This document shows positions 1 to 64,000 of a stretch of DNA of 64,000 nucleotides, one piece after another. Each line of letters begins with the position of its first letter. The first letter of the stretch is position 1. The DNA is from Gemmatimonadales bacterium (GTDB taxonomy: Bacteria > Gemmatimonadota > Gemmatimonadetes > Gemmatimonadales > GWC2-71-9), in contig DASYCE010000015.1 in NCBI GenBank assembly GCA_036500345.1, forward strand, positions 1 through 64,000, written 5' to 3'. The position numbers and the translations under genes were made by a program. The notes beneath the pieces were generated by a model. The model was not told where the DNA came from, made no database searches, and was given only the letters and a program-made list of their open reading frames with translations.

Positions 1-457
1 CGTCACGCTGATCCCGGCGCGCCGCGGCGCTCCCGGTCTCAGCGTGAGCGTGATGCATCGCGGGTTGCCGCGGATCGGCGTCGGTGACATCCTGTCGGGA
101 GACCAGTTCTCGTACATCACCGCGCTGAATACCACCGAGTACCGTGCCACGGCTGCTGCGCGACTCGGTGCTGTCCGCCTCGGCGTGGGCGGTGGATGGA
201 ACCATTACTCCACCGACGCCGAGATCATTTTCGTCGACCCGGTCACCGACGCCGAGCAGCCGGCGATCAACCTCGCCATCCGCGACACGAGGGCGCTGGG
301 ATACATCGACGCCGGGGTCGGTGCCGGGATCTTCTATCTCATCGGAGAGGTGGGAGCGCAGCGCGGCAAGGATCTCGGCCTGGTCACCACGTTCGCCGAC
401 AACGATCCGACGGAGACGCGGCTTTTTGCCAGCATCGGTCTACGGTTCGGGTTCTGA
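1..457 (+). CDS. Outer-membrane beta-barrel protein, C-terminal part (5' end outside window)
   Basis: The frame is already open at base 2 and ends at a TGA at 455-457, so about 151 C-terminal residues of a longer gene are present. A GTG at 44 could be read as a start, but the frame has no stop before it and truncation by the window edge is simpler. The sequence alternates polar and hydrophobic residues (RLGAVRLGVGGGW, YIDAGVGAGIFYLIGEVGAQ) and ends in a strand finishing in Phe (FASIGLRFGF), the usual signature of a protein inserted by the BAM complex. The specific substrate or role cannot be told. The next gene, ribD, starts about 20 bases downstream. Confidence 0.6.
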   Translation, partial: VTLIPARRGAPGLSVSVMHRGLPRIGVGDILSGDQFSYITALNTTEYRATAAARLGAVRLGVGGGWNHYSTDAEIIFVDPVTDAEQPAINLAIRDTRALGYIDAGVGAGIFYLIGEVGAQRGKDLGLVTTFADNDPTETRLFASIGLRFGF

Positions 458-476
458 TCCGGCTCGGGAACCGTTC

Positions 477-1529
477 ATGCGCCGCGCGCATGAGCTGGCG
501 CAGCGTGGGTGGGGGCGGACATTTCCCAATCCGATGGTCGGCGCGGTCCTCGTGGCTGACGACGAGATCGTTGGCGAAGGGTGGCATGCCGAGCACGGTG
601 GACGGCACGCCGAAGTCATGGCGATCGACAGTGCCCGCGAGCGAGCGAAGGGCGCAACACTCTACGTCACGCTCGAGCCGTGTACTCACGTCGGGAAGCA
701 GCCGCCGTGCACCGACGCAATCATCGCGGCCGGTATTGTGCGCGTCGTCGTTGCCGTGCGGGATCCGAATCCGGTCGCGGCTGGCGGCATCGAGCGGCTG
801 CGGGCAGCGGGCATTGAAGCAGTGCTCGATCAGGATGCCGGCGCCGACTACAACTTCCGCTTCAGCCATCAGTTCACCGAGGCGAAGCGCCCGTACGTCG
901 CGGTGAAGCTCACCGTGTCGATGGACGCGATGATCGCCGACGCGAAGGGACGGTCGCAGTGGATCTCCTCGCCGGCAGCGCGGGAGTGGGTGCACTGGCT
1001 CCGCGCTGGGTTCGGCGCGATCGGCGTCGGCGCACGTACCGCAATCGCGGACGACGTGCAGCTCACGGTGCGGGGCCCGGTGTCGCCGCGCGTGGCACCG
1101 GTGCGGGTGATCTTCGATCGCAGCGCGACATTGCCGGCGACGAGTCGCCTTTTCGAGGGAACGACGCCGGTGATCGTGGTCGTCGGGTCGGGCGTGGGCG
1201 ACGCGACACGGGAGACGCTCACGCGCGCCGGCGCGCAGGTCGTAGTCGGTGACGAATTGGCGGATGGGTTGCAGGCGCTGGCGTGCAGCGGTGTCGATTC
1301 GATCCTGATCGAAGGCGGCGGTCGGCTCGCCAGCGCGCTGCTGGCGGAGCGGCTGGTCGATCGGGTCTATCAGGTGCAGGCGCCGCGGTGGCTCGGTACC
1401 GGCGTGCCGGCGTGGCCGGCAATCCCGGCGACGTCGCTGACAGAATCGGAACGGTGGCGGATGATTGCCGTCGAACGGCTCGGCGATCGTGACGACGCCG
1501 ACGCCGTCCTCACGCTCGAGCATCGCTGA
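477..1529 (+). CDS. ribD: Bifunctional riboflavin biosynthesis deaminase/reductase RibD
   Basis: Cytoplasmic enzyme of riboflavin synthesis: deaminates the pyrimidine ring of the GTP-derived intermediate and then reduces the ribose side chain with NADPH. About 350 residues, a normal RibD length. The N-terminal deaminase domain (about 1-145) has the zinc ligands in HAE (His44) and in EPCTHVGKQPPC (Cys69, Cys78). The C-terminal reductase domain includes SMDAMIADAKGRSQWIS and ILIEGGGRLASALL. The start is taken at the ATG at 477. A TTG at 426, inside the upstream gene, would add 17 residues and cannot be excluded, because family members usually have a few residues before the first MRRA-like helix. 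First gene of a rib cluster; overlaps ribE by one base (TGATG). Confidence 0.95.
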   Translation: MRRAHELAQRGWGRTFPNPMVGAVLVADDEIVGEGWHAEHGGRHAEVMAIDSARERAKGATLYVTLEPCTHVGKQPPCTDAIIAAGIVRVVVAVRDPNPVAAGGIERLRAAGIEAVLDQDAGADYNFRFSHQFTEAKRPYVAVKLTVSMDAMIADAKGRSQWISSPAAREWVHWLRAGFGAIGVGARTAIADDVQLTVRGPVSPRVAPVRVIFDRSATLPATSRLFEGTTPVIVVVGSGVGDATRETLTRAGAQVVVGDELADGLQALACSGVDSILIEGGGRLASALLAERLVDRVYQVQAPRWLGTGVPAWPAIPATSLTESERWRMIAVERLGDRDDADAVLTLEHR

Positions 1530-2134
1530 TGTTCACCGGCATCATCGAGCAGGTCGGAGCGGTGCGCGCAGCCACGCCGCACGACGGCGGCCTCGAGCTC
1601 CGGATCGGCGCCTCGCTCGGCGAAGTCGTGCTCGGTGAAAGCATTGCGATCGATGGCGCCTGCCTCACGGTGACAGCGTTCGGCGCGGACTGGTTCGGGG
1701 TTCACGTCGTCACGACGTCGCTCGATCGCACCGCCTTCGTGAACTATCGGGAGGGGCGTCGCGTTAACGTCGAGCGGGCGTTGCGGGCGGGAGACCGGTT
1801 TGGCGGTCACCTGGTCCAGGGGCACGTCGACGCGGTCGGCCGGGTGAAATCGGTGCGAGACCAGGGCGATGCCCTGCTGATCGACATTGTGGCGCCGCCG
1901 GCGGTGATGGCGGTGTCGATTCCGCTGGGCTCGATCGCGGTCGACGGCGTCTCGATGACGGTGAACGGCATTTCCGCACCGGACCTGATTCAGCTCTCGG
2001 TGATCCCGTTTACCTTGGAGCACACGACGCTGGGCGATCGGGTCAGCGGCGACGCGGTGCATCTCGAAGGAGACCTCGTGGGGAAGTACGTGACTCAACT
2101 CGCCGATGGATGGCGGGCGGCAGCGGCACGATGA
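1529..2134 (+). CDS. ribE: Riboflavin synthase alpha chain
   Basis: Catalyses the dismutation of two 6,7-dimethyl-8-ribityllumazine molecules to riboflavin, the last step of the pathway. 201 residues, the normal length, with two lumazine-binding repeats: the first opens with the diagnostic [10 protein letters not shown], the second begins near residue 90 with [11 protein letters not shown]. The ATG overlaps the ribD stop, and its own TGA overlaps the ATG of ribBA (ATGA), so translational coupling is likely. No FMN riboswitch lies inside the cluster. Any such element would have to be upstream of the window. Confidence 0.95.
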
Positions 2135-3330
2135 CATCGATCGAACGGGCGATCGCGGATATCCGCGCCGGAAAGATCGTGGTCGTCGTTGACGATGCCG
2201 ATCGCGAGAATGAGGGCGACCTCGTCTGCGCGGCCGAATTGATCACGCCGGAAATCGTCAATTTCATGGCACGGCACGGGCGCGGCTGGATCTGCCTCGC
2301 GCTCACGGCCGAAGACTGCGACCGGCTCGAATTGCCGCAGATGGTGGAGCGCAACACCGAGGCGATGAGCACCGCGTTCACCGTGACGATCGACGCCCAC
2401 CGTCGCTTCGGTGTCACGACCGGCATCTCCGCGAGTGATCGCGCGGCGACGATTCGCGTGGCGATCGATCCATCGAGTGCGCCGGCGGATCTGCGGCGCC
2501 CCGGCCACATCCAGCCCTTGCGTGCACAACGCGGTGGCGTGTTGCGGCGCGTGGGACACACCGAGGCGAGCGTCGATCTGGCGCGGCTGGCTGGGCTCCG
2601 GCCGGCAGGGGTGATCTGCGAGATCCTCAATGCGGACGGATCGATGGCGCGACTGCCCGAGCTGCGTACCTTCGCCGCCGAGCACGAGCTGTCGCTGATC
2701 ACCGTCGCCGACCTGGTGGCGTGGCGGCTCCGGACCGAGCGCCTGGTCCATCGTGTCGCCGATGCGAGACTGCCGACGGAGTTCGGCGAGTTCCGCGTGA
2801 TCGGTTATCGCAACGACGTCGACCACGCGGAGCACGTGGCCCTCGTCTTCGGCGATGTCGCGGGAGAGGCGGACGTGCTGGTACGGATGCATTCCAAGTG
2901 CCTCACCGGCGATGTCTTTCATTCGATGCGCTGCGATTGCGGCAACCAGCTGCACCGGGCGATGGAGATGATCACCCAGGCGGGACGCGGCGTGATCGTC
3001 TATCTCGACCAGGAAGGCCGCGGCATCGGGTTGCTCAACAAGTTGCGCGCCTACGAGCTGCAGGACGCCGGCACCGATACGGTCGAGGCGAACGAACGGC
3101 TCGGGTTCAAGGCTGACCTGCGCGATTTCGGTATCGGCGCCCAGATTCTTCGCGACCTGGGCCTGTCGACGCTCAAGATCATGACCAACAATCCGCGCAA
3201 GCTGGTCGGGCTCGAAGGGTACGGGCTCGAGATCGTCGAGCGAGTGCCGCTCATCGCCGACGCCACGCCCGACAACAGCGCCTACCTGGCCACCAAGCGC
3301 GACAAGCTTGGTCACCTCCTCGCGCACTGA
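2131..3330 (+). CDS. ribBA: Bifunctional 3,4-dihydroxy-2-butanone-4-phosphate synthase / GTP cyclohydrolase II
   Basis: Supplies both precursors of riboflavin: the four-carbon unit from ribulose 5-phosphate (N-terminal RibB domain, about 1-200) and the pyrimidine from GTP (C-terminal RibA domain, about 205-399). RibB is marked by [12 protein letters not shown] near residue 21 and by [16 protein letters not shown]. RibA has the zinc motif [14 protein letters not shown] (Cys about 257, 268, 270), [11 protein letters not shown] and [14 protein letters not shown]. The start at 2131 gives a 4-bp ATGA overlap with ribE. An in-frame ATG at 2110 would add seven residues and is less likely. 399 residues is normal for a fused RibBA. 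Confidence 0.95.
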
Positions 3331-3334
3331 ATCA

Positions 3335-3802
3335 ATGCCGACATTCGAAGGTCAATCGCGCGCGAGCGGACGGGTGGCGCTGGTCGCCTCGCGATATCAC
3401 GAACGAATCACCATCCGTCTCGTCGACGGGGCGATGGCGGCGTGTCTCGAGGCAGGATGTCCCGAATCGGATGTCGACGTCCTCTGGGTGGTCGGTGCCT
3501 TCGAACTCGGCGTGGTCGCCACCGCCGCCGCGCACAGCGGACGCTACGTCGCCATCGCGGCGCTTGGCGTGGTGATCCGCGGCGAGACGCCACACTTCGA
3601 TTACGTGGCTGGTGAAACCGCCGCGGCGCTGGGACGCGCGGCGACCGAGACGCTGGTACCGATCGGCTTCGGCCTCCTCACCTGTGACACGATGGACCAG
3701 GCGGTGGCGCGCGCCGGGGGGTCGGCCGGGAACAAGGGTCATGAGGCAGCCGAAGCCGCATTGCGCACGGCGGACCTGATTCGCCAGGCGCTGGAAGACT
3801 AG
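3335..3802 (+). CDS. ribH: 6,7-dimethyl-8-ribityllumazine synthase
   Basis: Condenses the RibB and RibD products to the lumazine substrate of RibE; the family forms 60-mer or pentameric shells. 155 residues, standard length. Recognised by VGAFELGVVATAAA, by GVVIRGETPHFDYVAGE with the catalytic His in the HFDYV segment, and by FGLLTCDTMDQAVARAGG. The GNKGHEAAEAA helix near the C-terminus is typical. The ATG at 3335 follows ribBA by four bases. The stop overlaps the GTG of nusB by one base. Confidence 0.95.
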   Translation: MPTFEGQSRASGRVALVASRYHERITIRLVDGAMAACLEAGCPESDVDVLWVVGAFELGVVATAAAHSGRYVAIAALGVVIRGETPHFDYVAGETAAALGRAATETLVPIGFGLLTCDTMDQAVARAGGSAGNKGHEAAEAALRTADLIRQALED

Positions 3803-4215
3803 TGTTGCGCCGCGAGACACGGCAGCGAGCCCGCGCGCTGCAACTCCTGTATGCCCTCGAGCTCACGGGTGAGTCGGACACGACGGCGGCGGCGGAGGCG
3901 ATCGCGAAGCTCACCGGCGATCACGCGCTCATCTTCGAGGATGTTGAGCCGATGGTCGTGCGCATCCGCGCCGAACGCGAGGACCTTGATCGGCTCGCCG
4001 AGGTCGCCGCCGATAACTGGCGGCTCGAACGGATCGCGACGATCGAACGCAACATCCTGCGCATCGCGATCCATGAAATGGTGCACGAACGGATTCCGCC
4101 CAGGGTCGCGATCGACGAAGCGCTCTGGCTGGCCCACCGGTTCGCCGGCGTCCGCGCACCGGCCTTCATCAACGGCATTCTCGATCGGGTGGCGCGCGAC
4201 CTCGGGCGCCTGTAA
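3802..4215 (+). CDS. nusB: Transcription antitermination factor NusB
   Basis: Small all-helical RNA-binding protein that, with S10 (NusE), binds boxA RNA and supports antitermination in rRNA operons. 137 residues. Family features: an Arg-rich start (RRETRQRARALQLLYALE), the middle WRLERIATIERNILRIAIHEM and the C-terminal INGILDRVARDLG. The GTG start overlaps the ribH stop by one base. The order ribH-nusB is a very common conserved neighbourhood in bacteria, which supports both calls. Confidence 0.93.
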   Translation: MLRRETRQRARALQLLYALELTGESDTTAAAEAIAKLTGDHALIFEDVEPMVVRIRAEREDLDRLAEVAADNWRLERIATIERNILRIAIHEMVHERIPPRVAIDEALWLAHRFAGVRAPAFINGILDRVARDLGRL

Positions 4216-4221
4216 GTCACG

Positions 4222-5358
4222 ATGAATCTCCTGGTCACCAACTGGCAGGATCTCCGGAATCCGCAGGGTGGGGGTGCGGAAGTGCACCTCTTCGAGATCT
4301 TCTCGCGGCTCGCCGCGCGAGGGCACCGGGTGACGTTGATCTGCTGCGGCTTTCCCGGCGGGGCGCCGGTAGAAGTCGTCGAGGGCATCGAGGTGCATCG
4401 GCACGGCGGCCGGCATTCGTTTGCCCTGTCCGGCTGGCAGGCGATTTCGCGCGCGGTGCGAACGCTTCGCCCCGATGTCGTGATCGACGACATCAACAAG
4501 CTGCCGATTGGCGCGCCGCTGCTGACATCCCGGCCGGTGTATGCCATCGTGCCCCACCTGTTCGGGACCACGGCGTTCGCCGAAGCGTCGTGGCCGGTGG
4601 CGGCGACGGTCTGGGCGGCAGAGAAGCTGATTCCGCGGATCTACCGCAACGCCTGGTTCCACGCCATCAGTGACTCGACGCGAGACGATCTCGTGGCGCG
4701 CGGCATCCCTCGCGGGCGGATCGCGGTGGTCTATCCAGGGGTCGATACCCGACGCTTCCACCCCGATCCGGCGACGCCGCGCCGCGCCGACCCGCGCTTT
4801 GTCTACGTCGGCCGGCTTCGCCGCTACAAGGGGATCGAATACCTCATTGACGCACTGGCCGAGGCGGGGAAGCTCCGTCCCGATCTCAGCGTGGATATCG
4901 CGGGGACTGGCGATGATCGTGCCCGGCTTGAGGGACGGGCCCGCGAGCGCGGGGTTGCCGATCGGGTGCGGTTCCATGGCTATGTCGACGAAGCGACGCG
5001 GCTCCGGCTCTTGCGGGAGTCGGTGGCGAACGTATTTCCTTCCCCGAAGGAAGGGTGGGGGATCACCGTCATGGAGGCCGCGGCGTGCGGCACGCCGTCG
5101 ATCGCATCCGACTCCCCGGGGCTTCGGGATTCGGTCCGGAACGGACGCACCGGCATCCTGGTCCCCCATGGCGACGTGGCGGCGCTGGCGCAGGCGATGG
5201 TGGCCCTTGCGACCGATCGTCCCCGCGCGGAAACGCTCGGCCGGGCGGCGCGCGAATGGGCTGAACAGTTGAGCTGGGACAGCGCGGCGGAGATCGTGGA
5301 ACGGCACCTTGCCGCGCTCGCCGCCGGGCGGGACCCGATCGTTACGCCGGATTCCTGA
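4222..5358 (+). CDS. Glycosyltransferase family 4 (GT-B fold)
   Basis: Retaining sugar transferase of 378 residues, cytoplasmic or membrane-associated, acceptor and donor unknown. The N-terminal Rossmann domain starts with a Gly-rich loop (NPQGGGAEVHLFEI). The C-terminal domain has the GT4 core: VVYPGVDTRRF, FVYVGRLRRYKGIEYLI (GRL..KG phosphate-binding Arg and Lys), and the E-x7-E region in PSPKEGWGITVMEAAACGTP. It sits between nusB (6-bp gap) and hprK (10-bp gap) in the same operon-like train. Its neighbours do not identify the glycan. Exopolysaccharide, lipopolysaccharide or glycolipid synthesis are all possible. Confidence 0.88.
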   Translation: MNLLVTNWQDLRNPQGGGAEVHLFEIFSRLAARGHRVTLICCGFPGGAPVEVVEGIEVHRHGGRHSFALSGWQAISRAVRTLRPDVVIDDINKLPIGAPLLTSRPVYAIVPHLFGTTAFAEASWPVAATVWAAEKLIPRIYRNAWFHAISDSTRDDLVARGIPRGRIAVVYPGVDTRRFHPDPATPRRADPRFVYVGRLRRYKGIEYLIDALAEAGKLRPDLSVDIAGTGDDRARLEGRARERGVADRVRFHGYVDEATRLRLLRESVANVFPSPKEGWGITVMEAAACGTPSIASDSPGLRDSVRNGRTGILVPHGDVAALAQAMVALATDRPRAETLGRAAREWAEQLSWDSAAEIVERHLAALAAGRDPIVTPDS

Positions 5359-5368
5359 GGAGGAACTG

Positions 5369-6325
5369 GTGCGATTCCGCGACTTTCTCGCCGCGGGCGA
5401 GCAGCTGCAGCTGGAAGCGCTGACCGGCGACCTGGGCCTCGATCGCCTCGTCCCCGCCGCCGACATTGCGTCTCCCGGGCTGGCGCTCGCCGGCTACCAC
5501 GGGCGGTTCATTCCCGACCGGCTGCACGTGCTCGGTGAGACCGAAATCACCTACCTCGCGTCGCTCGATGCGGCGACGCGCCGCACGGCGCTCGAAGGGT
5601 TCTTCCAGTACGATCTTCCCGCGGTCTTCATCACCAAGCATCTCGATCCGCCCGAACCACTCCTCGAACTCGCCCTCACCCGTCACATCCCGGTGTTGCG
5701 GACCGCGCTCAAGACCGCGGAGTTCTACAAGCGGATCAAGCCGATCATCGAGGACGCCTTCGCCCCGCGCACCACACTCCACGGATCGCTCACCGACGTG
5801 TACGGTGTCGGCCTCCTCTTCATGGGGCGGTCGGGGATCGGCAAGAGCGAATGTGTCCTCGACCTCGTCGAACGAGGCCATCGCCTCGTCGCCGACGACG
5901 TGGTGAAGGTGACGCGCCGCGGCAGCGACGTCCTGATCGGCCAGGGGCACGAACTTGCCGCGCATCACATGGAGATTCGCGGTGTCGGGCTGATCGACAT
6001 CCCTGCGCTCTTTGGCGTGCGCTCGGTGCGGCAGCAGAAGCGGATCGAAGTGGTGGTGCAGCTGGAAGACTGGGAGAACGCCAAGGACGTCGACCGGACC
6101 GGCCTGCAGCGTGATGTCTTCACGGTGCTCGACGTATCGATTCCGAAGGTCGTCGTCCCGCTCAATCCGGGAAAGAACATCACCGTCATCTCGGAAGTGG
6201 TGGCCATGATGCACCTGTTGCGATACAGCGGCGTCGACGTCGCCGCCGCGTTCAACGAACGCCTGATTCGCAAGATGCGCGAGAAGCGCGGTGTACGGGA
6301 ATACCTTCGCGGTGACATCGAATGA
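5369..6325 (+). CDS. hprK: HPr kinase/phosphorylase
   Basis: Bifunctional regulatory enzyme that phosphorylates and dephosphorylates HPr at Ser46, coupling PTS activity to cell metabolism. 318 residues, usual length. Walker A is GRSGIGKSE around residue 153. It is followed by the P-loop helix LVERGHRLVADDVV and the HprK signature MEIRGVGLIDIPALFGV. The GTG at 5369 is chosen because it has a perfect ribosome binding site (AGGAGGA at 5359-5365) just after the glycosyltransferase stop. An upstream GTG at 5309 lies inside that gene. Its substrate HPr is encoded 2.2 kb downstream and has Ser46. It overlaps the EIIA gene by 4 bp. Confidence 0.94.
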   Translation: MRFRDFLAAGEQLQLEALTGDLGLDRLVPAADIASPGLALAGYHGRFIPDRLHVLGETEITYLASLDAATRRTALEGFFQYDLPAVFITKHLDPPEPLLELALTRHIPVLRTALKTAEFYKRIKPIIEDAFAPRTTLHGSLTDVYGVGLLFMGRSGIGKSECVLDLVERGHRLVADDVVKVTRRGSDVLIGQGHELAAHHMEIRGVGLIDIPALFGVRSVRQQKRIEVVVQLEDWENAKDVDRTGLQRDVFTVLDVSIPKVVVPLNPGKNITVISEVVAMMHLLRYSGVDVAAAFNERLIRKMREKRGVREYLRGDIE

Positions 6326-6693
6326 GCGCCATCAAGGGAGTCGTCGTCGGTCATGCCGGCCTTGCCGCCGCGCTGATCGGGGCAGTGGAGCAGATCAGCG
6401 GACCGGCGAGCGGTCTCGTGGCCATCTCGAACACCGATTGTGATCGCGGCACGCTGGAAGAGCGGATCCGCGCGGCGGCAACGCCCGGGCCGGCGATCGT
6501 CTTCATCGACATGCCGAGCGGATCGTGCCACTTCGCGGCGATGCGCAAGATCCAGTCGATGGAGAGCGTCCGCATCGTGACTGGCGTCAACCTCGCGATG
6601 CTCCTCGAATTCATCTTCCATCGCGATGGCGGCGTCGACGAACTCGCCGAGCGTCTGGCGCAGGTCGGTGCACACGCAGTGACGGCTCGCTGA
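6322..6693 (+). CDS. PTS system mannose/fructose-family EIIA component
   Basis: Cytoplasmic phosphocarrier that takes a phosphate from HPr on a histidine and passes it to EIIB. 123 residues, a free-standing domain of the mannose family. The predicted active-site His11 is in VVVGHAGLA. The second loop FIDMPSGSCHFAA corresponds to the WGGSPFN region of E. coli ManX, and VNLAMLLE matches the family's VN.PML.E helix. The ATG overlaps the hprK stop (ATGA) and the stop overlaps the EIIB start. Sugar specificity cannot be read from EIIA. Confidence 0.9.
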   Translation: MSAIKGVVVGHAGLAAALIGAVEQISGPASGLVAISNTDCDRGTLEERIRAAATPGPAIVFIDMPSGSCHFAAMRKIQSMESVRIVTGVNLAMLLEFIFHRDGGVDELAERLAQVGAHAVTAR

Positions 6694-7172
6694 TGACGTT
6701 GCGCCTCTTCCGCGTCGACGACCGCCTGGTGCATGGCCAGGTCGTGATCGGCTGGGGGCGCCCGCTTGCCGCGCAATTCATCGTGCTCGTCGACGACGAG
6801 GTCCGGCAGAGCAGCTGGGAGCAGGACCTCTACCGGATGGCGGTCCCCGGCGACGTCGCGATCGTCTTCGCCAGCACCGCCGAAGCGGTCGCCCATCTCG
6901 CCGAGTGGAATGCGGATCCGCGCTCGGGCATGCTCCTCACCGCGGATCTTGCCACGATGGCAACGCTGCACGACGCCGCGCCGGTGCTGATCCGGGAGAT
7001 CAATCTTGGCGGGCTCCACCATCGCCCCGGCCGGGTGGAGCGGTTGCGCTACGTCTACCTGGCCGCTCCCGACGAGGTGCTGCTGCGGCGGCTGGCGCAT
7101 GATGGTGCACACGTGACGGCACAGGATCTTCCCACCGCCGCGGCGGTCGACCTGGACACGCTGCTCCGATGA
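6693..7172 (+). CDS. PTS system mannose/fructose/sorbose-family EIIB component
   Basis: Cytoplasmic EIIB that receives phosphate from EIIA on a histidine and donates it to the sugar bound in the EIIC/EIID channel. 159 residues, normal. The active-site loop RVDDRLVHGQVVIGWG (His14) is diagnostic of this family. The downstream EINLGGLHHRPGR matches the conserved N.GG.H segment. The ATG at 6693 overlaps the EIIA stop by one base, and the EIIC start overlaps its stop by four bases. Confidence 0.92.
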   Translation: MTLRLFRVDDRLVHGQVVIGWGRPLAAQFIVLVDDEVRQSSWEQDLYRMAVPGDVAIVFASTAEAVAHLAEWNADPRSGMLLTADLATMATLHDAAPVLIREINLGGLHHRPGRVERLRYVYLAAPDEVLLRRLAHDGAHVTAQDLPTAAAVDLDTLLR

Positions 7173-7846
7173 ACTCCGAGGGACTCCGGGTGGCCCTGCT
7201 CTTTCTGTGGGGAACGATCGCCGGGCTGGATCTGGTGAGCGTCCCGCAGGGATTGCTGTCGCGACCGATCGTCGCCGCCACCGTCGCCGGGTTGATCGCG
7301 GGCAATCTCGCCGGCGGCCTGATGGCGGGGATGGTGCTCGAACTGTATGCCCTGGATGTCCTGCCGATCGGTGCGTCGCGCTATCCCGACTACAGTGTCG
7401 CCTCGGTCGCTGCGGGCGCGGCAGCGGCGCTGGTGCCGGCGCAGATGGCCGCCGGTGCCGCGGGGATGATCGGCCTGCCGCTCGCTGCACTCGGCGGATG
7501 GACGCTGCAGGCGCTCCGGCGTCGCAACGCCGTGTCGGTGCGTCGGAGACTCGAGCGCGTCGCCGCCGGCGAAGCCCGCGCGATCTGGGAGTTACAGCGC
7601 AACGGCTTTTTCCGTGACGCGGTGCGGTCGTTCGCGCTGGCGCTGGTCGGCGTGGGCGCGGCACTCCTGATCGCACTGGTGCCGTGGCCGGACTTCCCGC
7701 GCGCGTCACTGATCTCGTGGGCGGTACTTGCCGGCGGCATCGCCGCGGCGCTCGGCGGAGCGATTCGCAGTGCCGGTCGCGGTGCCCGCCGCTACTGGCT
7801 CGCCTGCGGCATCACGACCGGCATCCTGGTGGTGTGGTTCCGATGA
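7169..7846 (+). CDS. PTS system mannose-family EIIC (permease)
   Basis: Integral inner-membrane sugar channel subunit. 225 residues with several hydrophobic helices (VALLFLWGTIAGLDLVSV, PIVAATVAGLIAG, GLMAGMVLELYALDVLPIG). The segment VLELYALDVLPIGASRYPDYS corresponds to the conserved E-L region of the ManY family. It is shorter than E. coli ManY (266 residues), with a shortened C-terminal half. It overlaps EIIB and EIID by 4 bp each, consistent with stoichiometric production of a IIC-IID complex. Confidence 0.85.
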   Translation: MNSEGLRVALLFLWGTIAGLDLVSVPQGLLSRPIVAATVAGLIAGNLAGGLMAGMVLELYALDVLPIGASRYPDYSVASVAAGAAAALVPAQMAAGAAGMIGLPLAALGGWTLQALRRRNAVSVRRRLERVAAGEARAIWELQRNGFFRDAVRSFALALVGVGAALLIALVPWPDFPRASLISWAVLAGGIAAALGGAIRSAGRGARRYWLACGITTGILVVWFR

Positions 7847-8583
7847 GCGCGAAACTCGAATCGCTGTTGCGCCTGATGGCGGTGCAGGCGTCGTATACCT
7901 ACGAACGGATGGCGGGAATCGGAGTGGGTCACGCGGCGACGCCGCTGCTGCGCGACGTCTTTGCGCAGCGACCCGCGCGCGATCGGCGCGAGGCGATCGC
8001 CCGTTCGGCCGACTTCTTCAATTCGCATCCCTACCTGGCCAGCGTCGCCGTCGGAGCGGTCGTGAAGGCAGAACGCGACGGCGTCCCGGGTCCGGTCATT
8101 TCGAGGTTGCGCACGGCGTTGTCCGGGCCGCTCGGCGCGCTCGGCGACCAGCTGATCTGGGCCGGATGGGTTCCGACGCTGATCGGCATCGCGCTGATCG
8201 CGGCGCACGCCTTCGGGATCTGGGCGATCGTGGCGCTGCTGGTGGTCCACAACATCCTGCGCGTCTGGATCACCGCCTGGGGACTCGAACTCGGTTTGCG
8301 TGAGGGACTTGGCGTCGGCGCCGCACTGCAACGCTCTTGGCTGCCGCTCGGCGCGGTCGAGGCGCAGCGAGCCGCGGCGCTTGCGGTCGGCGTGGCGGTG
8401 CCGATCGTGGTGGGACGAGTCCTCGCCGCCGCGCCGCCCGCAGCGATCGCGGTCACGGTCGCCGCTGGCCTCGTCGGCGCAACACTGACCATTCTCCCGG
8501 CGACGAAGACCCGGGTGACCGGCCTCCGGTTCGGGCTGGCCCTCGTCGCTCTGGCCGTGATCACCGCTGGAGTCCTGCGATGA
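7843..8583 (+). CDS. PTS system mannose-family EIID (permease)
   Basis: Second membrane subunit of the mannose-type channel; partner of the preceding EIIC. 246 residues. The N-terminal cytoplasmic part resembles the family (MAVQASYTYERMAGIGVGHA, FFNSHPYLASVAVGAVVKAE). It continues with the conserved LSGPLGALGDQLIWAGWVP, which matches the GP.AG.GD...W motif of ManZ. C-terminal hydrophobic helices follow. The ATG at 7843 overlaps the EIIC stop (ATGA). An upstream frame extension to 7684 lies inside EIIC and is not used. Confidence 0.9.
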   Translation: MSAKLESLLRLMAVQASYTYERMAGIGVGHAATPLLRDVFAQRPARDRREAIARSADFFNSHPYLASVAVGAVVKAERDGVPGPVISRLRTALSGPLGALGDQLIWAGWVPTLIGIALIAAHAFGIWAIVALLVVHNILRVWITAWGLELGLREGLGVGAALQRSWLPLGAVEAQRAAALAVGVAVPIVVGRVLAAAPPAAIAVTVAAGLVGATLTILPATKTRVTGLRFGLALVALAVITAGVLR

Positions 8584-8846
8584 TTGAACGCCCCGCGACG
8601 ATCGTCAATTCGCTCGGCATGCACGCGCGGCCGGCCGCCCAGGTTGTGCGCCTCGCCGCGAACTATGTCGCAGCAATCGAACTCGAACACGATGGCCAGG
8701 TGGTCAACGGCAAGAGTATCATGGGAGTGATGACGCTGGCCGCCGAGTGCGGTGCGGTGGTGCTGGTTCGTGCCGACGGTGCGGATGCCGAAGCGGCGGT
8801 GACGGCGCTGCTGGAACTCATTGCGAAGGGATTCGGCGAAGCGTGA
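8580..8846 (+). CDS. ptsH: Phosphocarrier protein HPr
   Basis: Small energy-coupling protein: accepts phosphate from enzyme I on His15 and passes it to EIIA. 88 residues. Both signature sites are intact and at canonical positions: His15 in SLGMHARPAA and Ser46 in NGKSIMGVM, the target of HPr kinase. Presence of Ser46 with hprK in the same operon implies metabolic regulation of the relay. It overlaps EIID upstream and ptsI downstream by four bases each. Confidence 0.95.
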   Translation: MIERPATIVNSLGMHARPAAQVVRLAANYVAAIELEHDGQVVNGKSIMGVMTLAAECGAVVLVRADGADAEAAVTALLELIAKGFGEA

Positions 8847-10654
8847 GCGAGCGGATGCTACGTGGAGTCGGGGTGTCACCGGGCGTCGCGTTTGCACCGG
8901 CGCTGGCCGTGCGCTGGTCGTTTCCGCAAGTCGACGGGCGCACCATTACTCCCGACCAGCTCGATGCCGAGGTCGGGCGCCTGCACCAGGCGGTGCAGGA
9001 AGTCGTCAGCCAGCTCTCAATGCTTCGCAACCGGACGCTGGAGCGCGCCGGACCCGACGCCGCCGGCATCTTCGACGCCCAGATCATGATGGCGCAGGAC
9101 GCCGAGTTCCTCGGTTCGGTCGAGGCGCTGATTCGGAAGAACCTCCTCTCTGCCGAAAGTGCCTACGAGTTCAAGGCGCTGGAACTGCGCAACGCATGGC
9201 AGTCCGCGCGGCAATCGTTCCTGCGCGACCGCGTTGCCGACCTCAACGCGATCCAGCTCCGCATGCTCCTCCATCTCGTGGGGCGCACGGCGGATGATGC
9301 CTGGCTCGGCGAGATACGCGAGCAGGTCGTTATCGTCGCGCACGAACTGTCGCCGGGCTTGACGGTACAGCTCGATCGCGATCACGTCGCGGGGCTCATC
9401 AGTGAGGAAGGGACCCGGACCTCGCACGCGGCGATTCTCGCCCACTCGCTCGGCATTCCGGCGGTGATGGGAGTGTCGGGTGCGCTCGAACAGATCGCCG
9501 ACGGGGCCAACGTCCTCCTCGATGGGCAGAGTGGCGTCATCCTGATCGATCCCACCGCCGACGAACTCGAGGCGGCCGCATTGCAGGCATCCCGCCGTCA
9601 CCGGCTCGAACTGCAGCTCGAAGGAATCGCGAACGAACCCGCAATCACGCCGGATGGCGCCAGGATCCGGCTGCAGGGGAATGTCGATCTCCCTGAAGAG
9701 GTGGACAGCGCCGCACGATACGGCGCGGAAGGTGTCGGCCTGCTGCGCACCGAGTTTCTGGTGACGGGGCGCACGCATCTCCCCACTGAGGATGAGCAGA
9801 CGGAGTACTACCGCCGGGTCGGTGCGGCGTTCGCCGGTCACCCGGTGGTGGTGCGCAGCTACGACCTTGGCGGCGACAAGTTCCCCGCCGCGTTCGTGGC
9901 GCCGCACGAGCCGAATCCGTTTCTCGGATGGCGGTCAATCCGCGTCTGTCTCGACCGGCCCGAGATTTTCCGGCCGCAGTTGCGGGCGATTCTCCGCGCC
10001 GCGGCCGACCGCGACATCCAGCTCATGGTGCCGATGGTGATTTCGCTCGACGAGTTCGCCGCGGCCCGCGCACTGCTCGCCGAGGAGTCGGCATCGCTCG
10101 CCGCGGCGGGGATTCGCGCTGCCCGCGAGATTCCGGTTGGCGTCATGATCGAGACACCCGCCGCCGTCATGCTCGCGGCGGACCTGGCGCGGACCGCTGC
10201 GTTCGTGTCCGTCGGCACGAACGACCTGACGCAGTACACGCTGGCAGTCGATCGAAGCAATGCCCGGCTCGCGGATCGGTTCACACCGCTGCACCCCGCG
10301 GTCGTGAGACAGCTCGCGCATATCCGGCAGGCGACCGCTGCCGCCGGGATCCCGGCGTCGGTCTGTGGGGAGATGGCATCGGATCCCGTGGCTGTCGTAC
10401 TCCTCGTCGGCCTCGGGTACGACCGGTTCAGCACCGCGCCGCCGGCGATTCCGCTGGTGAAATGGGTGGTGCGCAACCTGCCCGCCGCCGCGGCGCGCGA
10501 CGCAGCCGAGGGCGCCGTTGCCGCAGCCACCGCCGACGATGTGCAGGCGATCCTTCGCGCGACGCTCGGCCGGTACGTCGACGTGCGTCTCGTCGACCCG
10601 TCAACCGCGTTGCCGCGACCTTCTGTGGGCGCTAGCTTGCGCGCGGGGAGCTAG
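8843..10654 (+). CDS. ptsI: Phosphoenolpyruvate-protein phosphotransferase (PTS enzyme I)
   Basis: Starts the PTS relay by transferring phosphate from PEP to HPr. 603 residues, about 30 more than E. coli EI. The extra residues are a C-terminal tail after the TIM-barrel (from about 570, Ala/Arg/Pro-rich). The phospho-histidine is His195 in [21 protein letters not shown]. The PEP-binding barrel shows [51 protein letters not shown] and the active-site Cys in [10 protein letters not shown]. The GTG at 8843 gives a GTGA overlap with HPr. An ATG at 8855 is an alternative start four codons in. Confidence 0.94.
10610..10638 (+). promoter_or_regulatory. Candidate sigma70-type promoter for metK
   Basis: A -35-like TTGCCG (10610-10615) and a -10-like TAGCTT (10633-10638) are separated by 17 bases. 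They lie in the last codons of ptsI, 54 bases upstream of the metK ATG. The match to consensus is partial, so this is a candidate only. It would let metK-ahcY be transcribed independently of the PTS genes. No SAM or SAH riboswitch fits in the 37-bp gap. Confidence 0.4.
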
Positions 10655-10691
10655 GTCCGATCCACTTCTCACGCAGCAGGACGACGGGTCC

Positions 10692-14206
<3,515 letters not shown>

Positions 14207-14213
14207 CCGGACG

Positions 14214-14388
14214 GTAGGTTCGTCGCCACAACTGTCGGACCACTGCGAATGGGGACGCTCGGAAGTCCGGTGCAAGACCGGCGCGGCCCCGCCACTGTAA
14301 CGGGCAGCAGCAGATCGGCCGCTCACCACGCCACTGGGATCAGACCCGGGAAGGCGAGCGGACCAGCCCGAAGCCAGGAGACCTCTCC
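14214..14388 (+). ncRNA. Cobalamin (adenosylcobalamin) riboswitch aptamer
   Basis: The 302-bp gap between the upstream gene and the permease carries the conserved core of the cobalamin riboswitch family. The CCGGTGCAAGACCGG hairpin is at 14267-14281. It is followed by CGCGGCCCCGCCACTGTAA (14282-14300), the CGGG...CCCGGG arm, and the terminal B12 box GCCAGGAGACC at 14373-14383. Ends are approximate. The downstream genes encode a BtuC/BtuD/BtuB-type uptake system, exactly the expected regulon, so B12 excess should lower their expression. Confidence 0.93.
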
Positions 14389-14391
14389 GTT

Positions 14392-14432
14392 CGCGCCACC
14401 AGCAATCCCTCGGGGGAGGGAACGGTGGCGCG
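14392..14432 (+). promoter_or_regulatory. Long hairpin just 3' of the cobalamin aptamer
   Basis: CGCGCCACC (14392-14400) pairs perfectly with GGTGGCGCG (14424-14432). Inside it, TCCCTC (14406-14411) pairs with GAGGGA (14416-14421) around a GGGG loop. By position this could be the switching hairpin whose loop contacts the aptamer (kissing loop), as described for cobalamin riboswitches. That role is inferred. Confidence 0.55.
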
Positions 14433-14473
14433 GTCGTGTCGAATTGTCGCCATCGGCGGCGTTCTCCCGTCCT

Positions 14474-14507
14474 CGCCCATCTCGCCTCCAGGAGATGGGC
14501 GATTTTT
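14474..14507 (+). terminator. Riboswitch expression platform: intrinsic-terminator-like hairpin overlapping the ribosome binding site
   Basis: CGCCCATCTC (14474-14483) pairs perfectly over 10 bp with GAGATGGGCG (14492-14501), with an 8-base loop, and is followed by TTTTT at 14503-14507. The permease ATG follows at 14509. The only Shine-Dalgarno-like sequence, AGGAG at 14490-14494, is partly inside the 3' arm. The same hairpin could therefore stop transcription, hide the ribosome binding site, or both. Confidence 0.8.
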
Positions 14508-14508
14508 C

Positions 14509-15504
14509 ATGGCGGGACCTGGTACATCGCGCGCTCGACTGGCACTGCCGATCCTGCTGATCGCCGCAGCGATCGCGGCCGTGCTGGGCGTGATGCTCGG
14601 TGCGGTACCGCTCTCGCCGATGGCCATCCTGAACGCCATCCGCCACGCCGACGCGCCTGACGCGTCGATCGTGCGCGACCTCCGGTTGCCGCGCGTTGCG
14701 CTGGCGTTCGTCGTCGGTGGCAGTCTCTCGGTTGCCGGGGCGTCCTTGCAGGCGCTGCTGCGCAATCCGCTGGCGGAGCCGTGGCTCCTGGGATTGTCGG
14801 GCGGCGCGTCGCTCGGCGCGGTCGTTGCCGTGGCAATCGGCTTGCCGCCGGGATGGAGCGTGGCGGCGTGCGCCACGATCGGCGCCCTCGCGGCGATCGC
14901 GCTGGTCTATCGCATCAGCGTCGTCGCCGGCCGCCGGCTCGATCCGCGGATACTTCTCCTCGCCGGCGTCGTGGTCGGTGCATTCACTGCCGCGGTGACG
15001 TCGGCGCTGCTGGTGATCGCTGATCCATTCACCTTCCACTCGGCCACGGTCTGGCTCTTCGGGGGATTCGGCCGGTCGAGCTGGTCGCTCCTCTCCCATT
15101 TCGTGCTGGTCGCGATCCCGGCACTCCTTCTCATCGGCTGGCTGGCGCGACCGCTCGATCTGCTCGCCTTGGGAGACGAAACCGCCGCGACGCTCGGCGT
15201 CGGCGTCGAGGGGACGCGCCGACTGGTGATCATCGCCGCGTCAGTGCTCACGGCGGCAACGGTGACCGCGGCGGGGGTGATCGGATTCGTCGGACTCGTC
15301 GTGCCACACGCGCTGCGCGGAATCGTCGGCCCGATCCATCGGTCGCTCCTTCCGGCGGCGTTCGTGGCCGGCGGCGTCTTCACGATCCTCGCCGACATGG
15401 CGGCGCGGACCATCCTTCGGCCGGTCGAAATCCCGGTCGGCGTCATCACGGCGCTGGTCGGCGTACCGGTCTTTGCGGTGTTGCTGCGGCGGAATCTGCG
15501 ATGA
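14509..15504 (+). CDS. btuC: FecCD/BtuC-family ABC transporter permease (vitamin B12 uptake)
   Basis: Polytopic inner-membrane permease of the iron-siderophore/cobalamin type, 331 residues with about 10 predicted helices. Family motifs: LRLPRVALAFVVGGSLSVAGASLQALLRNPLAEPWLLG near residues 60-95, FGRSSW, and the late GVIGFVGLVVPHALRGIVGPIHRSLLPA that contacts the ATPase. The start is the ATG at 14509 immediately after the hairpin. An in-frame GTG at 14425 lies in the riboswitch leader and is rejected. Specificity for cobalamin rests on the riboswitch and the BtuB-like gene. The motif alone would also fit siderophores. Confidence 0.9.
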   Translation: MAGPGTSRARLALPILLIAAAIAAVLGVMLGAVPLSPMAILNAIRHADAPDASIVRDLRLPRVALAFVVGGSLSVAGASLQALLRNPLAEPWLLGLSGGASLGAVVAVAIGLPPGWSVAACATIGALAAIALVYRISVVAGRRLDPRILLLAGVVVGAFTAAVTSALLVIADPFTFHSATVWLFGGFGRSSWSLLSHFVLVAIPALLLIGWLARPLDLLALGDETAATLGVGVEGTRRLVIIAASVLTAATVTAAGVIGFVGLVVPHALRGIVGPIHRSLLPAAFVAGGVFTILADMAARTILRPVEIPVGVITALVGVPVFAVLLRRNLR

Positions 15505-16301
15505 TCCTCGCCGGGCGCCATCTCACCGTCGACTTCCCGGTCGCGCGCGGCGCGAAGCCACACCGCGCCCTCGACGACGTGTCGTTCTCCGTCGCCAGTG
15601 GCGAGCTCGTCGCCGTCGTCGGTCCAAATGGCAGCGGCAAGACGTCGCTGCTGCGCACGCTGCTGGGGCTGATCACGCCGACGAGCGGCGATGTCACGCT
15701 CGGATCTCGCGCCATCGCTGCGTGGAGCCGGCGGGAACTCGCCGAAACGATCGGTGCGTTGCCGCAGCGCGAAGCACCGGCGTTCCCGCTGACGGTGCGT
15801 GAAGCGGTGTTGATGGGGCGCTGGGCCGCGCTCGGTCCGGTTGCGCCGATCACCACCGCAGACCACGCCGTGATCACGGAGGCGCTGGGTCGCTGCGACA
15901 TCGCCGGCTTCGAAGAGCGGGGGATCGATACGCTCTCGGGCGGCGAGTGGCAACGGGTGCGACTGGCGCGGGCGCTGGCGGCGACACCGCAACTCCTCCT
16001 TCTCGATGAACCGACCGCCGCGCTCGACGTCGGACACGAAATGGAATTGCTCGAACTTCTCCGCCGCCTCGTTCGCGACGGTCTCGGCGTCCTCGTCATC
16101 ACCCATCAGCTCAATCTCGCCGCGCGTTACGCCGACCGGATCGTGCTCCTCGACCGCGGCCGTGCGGTCGCCGATGGGGTACCGGCGAATGTGCTCACCG
16201 CCGCCGCCGTCTCCGCGGCGTTTCAGTGGCCGGTCGCCGTCACGCAGTGGCGCGACGGATCGCCGCAAGTGGTCCCCCTCAGAAAAGACGAAATCCCATG
16301 A
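15501..16301 (+). CDS. btuD: ABC transporter ATP-binding protein (vitamin B12 uptake)
   Basis: Cytoplasmic ATPase that drives the permease encoded just upstream (4-bp overlap). 266 residues. Walker A GPNGSGKTS near residue 42, Q-loop in LPQREAPAFPLTV, ABC signature LSGGEWQRVRLARAL, Walker B LLLLDEPTAALD, and switch His in VITHQLN. The length and the ABC signature fit the FepC/BtuD group. The stop overlaps the BtuB-like start by 4 bp. No BtuF-type periplasmic binding protein gene lies in this cluster. Confidence 0.92.
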   Translation: MILAGRHLTVDFPVARGAKPHRALDDVSFSVASGELVAVVGPNGSGKTSLLRTLLGLITPTSGDVTLGSRAIAAWSRRELAETIGALPQREAPAFPLTVREAVLMGRWAALGPVAPITTADHAVITEALGRCDIAGFEERGIDTLSGGEWQRVRLARALAATPQLLLLDEPTAALDVGHEMELLELLRRLVRDGLGVLVITHQLNLAARYADRIVLLDRGRAVADGVPANVLTAAAVSAAFQWPVAVTQWRDGSPQVVPLRKDEIP

Positions 16302-18337
16302 CCCGTTCTTCCCATTTCTCGCGGAGTGGCATGATGCCGTATCGACGTTCACCGATCGCCGGCGGCGGCGGGATTCATCGGGTGGCCCGCGTCGCCGTGC
16401 TCGCGGTGGCGCTGATCGTCTCGGTGCCGACGATCGCGCTCGCTCAGGTGCCTGACACCGCGCGCGTCCAGGATCTCGTTGTCACCGCAACGAGATTGCC
16501 GACGCCGGCGTCGGAAGTACCAGCCGGCACGACCGTCATCAGCGGTGACGACCTGCGCGAACGTGGTGTCCATTTCGTGCTCGATGCGCTGCGCGATGTT
16601 CCGGGAATGTCGATCGTCCAGACCGGATCGTACGGCGCCGTGACGTCGTTGTTCCTGCGCGGAGGCGAAAGTGATTACGTGAAGGTGCTCCTCGACGGCG
16701 TGCCGCTGAATCTTCCCGGAGGGAGCATCAACTTCGCCAACCTCACGACCGAAGACCTCGACCGGATCGAGATCGTCCGCGGACCTGCCAGCGTACTGTA
16801 CGGCGCTGACGCAATGAGCGGCGTCGTGCAGCTCTTCACCCGTAGCGCGGGAGCGCGATCGAGCGTCGAGGTCACCGGCCGGGGCGGAAGCCGCGGAACC
16901 AGCGATCTCAGCGGCCACGGCGACATCGCGAGCGGACGGTTTTCCATGAGCGCGACCGGTGGCCGGTTTGGTAGCGACGGGACTTTTCCGTTCAACAGTG
17001 ACTATCGCAACGCGATGGGCACGTTGCACGCGGGATATGATGCGGGCGCCGCCGGCCGCATCGGCGTCAGCGCACGGTACGACGATGCACTGATCCATTT
17101 CCCGACCGACGGGAGCGGCAACGCCGTAGATCACAACCAGTTTTCCGCCGAGAAGAGTTTCGCCGGCGGGCTCGCGGCCGACCGGAGGGTCGGCGCGATC
17201 GGACTGCACTTTGAAGGGTATGCCTCGCGGCTGAATGAGGGGTATACCAATCGCGCCGATTCGCCGGCAGATACCAATGGCTTCGACTTCATCGAAGACC
17301 GCGACGGGATTACCTGGCGGAAGGGTGTCGGCGCACGCGTCGACTGGCACGCTGCCAGCGGCACGGTCGCGACGGCTGGCGCGGGGATCGAACGCGAGAG
17401 CGACGACGAGCATGACGTCGGGACGTCGAATTTCGGTTTCGGATCTGAAACCGACACTTCGAGCTCCGACAACAACCGCACCACCCGCGACGGCTATCTC
17501 CAATTGCTATCCAATCCCGGGCATCTCTCGCTCCAGCTCGGTGGGCGTGTCGACGACAACTCGGCGTTCGGAGCCTTCGGCACCTGGCGCGGGGGCCTTG
17601 CGTGGCATCTGTCGCCGTCGAGTCGCGTCTGGGCTGCCGCCGGCACTGCCTTCAAGGCGCCGACTTTCTCGGAACTCTTCGCCCAGAGCGCCTTCGAGGT
17701 CGGCAACCCGGATCTCAAGCCGGAGCGGAGCCGCAACGGCGAAGTCGGCGCGGAAACAGCGTTCGCCGATCGCCGCGTACGGCTCGGGGCGACGGCGTTC
17801 TGGCAGACCTTTCACGACCTGATCCAGTTCGTCAACGCAGCCCCGGGCGACCCGAATTACACCAACCTCGGCGGTGCGAGCAGCCGAGGAGTGGAATTGA
17901 CCGCGTCAGCGGTCGCGGGAGCCGGATTATTGCTCAGCGCCCACTGGACTTTCCTGCATACCGAGGTCACTGATACCGGTGCCGCGTCGTCGATTTCATT
18001 CCAGCAGGGCGGCTCGCTGACTCGGCGGGCAGCGTCGGTCGGCGGTGGAACCTTGGCCTATCGGTGGCGCGGCGTGACTATCGAAGGAACAGCGCTCCAC
18101 GTGGGCGCCAGGGACGACATTGATTTCTCGGGCGCCACCGCCGTCCGGGTTACTTTAAAGCCCTACACCACGTTCGATTTTGCCCTCGATCTGCCGGTCT
18201 TCGGGTCGGCTGACAGGTCTCCCGGTCTCGACCTGACGGTTCGCGGTGAGAACGTGTTCGATGCCAGCTATCAGCAGGTCGTCGGGTTCCCGGGTCGCGG
18301 TCGCACTCTCCTCGCCGGGGGGCGCCTGCGATACTGA
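16298..18337 (+). CDS. btuB: TonB-dependent outer-membrane receptor, BtuB-like
   Basis: Outer-membrane transporter powered by TonB, 679 residues, close to BtuB size. A signal peptide of about 50 residues ends at VPTIALAQ. The TonB box QDLVVTATR is at about 58-66. The plug domain contains LRDVPGMSIVQTGSYGAVTSLFLRGG split over residues near 100, DRIEIVRGPASVLYGADAMSGVV, then a 22-strand barrel with the late motifs FKAPTFSELF and NPDLKPERS, ending in GRLRY. ATGA overlap with the ATPase gene; a later ATG at 16331 is possible. B12 is the likely ligand because of the riboswitch. Confidence 0.9.
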   Translation: MTRSSHFSRSGMMPYRRSPIAGGGGIHRVARVAVLAVALIVSVPTIALAQVPDTARVQDLVVTATRLPTPASEVPAGTTVISGDDLRERGVHFVLDALRDVPGMSIVQTGSYGAVTSLFLRGGESDYVKVLLDGVPLNLPGGSINFANLTTEDLDRIEIVRGPASVLYGADAMSGVVQLFTRSAGARSSVEVTGRGGSRGTSDLSGHGDIASGRFSMSATGGRFGSDGTFPFNSDYRNAMGTLHAGYDAGAAGRIGVSARYDDALIHFPTDGSGNAVDHNQFSAEKSFAGGLAADRRVGAIGLHFEGYASRLNEGYTNRADSPADTNGFDFIEDRDGITWRKGVGARVDWHAASGTVATAGAGIERESDDEHDVGTSNFGFGSETDTSSSDNNRTTRDGYLQLLSNPGHLSLQLGGRVDDNSAFGAFGTWRGGLAWHLSPSSRVWAAAGTAFKAPTFSELFAQSAFEVGNPDLKPERSRNGEVGAETAFADRRVRLGATAFWQTFHDLIQFVNAAPGDPNYTNLGGASSRGVELTASAVAGAGLLLSAHWTFLHTEVTDTGAASSISFQQGGSLTRRAASVGGGTLAYRWRGVTIEGTALHVGARDDIDFSGATAVRVTLKPYTTFDFALDLPVFGSADRSPGLDLTVRGENVFDASYQQVVGFPGRGRTLLAGGRLRY

Positions 18338-18360
18338 GGGCAACAGGAAGAGGAGGCGCG

Positions 18361-19434
18361 GTGCCGCGTTTGGGGGTGTGGGGAGCGATCGTCGTGGGAT
18401 TCATCGCGGCGGCGTGTGCGTCGACGATCGGCCCGGTGACGCCGCCCGTCGAGGTCCTCGTTGTCCTCGACAGTGCCGATGACACGCTCCGCATCATCCC
18501 CGTCGACAGCACCGAGGTGGTGCACCACCTGATCCTCACGCCCCGAACGTCCAAGGTGACGGCGCTGGCACTGCGTGGACAGATCGCAGCCATCAGCGAC
18601 AGTGACGACGTGATGCTCATCGACCTCGGCAGCCATCACGCCGCCTGCGCCGACGGACGTCCCGTTCCGCTCAACGCCAACGGAGTCATCGGCGCGCTGG
18701 CGTTCGGCGATGACGGTCAGGGATACGCGTCGACTCCCTCGACCGACAGCGTGAGCCGATTCCTTCCGCCTCCGGTCTGCGGCGCGGGGACCGGCTCGGT
18801 CCCGGGAACGCCACAGGGCTTTGGACTCGCGCGCGGCAAGGTCTTCGTCGTCGTCGCCAACCGCCACGGCTGTCCCCTCGGGCCGATCGGCTGTCCCGAC
18901 GCGCCGAGCTGGCTCACGACCGAGCCGGGATTGCGAGACTCCGTTCCGCTTCTCGGTCCCGGCGATGCGCGGAGTGGTGTGTTCGCGTCAGACGGGTCGC
19001 TTTACATCGTCAGTGCCGGCGACGGGTCGTCGGATGGAATCCTCTCGCAGATCGATCCCTTGCAGCCGGGGAATATCAATTCGTACGGCGGGTTCGGTCA
19101 TCTCCCGCAGTACGTCGCGACCGACGGCGCGGACCATGTCTACGTCGCGTCGCCGATCGACGGACTGATGGTCTTCAACGTGCGAACTCATCAGGTCGAC
19201 CGCGGGGTGAGCGCCGCCGTGCCGCTCAACGGCGCGGCACACGGGCTCGCTACCGACGACTTCGGCAGGATCTACGCGCTCACGGCGGGGAGCTGTACGG
19301 CCACCGGCGCACGCGGCACCGTGCAGATTCTCGGTCAGGATCTCGTGGCCCGGCATCCGGTCACCGTGGGCCGCTGTCCGATCGCCATCGGCGTCACCGA
19401 GATTCCTGCCGCACTTTACCATTTCGACAACTGA
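18361..19434 (+). CDS. Lipoprotein with beta-propeller-like repeats, possible BtuG-like cobalamin-binding partner of BtuB
   Basis: 357 residues, GTG start 23 bp after the BtuB-like gene, with an AGGAGG site at 18350-18355. The N-terminus is a lipoprotein signal with the lipid Cys at residue 19 (FIAAACAS). The rest is beta-rich, with propeller-like blades such as VLVVLDSADDTLRIIPVD, ALALRGQIAAISDSDDVMLID, GVFASDGSLYIVSAGDG, QYVATDGADHVYVASP and HGLATDDFGRIYALT. In Bacteroides, BtuG is a surface seven-bladed propeller lipoprotein encoded beside BtuB. Gene position and architecture here are similar, but homology was not tested. It could instead be a general YncE-like protein. Confidence 0.6.
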   Translation: MPRLGVWGAIVVGFIAAACASTIGPVTPPVEVLVVLDSADDTLRIIPVDSTEVVHHLILTPRTSKVTALALRGQIAAISDSDDVMLIDLGSHHAACADGRPVPLNANGVIGALAFGDDGQGYASTPSTDSVSRFLPPPVCGAGTGSVPGTPQGFGLARGKVFVVVANRHGCPLGPIGCPDAPSWLTTEPGLRDSVPLLGPGDARSGVFASDGSLYIVSAGDGSSDGILSQIDPLQPGNINSYGGFGHLPQYVATDGADHVYVASPIDGLMVFNVRTHQVDRGVSAAVPLNGAAHGLATDDFGRIYALTAGSCTATGARGTVQILGQDLVARHPVTVGRCPIAIGVTEIPAALYHFDN

Positions 19435-19437
19435 TCC

Positions 19438-20187
19438 GTGGCGGGCCTGCCGCAGCTCACTCCCGCGATCGTCCTCGGGTCGGTGCGCTATGGCGAGACA
19501 TCCCGGATCGCCCGACTCCTCACCCGCGACCTCGGTATGGTGAGCGGCATTGCGAAGGGGGCGCTCAGGCCGAAGAGCCGCTTCGGCGCCGCGCTGCAAC
19601 TGCTGAGTGAGGGGCACGCCCACCTGATTGCGTCGCGGGCAAGCGACCTGTACACCCTGGCAGCGTTCGACCTGATCGCCACGCACCGCGGTCTCGCCTC
19701 CCATCTCGAACGATTTGGCGCGGCGTCGGCGCTGGCAGAGATCGCCATGCATTTCGTTCCGCCGGTTCCCAACGCCGAATTGTATGACCACGTTCTCGAC
19801 GACGTGCGGCTCCTCGAAGCGGTGCCCCCGGAGGCGATCGCGGTCGTCGCGTTGCGGGCGATCTGGCGGCTGATTGCCGAGCTCGGCATCGGACCGTCGG
19901 TGGTCGCTTGCGCCCGTGACGGCGCTGCGCTTCCAGCACGGGGTGGTGCGGCGTTCTCCCTGCGCGATGGTGGCTTCCTGTGCGATGCATGTGCCGCCAC
20001 AGGCGCCACGACGCGGCTCGAATCCTCCGATCGTCACGACCTAGTGTCGCTCCTCACTGCCGACGCGGAACTCCCCTTTCTCGATGACCGGCGGACCGCC
20101 GCGCACAAGCGGCTCCTCCTTCGATGGGTTCGCGAGCATCTCGGGGACAGTGTCATGCCGGCGCTCGCCGCTTGGTGCGCCAGGTGA
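19438..20187 (+). CDS. recO: DNA repair protein RecO
   Basis: RecFOR pathway mediator that helps load RecA on SSB-coated single-stranded DNA and anneals strands. 249 residues. The N-terminal OB fold is recognisable (AIVLGSVRYGETSRIARLLTRDLGMVSGIAKGALRPKSRF), followed by the helical domain. The C-terminal zinc region, which often has four Cys, shows only CARDG and CDAC here, so one ligand of the usual C..C pair is missing. GTG start four bases after the preceding lipoprotein gene. Confidence 0.88.
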   Translation: MAGLPQLTPAIVLGSVRYGETSRIARLLTRDLGMVSGIAKGALRPKSRFGAALQLLSEGHAHLIASRASDLYTLAAFDLIATHRGLASHLERFGAASALAEIAMHFVPPVPNAELYDHVLDDVRLLEAVPPEAIAVVALRAIWRLIAELGIGPSVVACARDGAALPARGGAAFSLRDGGFLCDACAATGATTRLESSDRHDLVSLLTADAELPFLDDRRTAAHKRLLLRWVREHLGDSVMPALAAWCAR

Positions 20188-20229
20188 ATACCGGCACCGC
20201 TACCTCGGCAGGACCCGCGGCGTTGCCGC

Positions 20230-20259
20230 TTGACACGGTGGACCGGCGACCCGCATGTT
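20230..20259 (+). promoter_or_regulatory. Candidate sigma70 promoter of the FlgD-like gene
   Basis: A perfect consensus -35 TTGACA (20230-20235) and a -10-like CATGTT (20254-20259) are separated by 18 bases. A start point near 20266 would give a leader of about 60 nucleotides before the ATG at 20326. Confidence 0.5.
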
Positions 20260-20325
20260 GCCGGAGGATTCCGTCATCTGCGGAGGTTGGTTCGATCCAC
20301 GATTTGTCAGCCTGAAGGAGCGTCC

Positions 20326-20748
20326 ATGCGCCGGTTTGTCGGGCCGGGGCTCGGGATGCTGCTCGGATGGATCGTGGCGTTGCCAGCCGCTGGTCAGGGC
20401 GCATCGGCGCCGCCCGCGATCACCTTGTCCGAACCACGTCCCAATCCCGTCCTCCCGGCGGCGCTCGTCCCGTTCTCCGTCTCGTCGGATCTGTGCCGTC
20501 GAGGGCATACCCCTCGAGTCGCGTTGCGAGTCTACAACGTCTTCGCGCAACCGGTGGCCAAGCTGAGCCTCCGCGACCGTCGTGCGGTCCCGCTGGACAG
20601 CATCCCGATGAAATGCGGGGACTATGTGGCGGTCTGGGACGGTACCGTCGATGGTGGCACGCGAGTCGCCTCGCCCGGCATCTACTACATGGTGCTCGGT
20701 GTCGATGGAAGGACCGCGGCCAGGAAGGTCATCATCACTTCACCGTGA
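20326..20748 (+). CDS. Small exported protein with FlgD-Ig / sorting-domain-like fold
   Basis: 140 residues. A signal peptide (LGMLLGWIVALPAAGQG) is followed by a single beta-sandwich with the pattern ITLSEPRPNPVLP, ALRVYNVFAQPVAKL, YVAVWDGTVDGGTRVASPGIYYMVL and a short end strand ARKVIITSP. This resembles the FlgD Ig-like domain and the C-terminal domains of type IX secretion cargo, but here the domain stands alone. It has its own promoter candidate and faces the convergent doxX gene. Function unknown. Start ATG at 20326, with GAAGGAG eight bases upstream. Confidence 0.7.
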   Translation: MRRFVGPGLGMLLGWIVALPAAGQGASAPPAITLSEPRPNPVLPAALVPFSVSSDLCRRGHTPRVALRVYNVFAQPVAKLSLRDRRAVPLDSIPMKCGDYVAVWDGTVDGGTRVASPGIYYMVLGVDGRTAARKVIITSP

Positions 20749-20780
20749 GGGACGCCCAGGCGCCCCTCTTGGCGCTGCCG

Positions 20781-21218
20781 TTACCAGGGAAGAGTGCCGA
20801 CGCGGACCCGCCCCCTGCCGATGCGTCGATCGAGGGAGGCAATCCCGGCGCCGCTCAGAGCCAGCACAGCAGAGGCCGCGCAGAAGATGAGCGGCAACTC
20901 CACCGATCCCGGGCCGACCAATCCGTGCGTGATGTGTACCGCGAAAATCGCGACGAGCATCTCGACGGCGAAGAGGAGACCGAGAATCCTGGTAAACAAG
21001 CCAAGGACCAGGGCTGCGCCGCCCAACAACTCCAGGAAGGTCACGAAGATTGCCGCCACGCCGGGGAAAGGAATGTGGTATTTCATGAACCCGACCTGCA
21101 TTTCAGGGAGACCGATCGTGACGAGCTTCTGATAGCCGTGGGCAAAGAACAGCACTCCGAGCGTCACGCGGAGTATCAGCAATCCCGTTCCAGTCCGTGG
21201 CCCCCGCAGATCCGGCAT
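20781..21218 (-). CDS. DoxX family membrane protein
   Basis: 145 residues on the minus strand with four predicted transmembrane helices. Family motifs: [60 protein letters not shown] and [15 protein letters not shown]. DoxX/YphA proteins are linked to redox stress or quinone-related functions in other bacteria, and the role here is unknown. The ATG is at 21216-21218. The reading frame stays open far upstream (to 24281) only because it is antisense to clpB. Confidence 0.85.
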
Positions 21219-21344
21219 CGCGCCCTCCGATACTGACCATAGCAGGGACGACCCACCGGCGGGATCGGCGCACGCCACACCGGCGGCCGCGCCCCGCTCG
21301 CGCGATCGGGCGGGCGTCGCCATCTTGTACGCCGGAGGAACCTC

Positions 21345-24414
<3,070 letters not shown>

Positions 24415-24428
24415 TTTGATTCTGCTTG

Positions 24429-27400
24429 TCAGGGCGCCGTTCGTCCCAGCGTGTCATACAGCGGGGCGGCGCGAGTCACCGTGCTCGCCGGGTTGGATAC
24501 CGTCATCGCCATCACCCGGACCCTGTCGTTGTCGGGGAGCGTGATCGTCTTCGTCCCCGCCGGGATATCGATCGGATAGGCGAAGAGATACGAGTACGAG
24601 TAGAACTGATTGGCGCCGGCCGCGTCGTGGTGGTGCGACGCGAACCAGGCGATGTCGGCCGGCTTGATGAATCCCGGATTGAGATGATCCATCGCGTCGA
24701 TCATCCGCGGTCCCTGGTTGCCGCGACCGCGACCGCGCGGAACCTTCGACGTGTCGCCGCCGGCCTTGAGGACGGAGTCGATGCGCACCCGGCGCACCGA
24801 ATCGGCGCGTCGTTGCCCCGCGGCCTGGGCAGCGAGTTGCTGCGGCGTCGGTGGCGGCCCCGGAATCCGCTTCATCGTGCGATAGTCCCACTGTCCGATG
24901 TAGCCGCCCCAATCCTCGATATCGAACGTCCGGCTCAGGTTGCCAGCGCGGAATGTCGCCGTCTGGTCGCCGTCGTCCGATGCCGCGAGGATGTACACCC
25001 GCGTCCAATTCCCCGCGGGGAGAGAAATCGTCTGTCCCTTCGCCGTGACGGCATCGAGGGAGCCGGCACCGGCAGTCGGGCCCAGGTGGAAGCGCACGCC
25101 GTCATAGTCGAGTGACGCCGGAAGCATCTCCGCCGGCAGCGCGCTTCCGTCTGCGGCAAATCCACCGACCGAGTGCTGCGCGTCGCGCGACGTCACCGAT
25201 CGGTCATAGGTCAGTGCTACCGGCGCCGAGCGTTGCGGCACGATGCGGATTGGTGCCGGCGCAACGGTGACGGCGAATGACCGGATCGCGAATGGCTTGA
25301 TCGATGTCACCAGCGCCCCGCCGCGCACCGTCGCCGCACCGAGCGGCTGTTCCTGGCCGTTCACTTCGCGGGCGGCAGTGACTGGTCCCGCGAACGAAAG
25401 CTGCACGTTCGAATGAGCCTTCCCGTCGAGCTCGACGATCCGCACGATGAGCTCGTTGCTTGCTTCGGCCTTCTTGAGCGCCATGACCCGGACCCGCGGG
25501 TCGCTGACCTTGAGCAGCGAGAGCTCGCTGCCTGCGCGGCCCGCATGCTTCGTGGTGGCAAACGCCATCATCGGCGTGTTGAGCCGCCATCCTTGCCAAT
25601 CGGTCTGTCCCGCGCGGAAGTCGCCACTGTGGCCGGCGATCCCGTACCGGAACTCGTGGTGTCCGAAATCCTGTGACGCCTGGTCGGTGTACCCGCCGCG
25701 CGATCCGGGAGTCCGGATCAGCGTCAGCCGGATGGTGTTGTCGTTGAGCTTGTCGGATCCATTCTTGTCGTCGGTGAGGATGGTCGTGCCGAACGACCCG
25801 CTCTTGTCGGTGAGGTCGATCCACTGATGCGACGGGACCTCGAACTTCCGGTCGTATTCGTTGCCGCGCTTCATCGTTCCGACATCCCAGTTGTACGTGG
25901 CAGCGCTGTCGGTTGCGGTGAACGGGAAGGTCGCCTTGAGCGCAGTTGCCGGCATCCGCCAGTCGATCACGTTGGCCACTTCGACCCGGTTGCCCGCGTC
26001 GCCCGCTCCCAGCGAAACCGTCTGTTCGAAGTGCGACGAGTCGACGCTCCGATCGATCGTGATCGCGACGCGGGCCGGACCGCGTTCGGTCACGCGGATC
26101 GTTGCTGGACCGGAGACGTACCCGCGCGGCGCCGCCTGTTCGTCGGCAAAATCCATGTTCCACGCCGGCCACTGTGCCGGATCATCGTGCAGCAGCGCCA
26201 GACGGATCGGCGCCGAGAGAAGTTCGCGGTTGACCGTCTTGTCGAACACCGACGCGATATCGCCGTTGTCGTCGATCCGCACCTTGTACCGGGCATTCTC
26301 GAGCGAACGATCGTCGACGTGGAGCTCGGTCGGCGGTGCCGCAGCTGTCGCCGCGGTGTTGACGCCGTAGATCGCAAAGCCGACCGACGGGACGTGGGCG
26401 ATGAATGTGACCGTCGCCGACGTGTCGGTGTGCGAGACGAGATCGGCGGGAACCACGGTGCCCCGTTGATCGTGCACCACGACTCCAGTCGCGTTGCCAG
26501 TCGCCGGCACAGTCGCCGTCACCAGGTCCGTCCGCGCGATGTTGAGCGGGTTGTACACCACCACCGGCGTTCCGGCGACCTGGGTATTCAGCGCCGATGC
26601 CACCGAGCTCGTTCCGCTGGTGATGACATCGGCCAGGGTATTCATCGCGATCACGTCATCGTTCCAGGCGAACTCATATGCTTTCGGCGTCGCGGTCCCC
26701 GCTGCGATGTCGTGGAAGTGGTCACCGAGCATCAACGTCCAGGCGTTGTCGAGCCGCGCCGCCGGATACGCCGGCCCGCCCAGCCACTGCGCGGCGATCG
26801 ATGCCTTCTCGGCCGCATCCGCGAGGATCTCGTTCTGACGGATCCAGCGCTTCTGGTATGCTTCGGAAGTGAGCGAACCAGCGGAGTGGTTCTGCAGCTC
26901 CATCTCGCCGGAGTAGCGCGGCAACTTCGCGATCTCTGTCGGCGTGAGGTCAAGGAAGAACTGGTCGGCGCGCGAGGAGATCACCTTGATCGGACCGGCC
27001 GTGTCCTGGACCGAGCGCTGGATCCACATCACCGAGCTGTCCGTCGGCGAGCCGCCGACGTCACCGGTGCCGTAGTAGTGGTAGTCGGCCATGATGCCGA
27101 GCTTCGCCTTGTCCTCGTTGAGGCGTGCCAGAAATGTCTGGGCCTGCGCGCCGCGTCCGGTGGGACGGTTGTCGAGGGCAGTTGCCGTGGCGAGATCGTC
27201 GTGGACACTCCCGCTGTACGTCCCGGGGTTGAGTGCCGCAACGACGCTGCTCCCATCGGGTCCCACCCACACGCCGACGTTGAACGGAATCCCCTGACCG
27301 TTCTCGCCGAACGGCGTGGTCGGTTGGTCGGGGACCGATGAGCCCCATACCAGCTTCTGCGTCGAGAAGCCCTTGAGTCCGGCGTGGGCCAGCAATTCGG

Positions 27401-27947
27401 GAAGCGACCACGGGAATCCGAAGCAGTCCGGGAGCATGAACTCCTTGCTGGTGACGCCGAACTCCTTCTGGAAGTACTCGTTGCCGTAGAGGAATTGCCG
27501 AAGGATCGCTTCTGCCGAGGGTGCGTTGACATCGCCCTCTTCCATCGACGACCCGGCGGGGAACCAGCGCCCGGCCTTGATGTACGCCGCCATCTTCGCG
27601 TAGTCCTGCGGCCAGTACTCCTTCATCAGCCGATAGCGATTGGCGCCGCTGAAGTTGAACACGTACGCCGGATACTTCTCGAAGAGGGCGAAGTTGTCGT
27701 GCATCGTATTGGGGAGATATTCCGAGATGACCTGCGGATACTCCCAGCGCCACTCGGTGTCGAGATGCGCGTATCCCACCGTGTAGAGCGTCGGCTGGGT
27801 GGTCAGATCGCGATGCGTCCTGGTGGCATCGGTCGAGGCACGGTGCGGCGGGTGCGCCGTCGTGGCCTGGCCGGCGAGCGGGGGCGCGCCGAGGACGGTG
27901 GCGGCCAACAGTGCGACGTGGCGGACGGCATTCCGCAGGGCAGGCAT
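24429..27947 (-). CDS. Exported glycoside hydrolase family 38 alpha-mannosidase
   Basis: 1172 residues with a signal peptide (VRHVALLAATVLGAPPLAGQ). The GH38 catalytic domain shows VGYAHLDTEWRWEYPQ (metal-binding His and Asp), AGSSMEEGDVNAPSAEA and LPDCFGFPWSLPELLAH, where the Asp is the predicted nucleophile. A helical middle domain and long beta-sandwich domains follow. Near the end a Gly/Arg/Pro-rich insert (PRGRGRGNQGPR) interrupts the last domain. Predicted to cleave alpha-mannosides in the periplasm or at the surface. It is divergent from an ABC sugar transporter gene set 85 bp away, so import of the released sugar is plausible. Confidence 0.9.
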   Translation of the reverse strand: MPALRNAVRHVALLAATVLGAPPLAGQATTAHPPHRASTDATRTHRDLTTQPTLYTVGYAHLDTEWRWEYPQVISEYLPNTMHDNFALFEKYPAYVFNFSGANRYRLMKEYWPQDYAKMAAYIKAGRWFPAGSSMEEGDVNAPSAEAILRQFLYGNEYFQKEFGVTSKEFMLPDCFGFPWSLPELLAHAGLKGFSTQKLVWGSSVPDQPTTPFGENGQGIPFNVGVWVGPDGSSVVAALNPGTYSGSVHDDLATATALDNRPTGRGAQAQTFLARLNEDKAKLGIMADYHYYGTGDVGGSPTDSSVMWIQRSVQDTAGPIKVISSRADQFFLDLTPTEIAKLPRYSGEMELQNHSAGSLTSEAYQKRWIRQNEILADAAEKASIAAQWLGGPAYPAARLDNAWTLMLGDHFHDIAAGTATPKAYEFAWNDDVIAMNTLADVITSGTSSVASALNTQVAGTPVVVYNPLNIARTDLVTATVPATGNATGVVVHDQRGTVVPADLVSHTDTSATVTFIAHVPSVGFAIYGVNTAATAAAPPTELHVDDRSLENARYKVRIDDNGDIASVFDKTVNRELLSAPIRLALLHDDPAQWPAWNMDFADEQAAPRGYVSGPATIRVTERGPARVAITIDRSVDSSHFEQTVSLGAGDAGNRVEVANVIDWRMPATALKATFPFTATDSAATYNWDVGTMKRGNEYDRKFEVPSHQWIDLTDKSGSFGTTILTDDKNGSDKLNDNTIRLTLIRTPGSRGGYTDQASQDFGHHEFRYGIAGHSGDFRAGQTDWQGWRLNTPMMAFATTKHAGRAGSELSLLKVSDPRVRVMALKKAEASNELIVRIVELDGKAHSNVQLSFAGPVTAAREVNGQEQPLGAATVRGGALVTSIKPFAIRSFAVTVAPAPIRIVPQRSAPVALTYDRSVTSRDAQHSVGGFAADGSALPAEMLPASLDYDGVRFHLGPTAGAGSLDAVTAKGQTISLPAGNWTRVYILAASDDGDQTATFRAGNLSRTFDIEDWGGYIGQWDYRTMKRIPGPPPTPQQLAAQAAGQRRADSVRRVRIDSVLKAGGDTSKVPRGRGRGNQGPRMIDAMDHLNPGFIKPADIAWFASHHHDAAGANQFYSYSYLFAYPIDIPAGTKTITLPDNDRVRVMAMTVSNPASTVTRAAPLYDTLGRTAP

Positions 27948-28032
27948 CGGCAGGCTATCCTTCTCTGGTTCGAGTCAACATCCGACGGCGTGGCGGTCCA
28001 TTCGCCGCTTCACTTCAACCGTGAACTCCTTC

Positions 28033-28965
28033 ATGCGCACTCACGGCGTTCCTCTTCGGGCGATCACTTTGTTGAGCACGGCGCTCGTCGCGGCGTGTCA
28101 CTCCGGCAAGCCGGCAACGAAAACGATCGGCGTCACGCTCCTGACGCAGCAGGATGAATTCTACCGGCAGCTGAAGGAGGGGTTGCAGAAGGCAGCCGAC
28201 GCGCACGGCTACAAGCTCATCGTCACATCCGGCGATTTCGACCTCGCCAAGCAGCAATCGCAGATCGACAACTTCATCGTGCAACATGTTGACGCCATCG
28301 TGGTTTGTCCAGTCGATACGCGAGGGATCGGCCCCGCGATCGCCAAGGCCAACGCCGCCGGCATTCCGGTCTTCACTGCCGATATCGCGGCCGAAGGCGG
28401 GCAGGTCGTGTCGCACATCGCGTCGGACAATGTCGCCGGAGGGCGCCTCGCCGCCGACTTTCTCGCTCACACCATCGGCGAGAAGGGCGACGTCGGCATC
28501 GTGACCGAGCCGGAAGTGCAATCGACGATCGACCGGCAGGCCGGGTTTACCGACGAGCTGCAGAAATACCCCGGCATTCATCTCGTCGCCTCGCTCAGCG
28601 GTGAAGGGAAGCGCGACCGCTCGCTCAAGGCTGCCGACGACATGCTGCAGGCGCATCCGGGACTTGCCGGAGTCTTCGCCATCAACGACGAATCGGCGCT
28701 GGGCGTCCTCTCCAGCGCCCAGTCGCATCACAACGACAAGCTGGCGATCGTCGGCTACGATGCGTCGGCCGAAGCCCAGAAGGCGATCTCCGGCGGGACC
28801 GATCTCAAGGCCGACGTGGCGCAGCAGCCGTCGGTGATCGGCTCGAGTACCATCGACGCCATCGCAGCCAACTTCTCGGGGCAGAAGCCGGCGGCGCGCA
28901 TCGCGGTGCCGGTGCGGATCGTCGACGCCGACTCGGTGAAGGCGACCGCTCCGCGGAATCCCTGA
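28033..28965 (+). CDS. Sugar ABC transporter substrate-binding lipoprotein (RbsB family)
   Basis: 310 residues, with a lipoprotein signal (TLLSTALVAAC, lipid Cys22). Periplasmic-binding fold type I: IGVTLLTQQDEFYRQLKEGL, QIDNFIVQHVDAIVVCPVD, IPVFTADI, ASDNVAGGRLAADFL, FAINDESALGVL and the end VAQQPSVIGSSTID. This belongs to the ribose/galactose/xylose group, and the exact sugar cannot be inferred. ATG at 28033; a GTG at 28021 in frame is an alternative start. The ATPase gene follows after 3 bp. Confidence 0.88.
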   Translation: MRTHGVPLRAITLLSTALVAACHSGKPATKTIGVTLLTQQDEFYRQLKEGLQKAADAHGYKLIVTSGDFDLAKQQSQIDNFIVQHVDAIVVCPVDTRGIGPAIAKANAAGIPVFTADIAAEGGQVVSHIASDNVAGGRLAADFLAHTIGEKGDVGIVTEPEVQSTIDRQAGFTDELQKYPGIHLVASLSGEGKRDRSLKAADDMLQAHPGLAGVFAINDESALGVLSSAQSHHNDKLAIVGYDASAEAQKAISGGTDLKADVAQQPSVIGSSTIDAIAANFSGQKPAARIAVPVRIVDADSVKATAPRNP

Positions 28966-28968
28966 GCC

Positions 28969-30456
28969 GTGGAGCTGTCCGCGCGCGGCCTGACGCGTCG
29001 CTATCCCGGCGTACTGGCGCTCGACGGCGTCGACGTCGACTTCAAGGGCGGTGAGATTCACGCGGTGGTCGGCGAGAATGGCGCCGGCAAATCGACGCTG
29101 ATGAAGCTCCTCTCCGGTGCGGTGGCGCCCGACGCCGGCACCCTCCTCATCGACGGCACGCCGATCCGCTTCGATTCACCGCACGCGGCCCAGGCGCTCG
29201 GCATCCGGATGATTCACCAGGAACTCGCACTCGTCCCCGAACTCACGGTCGCCGAGAACATCGTGCTTGGATCGGAACCGGCATCGCAGGGCGTGATCAG
29301 GCGCGCGGCGCAGCGGGCGACCGCGCGCGCTTCATTAGAGCGTCTAGGGCAGCATGATCTCGACATCGACGCGCCGATCGGTACCCTTTCGCTGGCATCG
29401 CAGCAGATGGCGGAGATCGCCAAGGCGATGGTCCACCAGGTCTCCGTGCTGGTTCTCGACGAGCCGACGGCGATCCTGTCGCACGACGAGACCGGCGTGC
29501 TCCTGGCGCTGCTGCGGCAGCTTCGCGCCGAAGGCGTTGCCATTGTGTTTGTCTCGCACCGGCTCGATGAGGTCTTCGAGATTGCCGACCGGATCACCGT
29601 CCTGCGCGACGGCAGGTTGATATCGAGCTCGGCGGCTGCCGCCATCTCGCGTCCCGACGTGGTGCGCCAGATGGTGGGACGCGAACTCGCCGAAACCTTT
29701 CCCGAGCCGGTGGGTACGATCGGCGCCGAGGTCCTTCGCGTCGCCAACGTGCGCAGCGGCATCGTTCGCGACGCATCGCTGACGGTGCATGCCGGCGAGA
29801 CCGTGGCGCTCGCCGGACTCGTCGGCGCCGGGCGGACGGAGCTGGTCCGTGCGATCTTCGGCGCGGCACGGGTGACGGCGGGAACGATGACGCTCCGCGG
29901 CGAGCCGTATGCCCCGCGCACCCCGCGCGATGCCATCGCCGCCGGAGTGGCGCTGATCCCCGAAGACCGAAAGCGGCAGGCGCTCAACCTCATCGCCTCG
30001 ACGCGCGACAACATGATGCTCGCCACCCTCGATCGCGTCGCCGCGTTCGGTGTGGTGAAGCAGCGCGCCGAAGACGCCGCGGTGCGCCGATGGATCGACG
30101 GCCTGTCGATCAAGGCCGCGTCGCCGGAGCAGGAAGTCCGGCTCCTCTCCGGCGGAAACCAGCAGAAGGTCGTGGTGGCGCGCTGGATGCTCGCCAACTG
30201 TTCGGTCTTGCTCTTTGATGAACCAACTCGAGGGGTCGATGTCGGTGCCAAGGCCGAGATCTACGCCCTGATGCGACAGCTGACCCGGGAGGGCGCCGCG
30301 ATCGTGATGATCTCGTCGGAACTCCCCGAGGCGATCGGGATGGCGGATCGGGTGATCGTGATGCGCGAAGGGCGAACCGTCGGTGAATTGGCGCGGCGCG
30401 ACGCCTCCGCCGATCGCGTCGCCCGGCTCATCCTGGGCGAGGAACGCGCCGCATGA
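28969..30456 (+). CDS. Sugar ABC transporter double ATPase (RbsA/MglA family)
   Basis: 495 residues with two ABC cassettes, as in RbsA. Cassette 1: Walker A GENGAGKST, a degenerate signature LSLASQQMAEIAKA and Walker B LVLDEPTAIL. Cassette 2: the altered first loop LVGAGRTELVRAIF, signature LLSGGNQQKVVVARWM and Walker B LLFDEPTRGVD. This asymmetry is typical of the family. The GTG start lies 3 bp after the binding protein. The stop overlaps the permease start (ATGA). Confidence 0.93.
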   Translation: MELSARGLTRRYPGVLALDGVDVDFKGGEIHAVVGENGAGKSTLMKLLSGAVAPDAGTLLIDGTPIRFDSPHAAQALGIRMIHQELALVPELTVAENIVLGSEPASQGVIRRAAQRATARASLERLGQHDLDIDAPIGTLSLASQQMAEIAKAMVHQVSVLVLDEPTAILSHDETGVLLALLRQLRAEGVAIVFVSHRLDEVFEIADRITVLRDGRLISSSAAAAISRPDVVRQMVGRELAETFPEPVGTIGAEVLRVANVRSGIVRDASLTVHAGETVALAGLVGAGRTELVRAIFGAARVTAGTMTLRGEPYAPRTPRDAIAAGVALIPEDRKRQALNLIASTRDNMMLATLDRVAAFGVVKQRAEDAAVRRWIDGLSIKAASPEQEVRLLSGGNQQKVVVARWMLANCSVLLFDEPTRGVDVGAKAEIYALMRQLTREGAAIVMISSELPEAIGMADRVIVMREGRTVGELARRDASADRVARLILGEERAA

Positions 30457-31421
30457 GCCGATCGGCCTCTCGCTGGCAGCAGATTGCCGAGTACGCCCTC
30501 GTCGGCGTCACGATCGTGATGGCGGCGGTGTTCGCCACGATCGCGCCGGGATTCCTCTCGCTGCAGAACCTGATCAACATTGCGCTCAGCATCGCCGTCA
30601 CCGGGATTCTCGCCGTCGGCATGACGGTCGTGATGGTGACGGGCGGAATCGATCTCGGCGTTGGCTCGGTGATCGCGCTCACCGGTGTTGCCGCCGCGAT
30701 GGCCGCCGAATCGACCGGCTCGGCGGTGCTGATCCCGTTGATCGCCGCGCTCGGGGCCGGCGTGCTGACCGGTCTGGTGAACGGGACGCTCGTCGCGTAC
30801 CTGCGGGTCCCCGCATTCGTGGCGACGCTGGCGATGCTCACCGCCGCCCGCGGTCTCGCGTTCCTCATTTCCGGCGGCAGGAGCCACGGCGATCTCCCCG
30901 ATCGCTTCGGATGGCTCGGCCGGTCAGTGGTCGCGGGGATCCCGGCGCCAGTGATCGCGATGGCGGTGGTGATGATCGCCGGGGCGTTCATTCTCAAGCG
31001 AACGGTCTTCGGCCGGCACTCCTATGCAGTGGGCGGCAATGTCGAAGCGGCGTGGCTCGCCGGGATCAACACGCGGTTCGTGACGTGGCTCGTCTATGTG
31101 CTGAACGGCTTGCTCGCCGGGCTCGCCGGGCTGACCCTCGCCTCGCGGCTGGGAGCGGGGGTGCCCAGTGCCGGGGTGCAGTACGAGCTCGACGTGATCG
31201 CGGCTTGTGTGGTCGGTGGGACGTCGCTCACCGGCGGGCGCGGCACCGTCGCCGGCACGCTGTCGGGGACGGTGTTCATCGGCGTGCTCACCAACGGCCT
31301 CAACCTCGCCAACGTCGATCCGTACGTGCAGAAGATCGCGCTTGGTCTCGTCATCGTGGTTGCGGTGATCGGGGACCAGCTCGGCCGGGGTGGCGCCGGC
31401 GCGACCAGCCCTGCGGTCTAG
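30453..31421 (+). CDS. Sugar ABC transporter permease (RbsC family)
   Basis: 322 residues, 8-10 hydrophobic helices. Characteristic RbsC segments: LINIALSIAVTGILAVGMTVVMVTGGIDLGVGS, the cytoplasmic coupling loop GRHSYAVGGNVEAAWLAGIN, and YELDVIAACVVGGTSLTGGRGTVAGTL. It completes a one-operon importer (binding protein, double ATPase, permease). Two permease chains per complex are expected. No sugar kinase or regulator gene follows. Confidence 0.93.
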   Translation: MSRSASRWQQIAEYALVGVTIVMAAVFATIAPGFLSLQNLINIALSIAVTGILAVGMTVVMVTGGIDLGVGSVIALTGVAAAMAAESTGSAVLIPLIAALGAGVLTGLVNGTLVAYLRVPAFVATLAMLTAARGLAFLISGGRSHGDLPDRFGWLGRSVVAGIPAPVIAMAVVMIAGAFILKRTVFGRHSYAVGGNVEAAWLAGINTRFVTWLVYVLNGLLAGLAGLTLASRLGAGVPSAGVQYELDVIAACVVGGTSLTGGRGTVAGTLSGTVFIGVLTNGLNLANVDPYVQKIALGLVIVVAVIGDQLGRGGAGATSPAV

Positions 31422-31545
31422 CAGGGTCGACGATTCACTCCTCCTTCATGCAATCTCGTGGCGCGATGCCGCGCGGATTTCGTCCGAGCCATCTATACTT
31501 TTGCCGTTGTCCGATTTCATCAGTCCACCTGTGAGGAGAGCATCG

Positions 31546-31854
31546 ATGGCAACGAGGAAGCGGTCAGCAAAGAAGACGGTGAAGCGTGCCGGCGCGGTGG
31601 CCAAGTCTGCGGCGAAGCGAGCCACCAAGTCCGCGAAGAAGGCGTCACGGACGGTCAAGAGCCGTTCGAAGACAAAGGCGGCGAGTGTACTCGCCCGCGC
31701 GAAGAAGGCGACGGCGACTGGTGAAGCGGCCGCCAAGCGTGTCGTGAAGCGCGCCAAGGCCGGCGCCAAGAGTCACCCTGGCGCACTCGCCGCGGCGGCT
31801 GCGGGCGTTGCGGCGGTGGTCGCAGGAATCGCGGCCGTCAGAGGGAAGAAGTAA
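31546..31854 (+). CDS. Histone H1-like Lys/Ala-rich protein with hydrophobic C-terminal segment
   Basis: 102 residues. Residues 1-75 are almost only Lys, Arg, Ala, Ser, Thr and Val (RKRSAKKTVKRAG, KRATKSAKKASRTVKS), the composition of bacterial H1/Hc1-like DNA-binding tails. Residues about 78-98 (HPGALAAAAAGVAAVVAGIA) form a hydrophobic Ala/Val stretch long enough to cross a membrane, followed by RGKK. A good GAGGAG site precedes the ATG, and a TATACT -10-like hexamer lies at 31494-31499. The basic part suggests nucleic acid binding. The hydrophobic tail could tether it to the membrane or form a helix hairpin. Confidence 0.75.
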   Translation: MATRKRSAKKTVKRAGAVAKSAAKRATKSAKKASRTVKSRSKTKAASVLARAKKATATGEAAAKRVVKRAKAGAKSHPGALAAAAAGVAAVVAGIAAVRGKK

Positions 31855-31871
31855 CAATCGGGGTACCGGGT

Positions 31872-31900
31872 GCGGCGTACGGCCTGCTGCCGTGCGCCGC
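31872..31900 (+). terminator. Stable hairpin after the H1-like gene, possible terminator
   Basis: GCGGCGTACGGC (31872-31883) pairs with GCCGTGCGCCGC (31889-31900), 12 bp with one G-U pair and a 5-base loop. It is followed only by TTT at 31905-31907 rather than a full U-tract, so terminator activity is uncertain. Confidence 0.45.
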
Positions 31901-31966
31901 GCCGGTTTCCGGTCGTCACCCACGGCGACGCGATCGTTCACCGCTACACCAGCCCGGAGCACCGCC

Positions 31967-32398
31967 ATGGAACGAACCGGAACTGCCCGTTGGGAGGGCG
32001 ACCTCAAGAGCGGGAAGGGGAGCGTCAGGAGTGAGCGAGGGGCGGTCAACGGCTCCTATTCGTTCGGAACGCGATTCGGCACCGACAAGTCCGGCACCAA
32101 TCCCGAAGAACTGATCGCCACCGCACACGCCGCCTGCTTTTCGATGGCGCTTTCGGCCGCGCTGTCAAAGGCGGGGTCGGTTCCGCGCAGTGTGGAGACG
32201 ACCGCCACGGTGAAGATCGAGATGCAGGAGAGCGGCCCCGCCATCACCGGTATCGAGCTCGATTGCAAGGCGGACGTCCCCGGAATCGACGCGGATGCCT
32301 TGAACCGGACCGCCGAGGACGCGAAGAAGGGGTGCCCGGTGTCCAAGGCGCTCGCCGCCGTCCCGATCACGCTCAAGATCACGCGAATCAACAGCTGA
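31967..32398 (+). CDS. OsmC/Ohr family peroxiredoxin
   Basis: 143 residues. OsmC-type thiol peroxidases reduce organic hydroperoxides. The two redox Cys are present in HAACFSMALSAAL and KGCPVSKAL. The N-terminal swapped strand and the loop GTNPEELIATAHA are typical of OsmC rather than Ohr. Start ATG at 31967; the frame is open further upstream, but that part lacks family similarity. No regulator gene of the OhrR type is adjacent. Confidence 0.88.
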   Translation: MERTGTARWEGDLKSGKGSVRSERGAVNGSYSFGTRFGTDKSGTNPEELIATAHAACFSMALSAALSKAGSVPRSVETTATVKIEMQESGPAITGIELDCKADVPGIDADALNRTAEDAKKGCPVSKALAAVPITLKITRINS

Positions 32399-32498
32399 TC
32401 ATCTGGAGATCGTGTTTCGCGCCGGAACGGCTCGACTTCCACATCGGCGGCAGGGTATTTACCGTTACCTCCCTATGCTTCGCCTCGGCAGGGTAGCA

Positions 32499-32858
32499 AT
32501 GCGATCAACGATTCGGCGCGGGCTCGCCCTGGTGGCGATCCTGGCGCAGATCGCGATTGTCTTTGCGCCGCTGGTCGAGGTGCACGATGCGCAGACCGGG
32601 AGCGTGGCGACCGCAGCGATTCCGATTCCGTCGCAAGGCGCGGCGATCGGCACGCAACAGAATCACCGACCGCCGCACAATCCGACGACCTGCCCGGCCT
32701 GCATCGCCCAATCGCTCCACGCCCAACTCACGTCAAATGTCCGGATCCCCACGCTCGCGTTTGCCGAGCAGGGGCGTTCGGAATTTCGCGCCGAGATCTT
32801 CCTCAGCGGCGATCATCCTTCTTCCCACCGGTCTCGCGCTCCTCCGCAGGTAAGCTGA
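32499..32858 (+). CDS. Small exported protein with CPAC motif preceding the metal efflux genes
   Basis: 119 residues if the ATG at 32499 is used (an in-frame ATG at 32475 adds eight). An N-terminal hydrophobic helix (LALVAILAQIAIVFAPLVEV) is followed by a periplasmic part with an HRPPHNPTTCPACIAQSLHA stretch. The two Cys and several His could bind a metal. It resembles small DUF2946-like proteins that accompany metal-efflux loci, but the match is by pattern only. It lies 63 bp before the outer-membrane factor of a CzcCBA system, so a metal-sensing or chaperone role is possible. Confidence 0.55.
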   Translation: MRSTIRRGLALVAILAQIAIVFAPLVEVHDAQTGSVATAAIPIPSQGAAIGTQQNHRPPHNPTTCPACIAQSLHAQLTSNVRIPTLAFAEQGRSEFRAEIFLSGDHPSSHRSRAPPQVS

Positions 32859-32921
32859 CGCGTCAGCAGTAGTCGAGCCGCGCCCGCGCTGGGCGGCTCG
32901 CGTCCCTTACCGTGGAAGAGA

Positions 32922-34283
32922 ATGAGATACCTGCTTCTTGCAGGCGTGCTGGTCACGATTGCGCACGCCGGAGTGGCCCAACAGCCAGCCATCACGCCGC
33001 CGCCCGCCGAAGGGGCGCCCGCGGCCCCGGAGTGCACCGCGCCCACGCCAGTACGGCCCGGCGGCGCCGCACGTCCGGTCGATTCGCTCTGCATTACGCG
33101 TGCGGCGGCGATTGCCGGCGCGCTGGCCGCGAATCCCCAGCTGCAGATTTCGGGTGCCCAGACCCAGCAGGCGCGGGCGCGGAAGGTCGAAGGCGTCGCC
33201 CTCCCCGATCCCGCCTTCTCTGCCGAGTGGGACAACTCCAAGGCTCCGTTCGGGATTGGCGGGATGACCGACAAGGTGGTCGGCGCGTCGATCACGGTTC
33301 CGTTCTTCGACAAGTTCCGGCTCAACGGGAAGATCGGCACCGCGGGGATTCGTCAGAGCGAATCGGATTCCGCTGTGGTCAACCAGATGATTGCGTCGGC
33401 CACTGCACAGACCTACGACTCGCTCCTCGACGCCCTCGGCCATCGCGCCAATCTTCGCGAAGCCGATTCTCTTGCAAAGGACTTCGCGACCAAGACGCGT
33501 GCGCGGTTCGATGCCGGCACGGTGGCGCGTCTCGATGTCGTCAACGCCGATGTGGCGATCGGGCAGGTCGAGAACCAGCTGATTGCCAACGAACGCGACG
33601 TCGCCAACGCGCGCTCCTCGCTCAATCGGCTCCTCGGACGCAATCTCGGCGCGCCGATCACCACGGCGGACTCGCTCATCGTCCCGCCGCCGCTTCCCGA
33701 TCTCGCGATCGTCGAGAGCGCCGCCGTGGAGCACCGCCCCGAGCTGGCGTCGCTCAAGCGGCAGCAGGAGGGGGCGCACGCCACCACCAATCTCGCCCGT
33801 GAATTCTGGACCCCCGACCTCACCGTCGGGATCTCCAAGGATTTCCTCGGCGACCCGGTACCGGGATACCTCAGCACCGCGATTTCGTTTCCGATTCCGA
33901 TCCTCTACTGGAATCACAGCCGCGGAGAGATCGCCGAAGACCGCTACCGCGAGGACGAATTGCAGGCGACGTACAGCGACGCCCTTGCCGCCGTGGGGCA
34001 GGACGTGCGCGCCGCCTACGCGACCGCCGACGCGGCGCTGCGGCAGGCGACCTACGTCCGCGACCAGCTCCTTCCCGCGGCGCGCCTTGCGTATCGCATC
34101 GCCGCGTCGAGCTACGCCCTCGGCGGCTTGTCCGCGCTCGAAGTCAACACGGCCCGTTCGGCGCTCCTCGATGCCGAGAGCCAATACACCGATGCCCTCG
34201 CCGCCGCGAGCAGCGCGCGGTCTGACCTGGAGCGCGCGGCGGGAGTTCCGCTGGCGACGTTCGGAACCGGAGCTTCACGATGA
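32922..34283 (+). CDS. czcC: CzcC/TolC-family outer-membrane factor of a metal efflux system
   Basis: 453 residues with a signal peptide (LLLAGVLVTIAHAGVAQ). Two repeats of long helices (VNQMIASATAQTYDSLLDALGHRANL, KDFATKTRARFDAGTVARLDVVNADVAIGQVENQLI) are typical of the TolC-type channel. The Pro-rich segment PAITPPPAEGAPAAPE after the signal is a linker. Its ATGA stop overlaps the next gene, so it belongs to one CzcCBA operon. It forms the trans-outer-membrane duct for the pump. Confidence 0.9.
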   Translation: MRYLLLAGVLVTIAHAGVAQQPAITPPPAEGAPAAPECTAPTPVRPGGAARPVDSLCITRAAAIAGALAANPQLQISGAQTQQARARKVEGVALPDPAFSAEWDNSKAPFGIGGMTDKVVGASITVPFFDKFRLNGKIGTAGIRQSESDSAVVNQMIASATAQTYDSLLDALGHRANLREADSLAKDFATKTRARFDAGTVARLDVVNADVAIGQVENQLIANERDVANARSSLNRLLGRNLGAPITTADSLIVPPPLPDLAIVESAAVEHRPELASLKRQQEGAHATTNLAREFWTPDLTVGISKDFLGDPVPGYLSTAISFPIPILYWNHSRGEIAEDRYREDELQATYSDALAAVGQDVRAAYATADAALRQATYVRDQLLPAARLAYRIAASSYALGGLSALEVNTARSALLDAESQYTDALAAASSARSDLERAAGVPLATFGTGASR

Positions 34284-35434
34284 TTCGTCGCATTCCCTGC
34301 CGCGGCACGGCACTGACCGTGATCACGCTCGTGACCGCGACCTTCGCCGGATGTGGCCCGCACCAGGAGACTCCCCCCGTTGCCGCCGCTGCGACCGACA
34401 GTGCAGTCACGGTGACCGCCGCGCAACGCGGCCAGATCATCACGGCACCGGTGGAGGAGAAGAGCTACAACCCGACGATCCTCACGACGGGCACCGTGAA
34501 TTTCAACGGCGACAAGTCGACGCAGGTCATTTCGTCGATCTCCGGTCCGGTGTCACGGCTCGCGGTCGACGTCGGTGATTCGGTGCACGCGGGCGAGATC
34601 CTCGCCACGGTCGCGTCGCCCGACTTCGCCGCGGACATCGCGGGATTCCGCAAGTCGGAGACGGCGCTCAAGAACGCCCAGCGGATCGAGACGCTCGACG
34701 AGAAGCTCTTTGCCAACGATGCGCTCGCCCGCACCGATCTCGATCAGGCAAAGGCCGACCTGGCGTCGGCTGAGGCCGATCGCGAGGCGGCGGTTCAGCA
34801 GCTCTCTGCGATCGGTATCGACTCGGCGTCGATCGAGGCGATCCGGCAGGGGAAGGCGACGGCCGGCGCCGAGGCGGCGATCCGCGCGCCGATCGCCGGT
34901 GTGGTGGTGGAACGGCTGATCACGCCGGGCCAGCTGCTGCAGGCTGGAGCGACGGCGACGTTCACGCTCGCGAATCTTTCGTCAGTCTGGGTCATCGGGA
35001 ACGTCTTCGAAGGCGACGCGGCGTCGGTCTTCAAGGGCGAGCCCGCCATCGTGCGCATTGAGGGGATCGCCGACTCCTTCCCCGGCCGCATCGACTACGT
35101 CGGTGCGCTGGTCGATCCCGACAGCAAGGCGATGGGGGTCCGGATCCTGGTGCCGAACGCGCACGACCGGCTCAAGCAGAACATGCTGGTCCATGTCGAG
35201 ATTCTCGGCGCGCGACCGCGCAAGGCGATCGTGATTCCGGTCTCGGCCGTGCTGCGCGACGACGACAACCTGCCGTTCGTCTACCTCGACGCGGGCAACA
35301 ATCGCTTCAATCGCCGGCGAATCGCATTGAGTGGCCGCACCGGTGACGTCTACGAAGTGACCAGCGGGCTCAACGTTGGCGACTCGCTGGTGACGCAAGG
35401 GGCGCTCTTCCTCCAGGAAGCCGCCAACCAATGA
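34280..35434 (+). CDS. czcB: CzcB-family membrane fusion protein of a metal efflux RND system
   Basis: 384 residues. Lipoprotein signal with lipid Cys25 (VTATFAGCG). Barrel-sandwich halves VGDSVHAGEILATVASPDF and IRAPIAGVVVERLITPGQLLQAG flank a helical hairpin. Beta-barrel and membrane-proximal domains follow (VWVIGNVFEGDAASVFKGEP, GRIDYVGALVDPDSKAMGVRILV). This is the standard adaptor that joins the RND pump to the outer-membrane factor. No His-rich metal-binding N-terminus is seen. 4-bp overlaps with both neighbours. Confidence 0.92.
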   Translation: MIRRIPCRGTALTVITLVTATFAGCGPHQETPPVAAAATDSAVTVTAAQRGQIITAPVEEKSYNPTILTTGTVNFNGDKSTQVISSISGPVSRLAVDVGDSVHAGEILATVASPDFAADIAGFRKSETALKNAQRIETLDEKLFANDALARTDLDQAKADLASAEADREAAVQQLSAIGIDSASIEAIRQGKATAGAEAAIRAPIAGVVVERLITPGQLLQAGATATFTLANLSSVWVIGNVFEGDAASVFKGEPAIVRIEGIADSFPGRIDYVGALVDPDSKAMGVRILVPNAHDRLKQNMLVHVEILGARPRKAIVIPVSAVLRDDDNLPFVYLDAGNNRFNRRRIALSGRTGDVYEVTSGLNVGDSLVTQGALFLQEAANQ

Positions 35435-38400
35435 CCGAGCCGCAGAGCACGCAGGGGCACGAGGAGCCCGATACGTCGACGACGCGGGAATCGATGATTC
35501 ACGGCATCGTCGCCACGGCGCTCGCGCAGCCGCTGCTGATCATCGTGGCTGCCTGCGCCCTCGCCGCCGCCGGAATCTGGTCGTTCTCGCACCTGCCAAT
35601 CGACGCCTATCCCGATCTCTCGCCGCCGATCGTCAGCATCACCACCCAGTGGCCCGGGCAGGCGGCCGAAGAGGTCGAGCGCCTCATCACGGTGCCGATC
35701 GAGACCGAGATGAACGGGACGCCGGGGCTGCACGTGCTTCGGTCGATCTCCTTCTTCGGCCTCTCGTCGGTCGACATGACCTTCGACGACGGGACCGATC
35801 CATACTTCGCGCGGCAGCAGGTCTTCGAGCGGCTCGCCGACGTGAGCCTGCCCGATGGCGTAAGCGCTGGTGTCGAACCGCTCTTCTCGCCGTCTGGGCT
35901 GGTGTACCGGTATGTGCTGCAGAGTCCTGATCGCACGCCGATGGAACTCAAGACGCTCGACGACTGGGTGATCTCCAAGGCGTACAAGTCGGTGAAGGGG
36001 GTCGCCGACGAGTCGGGATTCGGCGGGCCGACGATGGAGTACCACGTCGACCTCGATCCGACGAAGATCGCCGCCGCAGGCCTCGGCGTCTCCGACGTGA
36101 TCACCTCGCTCAGCAACAGCAACGGGAACGCCGGCGGCGGTTTCTACTCCGAAGGCGGTCAGTTCTACTACGTCCGCGGTCTTGGCCGTCTCCAGACGCC
36201 GCAGGACATCGAGAACACCGTTCTCGCGGTCCGCAACGGCACGCCAATCCTCGTCAAGAATGTCGGAACCGTCTCGATCGGGAGTCCACCGCGCACCGGG
36301 ATCTTCGGCTTCAACAACGACAGCGACGCCGTCGAAGGCGTCATCCTGATGCGCACTGGCGAGCAGGCGCAGACGGTGCTCAAGGGGGTCGAGAAGAAGA
36401 CGACAGAACTCAACACGTCGGTGCTTCCGAAGGACGTCAAGATCAAGCCGTTCTACGATCGGAGCGACCTGATCGCGCTCACGACCCGCACGGTGGAAGA
36501 CAACCTGCTGCGCGGCATCGTGCTCGTGATTGTCGTCCTGATCTTCTTCCTCTTTGACATCCGGTCGGGACTGATCGTCGCCGCGACGATTCCGCTCTCG
36601 CTGCTCTTCGCGTTCATCTGTCTCGACATCAAGCACATCCCCGCCAACCTCCTCTCGATCGGCGCGATCGATTTCGGCATTCTGGTCGACGGCGCCGTGG
36701 TGATGGTGGAGAACATCCATCGCTCGCTGGCGAAGCGACACGGCACCGACTATGCGATGGTGACGGTGCTCGCCGAAGCGGCGGCGGAAGTGGATCGACC
36801 AATTGTCTACGCGGTCGCGATCATCGTCGCCGGGTTCCTGCCGATCTACGTGCTGTCCGGTCCGTCCGGCCGGCTCTTCAAGCCGATGGCCGACACCACC
36901 ATTTTCGCGCTCCTCGGTTCGCTGATCCTGGCGCTCACCGTCCTGCCGGTCCTCTGCTCGCTGATTCTTCGGGGTGGGGTCAAGGAGCGCCGCAACAACG
37001 TCTTTGAGTGGATCCGCGACCGCTACATGTCGGCGCTCGACTGGTGCCTTAAGCGGCCCCGGTTCACTGTCCTCGTCTCGGTCGCGATCTTCGTCGGCGC
37101 TCTTGCCCTCGCCGCCGGGCTCGGCGCGGAATTCATGCCCCACCTCGACGAAGGGGCGCTGTGGGTACGCGCCACCATGCCGGCGACGATTTCGCTCGAC
37201 GAGTCGGCGCGGCTCGTCCCGCAGATCCGGACGATTCTGAAGTCGTTTCCCGAAGTCACCGACGTCGCCTCCGAGCATGGCCGCCCCGACGACGGCAGCG
37301 ATCCGACCGGATTCTTCAACGCGGAGTTCTTCGTCGGTTTGAAGCCGTATTCCAGCTGGCACGGCGCATACCATACCAAGGCGGAGCTGACCGAAGCGAT
37401 CAACCAGAAGCTGGTCCGTTTCCCCGGGATTGAATTCAACTACACCCAGCCGGCCGAGGATGCGGTCGACGAAGCCGAAACCGGGCTCAAGAGTTCACTC
37501 GCGGTCAAGATCTTCGGGAGCGACCTCAAGGTCCTCGAACAGAAGGCGGGCGAAATCGCCGACGTGATGCAGCGCGTCCCGGGGATTTCCAGAATCTCGC
37601 AGGTGCATGAGCTCGGCCAGCCGAGCCTCACGATCGCGATCGATCGCGCGAAGATTGCGCAGTACGGCATCAACGCCGGCGACGTGAATGCGCTCATCTC
37701 GGCTGCGGTTGGTGGCAACGCCGTGACCCAGGTGGTGCAGGGGGAGCGGCTCTTCGACCTGGTGGTCCGTCTGCAGCCGCAGTTCCGGCAGACGCCGGAG
37801 CAGATCGGCGCAATCCTGATGAACACGCCGAACGGGCAGCAGGTGCCGCTGCGCGAACTGGCGACAATCCAGGTGTCGAGCGGTGCCTCGTACATCTACC
37901 GCGAAAACAACGAGCGGTACATCGGCGTGCAGTACAGCGTCGAAGGGCGTGACCTGGCGGGGGCGGTGCAGGACGCGCAGCGCCAGGTGGCGGCGAAGGT
38001 GAAGCTGCCGACCGGCTATCGCGCCGACTGGGGCGGCGAGTACGAGGAATACACGGCGTCGCGCGGACAGCTGGCGTTCGTGCTGCCGCTGACGATCATC
38101 CTGATCTTCGTACTGCTGTTCGCGCTGTACCGCAATTTCACCTTCCCGCTGATCACCGTCATCGGCGTGGTGCTCTCGGCGCCGGTCGGCGGGATCGTGG
38201 CGCTGGCGATCACGGGGACGCCGCTGTCGGTGTCGTCAGGGATCGGCTTTCTGGCGCTCTTCGGCGTCTCGGTGCAGACGGCGGTGGTCTACATCTCGTA
38301 TGTGAACGAACTCCGGCTTCGCGGGATGAACATCCGGGATGCGGCGCGAGAGTCGGCATCATACCGGCTCCGGCCGATCATGATGACGGCGCTTGTGGCG

Positions 38401-38571
38401 GCGCTCGGGCTCCTCCCGGCGGCGATGTCGACCGGGGTCGGATCGGACTCGCAGAAGCCGTTCGCGTTGGTAATCGTCGGCGGGCTCTTTTCGCGGCTGC
38501 TGATTTCGGTCTTCCTGATGCCGGTGCTCTACGTCGGCACCGCGCGCCCGGGAGACAGGCTGGAGGTATAG
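35431..38571 (+). CDS. czcA: CzcA-family heavy-metal efflux RND pump
   Basis: 1046-residue inner-membrane proton/metal antiporter with 12 helices and two large periplasmic loops. The HME-RND hallmark in helix 4 is IDFGILVDGAVVMVENIHR. The two Asp and the Glu of this motif are needed for proton transport in the family. The DFG..VDGAVV form is that of Czc/Cnr-like pumps (divalent Zn, Co, Cd or Ni) rather than copper/silver CusA. Other landmarks: DAYPDLSPPIVSI, VAGFLPIYVLSGPSGRLFKPMADT, SGIGFLALFGVSVQTAVV. Exact metal not determined; no metal regulator gene is adjacent. Confidence 0.93.
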   Translation: MTEPQSTQGHEEPDTSTTRESMIHGIVATALAQPLLIIVAACALAAAGIWSFSHLPIDAYPDLSPPIVSITTQWPGQAAEEVERLITVPIETEMNGTPGLHVLRSISFFGLSSVDMTFDDGTDPYFARQQVFERLADVSLPDGVSAGVEPLFSPSGLVYRYVLQSPDRTPMELKTLDDWVISKAYKSVKGVADESGFGGPTMEYHVDLDPTKIAAAGLGVSDVITSLSNSNGNAGGGFYSEGGQFYYVRGLGRLQTPQDIENTVLAVRNGTPILVKNVGTVSIGSPPRTGIFGFNNDSDAVEGVILMRTGEQAQTVLKGVEKKTTELNTSVLPKDVKIKPFYDRSDLIALTTRTVEDNLLRGIVLVIVVLIFFLFDIRSGLIVAATIPLSLLFAFICLDIKHIPANLLSIGAIDFGILVDGAVVMVENIHRSLAKRHGTDYAMVTVLAEAAAEVDRPIVYAVAIIVAGFLPIYVLSGPSGRLFKPMADTTIFALLGSLILALTVLPVLCSLILRGGVKERRNNVFEWIRDRYMSALDWCLKRPRFTVLVSVAIFVGALALAAGLGAEFMPHLDEGALWVRATMPATISLDESARLVPQIRTILKSFPEVTDVASEHGRPDDGSDPTGFFNAEFFVGLKPYSSWHGAYHTKAELTEAINQKLVRFPGIEFNYTQPAEDAVDEAETGLKSSLAVKIFGSDLKVLEQKAGEIADVMQRVPGISRISQVHELGQPSLTIAIDRAKIAQYGINAGDVNALISAAVGGNAVTQVVQGERLFDLVVRLQPQFRQTPEQIGAILMNTPNGQQVPLRELATIQVSSGASYIYRENNERYIGVQYSVEGRDLAGAVQDAQRQVAAKVKLPTGYRADWGGEYEEYTASRGQLAFVLPLTIILIFVLLFALYRNFTFPLITVIGVVLSAPVGGIVALAITGTPLSVSSGIGFLALFGVSVQTAVVYISYVNELRLRGMNIRDAARESASYRLRPIMMTALVAALGLLPAAMSTGVGSDSQKPFALVIVGGLFSRLLISVFLMPVLYVGTARPGDRLEV

Positions 38572-38597
38572 GCACGACGGGGTCGGGGAGCTACGTT
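38569..38597 (+). promoter_or_regulatory. Candidate promoter of the metalloprotease gene
   Basis: TAGGCA (38569-38574, overlapping the czcA stop) and TACGTT (38592-38597) are 17 bases apart, and the ATG follows 56 bases later. The -35 match is weak (four of six), so this is a low-confidence site. Confidence 0.3.
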
Positions 38598-38653
38598 TGG
38601 GGCCAATCCGTGACAATTGCCCCATCCGTATTCACCCGAACCCCGACCGTGCC

Positions 38654-41251
38654 ATGAGACGATTTGGTGCAGCCATTTCGCTTGCCCTCGGTACCGGCCT
38701 TGTCGCCGTTGCCTGCCATCAGGCACCTCCCAAGCCGGCGCCGACGCCGGTTGCACCGCCGCCAGCTCCCGCGCGTGCTGCCACGGTCGCCGTCGGCGAC
38801 TCGACCGGCGCTCCGGCGCAGGGCGGGCGTGGCGGTGGGCGCGGCGGGGCAAACCAGAACCCTCAGCCATACGGTCAGGTCGTTCGCGGAGCGGATCTCC
38901 ATACTCGCGCCGGGCTGTTCAAGACCCACCAGATCGGTGATTCGCTCCTCTACGAAATCCCCCGCAGCGAGCTGAACAAGGACATGCTCCTCACCACGGA
39001 GATCGAGAAGACTCCGGAAGGTGACGGCTACGGCGGCCAGATGATCTCGTCGCACCTGGTGCGGTGGGAACGGCGTGGCCACCGGATCCTCCTCCGCGGG
39101 GTGGAGAGCGGAATGGTGGCGAGCGATTCCACCAATCCGGTTCGCCTGGCGGTCGAAGCGGCGAGCTACGCGCCGATCATCGCCGCGTTCCCGGTGGCGG
39201 CATACGGCCCCGACTCGGCCGCCGTGATCAACGTCACAGCGCTCTACAAGAATCCGCCGGCGGAAATCGGGATCACTTCGCGCTACCGCGGGACGATCGA
39301 CCAGAATCGCACCTTCCTGAGCAGTGTCGCTCCGTATCCGACCAACATCGAAATCCGCACCGACCTCACCATCAATCAGGGCGGTGCCGGCGGTGCGGCG
39401 GATGCAGGCGGCGGTCGCGGCGGCGCCGCAGCCGCCACGGGGAGCGCGACCTTCCTGGTCCACTGGTCGATGCTCAAGCTTCCCGAAATTCCGATGCAGC
39501 CGCGCCTGTACGATTCGCGCGTCGGCTTCTTCAATGTGAGCGTCACCGATTTTGCGCACGCGAGCCAGAAGTCGGAGACGCGAACGTTCATCAATCGGTA
39601 TCGTCTGGAATGTTCAGATCAGCGTGTCGGCAATCTCTGCATCCCCAAGAAGCCGATCACCTATTACGTCGACCCGGCAACACCGAAGTGGATCGTGCCG
39701 TGGATCAAGAAGGCGATCACCGATTGGCAGCCGGCGTTCGAAGCGGCCGGCTTCAAGGACGGGATCGTCGCGAAGGAAGCGCCGACCAGGGCCGAAGATC
39801 CTGACTGGTCGGCCGAAGATGCGCGCTACGCCGTGATCGACTGGCTCCCGTCGACGACCGAGAACGCCGTCGGCCCGCACACCGCCGACCCGCGCACCGG
39901 CGAGATCATCAGCGCACATCTGCAGATCTATCACAACGTGATGAATCTCAATCGCGACTGGTACTGGACCCAGATCGGCCAGCTCGATCCCCGGGCGCGC
40001 ACGCTGCCATTCCCCGATTCGCTCATGGGCGAGGGGCTCGAGTGGATCGTGGCGCACGAAATCGGTCACTCGATCGGGCTGATGCACGACATGAAGGGGA
40101 GCGCGATGTACCCGGCGGATTCGGTGCACAGCGCGTCGTTCGTTCACCGGATGGGGCATTCTCCGTCGATCATGGATTACTCGCGCTACAACTACACGGC
40201 GCAGCCCGAAGATCATATCGCCCTCGAGGATCTCAAGCCGCGCGTCGGCCCGTACGACCGGTTCGCCATCCAGTGGGGATACATGCCGCTCCCCAGCGCG
40301 TCGTCGGCCGACGCGGAACGCCCCGCGCTCGATCAGCTGGCGCGGGAGCAAGACACTCAACCGTGGCTCCGGTTCGCTGCCGACGGAAGCACCTCCGATC
40401 CGCGGCGTGAAACCGAGGCGGTCGGCGACGACGATCCGGTGAAATCGACCGGCTACGGCATCAAGAACATCAAGCGGCTGGTGCCGATGCTGATCCCGGC
40501 CACCATCAAGCCGACCGAGAACAACGATGACCTCACCGAACTGTACGGCCGCCTGATCGGGCAGTGGGCCACCGAACTCAGCCACGTCGCGAACGTCATC
40601 GGCGGGATCGAGACGCAGGACAAGTACGGTTCGCAGCCCGGCGCGGTCTTCACCCCGGTGTCGGGTGCCAAGCAGCGTGCCGCCATGAAGTTCATCAACG
40701 AGAACGCCTTCCAGACGCCGACGTTCTTCCTGGTGCCGGCGATCACCTCCCGGATCGAGGACAACTCCGGACTGGCGCAGATCAACGCGGCGCAGGCCCG
40801 CACCCTCTCCGCGGTGCTCCAGGATGCGCGCCTCGCCCGGATGATCGAGATCGAGACGATGCACCCGGCCGACGCCTATACACTTCCCGAATTGCTCGCC
40901 GATGTCCGCCACGGCGTGTGGACCGAGGTGTCGGCGCCGTCGGTCAAGATCGATCCCTATCGCCGCGCGCTGCAGCATTCGTATATCGACAACATCAAGA
41001 ACAAGCTCAATCCACCGGCACCGGCTGCCGGCGCTGGTGGTCGGGGCGGCGCCGGTGGCGGCCGCGGAGCCGGTCCGGCGTCGAACGACGTGAAGGCGGT
41101 GCTGCGGCTCGAACTCAAGACGCTCGATGGCGATGTCGTCGCGGCGCAGAAGAAGGCGACCGATACCGAGACGCGGGCTCATCTTGCCGACGTGCATCAC
41201 CAGATCGGCGATATCCTCAATCCGAAGGGGAACGGCGCCGGCGGGGACTGA
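38654..41251 (+). CDS. Exported zinc metalloprotease (DUF5117/DUF5118-type, metzincin-like)
   Basis: 865 residues. Lipoprotein signal with lipid Cys21 (GTGLVAVAC). The zinc site HEIGHSIGLMHD (His468, Glu469, His472, His478) has the metzincin HExxHxxGxxH form. It is preceded by a long beta-rich region (YEIPRSELNKDMLLTTEIE, HLVRWERRGHRILLRG) typical of the DUF5117/5118 proteases common in Bacteroidota and Gemmatimonadota. Three Gly/Arg-rich inserts occur (about residues 57-72, 250-270 and 790-815). Likely a surface or periplasmic peptidase for nutrition; no substrate known. The stop abuts the next peptidase gene. Confidence 0.88.
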   Translation: MRRFGAAISLALGTGLVAVACHQAPPKPAPTPVAPPPAPARAATVAVGDSTGAPAQGGRGGGRGGANQNPQPYGQVVRGADLHTRAGLFKTHQIGDSLLYEIPRSELNKDMLLTTEIEKTPEGDGYGGQMISSHLVRWERRGHRILLRGVESGMVASDSTNPVRLAVEAASYAPIIAAFPVAAYGPDSAAVINVTALYKNPPAEIGITSRYRGTIDQNRTFLSSVAPYPTNIEIRTDLTINQGGAGGAADAGGGRGGAAAATGSATFLVHWSMLKLPEIPMQPRLYDSRVGFFNVSVTDFAHASQKSETRTFINRYRLECSDQRVGNLCIPKKPITYYVDPATPKWIVPWIKKAITDWQPAFEAAGFKDGIVAKEAPTRAEDPDWSAEDARYAVIDWLPSTTENAVGPHTADPRTGEIISAHLQIYHNVMNLNRDWYWTQIGQLDPRARTLPFPDSLMGEGLEWIVAHEIGHSIGLMHDMKGSAMYPADSVHSASFVHRMGHSPSIMDYSRYNYTAQPEDHIALEDLKPRVGPYDRFAIQWGYMPLPSASSADAERPALDQLAREQDTQPWLRFAADGSTSDPRRETEAVGDDDPVKSTGYGIKNIKRLVPMLIPATIKPTENNDDLTELYGRLIGQWATELSHVANVIGGIETQDKYGSQPGAVFTPVSGAKQRAAMKFINENAFQTPTFFLVPAITSRIEDNSGLAQINAAQARTLSAVLQDARLARMIEIETMHPADAYTLPELLADVRHGVWTEVSAPSVKIDPYRRALQHSYIDNIKNKLNPPAPAAGAGGRGGAGGGRGAGPASNDVKAVLRLELKTLDGDVVAAQKKATDTETRAHLADVHHQIGDILNPKGNGAGGD

Positions 41252-43219
41252 GTGACGCCGATGCGATCGATCCGTTGTGCGGCGGCAATCCTTGCGGTTG
41301 CCGCCGTCTCGGCAGCCGGTGCGCCGCTCCTGGCTCAGGGGAGCAGCGCGTCGGTCGCCGATTCCTCACCGTTCCGCCCGCTCGACCTTCCCACGCCCAA
41401 CGAGTACCGCTCGGCGTCGGGACGGCCGGGGCCGAGGTACTGGCAGCAACGCGCCGATTACCGGCTCAAGGCGACACTCGACCCCGCGGCGAACGAATTG
41501 CGGGGGAGTGAAGTCATTCACTATGTGAACCATTCCCCCGATGCGCTTCCGTATCTCTGGATGTTCGTCGAGCAGAACCTCTGCGAACCGACCAGCATCA
41601 CCAACACGCTCAATCAGCCGCCGCTGGTCTTCCTCGGCAGCTCGTTCGACTTCTCCTGCCAGGGCTTCGCCGGAGGAGGACATCTCGAGTACCTCCGGCA
41701 GGTGCAGCCCGGCGCGCGCGGGGCAATTGCGGGAGCGAAGATTCCTGATCTCCGCCACACCCGCTACGGGACGACGATGCGGGTCGATCTTCCGCATCCG
41801 CTGGCACCGGGAGCGAGCATCGATCTGGCGCTGGGCTGGCACTTCAACGTGCCGTCCCAGGGCGGCGGCCGGATGGGCCACGATGGGCCGCTCTACGAGA
41901 TCGCCCAGTGGTATCCGCGGATGGCAGTCTACGACGACGTGCACGGATGGAATCACGAGCCGTACATCGGCGCCGGTGAGTTCTATCTGGAGTACGGCTC
42001 GTTTGACGCCGAGATCACTGTACCAGCGGATGATATAGTGGCCGCGACCGGCCAGCTGCAGAATCCGCTCGATGTCCTCACCCCGGCGGAACGCGCGCGC
42101 CTGGCGCTGGCGCGGCGCTCGGACACGGCGATCGCCGTCATCAGCGCCGCGGAAGCCGCGGATCCCGCGCGGTCGCGCCCCAGAGCCATCGGAATGCTCA
42201 CCTGGCACTTCACCGCGGATTCGGTACGCGATCTCGCCTTCGCTGCCGGGCCCGGGATGCGCTGGGATGCCAGCGGGTACGACGGCATCCTCATCGAGAC
42301 GCTCTACCGCCTGACCGCTGACAAGTGGCCCGAAGCGAACCGGATGGGGCGCGAGACGATCAAGTATTTCAGCGAGCAGTGGTACCACTATCCCTGGTCG
42401 CACGCGACGACGGTCGAGGGGCCCATTGAGGGGATGGAGTATCCGATGCTCACCTTCGTGCCGAATTCGCCGACGCGCGAAGACCAGCAGTGGGCGCTGG
42501 CGCACGAATTTGGGCACGAATGGTTCCCGATGGTCGTCGGATCGAACGAGCGGCTCTATCCCTGGATGGACGAGGGATTCAACACCTTCATCGACCTGCA
42601 CAACGCAGCGAAGTATTTCGCAGGCACGCCGTACGGCGACTCGATCGAATCCCATCCGCTCCATCTCGGCGCAGAGCACGCCATCCCGGGGAACGAGCAA
42701 CCGCTGATCAGCAATCCGACCGAGGTCCGCGATCTCTTCTGGACCGGCTACCAGAAGCCGGCGCTGATGATGCAGACGTTACGATTCGAAGTCCTGGGGC
42801 AGGATCGATTTGACGCGGCGTTCCGCGATTACATACGGACCTGGGCCTTCAGGCATCCGACGCCTGCCGACTTCTTCCGGATGATGCGCGACGCCTCGGG
42901 GATGAACCTCGACTGGTTCTGGCGGGATTGGGTCTATACCACCGCTCGGCTCGACCAGGCCGTTGATTCCGTGACCAACGGTCCGAGTGGCGCGATGGTG
43001 CACCTGAGCAACCGCGGAACGATGGTGATGCCTGCGGAACTTGCGATCACCTTCGCCGACGGCCGGACGACGACAGTGAAGCTTCCCGTCGAGATGTGGA
43101 ATCTGGGAACCCGCTTCGACTACCGCGTGGCGGAGACGGGGATAGTTCGGCGGGCCGTGGTCGATCCGCGCCGCGTGATGCCCGATTTCGATCGCGCCAA
43201 CAACAGCTGGGGAAATTGA
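41252..43219 (+). CDS. Exported M1 family aminopeptidase
   Basis: 655 residues with a signal peptide (AAAILAVAAVSAAGAPLLAQ). The gluzincin site is HEFGHEW (His418, Glu419, His422) with the third ligand Glu441 in WMDEGFNTF after the exact 18-residue spacing. The substrate-binding exopeptidase loop GAMEN is replaced by GPIEGMEYPML, i.e. G-M-E-Y, common in exported M1 relatives. GTG start directly after the previous stop (an ATG at 41261 is an alternative), so it is co-transcribed with the metalloprotease. Predicted to finish digestion of peptides outside the cytoplasm. Confidence 0.9.
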   Translation: MTPMRSIRCAAAILAVAAVSAAGAPLLAQGSSASVADSSPFRPLDLPTPNEYRSASGRPGPRYWQQRADYRLKATLDPAANELRGSEVIHYVNHSPDALPYLWMFVEQNLCEPTSITNTLNQPPLVFLGSSFDFSCQGFAGGGHLEYLRQVQPGARGAIAGAKIPDLRHTRYGTTMRVDLPHPLAPGASIDLALGWHFNVPSQGGGRMGHDGPLYEIAQWYPRMAVYDDVHGWNHEPYIGAGEFYLEYGSFDAEITVPADDIVAATGQLQNPLDVLTPAERARLALARRSDTAIAVISAAEAADPARSRPRAIGMLTWHFTADSVRDLAFAAGPGMRWDASGYDGILIETLYRLTADKWPEANRMGRETIKYFSEQWYHYPWSHATTVEGPIEGMEYPMLTFVPNSPTREDQQWALAHEFGHEWFPMVVGSNERLYPWMDEGFNTFIDLHNAAKYFAGTPYGDSIESHPLHLGAEHAIPGNEQPLISNPTEVRDLFWTGYQKPALMMQTLRFEVLGQDRFDAAFRDYIRTWAFRHPTPADFFRMMRDASGMNLDWFWRDWVYTTARLDQAVDSVTNGPSGAMVHLSNRGTMVMPAELAITFADGRTTTVKLPVEMWNLGTRFDYRVAETGIVRRAVVDPRRVMPDFDRANNSWGN

Positions 43220-43226
43220 GCCGGCG

Positions 43227-45035
43227 TTACTTCCACACGGCGTGTTCGACGCCGCGAATCACATTCGCCGCCGGCTGGTCGAAATCGAAGACGGTGACCT
43301 GGTTGACGCCGTTCCGGATCCACACCCCAGGCAGGTAGAGCGAGAGCTGCGGGCCGATCTGCCAGAATCGCCCCAGCGCATGACCGTTGACCCACACGGC
43401 ACCCTTCCCCCACCCAGTCATGTCGAGATACGTGTCGCCCGGTTTCGTCGTGGTGAACGTGCCGTAGTAGATCGCGGGCCCCGTCGTCGTGCCGGTGGAA
43501 GCGCGGGGCTCCGGTGTGCTGCTCATCGGCAGGGTATAGACGTCCCACCCGGTGAGTTCACGGCCGCCGAGGGTGACCGACTTGGTGATCCCCTTCCGCT
43601 CTCCCCGCAGCGCCTTGGTGAAATTCACCCGACCGCCATTTTCCACCAGGATATCGAGTCGTGCGTCGCCGGCCGGCAGGCGAAGTACCGCGCTATCCTG
43701 GTTGAGCCGGCGATCGAGCGTCGCCTGCAGCTGACCATTCACGTAGATCCGCGCGTAGTCCCGCACATCGCGAATGACCAGTTCACCCTCGAGCGGACCA
43801 GGCACCGTCGTGCGGTACAGGATGTAGCCGTATGACTGTCCGAACGTTTCCATCGAACGCGGCCGGTCGACGTGGGCCGGCTTCGGCAGCATCTGCCAGA
43901 GGGATGTCATCGGTGCCAGTGCGAAGCCGGCGACAGCGACGGTCGAGTCGGTCACCGGAAATGGCGACAGCGGGGATTTCGTGTAGCGCGCGATCAGATC
44001 GCGGAAGGCATAGTACTTGGGAGTCGGCCGCCCCGATTCATCGAGCGCCGCGTCGTAGTCGTAGCTGGTCGTCTGCGGGTGATACTTGCCGTTGTCGATA
44101 TTGGCGCCGTTCATGAAGCCGAACGTGGTGCCGCCGTGGAACATGTACAGGTTGACCGAGTGTCCGTGGCTCAGGATCGTGTCGAGTTCGCTCACCTGCC
44201 TGGTTTCGTCGGTGTGCGCGTGATTGCCGCCCCACTGATCGAACCATCCAGCCCAGTATTCGCCGCTCATCAGCGGTGCACCCGGCCGGAATCGCGCCAG
44301 CCGCGCGAAGGCGCTGTCGCTTTCGCCGACGCCGAAGTTCACGACCGCGGGAAGGTCGGGGAGCGTGCCGGCGCGCAGCTGATAGTCGCCGTCGGCGGTA
44401 TACAGGCGGACGCTGCCGAATCCGGCATGGCGAAGGGCATCGCGCTGCCACGCCATGTAGCTGGTGTCGTGATCGAATGATCCGTACTCGTTCTCGACCT
44501 GCACGGCGATGATCGGTCCGCCGTGCGATGCGAGCAGGGGCGAGAGCTCGCGACCGAGCCGGTCGAGCCAGCGCGACGCTGCGGCGGTGAAGTGCGGATC
44601 GGTGCTCCGGAGGATCATCGTGGAGTCAGCGAGGAGCCACGCCGGATAGCCGCCGAGCTCCCACTCGGCGCAGACGTACGGGCCGGGGCGCAGGATGACG
44701 TGGAGCCCCTCCTGCTGGGCGATGCGGATGTATTCGGCTACGTCGTTCTGTCCGCTGAAGTCGAAATGGCCCGGGGCCGGTTCGTGGAGATTCCAGAAGA
44801 CGTAGGTTGAAATGGTATTGAGTCCCATCGCCCGCGCCTTGCGGAGACGGTCGCGCCACAACTCGCGCGGGATCCTGGCATAGTGCATCTCGCCCGAGAT
44901 GACCTGGAACGGCTGACCGTTGAGTGCGAAATGTCCGTCGATCGACTGCAGCCCCGCCGGTTGCTGGCTCGCGGCCGGTGCGGCGGCAGCCGCGACGATC
45001 GCGATGACGGCGCACAAGCGTGTGACAGGCGGCAT
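43227..45035 (-). CDS. Exported GH35 beta-galactosidase
   Basis: 602 residues with a signal peptide (AVIAIVAAAAAPAASQQ). The GH35 TIM barrel shows ISGEMHYARIPRELWRDRL, the signature RPGPYVCAEWELGGYPAWLL, the predicted acid/base Glu183 in QVENEYGS and the nucleophile Glu259 in MSGEYWAGWFDQWGG. C-terminal jelly-roll domains follow (GRFWQIGPQLSLYLPGVW). Removes terminal beta-galactose from oligosaccharides. Convergent with the M1 gene; its start overlaps the stop of the dehydratase gene by one base. Confidence 0.93.
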   Translation of the reverse strand: MPPVTRLCAVIAIVAAAAAPAASQQPAGLQSIDGHFALNGQPFQVISGEMHYARIPRELWRDRLRKARAMGLNTISTYVFWNLHEPAPGHFDFSGQNDVAEYIRIAQQEGLHVILRPGPYVCAEWELGGYPAWLLADSTMILRSTDPHFTAAASRWLDRLGRELSPLLASHGGPIIAVQVENEYGSFDHDTSYMAWQRDALRHAGFGSVRLYTADGDYQLRAGTLPDLPAVVNFGVGESDSAFARLARFRPGAPLMSGEYWAGWFDQWGGNHAHTDETRQVSELDTILSHGHSVNLYMFHGGTTFGFMNGANIDNGKYHPQTTSYDYDAALDESGRPTPKYYAFRDLIARYTKSPLSPFPVTDSTVAVAGFALAPMTSLWQMLPKPAHVDRPRSMETFGQSYGYILYRTTVPGPLEGELVIRDVRDYARIYVNGQLQATLDRRLNQDSAVLRLPAGDARLDILVENGGRVNFTKALRGERKGITKSVTLGGRELTGWDVYTLPMSSTPEPRASTGTTTGPAIYYGTFTTTKPGDTYLDMTGWGKGAVWVNGHALGRFWQIGPQLSLYLPGVWIRNGVNQVTVFDFDQPAANVIRGVEHAVWK

Positions 45036-45991
45036 CAGATGAATTCCTTCAGCCGACCGAGATCGATGTTGCCGCCGCTCAGCAGCGAAACCACTCGCGC
45101 GTCGGATGGAATAGCGGTTCGATGCGCGAGGAGCGCCGCGGTTGCTGCGGCACCGGCCCCCTCGGCCAGCAACTTGGCGCGCGAAAGGAGCGCCGAGATC
45201 GCCTGGGCGATTTCGGCGTCGGAGACCAGGACCACGTCGTCGACGAGATCGCGGACGATCGGATAGGTCACCTGACCGGCGAACGGCGCCGCCAGCCCGT
45301 CGGCGATCGTCTGGAGCGCGTCGAGGCGGACCGGCTTGCCCGCATCGAGACTGCGGCGCATGGCGGCGGCTCCCTCTGGTTCCACACCGATCACCTTGAT
45401 CGCCGGCTTGGCACGCTTCACCGCGGCGGCGATTCCTGAAATGAGACCGCCGCCACCGATCGGCACGACGATCACGTCGACATCTGGTTGCTGATCGAGA
45501 ATCTCGAGACCGACGGTGCCGGCACCGGCGATGATGGCGTAGTCGTCAAACGGAGGGACCAGCGTGAACCCTTCCGTCGCAGCGAGCTCATCGGCCTTGG
45601 CGAACGCCTCGGCGCTGGTTCCGTGGCGGATGACCGTCGCGCCGTAGCCGGCGCTCGCCGCCGCCTTGCTCTCCGACGCCATCGCTGGCATGACCACGGT
45701 GCAGGCGACTCCCACCGATGCTGCCGACCAGGCGAGGGCTTGGGCATGGTTACCGGCCGAGACGGTGACAACCCCCCGGGCGCGGGCCGCCTGATCGAGT
45801 TGCAGCACGGCGTTGAGCGCGCCTCGCACCTTGAATGACCCGGTCTTCTGCAGCGATTCACATTTCAACGATGCCGTCTGCACCCCGGCCAGCGTCGCAA
45901 TGGTGCGCGACGAAAGGAGCGGGGTGATATGCAGGTGGCCGGCAAGGCGTTCCTGTGCCGCGCGGATGTCGTCGAGCGATGGAGATAGCAT
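45035..45991 (-). CDS. PLP-dependent threonine/serine dehydratase-like enzyme
   Basis: 318 residues, fold-type II PLP enzyme. The Schiff-base Lys is in TGSFKVRGALNA. The phosphate loop GGGGLISGIAAAVK and the SAGNHAQALAW segment are as in catabolic threonine dehydratase or serine racemase. There is no C-terminal ACT domain, so it is not the feedback-regulated IlvA form. It could deaminate threonine or serine, or racemise serine. A second paralogue lies at 59643-60596. Transcribed divergently from the poly-HAMP kinase region; no good ribosome binding site precedes the ATG. Confidence 0.88.
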   Translation of the reverse strand: MLSPSLDDIRAAQERLAGHLHITPLLSSRTIATLAGVQTASLKCESLQKTGSFKVRGALNAVLQLDQAARARGVVTVSAGNHAQALAWSAASVGVACTVVMPAMASESKAAASAGYGATVIRHGTSAEAFAKADELAATEGFTLVPPFDDYAIIAGAGTVGLEILDQQPDVDVIVVPIGGGGLISGIAAAVKRAKPAIKVIGVEPEGAAAMRRSLDAGKPVRLDALQTIADGLAAPFAGQVTYPIVRDLVDDVVLVSDAEIAQAISALLSRAKLLAEGAGAAATAALLAHRTAIPSDARVVSLLSGGNIDLGRLKEFI

Positions 45992-46094
45992 GCGGGCAAC
46001 TTAATGGTTGCCACTGGTGCATTCCCGGCAATCAGCCGATCTTCAAGGGGAGGACTTGAGACGCGTCGGCCCCTGAGGGGCCACCGGCCTTGTA

Positions 46095-46122
46095 TTGCGG
46101 TTTCGGCCCTCATCGATGTAAT
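46095..46122 (+). promoter_or_regulatory. Candidate promoter of the structured leader RNA
   Basis: TTGCGG (46095-46100), 16 bases, then TGTAAT (46117-46122). A start point near 46129 would begin just before the first hairpin of the leader RNA. The match is partial. Confidence 0.35.
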
Positions 46123-46128
46123 GTGTTC

Positions 46129-46240
46129 TCAGAAGGCACCTCCCATCGGTGCCCGCCTTGCCGGACGGATTTCGTGATCCGCCAGTCGAAGGCGCCACGT
46201 GCAGCACCCCCGGGTGCGTCGTGGCGCCTTTGTCGTTTTT
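46129..46240 (+). ncRNA. Structured leader RNA or small RNA with attenuator-like alternative helices
   Basis: Three helices can be drawn. (A) GGCACC 46135-46140 with GGTGCC 46148-46153. (B) CGCCTT 46154-46159 with AAGGCG 46189-46194, enclosing CGGAT/ATCCG (46166-46170 and 46177-46181). (C) AAGGCGCCACG 46189-46199 with CGTGGCGCCTT 46220-46230, continued by GCACC/GGTGC inside, followed by TTTGTCGTTTTT. Helices B and C share 46189-46194 and exclude each other, and C looks like an intrinsic terminator. I do not recognise a known riboswitch class. It is either a leader of the kinase operon or a free-standing sRNA. Confidence 0.6.
46189..46240 (+). terminator. Intrinsic-terminator-like hairpin upstream of the poly-HAMP kinase
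   Basis: An 11-bp perfect stem (46189-46199 with 46220-46230) with an inner GC-rich extension. The T-rich tail TTTGTCGTTTTT is interrupted, with the T5 run at 46236-46240. It lies 112 bases before the kinase ATG, so transcription of the kinase from the upstream promoter would have to pass it. Confidence 0.65.
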
Positions 46241-46285
46241 CGGTATGTCGCGCAGTATCGCCGCGGGCAGTTGAGCCGGCGACAC

Positions 46286-46305
46286 GCGGGATGTCGCGGG
46301 ATGTC
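46286..46305 (+). repeat. Tandem 10-bp direct repeat (possible operator)
   Basis: GCGGGATGTC occurs twice back to back (46286-46295 and 46296-46305), one helical turn apart, 46 bases before the kinase ATG. In the rest of this 360-bp gap I saw nothing except the structured RNA and a GGCCCC-TGA-GGGGCC inverted repeat at 46068-46082. Confidence 0.5.
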
Positions 46306-46351
46306 AATGCCTGGCGCGCTCCCCGCCGCGCCCGGTCCATGAGGATGATCG

Positions 46352-49300
46352 ATGCCACGAGCCAGCAGGACATCAAGCGCCAGCGCGGTGATGGAAGAGG
46401 TCGAACCATCGTCGCTCGATCGTGTACGCCTTCTTGAGGCGCTGCAGCGAATGCGTGGAGGCGACTTCACCGTCCGCCTCCCGGGTGACTGGACTCTCGT
46501 CGATGGAAAGATCGCCGACACCTTCAATGAGATCGTGGCGGCAAACGAGAAGATGGCGATTGAACTCAAGCGGCTCGGGCAGGTGGTCGGACGGGAGGGG
46601 AAGACGCGGGAGCGCGCCAAGTTCGAGCACTCCCGCGGTTCATGGGGCGAAATGGAAGCGTCGGTCAACGGCCTGGTCGACGACCTGCTGCGTCCCACCA
46701 CCGAAGTCACCGACGCCATCGCCGCCGTGGCGCAGGGGCACCTGACCAAGACGATCCGCCTCGACGTCGACGGCCGCCCGCTCGAGGGAGAGTTCCTCCG
46801 GTCCGCCACGATCGTCAACACGATGATCCAGCAACTCGGCGTCTTCACCTCCGAAGTGACCCGCGTCGCGCGGGAAGTCGGATCCGACGGCAAGCTCGGT
46901 GGCCAGGCTCAGGTGCTCGGCGTGAGCGGCGTCTGGAAGGATCTGACCGAGTCAGTCAACTCGATGGCGAGCAACCTCACCGCGCAGGTCCGCAACATCT
47001 CCGAAGTCACCATCGCCGTTGCCAGCGGCGACCTGTCACGCAAGATCACGGTGGACGTCCGCGGCGAGATCCTGCAGCTCAAGGAAGCGATCAACACGAT
47101 GGTCGACCAGCTGCGGTCGTTCGCGTCGGAAGTGACGCGGGTGGCACGCGAGGTCGGCACCGAAGGGAAGCTCGGCGGGCAGGCCGTGGTCCCTGGTGTG
47201 GCGGGGACGTGGAAGGACCTCACCGACAGCGTCAACGCGATGGCCGGCAACCTCACGGCGCAGGTTCGCAACATCGCGGAAGTCACGACGGCGGTCGCGC
47301 GCGGCGACCTGTCGCGCAAGATCACGGTGAACGTGAGCGGCGAGATCCTCGCGCTCAAGGACACCATCAACACGATGGTCGATCAGCTCAATGCCTTTGC
47401 CGGTGAAGTGACCCGCGTCGCACGCGAAGTCGGCACCGAAGGAAAGCTGGGCGGTCAGGCCCAGGTGCTCGGCGTTGGCGGCACGTGGAAGGACCTCACC
47501 GACAACGTCAACTTCATGGCGAGCAACCTGACCGCACAGGTGCGCAACATTGCCGAGGTCGCCACGGCGATCGCCCGCGGCGACCTGTCGAAGAAGATCA
47601 CCGTGAATGTGAGCGGCGAAATCCTGCAACTCAAGGAAACGCTCAACACGATGGTCGACCAGCTCAACGGCTTCGCGTCCGAGGTCACCCGCGTGGCTCG
47701 CGAGGTCGGAACGGAAGGGCGCCTCGGCGGGCAGGCCGCGGTCCCCGGCGTGGCCGGGACCTGGAAGGATCTCACCGACAACGTCAACCTGCTCGCCGCA
47801 AACCTGACGACCCAGGTGCGCAACATCGCCGAAGTGACCACCGCGGTGGCGCGCGGCGACCTCTCGCGCAAGATCACGGTCGACGTGAAGGGCGAAGTGC
47901 TCGAGCTCAAGATCACCATCAACACGATGGTCGATCAGCTCAACTCCTTCGCCGCCGAAGTGACCCGTGTCGCGCGCGAAGTCGGTACCGAAGGGAAGCT
48001 TGGCGGGCAGGCGCAGGTGGGCGGTGTCGCCGGCACGTGGAAGGACCTGACGGATAGCGTCAACTCGATGGCGAGCAACCTCACCGGGCAGGTGCGCAAC
48101 ATCGCCGAAGTCGCGACGGCGGTGGCGCGCGGCGACCTCTCACGCAAGATCACCGTCGACGTGAAGGGCGAAATCCTCGAGCTCAAGGACACGCTCAATA
48201 CGATGGTCGATCAGCTCAACGCCTTCGCCTCCGAAGTGACGCGCGTGGCCCGCGAAGTCGGTACCGACGGCCGTCTCGGCGGGCAGGCGCTGGTGCCGGG
48301 CGTGGGCGGGACGTGGAAGGACCTCACCGACAGCGTCAATTTCATGGCCAGCAACCTGACGGCGCAGGTCCGCAACATCGCCGAGGTGGCGACGGCGATC
48401 GCGAACGGCGACCTGTCGAAGAAGATCACCGTCGACGTGAGCGGCGAGATCCTGGAACTCAAGGACACGCTCAACACGATGGTCGATCAGCTGAACGCGT
48501 TCGCCTCGGAAGTGACCCGTGTGGCGCGCGAAGTCGGAACGGAAGGGAAGCTCGGCGGGCAGGCACAGGTCCCCGGGGTCGCCGGCACGTGGAAGGGGCT
48601 CACCGACAACGTCAATTTCATGGCGGGCAACCTCACTGCCCAGGTCCGCAACATCGCCGAAGTGACAACAGCCGTCGCGCGCGGCGATCTCTCGCGCAAG
48701 ATCACGGTGAATGTCAGCGGCGAAATTCTCGCGCTCAAGAACACCATCAACACGATGGTCGACCAGCTCAACGGCTTTGCCGGTGAGGTCACCCGTGTGG
48801 CGCGCGAAGTCGGCACCGAAGGAAAGCTGGGCGGCCAGGCCGAAGTGCCGGGCGTCGCTGGCACGTGGAAGGATCTCACCGACAGCGTCAATTCGATGGC
48901 GAGCAACCTGACGGCGCAGGTGCGCAACATCGCCGAGGTGACGATCGCAGTGGCGAGCGGCGACCTCTCCAAGAAAATCACGGTCGACGTGCGCGGCGAA
49001 CTGCTCCAGCTCAAGGAAGGGATCAACACGATGGTGGAGCAGCTGCGGTCGTTCGCGGCTGAGGTCACCCGCGTGGCTCGTGAGGTGGGAACGGATGGGA
49101 AACTCGGCGGTCAGGCAGTCGTCTCGGGCGTGGCCGGCACGTGGAAGGACCTCACCGACAACGTCAACCTCCTCGCCGCCAACCTGACAACCCAGGTGCG
49201 CAACATCGCGGAAGTCACCACGGCGGTGGCGCGCGGCGACCTGTCGCGCAAGATCACCGTCGACGTGAAGGGAGAGATTCTCGAGCTCAAGCTGACGATC

Positions 49301-52300
49301 AACACGATGGTCGATCAGCTCAACGCCTTCGCGGCCGAGGTGACCCGCCTCGCGCGTGAAGTGGGAACGGAAGGGAAACTCGGCGGTCAGGCGAAAGTGC
49401 CGGGGGTTGCCGGCACGTGGAAGGATCTTACCGACAACGTCAACGTCATGGCCGCCAACCTGACTGAGCAGGTGCGCGGCATCGTGAAGGTCGTGACCGC
49501 CGTCGCGAACGGCGATCTCAAGCCGAAACTGACGGTGAACGCCAAGGGTGAGGTCGCGGCGCTCGCCGAGACGATCAACGACATGACCGGCACATTGGCG
49601 ACCTTCGCCGACCAGGTGACGACGGTCGCCCGCGAGGTCGGCGTCGAAGGACGCCTCGGCGGCCAGGCCAACGTGCCGGGCGCGGCAGGGACGTGGAAGG
49701 ACCTTACCGGCAATGTCAATCTTCTGGCGGCCAACCTGACCACGCAGGTCCGTTCGATCGCGGAAGTGGCAACGGCGGTGACGCAGGGCGATCTCACCCG
49801 CTCGATCCAGGTGGAAGCGCGCGGCGAGGTGGCGGAGCTCAAGGACAACATCAACACGATGATCGACAACCTGCGGTTGACCACCGACCGCAACACCGAA
49901 CAGGACTGGCTCAAGACCAATCTCGCGCGCCTCACCGGCGTGCTGCAGGGACAACGCGATCTTCGCACCGCGGGGAAGGTGCTCCTCTCCGAACTGGTGC
50001 CGCTGGTCAACGCCCACCAGGGCGTCCTCTACCAGGTGCGCGATGACGACCCGCCGGGACTCGCACTGCTCGCCTCATACGCCGACGCGCATCACGGGGG
50101 ATTCCCGTCCCAACTCGGGATGGGCGAGGGTTTCGTGGGGCAATGCGCCGCTGATCAGCGCCGCATCCTGATCACCGCAGTCCCCACCGACGCGGTTCGG
50201 GTGCATTCGACGTTTGTCGAGACGCTGCCGCGGTCGATCATCGTGGTGCCGGTGGTCTTCGAAGGGCGGATCAAGGCGGTGCTGAGCGTCGCCTCGCTCA
50301 CGGAGTTCGTGCCGTCACACCTCGCGCTCCTCGACCAGCTCACCAGCAGCATCGCGATCGTGCTCAACAGCATCGAGGCGTCGATGCAGACGGAAGGGCT
50401 GCTCAAGCAGTCGCAGCAGCTCGCCACCGAACTGCAGACGCAGCAGGTCGAGCTGCAACAGACCAACGAACAGCTGGCGCTCAAGGCGCAGCAGCTGGCG
50501 GAGCAGAACGCCGAGGTCGAGCGGAAGAACCAGGAAATCGAACAGGCGCGCCGCGCGGTCGAGGAGAAGGCAACCGAACTCGCGCTCACGTCGAAGTACA
50601 AGTCCGAGTTCCTGGCGAACATGTCACACGAGCTGCGCACGCCGCTCAACAGCATCCTGATCCTCGGCCAGCAGCTGTCGGAGAATTCGGAAGGAAACCT
50701 GCAGCCACGGCAGGTCGAGTTTGCCAGGACGATCCACGGCGCCGGCACCGACCTGCTCAACCTCATCACCGATATTCTCGACCTGTCCAAGATCGAATCC
50801 GGCACGGTGACGGTGATGGCGGAGGAAGTCGTCGTCGCCGCCGTCCTCGACGCGATTGCCCGGCCGTTCCGTCACGAAGCGGAGGCACGCAACCTCTCGC
50901 TCGACGTGCAGCTCGACCCAACGACCGGCAGCACGATCGTCACCGATGCGAAGCGGCTGCAGCAGGTGCTGAAGAACCTCCTGTCGAACGCCTTCAAGTT
51001 CACCGAACAGGGCGGCGTCCGGCTGCGCGTCGGGCCGGCGTCGAGCGGGTGGAATGTCGAACATCCGGTGCTGTCGCATGCGCCGCGCGTGATCGCCTTC
51101 GAGGTCGCCGACACCGGCATCGGGATCGCGCAGGACAAGCAGCGGATCATCTTCGAGGCGTTCCAGCAGGCTGACGCCGGAACAAGCCGCAAATACGGCG
51201 GTACCGGTCTCGGCCTCGCCATCAGCCGCGAACTTTCCTCGCTGCTCGGCGGCGAGATCCAGCTGCGCAGCATGCCCGGTGTGGGCAGCACCTTCACCCT
51301 CTACCTGCCGGTGGCATACGCCGGCGCCTCGGAGAACGGAGCGGAAGAGCGGCCGGTTGGACACGGACCGTTCGTTCCGGTGCGCGTCATCGACCGCGCC
51401 ATCGAGCCGGTCCCGGATGATCGGCACGGGGTCGTTGCCGGCGACACGGTGCTGCTCATCGTGGAGGACGATCCCCACTATGCACGGATTCTCCTCGACG
51501 AAGCCCACCAGCAGGGGTTCAAGGTGCTGGTTGCGAGCGGCGGCGCCGAAGCATTGGCACTTGCCCGGGAGTTCCACCCGACCGCGGTGTCACTCGACGT
51601 CTTCCTTCCCGACATGCTCGGGTGGACCGTCCTGAACCAGCTCAAGCAGGATCCGACGTTGCGGCACATCCCGGTGCAGATCGTCACCCTCGACGAGGAT
51701 CGCCAGCACGGTCTGGCGTGCGGTGCCTTTGCGTTCCTGCCCAAGCCGACGACGTCGGAAGGGCTGCAGGCGGCCTTTGCGCGGATCCGCGAGTATGCGG
51801 TGCCGCGCTCGAGGCGATTGCTCGTGGTCGAGGACAATCCGGCGGAGCAGGTGAGCATCATCGAACTCCTGCGCCACGACGACATCGAGATCGCAACGGC
51901 AGCCTCCGGCGGCGAGGCACTGGCGACACTGCGGCGCGAGCCGTACGATTGCGCGGTGCTCGATCTCCGGCTCCCCGACATGTCGGGATTCGAAGTCCTC
52001 GAGCACATTCGCGACGATGCGCATCTCCGCGAACTGCCGGTGGTGGTCTTTACCGGAAAGGAGCTGTCGCCCGACGAAGACGCCCGGCTTCGTACGCTGG
52101 CGCGAAGTGTCGTGGTCAAGGGTGTCGAATCGCCCGAGCGGTTGCTCGACGAGACGGCGCTTTTCCTGCATCGCGTCGTGCACCAGCTTCCGCCGGAGAA
52201 GCAGCGGATGCTCGAACGACTCCATCGCGGTGACGACGACCTCGTGGGCAAGAAGGTGCTGGTGGTCGATGACGACATCCGCAATATCTTTGCACTGAGC

Positions 52301-52615
52301 AGCGTCCTCGAGCGGCGCGGAATGGAAGTGCTCACGGCGGGGACCGGGCACGAAGCGATTGCCACGCTCGGGCACACCGCCGACATTGCGATCGTCCTGA
52401 TGGATATCATGATGCCGGAAATGGACGGCTACCAGACGATGCACGCGATTCGCGAGAATCCCGAGTTGCGGCGCCTGCCGATCGTGGCGCTGACCGCCAA
52501 GGCGATGAAAGGCGACCGCGAGAAGTGCCTCGAGGCGGGTGCCTCGGACTACCTCGCCAAGCCGGTCAATACCGAGCAGCTCCTGTCGGCACTCCGACTC
52601 TGGCTGCACCGTTGA
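46352..52615 (+). CDS. Giant soluble poly-HAMP hybrid histidine kinase with three receiver domains
   Basis: 2087 residues, no signal peptide or membrane helix, so predicted cytoplasmic. After a divergent N-terminus (1-167), eleven 92-residue units follow (about 168-1180). Each unit holds two HAMP-like halves: [19 protein letters not shown]...[11 protein letters not shown] and [26 protein letters not shown]. This is the arrangement of fungal group III (Nik1/Os-1) kinases, much extended. Then: GAF (about 1195-1345), Gln/Glu-rich coiled coil, HisKA with His1426 ([13 protein letters not shown]), HATPase ([26 protein letters not shown]), and three REC domains (about 1697-1815, 1822-1940, 1967-2085), each with the phospho-Asp. 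TTGA overlap with the next kinase. Confidence 0.92.
46853..49888 (+). repeat. Eleven tandem 276-bp repeats encoding HAMP units
   Basis: The codons for [10 protein letters not shown] recur at 46853, 47129, 47405, 47681, 47957, 48233, 48509, 48785, 49061, 49337 and 49613, each exactly 276 bases apart with no indel between units. Units 1-9 are very similar in DNA, while units 10 and 11 diverge ([18 protein letters not shown]). This indicates duplication within the gene with homogenisation of the central copies. Confidence 0.92.
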
Positions 52616-54246
52616 GCACGACCACGGCGGGGGCGACCGACAGGGCCAACATCCTCCTGGTCGACGACCAGCCGGGGAAGCTGCTCACCTACGAAGCGAT
52701 CCTGAGCGACCTGGGGGAGAACCTCCTCAAGGCGACGTCGGGGAAGGAAGCGCTCGAGCACCTGCTCAAGCACGACATCACCGTTGTGCTGATGGATGTC
52801 AGCATGCCGGAGATCGACGGCTTCGAACTGGCCGAGATCATCCGGCAGCATCCGCGCTTCCAGAAGACGGCGATCATCTTCGTCTCGGCGGTGCACCTGA
52901 CCGACCTGGACCGGGTCAAGGGATATGCGTCGGGCGCAGTCGACTATCTCTCCGTCCCGGTCATTCCCGAACTCCTTCGGGCCAAGGTCAGCGTCTTCAC
53001 CGAGTTGTACCGGTCGACGCGCGAAGCGGAGCGGCTCAACCGCGAACTCGAACAGCGCGTCGCCGAGCGGACCGCCGAACTGGAAGCGTCGTCCCTCAAG
53101 CTCGCCGAGCTTGCCGACAAGCTGCGCGAGGCGGACCGCCGCAAGGACGAGTTCCTGGCGCTGCTCGCGCACGAGCTGCGGAATCCGCTGGCACCGGTCC
53201 GCAACGCCGTGAGCATCATGCATCTCAAGGGCTCACTCGATCCCGATCTTCAGTGGTGTCGCGACGTGATCGAGCGGCAGGCAAACCAGCTGACGCGCCT
53301 GGTCGACGATCTCCTCGATGTGTCGCGGATCACGCAGGGGAAGATCAAGCTGCGGCTCGAACCGGTCGACCTTGCCGACGTGGTCCGAGCGGCCGTGGAG
53401 ATGAGCCGGCCGGTGATCGACGCGCAGCATCACACGCTCTCGGTGGCGCTTCCGGAGCATCCGGTCCTGGTCAACGGTGATCAGGCGCGGCTGACACAGG
53501 TGATTGCCAACCTCCTCAACAACGCCGCGAAGTATCAGGCCGACGGGGGACGCATCGACCTGGTGGTCAACGCCGAGCCGGGGCTCGCGGTGATCTCGGT
53601 GAAGGACCGGGGGATCGGGATCGCGCCGGCGGTGCAGACGCAGATCTTCGAGCTGTTCGCTCAGGGCGAACGCCCGGCAGACCGCCAGCAGGGCGGACTT
53701 GGTGTCGGCCTCTCGCTGGTCAAGACGTTGGTGGAGATGCATGGCGGGAGCGTACGTGCGGCGAGCCGCGGCCTCGGACGCGGCAGCGAGTTCACCATCG
53801 CGCTGCCGCGGCTCGCAGAAGCCGCCGAGCGACCGGGGCGCGAGAGTGCCGGGGCGCCGGAAGCGGCGGGGCAGCACCACATTCTTGTCGTCGATGACAA
53901 TCGTGACGCGGCAGATTCGCTCGCCATGCTGCTGCGACTCGACGGGCACCAGGTCACCGTGGCACACGACGGACACCGGGCGCTTGAGCTCGCGCGGCAG
54001 GAGCGTCCGGCGATCGTCCTGCTCGACATCGGACTCCCGGGAATGGATGGGTACGAGGTCTGCCGGCAGGTGCGGCAGGAACAGCTTGGTGTCGGGTTGA
54101 TCGTCGCGATGACCGGCTACGGCCAGGAACGGGACAAGCAGCGGGCGCGCGACGCCGGTTTTGATGCGCACACCGTCAAGCCGGTCGACGTCTCCGAACT
54201 CAAGCGCCTGCTGGGCGGCGCGCCAGGCGGATTGCAGCGCGCCTGA
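52612..54246 (+). CDS. Hybrid histidine kinase REC-HisKA-HATPase-REC
   Basis: 544 residues, soluble. The TTG start is inferred from a 4-bp TTGA overlap with the giant kinase and the immediate approach to the first domain. REC1 (about 16-135): [24 protein letters not shown]; its usual KP lysine is replaced (YLSVPVIPE). Coiled coil, then HisKA with His187 ([13 protein letters not shown]) and HATPase ([26 protein letters not shown]). REC2 (about 425-540): [38 protein letters not shown]. It probably receives or shares signals with the giant kinase. No DNA-binding output gene is adjacent. Confidence 0.9.
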
Positions 54247-54304
54247 CCCCGGAGTCGGTTATGTTGGGCGTTCCTCTCCTCACCCATCGGGGATCGCCCA
54301 CTCG

Positions 54305-55141
54305 GTGACCGCGTTCGAGCTCAGCGGATTGATTCTTGGCGGGGCCTTCCTCGCCGGCCTTCTCGGTTCGTTGACCGGTCTCGGCGGCGGCATGGTGATC
54401 GTTCCGCTGCTCACCATCGGATTCGGCGTCGACCTCCACTACGCCATCGGCGCGTCGCTCATCAGTGTCATCGCCACCTCTTCCGGCGCAGCTGCGGCCT
54501 ACGTCAAGGAGGGGTACACCAACATCCGACTCGGCATGCTCCTCGAAATCGCCACCACGACCGGCGCGCTGGGCGGAGCATTCCTCGCCGGGGTGATTTC
54601 CACGTCGGTGATCGCCTACCTCTTCGCCGGGATGCTGGTCTTTTCGGCCTATCTCTCGGCGCGCCCGCGAGTCGAGCACATCAGCGTGGAGCGATCGGAT
54701 CCCTGGGCCGAACCGTTGCGATTGACGTCGACCTACCCGACAGCATCCGGGCTGCAGCAATACGGTGTCACGCACGTGCCGGTCGGTTTCGGGCTGATGT
54801 TCATCGCCGGGATTCTCTCGGGTCTCCTCGGCATCGGATCGGGAGCGCTCAAGGTGCTCGCGATGGACAACGCGATGCGCTTGCCGTTCAAGGTGTCGAC
54901 CACGACGAGCAATTTCATGATCGGTGTCACCGCGGCGGCGAGCGCCGGGGTCTATCTCCGCCGCGGGTACGTCGATCCCGCGCTCTCCTTTCCCGTGATG
55001 CTCGGCGTCCTCGCCGGTGCACTCCTCGGCGCACGGCTGTTGAGCCACATCCACACCCGGCGGTTGCGGCAGATTTTTGCGGTCGTCATTCTCGCCCTTG
55101 CCATCGAGATGGTGTACAAGGCCTCGAGCGGGAGGATCTGA
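54305..55141 (+). CDS. TauE/SafE family membrane transporter
   Basis: 278 residues, about eight helices. Two inverted halves carry the family Gly-rich repeats GSLTGLGGGMVIVPLLTIGFG (near residue 20) and SGLLGIGSGALKVLAMDNAMRLPFK (near 175). Members export or import sulfonate, sulfite or other small anions; the substrate here is unknown. The GTG at 54305 is used because it begins the first helix. A TATGTT -10-like hexamer lies about 40 bases upstream. Forms a pair with the next gene. Confidence 0.88.
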   Translation: MTAFELSGLILGGAFLAGLLGSLTGLGGGMVIVPLLTIGFGVDLHYAIGASLISVIATSSGAAAAYVKEGYTNIRLGMLLEIATTTGALGGAFLAGVISTSVIAYLFAGMLVFSAYLSARPRVEHISVERSDPWAEPLRLTSTYPTASGLQQYGVTHVPVGFGLMFIAGILSGLLGIGSGALKVLAMDNAMRLPFKVSTTTSNFMIGVTAAASAGVYLRRGYVDPALSFPVMLGVLAGALLGARLLSHIHTRRLRQIFAVVILALAIEMVYKASSGRI

Positions 55142-55143
55142 CG

Positions 55144-55521
55144 ATGCGACGCTTGTCAGACGATGAGGTCGAACAGGCGGTCGGCAACCTGCTGCGGGGC
55201 GGCGTCGTCGTCGCGGCGGTCGTGACGATCGCCGGCGCGGCGGCATACCTCACCCGGCACGGTCGCGACGTGGTGGATTACACAGCGTTCCGAGGCCCCG
55301 TGGACGGACTGAATTCCGTCGGAGGGATCGTCGGGCACGCACTGGCTGGGGAGACGACCGCGATCATTCAACTGGGGTTGCTGCTGCTGATCGCGACCCC
55401 GGTCGCACGGGTGGCACTTTCGCTGATCGGCTTCATCCGGCAATCGGACCGCACCTACGTCGCCCTGACGGCGGTCGTCCTGGCGATTCTGGCGTTTTCG
55501 CTCGCCGGCGGCCGGTTCTAA
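55144..55521 (+). CDS. DUF1634 small membrane protein paired with TauE/SafE
   Basis: 125 residues with three hydrophobic helices (GGVVVAAVVTIAGAAAYL, IIQLGLLLLIATPVARVALSLIGF, YVALTAVVLAILAFSLAGG). DUF1634 genes are regularly found next to TauE/SafE transporters, as here (2-bp gap). The conserved part IQLGLLLLIATPVARV is clear. It is presumably an accessory subunit, which is an inference from the pairing. Confidence 0.85.
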   Translation: MRRLSDDEVEQAVGNLLRGGVVVAAVVTIAGAAAYLTRHGRDVVDYTAFRGPVDGLNSVGGIVGHALAGETTAIIQLGLLLLIATPVARVALSLIGFIRQSDRTYVALTAVVLAILAFSLAGGRF

Positions 55522-55523
55522 CA

Positions 55524-55559
55524 CCGGTCCGTGTCACCCGCTGCCCCCGGTCGGACCGG
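55524..55559. repeat. Inverted repeat between DUF1634 and S9 peptidase genes
   Basis: CCGGTCCG (55524-55531) and CGGACCGG (55552-55559) can form an 8-bp stem with a 20-base loop. No T-tract follows. It could be a leader or a weak terminator; role unknown. Confidence 0.3.
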
Positions 55560-55606
55560 ACAGGTAGCTTTCAGTATCGCCTCACCACTCTACATCGGAG
55601 TTCCTG

Positions 55607-58723
<3,117 letters not shown>

Positions 58724-58798
58724 CCGCCTGAAACGCGGCGGTGATTGGCACATGTCGTGCGCGGAAAAGCGCCTATTTCACTCTCTTCGGGAGGCTCC

Positions 58799-59464
58799 AT
58801 GAAGGTTCGCAGCTTGTGGTTGGCCGTTCTGCTCGCGTCACCTGCAGTCGCTGCCGCGCAGGGCGGGAGCCACGGCTCCGACGCCTACCTTGGCGTCCGG
58901 TTCGGCACCTTGGGTATTGGCGGGGAACTGTCCAAGCTCCTCACCAGTCACATCGGCGCACGCGTCGGCCTGAATTTCTTCAGCGCCAGCACGACGCAGA
59001 CCGAGAAGGACATCAGCTATGACGCCTCACTGAAGCTGCAGGCGTTCACCGGTCTGATCGACCTCTACCCGGGGAATCGGGGGTCGTTCCATCTCACCGG
59101 GGGCGTCATGACGAGCCCGCTCAAGATCACGGCGACCGGCCAGGCGAACGGCAGCGATCAGTTTACGATCAATCATCACACCTATGACTCGGTTGGTGTC
59201 GGTACGCTGACCGCCACTGCAAAGTGGAAGACCCTTCCTTACGTCGGCCTCGGATTCGGCACCGCCGCCGGGAAGCACAGCGGGCTCAAGTTTGTCTTCG
59301 ACTTGGGCGCCGGGATCGGCAAGCCAACCGTTCTGCTGAATGCAACAGGCAATGCTCCTGGGCTGCAGAACGACGTCCTAGCGCAGCAGGACACCACGCA
59401 GAAGAGCCTCAACAAGCTGGGCGTCTACCCGGTCCTCAATTTCGGACTGGTCTACCGCTTCTAG
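58799..59464 (+). CDS. Small outer-membrane beta-barrel protein
   Basis: 221 residues. Signal peptide VRSLWLAVLLASPAVAAAQ. Alternating strands with Gly and aromatic residues (AYLGVRFGTLGIGGELS, LPYVGLGFGTAAGKHSGLKFVFDLGAGIG) and a final strand YPVLNFGLVYRF ending in Phe indicate an 8-10 strand porin-like barrel of the OmpW/OprF type. Ligand unknown. ATG at 58799; an in-frame GTG or ATG upstream lacks a leader function. A strong terminator follows. Confidence 0.78.
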   Translation: MKVRSLWLAVLLASPAVAAAQGGSHGSDAYLGVRFGTLGIGGELSKLLTSHIGARVGLNFFSASTTQTEKDISYDASLKLQAFTGLIDLYPGNRGSFHLTGGVMTSPLKITATGQANGSDQFTINHHTYDSVGVGTLTATAKWKTLPYVGLGFGTAAGKHSGLKFVFDLGAGIGKPTVLLNATGNAPGLQNDVLAQQDTTQKSLNKLGVYPVLNFGLVYRF

Positions 59465-59514
59465 CCTCTAGTCGGGCGCCGATTTCAAGCGCGTCCAGGC
59501 AGTCTCGAATTCTG

Positions 59515-59554
59515 GTTCGCACCGGCAGCTGATCGCCGGTGCGAACGTGTTTTT
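59515..59554 (+). terminator. Strong intrinsic terminator after the outer-membrane barrel gene
   Basis: GTTCGCACCGGC (59515-59526) pairs perfectly over 12 bp with GCCGGTGCGAAC (59535-59546), with an 8-base loop, followed by GTG and TTTTT (59550-59554). This separates the barrel gene from the dehydratase operon. Confidence 0.9.
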
Positions 59555-59642
59555 GCCGGGGAAGCGATTCTCTGTCGTGGGACCGGCCTGTTGGCGGCTA
59601 TCTTCCGCCACCGCAGTGACGTCGTGACCGGGAGGATATGTC

Positions 59643-60596
59643 GTGAGTGCGATCGCTGAGATCCCGATCGGTGCCATCAAGGAGGCGCGCCAGCGCATTT
59701 CCGGCATCGCCTATCGCACGCCGCTCCTTCCCGACCGCGATCACGCCGAACTCGTCCTCAAGCTCGAGAATCTCCAGCCGATCGGCTCCTTCAAGCTCCG
59801 CGGCGCCGCCAACGCGATGATGTCGGCGCCCCGCGAGTCACTTGCCGGGGGCGTCGTGACGGCGAGTGCCGGGAACATGGCGCAGGGGGTCGCGTGGTGC
59901 GCCCGTTCGCTCGGCGTTCCGTGTCGCGTGGTCGTTCCCGAAGGGGCCCCCGCCAACAAGATCGCCGCGATCCGCCGGCTCGGCGGCGAGGTCATCAGCG
60001 CGCCATTCGATAAATGGTGGCAGGCGATGCTCGACCACCGCTATCCCGGTGTCGACGGTGTCTTCATCCATCCGTTCGCTGACGCAGCAGTCATGGCTGG
60101 CAACGGGACGATCGGGCTCGAGATCCTCGAAGACGACCCCGACGTGGATGCGGTCCTGGTCCCGTGGGGCGGCGGCGGCCTCGCGTGCGGGATCGCGACG
60201 GCGGTCCGCGCCATCAACCCTGCCGTGAAGGTCTTCGCCGTCGAGGTCGAGGCGGCGGCCCCGCTCGCGGCGGCCTTTGCCCGAGGCGGCGCTGGCGACA
60301 TCGAGCCGGTCCGGTCATTCGTCGACGGGATCGGCGGACGAAGTGTTGCGCCCGAAATGTGGCAACTCGCGCGCGAGCTTCTCGCGGGCGTCCTGATCGT
60401 GACGGCAGCCGACGTCGCCGCCGCGATCAAGGGGCTCGCCGAACGGAATCGGGTGGTGGCCGAGGGGGCGGGCGGTGCTGGAGTCGCCGCGGCACTCAAG
60501 GGAGTCCCCGGTGTGCGCCGGCCTGCCGCGATCGTGAGCGGCGGCAATATCGACCCGGAAAAGCTGGCGGTGATCCTGCGCGGCGGCGTGCCGTGA
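59643..60596 (+). CDS. PLP-dependent threonine/serine dehydratase-like enzyme (second copy)
   Basis: 317 residues. Schiff-base Lys in IGSFKLRGAANAM, SAGNMAQGVAW in place of the usual SAGNHAQ (His to Met), phosphate loop WGGGGLACGIATA and the closing SGGNIDPEKL. The substitution near the active site and the longer middle segment FDKWWQAMLDHRYPG set it apart from the copy at 45035-45991, so its substrate may differ. GTG start after AGGA at 59633-59636. A RidA-family gene follows by 21 bp; RidA proteins hydrolyse the reactive enamine/imine that such dehydratases release. Confidence 0.85.
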   Translation: MSAIAEIPIGAIKEARQRISGIAYRTPLLPDRDHAELVLKLENLQPIGSFKLRGAANAMMSAPRESLAGGVVTASAGNMAQGVAWCARSLGVPCRVVVPEGAPANKIAAIRRLGGEVISAPFDKWWQAMLDHRYPGVDGVFIHPFADAAVMAGNGTIGLEILEDDPDVDAVLVPWGGGGLACGIATAVRAINPAVKVFAVEVEAAAPLAAAFARGGAGDIEPVRSFVDGIGGRSVAPEMWQLARELLAGVLIVTAADVAAAIKGLAERNRVVAEGAGGAGVAAALKGVPGVRRPAAIVSGGNIDPEKLAVILRGGVP

Positions 60597-60617
60597 ACCT
60601 GTCTACCCGAGGACACG

Positions 60618-61013
60618 ATGGCATCTGACGAACGGTCGACGGTGGAGTTCCTCCCGCTCCCTCCCACGATGAAGCTGCCGTTTTCCGAAGCGGTGCGGGT
60701 CGGCAATCTCCTCTACCTCTCCGGCCAGATGGGAACCGACGCGACCGCCAAGCTGGTGTCGGGCGGTATCGAGGCGGAGACGCGGCAGATCCTGACCAAC
60801 GTCCGCGCGGTGCTCGAGCGCCGGGGATTGGGGCTCGACGCCGTAGTGAAATGCACCGTGATGATGGCCGACATGAAGGAGTGGCCGGCGATGAACCAGG
60901 TCTATGTCGAATTCTTCAAGCCGCCGCTCCCGGCGCGGAGCGCCTTCGGTGCAAGCGGCCTGGCTCTCGGCGGCCGGGTCGAAATCGAGTGCATCGCGGT
61001 CTTCGATCGCTGA
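60618..61013 (+). CDS. RidA family enamine/imine deaminase
   Basis: 131 residues. The RidA fold is seen in NLLYLSGQMGTDATAKLV, GGIEAETRQILTNVRAVLERRG, CTVMMADMKEWPAMNQVYVEFF and the active-site Arg segment PARSAFGASGLALGGRVEIECIA, where the Arg and the Glu of VEIE are the catalytic anchors. Predicted to hydrolyse 2-aminoacrylate or 2-aminocrotonate from PLP enzymes. Position next to a dehydratase supports this. Confidence 0.9.
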   Translation: MASDERSTVEFLPLPPTMKLPFSEAVRVGNLLYLSGQMGTDATAKLVSGGIEAETRQILTNVRAVLERRGLGLDAVVKCTVMMADMKEWPAMNQVYVEFFKPPLPARSAFGASGLALGGRVEIECIAVFDR

Positions 61014-61072
61014 ATGCGGACGCGCTATCTTTCCCGTGCTGCAGCCGAACTCACCATCGACTGGATTGGCAG

Positions 61073-61456
61073 ATGACCACACCGACGAAGCACGTCTGGG
61101 ACGACATCCCCCACGAACCCCTCTCGCCGCTCATCACCCGCAAGCTGGTCTACAACGACCGGTTGATGCTGGGCCAGGTCTTCCTGAAGACCGGCTCGAT
61201 CGTTCCGGCGCACGAGCATCACAACGAACAGGCGACCTACATCCTCGAAGGATGCCTCCGTTTCTGGATCGGCGAGCATGCCGACCATCCGGGCGACGAG
61301 TACGTCGACATCCACGCCGGCGAAGTGCTGCTCATCCCCGGCGGCGTGCGGCACCGCGCCGAGGCGATCGAAGACACCCTCGACCTGGATGTATTTACCC
61401 CGCCGCGGCAGGACTGGATCGAAAAGACCGACGGATATCTGCGCGGAACGAAATAG
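61073..61456 (+). CDS. Single-domain cupin protein
   Basis: 127 residues. Cupin motif 1 GSIVPAHEHHNEQATYILEG has the His, His and Glu ligands. Motif 2 is HAGEVLLIPGGVRHRAEA with the third His, so a metal site is intact. Small cupins of this kind act as dioxygenases, isomerases or metabolite sensors; no specific role can be given. A TATCTT -10-like hexamer at 61026-61031 may give it its own promoter. ATG at 61073. Confidence 0.82.
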   Translation: MTTPTKHVWDDIPHEPLSPLITRKLVYNDRLMLGQVFLKTGSIVPAHEHHNEQATYILEGCLRFWIGEHADHPGDEYVDIHAGEVLLIPGGVRHRAEAIEDTLDLDVFTPPRQDWIEKTDGYLRGTK

Positions 61457-61457
61457 C

Positions 61458-62246
61458 GTGGATTTCGGGATCAAGGGAAAAACTGCGCTGGTCTGCGGCG
61501 CGAGCCAGGGCATCGGTTTCTCGACTGCCGCGGCGCTCGCTGCGGAAGGCGCAACGGTCATCATCTGCTCGCGCAATGAAGGATCGCTGGAACGCGCGAA
61601 GAGCCGCCTGAATACCGGCGGCGCGACGATCGATGCGATTGCGGCGGACCTCAGCACCGAAGACGGCCTCAAGGGATTGGTCGACACGGTGCGCGAGCGT
61701 CATCGATCGGTGGACATCCTCGTGCCCAACACTGGCGGCCCCCCGACCGGCGCGACGCTCGACATCCCGTGGACCGCCTGGGAATCGGCGGCGACGCTGC
61801 TCCTGCGTAGCGCGGTCGAGCTCTGCCGCGCGTTCGTGCCGGGAATGCGAAGCCGGAAGTGGGGCCGCGTGATCGGCATCACGTCGCTTGCAGTGAAGCG
61901 GCCGGAACCAGCGCTGGCACTTTCCAATTCGTTGCGCGCCGCGGTCACCGGGTATTACCGCACCTTGGCCGAGGAGATCGGTGCCGACGGCGTCACCGTC
62001 AACACCGTGCTTCCCGGATTCACCGAAACCGAGCGGCTGCAGGCGCTGGCCGATGCCAATGCCAAGCGCACCGGTGCGAGCCACGACGCGATCTTCGATC
62101 AGTGGCGCGCGCAGTCTCCGCTCAAGCGTCTCGGCCGGCCCGAGGAAGTCGCAGCGATGATCGCCTTCCTCGCGTCCGATCACGCCGGATTCGTGACTGG
62201 CCAGGCGATTTGCGTCGACGGCGGCGCGGTCCGGCTGTTGTTGTAG
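61458..62246 (+). CDS. Short-chain dehydrogenase/reductase with altered active site
   Basis: 262 residues. Cofactor motif GASQGIG (14-20), the NTGGPP segment in place of NNAG, and a normal C-terminus (PLKRLGRPEEVAAMIAFLASDHAGFVTGQAICVDGG). The catalytic tetrad is changed: Ser143 is present (GITSLAV), but the expected Tyr and Lys at +13 and +17 are Ser156 and Arg160 (LSNSLRAAV). This matches a known atypical SDR subgroup with unclear chemistry. GTG start 1 bp after the cupin stop, so it is co-transcribed with it. Confidence 0.88.
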   Translation: MDFGIKGKTALVCGASQGIGFSTAAALAAEGATVIICSRNEGSLERAKSRLNTGGATIDAIAADLSTEDGLKGLVDTVRERHRSVDILVPNTGGPPTGATLDIPWTAWESAATLLLRSAVELCRAFVPGMRSRKWGRVIGITSLAVKRPEPALALSNSLRAAVTGYYRTLAEEIGADGVTVNTVLPGFTETERLQALADANAKRTGASHDAIFDQWRAQSPLKRLGRPEEVAAMIAFLASDHAGFVTGQAICVDGGAVRLLL

Positions 62247-62298
62247 CAGCGTCTCCCGCGTTGGCACCAGCAGTGCAGTCTCGTCCCAAGGAGTAGTG

Positions 62299-63252
62299 AT
62301 GGCTCGGCTCACGGAAACGGAATGGATCTGGCGCGACGGCGAATTCATTCGATGGAAGGACGCGCAGGTGCACGTCCTGTCGCATTCGATGCAATTCGGT
62401 TCGTCGGTCTTCGAGGGGATTCGCTGCTACAAGACACCGCAAGGGCCGGCAATCTTCCGCCTGCAGGACCATCTGCAGCGGATGATGACGTCGTGCCGTG
62501 TCTACCGGATCGACCTGCAGTATGCCGTCGACGATCTCGTGACGGCGTGCTGCCAGGTCGTGGAGCGGAATCAGCTCGACTCATGCTACATCAGGCCGAT
62601 GGTGGTGCGAGGCTACGGCGCTGCGGGGATGGTGCCGTTCGACTCGCCGGTCGAGATGTACGTTCCGTGCTGGCCGTGGGGTGCGTACCTGGGCGAAGGC
62701 GCGCTGGAGAACGGGATCGACGCGTGCGTCTCGAGCTGGCATCGGGTCGCACCCAATACGATTCCCGCCGCCGCGAAGATCGCGGGCAACTATCTCGGTG
62801 GACAGTTGATCAAGATGGAAGCGCTGGCCAACGGCTTTAGCGAAGCGATCGCCCTGGGGCCAGGCGGCATGTTGAGCGAAGGCTCCGGACAGAACGTCTT
62901 CATCGTGCACGGCGGCACGGTCTACACGCCGCCGATCGACGGGACGTTGCTGACCGGCGTCACGCGGTCAACCATCCTCACCCTCGCCAGTGAAGCCGGC
63001 ATTCCGGTGCGGGAACAGCCGCTGGCGCGCGAGATGCTCTATGCCGCGGACGAAGTCTTCCTCACCGGGACGGCGTCGGAGGTGACGCCGGTGCGGAGCG
63101 TCGATCACATCGCGGTTGGATCGGGGAAGCGCGGGCCGGTCACCAAGCAGCTGCAGCGAGAATACCTCGATATCGCATCGGGAGCGCGCGAAGACCGGCA
63201 CGGGTGGCTCACCAACGTGGGTGCAGAGGTGGCGGCGATCGCGAACAAGTAG
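62299..63252 (+). CDS. ilvE: Branched-chain amino acid aminotransferase
   Basis: 317 residues, fold-type IV PLP enzyme. The PLP Lys is in APNTIPAAAKIAGNYLGG. Other landmarks: HSMQFGSSVFEGIRCYKT, LGPGGMLSEGSGQNVFIV, TLLTGVTRSTILTLA and EVFLTGTASEVTPVRSVD, all as in the group 1 IlvE family. Transfers amino groups between glutamate and the 2-oxo acids of Val, Leu and Ile. ATG at 62299 with AAGGAG just upstream (a GTG at 62296 is adjacent). Its link to the dehydratase group could be isoleucine synthesis from threonine. Confidence 0.94.
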   Translation: MARLTETEWIWRDGEFIRWKDAQVHVLSHSMQFGSSVFEGIRCYKTPQGPAIFRLQDHLQRMMTSCRVYRIDLQYAVDDLVTACCQVVERNQLDSCYIRPMVVRGYGAAGMVPFDSPVEMYVPCWPWGAYLGEGALENGIDACVSSWHRVAPNTIPAAAKIAGNYLGGQLIKMEALANGFSEAIALGPGGMLSEGSGQNVFIVHGGTVYTPPIDGTLLTGVTRSTILTLASEAGIPVREQPLAREMLYAADEVFLTGTASEVTPVRSVDHIAVGSGKRGPVTKQLQREYLDIASGAREDRHGWLTNVGAEVAAIANK

Positions 63253-63260
63253 TTCACGAT

Positions 63261-63276
63261 CGCCGCCGGCGCGGCG
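63261..63276. terminator. Short GC hairpin between convergent genes
   Basis: CGCCGC (63261-63266) pairs with GCGGCG (63271-63276) around a 4-base loop, between the ilvE stop and the stop of the minus-strand OmpA-type gene. No T-tract on either side, so a terminator role is weakly supported. Confidence 0.3.
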
Positions 63277-64000
63277 TCAGTTCTTGACCAGCTCCACGCG
63301 GCGATTGTTCTGCCGCCCCTCGGGCGTGTCGTTCGACGCAATCGGCTTGCTCGCGCCGAACCCCGCCGACTTGAGCCGGCTCCCATCGATCTTGTAGTTG
63401 TCGACCAGGTATTGCCGCACCGACGCCGCCCGCTTTTCGGAGAGGGTCTGGTTGGTGGCGGCGGTACCGGTGTTATCGGTGTGTCCCTCGATAGTCAGCT
63501 TGAGATCGGCGTGCTGCGTCAGCATGTCACCGATAGCCTTGAGCGTCGGTGTTGATTCCCCGCGAATCCGGTCGGAACTGACGTCGAAGAGAATCCCCTG
63601 CGTGACGATCCGCCCGCTGGCGTTCAGCCCATCGTAGAGATCGCGGCCGCCGGCGGCGACGCGAAGCCCCGTAAGGAGGGCGCCGTTGTCGTCGGCGTTG
63701 GGAAGGGAGATGTGGATCTTGTCCTCGCGCGGGAAGACCAGACCATTGAGCTGGCCGACGCGGGTCGAATTGACGTACCCCTTGGCGTAGCCGCCGTCGA
63801 CCATGAGGCGGCAGACCTCGAGGTCGTTCTCGCCGACCGGCACGTCCTGACCGGCTTCCTTCGGGCCATTCGGGCCGCGGCCCATGATCCGGCCATTCCC
63901 CTGGTCACATCGAAAGGTCAGCTCGCCGTCGTCGCCAAGCCGGAGATCGAGGCCGCTGCCGTTTCCGCCCGTCCGATGGAAGGTGAACTCGACCGTGAAC
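63277..64000 (-). CDS. OmpA-family peptidoglycan-binding outer-membrane protein (5' end outside window)
   Basis: On the minus strand the frame is open from the window edge to a TGA at 63277-63279, giving about 240 residues. An internal Met at 63885 is not the start, since sequence before it (FTVEFTFHRTGGNGSG, LRLGDDGELTFRCDQGNG) continues the same protein. The C-terminal OmpA domain has IEGHTDNTGTAATNQTLSEK, RAASVRQYLV, LKSAGFGASKPIASN and GRQNNRRVEL, with the Asp and Arg that bind diaminopimelate. The preceding part is beta-rich. Anchors the outer membrane to the wall. Confidence 0.88.
   Translation of the reverse strand, partial: FTVEFTFHRTGGNGSGLDLRLGDDGELTFRCDQGNGRIMGRGPNGPKEAGQDVPVGENDLEVCRLMVDGGYAKGYVNSTRVGQLNGLVFPREDKIHISLPNADDNGALLTGLRVAAGGRDLYDGLNASGRIVTQGILFDVSSDRIRGESTPTLKAIGDMLTQHADLKLTIEGHTDNTGTAATNQTLSEKRAASVRQYLVDNYKIDGSRLKSAGFGASKPIASNDTPEGRQNNRRVELVKN

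Follow-up and report, generated by a model that had tools for sequence, protein, structure and literature searches.

The question raised by this locus is what kind of RNA lies just ahead of a large poly-HAMP kinase gene, and what it does there. The window, that is, the whole stretch of 64,000 nucleotides that was analysed, carries at 46135-46240 on the plus strand a hairpin (P0), a core hairpin and an 11-bp intrinsic terminator. P0 (46135-46153) has the sequence GGCACC-UCCCAUC-GGUGCC, with arms at 46135-46140 and 46148-46153 and a 7-nt loop, UCCCAUC, and it abuts the core. The core, or antiterminator, hairpin of about 40 nt (46154-46194) was delimited with two covariance models (R1 and R2) and pair counts. 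In its outer arm, P1a, CGCCTT (46154-46159) pairs with AAGGCG (46189-46194), that is, CGCCUU with AAGGCG in the RNA. Inside P1a are a bulged G (G46188), the short helix P1b (G46160-C46187, C46161 opposite U46186, C46162-G46185), a G.A mismatch between P1b and P2 (G46163.A46184), and the P2 stem-loop (46164-46183), in which CGGAU (46166-46170) pairs with AUCCG (46177-46181) and which is the covarying, length-variable part. The terminator (46189-46240) pairs AAGGCGCCACG (46189-46199) with CGTGGCGCCTT (46220-46230; CGUGGCGCCUU in the transcript) without a mismatch around an inner hairpin and ends in a U-rich tail; TTTGTCGTTTTT consists of the TT of the terminator arm and the bases after it. AAGGCG is thus used twice, as the 3' strand of P1a and as the 5' arm of the terminator.

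The earlier note had read this region as two exclusive folds with one common arm, and this proved exact to the base, with every element found where the note had placed it. The fold of a 126-nt stretch was 4.0 standard deviations better than those of dinucleotide shuffles, none of 200 shuffles being as stable. A 72-nt piece that ends before the 3' arm of the terminator folded into P0 and the P1 hairpin instead of the terminator (z-score of -2.9), and with the complete sequence the terminator state was 7.4 kcal/mol better than the P1 state.

We compared the element with the known RNA families. When the whole window was scanned with cmscan against Rfam 15, the sole match was a cobalamin riboswitch, with none at 46129-46240. 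No Rfam family reached its gathering threshold at 14 loci with relatives either, and scans with permissive thresholds of the element and of relatives from three other genomes gave only sub-threshold matches at chance level. Matches to the sRNAs CC0196 and CrfA (12-17 bits, below threshold) were discarded. The earlier note's view of this RNA as an unrecognised one therefore stands. The motif was also undescribed in the literature searched, which covered riboswitch candidates of these taxa and genes, antitermination and poly-HAMP kinases and stopped short of most subscription journals and all bioRxiv preprints. The cobalamin riboswitch (RF00174, 14261-14382, plus strand, 62.4 bits) is unrelated to the attenuator RNA; the genes for a FecCD transporter, an ABC ATPase and a TonB receptor behind it (14425-18337) form an ordinary B12/metal uptake operon.

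BLAST, run with the complete element, found almost no relatives, the invariant positions being few. It returned one real relative, ahead of a catalase gene in genome G006 of the same genus as the window, and two of its three leads were chance matches. A phylum-wide pattern added two relatives, both in genome G295. This pattern, CGGA..CCAGTCGAAGGCG, was lax and its matches were mostly chance, the G006 copy and the two G295 copies being the only real ones, and exact pattern scans of viral contigs gave no match. Model R1, which was built from three distinct sequences of these early relatives and did not require a terminator, was run on 395 genomes of the phylum and recovered about 30 convincing members with the same layout. 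A specific pattern run over GTDB contigs gave members outside Gemmatimonadota, namely in Holophagaceae/Geothrix, another acidobacterium, two Scalindua, another planctomycete, KSB1, Kapaibacterium and a deltaproteobacterium. This pattern required CGCCTTT, so the members first found with it are biased toward having a terminator; the terminator-blind R1 survey showed the same layout. Pattern matches such as those in Klebsiella, Streptomyces, Bradyrhizobium and Methylosinus showed no core fold on visual inspection and were discarded as chance matches.

Model R2, built from 26 sequences, gave 64 matches in 49 loci and 70 in the final set of 55 loci. Weak model matches without the layout were set aside (L098, L089:11809, L204, L205, L206, L175-L177, L179, L235 and L238). 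The roughly 70 relatives are mostly in Gemmatimonadota and are sparse but clear in Acidobacteriota, Planctomycetota, KSB1, Kapaibacteria and Deltaproteobacteria, which makes six phyla. The RNA was present in 22 of 179 genomes of the family of G104, in 16 of 102 genomes of the family of the window at a loose threshold that lets in chance matches, and in 1-9% of the sampled genomes in the phyla of the other carriers, some chance matches included. Its distribution is patchy, even within genera. One contig titled Candidatus Kuenenia stuttgartiensis (L124, CALQGY020000015.1) matches the Gemmatimonas-group contig G235:C15 both in length and in this RNA, and the title looks wrong.

The consensus of the core is CCUUGnCG-[P2]-AGUYGAAGGCG. 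P1a, reduced to CCUU/AAGG, is invariant, as is the bulged G on its 3' side (67/67 distinct cores), and the G.A mismatch was kept in 63 of the 67. P1b is a 3-bp helix of the form G-N-C/G-N-Y, whose middle pair (7-32) is usually N.U and is complementary in 10 of the 12 cores in which position 32 is not U. Compensatory changes over the whole core, almost all of them in P2, occupied 123 cells compared with 37.8 +/- 6.7 in shuffles, a count made on an alignment fitted to the covariance model, and no slid register exceeded 27 double-change cells. The fairer count, made on a MAFFT alignment, gave 42 double-change cells compared with 13.8 in shuffles. The element thus has the layout of a transcriptional riboswitch, a conserved, covarying core with a closing helix that competes with a terminator; P1a itself does not covary, and its formation is predicted from complementarity and folding. 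The P2 loops vary in length and sequence. A P0-type hairpin (score of at least 7) was present in 74% of copies and 12% of shuffles, with its end 0-4 nt ahead of the core; its sequence is unconserved, its loops have 3 to 12 nt, and some copies lack it.

Two KSB1 copies (L189:7155-7252 and L189:13184-13248) have long insertions in P2 with the core kept, as if a further domain had been inserted. Two degenerate copies (L088:13189-13227 and L197:949-988) have kept P2 and the terminator and lost the GUC or the UU/AA of P1, and they may be decaying or differently regulated.

A terminator was called when an uninterrupted stem of at least 7 bp started in the first three bases of AAGGCG and was followed by at least 4 T in 10 bases. 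By this definition, a terminator started at the same AAGGC arm in 56 of 64 matches, compared with 4.9% when the downstream sequence was mononucleotide-shuffled; the L193 copy is without one. In 55 of these 56 copies the full transcript preferred the terminator, by a median of 5.4 kcal/mol, and in 44 of the 56 a transcript ending 15 nt past the core formed P1. The predicted energies have the layout of a switch that is off unless the core is bound. Conservation and covariation in relatives had been set beforehand as the test of the element, and relatives from several phyla have kept the core, a P2 that covaries and the terminator on the shared arm. We are nearly certain that both the RNA and the switch built on its shared arm are genuine and conserved.

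In the window, the gene taken as regulated encodes a poly-HAMP GAF hybrid histidine kinase of 2087 aa with HisKA and three receiver domains by Pfam (46352-52615, plus strand), whose ATG at 46352 is 111 nt downstream of the element. A second hybrid kinase gene, also assigned with Pfam (52525-54246, plus strand), overlaps it and, judging from this overlap, is likely to be on the same transcript. The nearest upstream gene encodes a PALP enzyme (45035-45991, Pfam). As this gene is divergent, on the minus strand, the terminator, which is on the plus strand, does not close an operon lying upstream, and we rejected that explanation. Poly-HAMP kinases that are orthologues of one another follow the RNA in three genomes: that of the window, one of the same genus and one of Gemmatimonas type. 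The orthologues directly behind it in G004 and G104 show 94% identity over the N-terminal part that was compared. Contig C32 of the window genome carries another copy, weaker than the first, which precedes small proteins that look DUF1328-like by eye and have no Pfam match.

Behind most copies the next start codon is on the same strand, often 45-165 nt past the core, and the downstream genes were named with Pfam. The signalling genes encode poly-HAMP hybrid kinases, single receivers, PAS hybrid kinases and LuxR-type proteins, and further an ECF sigma factor, CheW, a chemoreceptor and a roadblock protein; in many genomes of genus g34 they encode sigma-54 activators with a receiver. The stress genes encode catalase, CsbD, DUF1328, DUF892, DUF2383, hemerythrin, Ku and a PNPOx-like protein, and several genomes carry at least three copies of the RNA. 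No convincing gene was found behind at least seven copies (L180, L187, L239, L240, L088:13698, L088:13189 and L189:13184). The earlier note had proposed a regulatory leader of the kinase pair: an attenuator-like leader does precede the poly-HAMP kinase, but the proposal was too narrow, as the RNA marks many signalling and stress genes. Its other suggestion, a stand-alone sRNA, is the less probable reading of most copies, and the few without a gene behind them could be such sRNAs.

In genus g61, sigma-54-like promoters were found 39-68 nt upstream of P1 in several copies, and these positions fit a P0 near the 5' end of the transcript. Such promoters were clear in g61 only, and a sigma-54 promoter ahead of all copies was rejected. 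Stress-gene islands in L088, L094 and L101 (G399, G159 and G295) hold up to seven or eight copies of the RNA per genome, several of them behind sigma-54-like promoters, and Gemmatimonas-type copies precede sigma-54 activator genes; a two-layer circuit of sigma-54-like promoters and sigma-54 activator targets is possible. A protein family with the motif F-A-(D/E)-ELAELH-(E/D)-GS-(V/I)-SLFVTLPVF was also observed behind the RNA in three g61 genomes (L101:2046-2576, L088:10139-10636 and L094:8898-9392), its L101 member being without a Pfam match.

We believe, with fair confidence, that a cis-acting transcription attenuator is the best account of the two exclusive folds, the conservation of the fold, the covariation of P2 and the linkage to genes. 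In this mechanism, the 5' leader RNA would decide whether the elongating polymerase enters the poly-HAMP kinase gene. The first structures to form, as the polymerase leaves the promoter, would be P0 and the core hairpin, and P1 (CGCCUU/AAGGCG) would hold the future 5' arm of the terminator. Once the 3' arm emerges, the longer, GC-rich terminator would displace P1, and by default transcription would presumably stop near 46240. We infer a signal, a small ligand or an RNA-binding protein, that would recognise those features of the core that do not vary: the bulged G and the G.A mismatch, the 3-bp helix G-N-C/G-N-Y, and possibly the apical GG. With P1 locked in this way, the terminator stem would lose its base beside the U-tract and the downstream gene would be transcribed, which would make the element an ON switch. 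Since many signalling and stress genes have this switch ahead of them, its control may extend over a whole regulon.

The attenuator could be read in two ways, and we regard a small molecule and an RNA-binding protein other than an ANTAR protein as about equally likely readers. A protein-dependent antiterminator, in which a non-ANTAR regulator stabilises the hairpin against the terminator, as BglG/LicT-type proteins do on RAT, is a serious candidate that falls short of an even chance. In its construction the RNA resembles RAT sites (PMC3369931): one small hairpin, whose bulged G and G.A mismatch are invariant, overlaps a terminator. Many of the targets are themselves regulators, which fits autoregulated circuits, and the small, mostly helical core with its bulged G and G.A mismatch leans slightly toward a protein; against this, no candidate binder was found in a search for ANTAR domains, which are missing from 14 of 21 carrier genomes, the window's included. 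A riboswitch, whose core would itself bind an ion or a small molecule, for instance a second messenger or a stress metabolite, is comparably plausible and likewise short of even. It is favoured by the invariant non-helical nucleotides and by the layout of P0, core and terminator with about 5 kcal/mol between states, and the spread over six phyla without a common adjacent protein leans toward a small ligand. However, the core is very small and mostly helical, and the controlled genes share no one metabolite and point to a global signal.

A trans-acting, stand-alone sRNA with its 3' end at the terminator, the downstream genes having promoters of their own, would agree with the strong terminator and with the few copies that have no gene behind them. 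We consider it unlikely, as most copies lie just ahead of a same-strand gene of recurrent classes, two competing folds of AAGGCG are needless for a plain sRNA, and the exposed loops of P0 and P2 lack the conservation expected of a seed. It is very improbable that the locus works by leader-peptide attenuation or is a terminator-like repeat that arose by chance in a GC-rich genome. Short ORFs do cross the region in the window, but the core length is not a multiple of three, the starts are not conserved, and a reading frame with an ATG and a Shine-Dalgarno sequence enters the core in only 5 of 58 copies, and we therefore rejected the leader peptide; a chance repeat is contradicted by the fold z-score of -4.0, the strong covariation and the conservation over several phyla.

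Among known systems, RAT leaders typically serve sugar-utilisation operons. Signalling and stress genes lie behind the present RNA instead, and an extra hairpin, P0, abuts its core. The RAT of BglG, SacY and LicT is a single hairpin of about 30 nt that overlaps the 5' part of the terminator and, when stabilised, prevents termination (PMC3369931); in our RNA, likened to it by layout, the 5' arm of the terminator is likewise shared with a single hairpin. With the target RNAs of ANTAR proteins it shares two tandem hairpins, the second of which overlaps the terminator, and a tie to response-regulator signalling. In ANTAR sites both hairpins must carry hexanucleotide loops with A1 and G4 (PMC3369931), whereas here the P0 loops have 3 to 12 nt, those of P2 differ in length and sequence between copies, and it is the stem that is conserved. 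Because the RNA lacks these loops and the ANTAR domain (PF03861) was found in only 7 of the 21 carrier genomes, not in that of the window, ANTAR binding was rejected and ANTAR proteins were ruled out as a universal partner. Like ON-type transcriptional riboswitches, the element has an arm common to the closing helix of the sensing core (the aptamer in riboswitches) and the terminator, a wide spread and varied genes; it differs from them in its small core and in matching no Rfam class. The YjbJ motif, a weak riboswitch candidate with 40 representatives, has been reported only from Streptococcus (PMC11109978), and we set it apart by this reported distribution. The element is a new class, absent from Rfam 15, within a known kind, the transcription attenuators.

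We speculate, at about even chances, that it is a new and widely scattered class of riboswitch, or a new antitermination system of RNA and protein, which responds to a signal of general stress or to a second messenger and co-activates two-component, chemosensory and general-stress genes in several phyla. If so, it would be a layer of global stress control at the level of transcription elongation. The regulatory and stress genes that the RNA marks form a coherent set, in poorly studied phyla whose regulation is little known. The consensus and covariance model make the question of the sensor testable: there is a single hairpin, the terminator gives a clear readout, and about 70 variants occur naturally.
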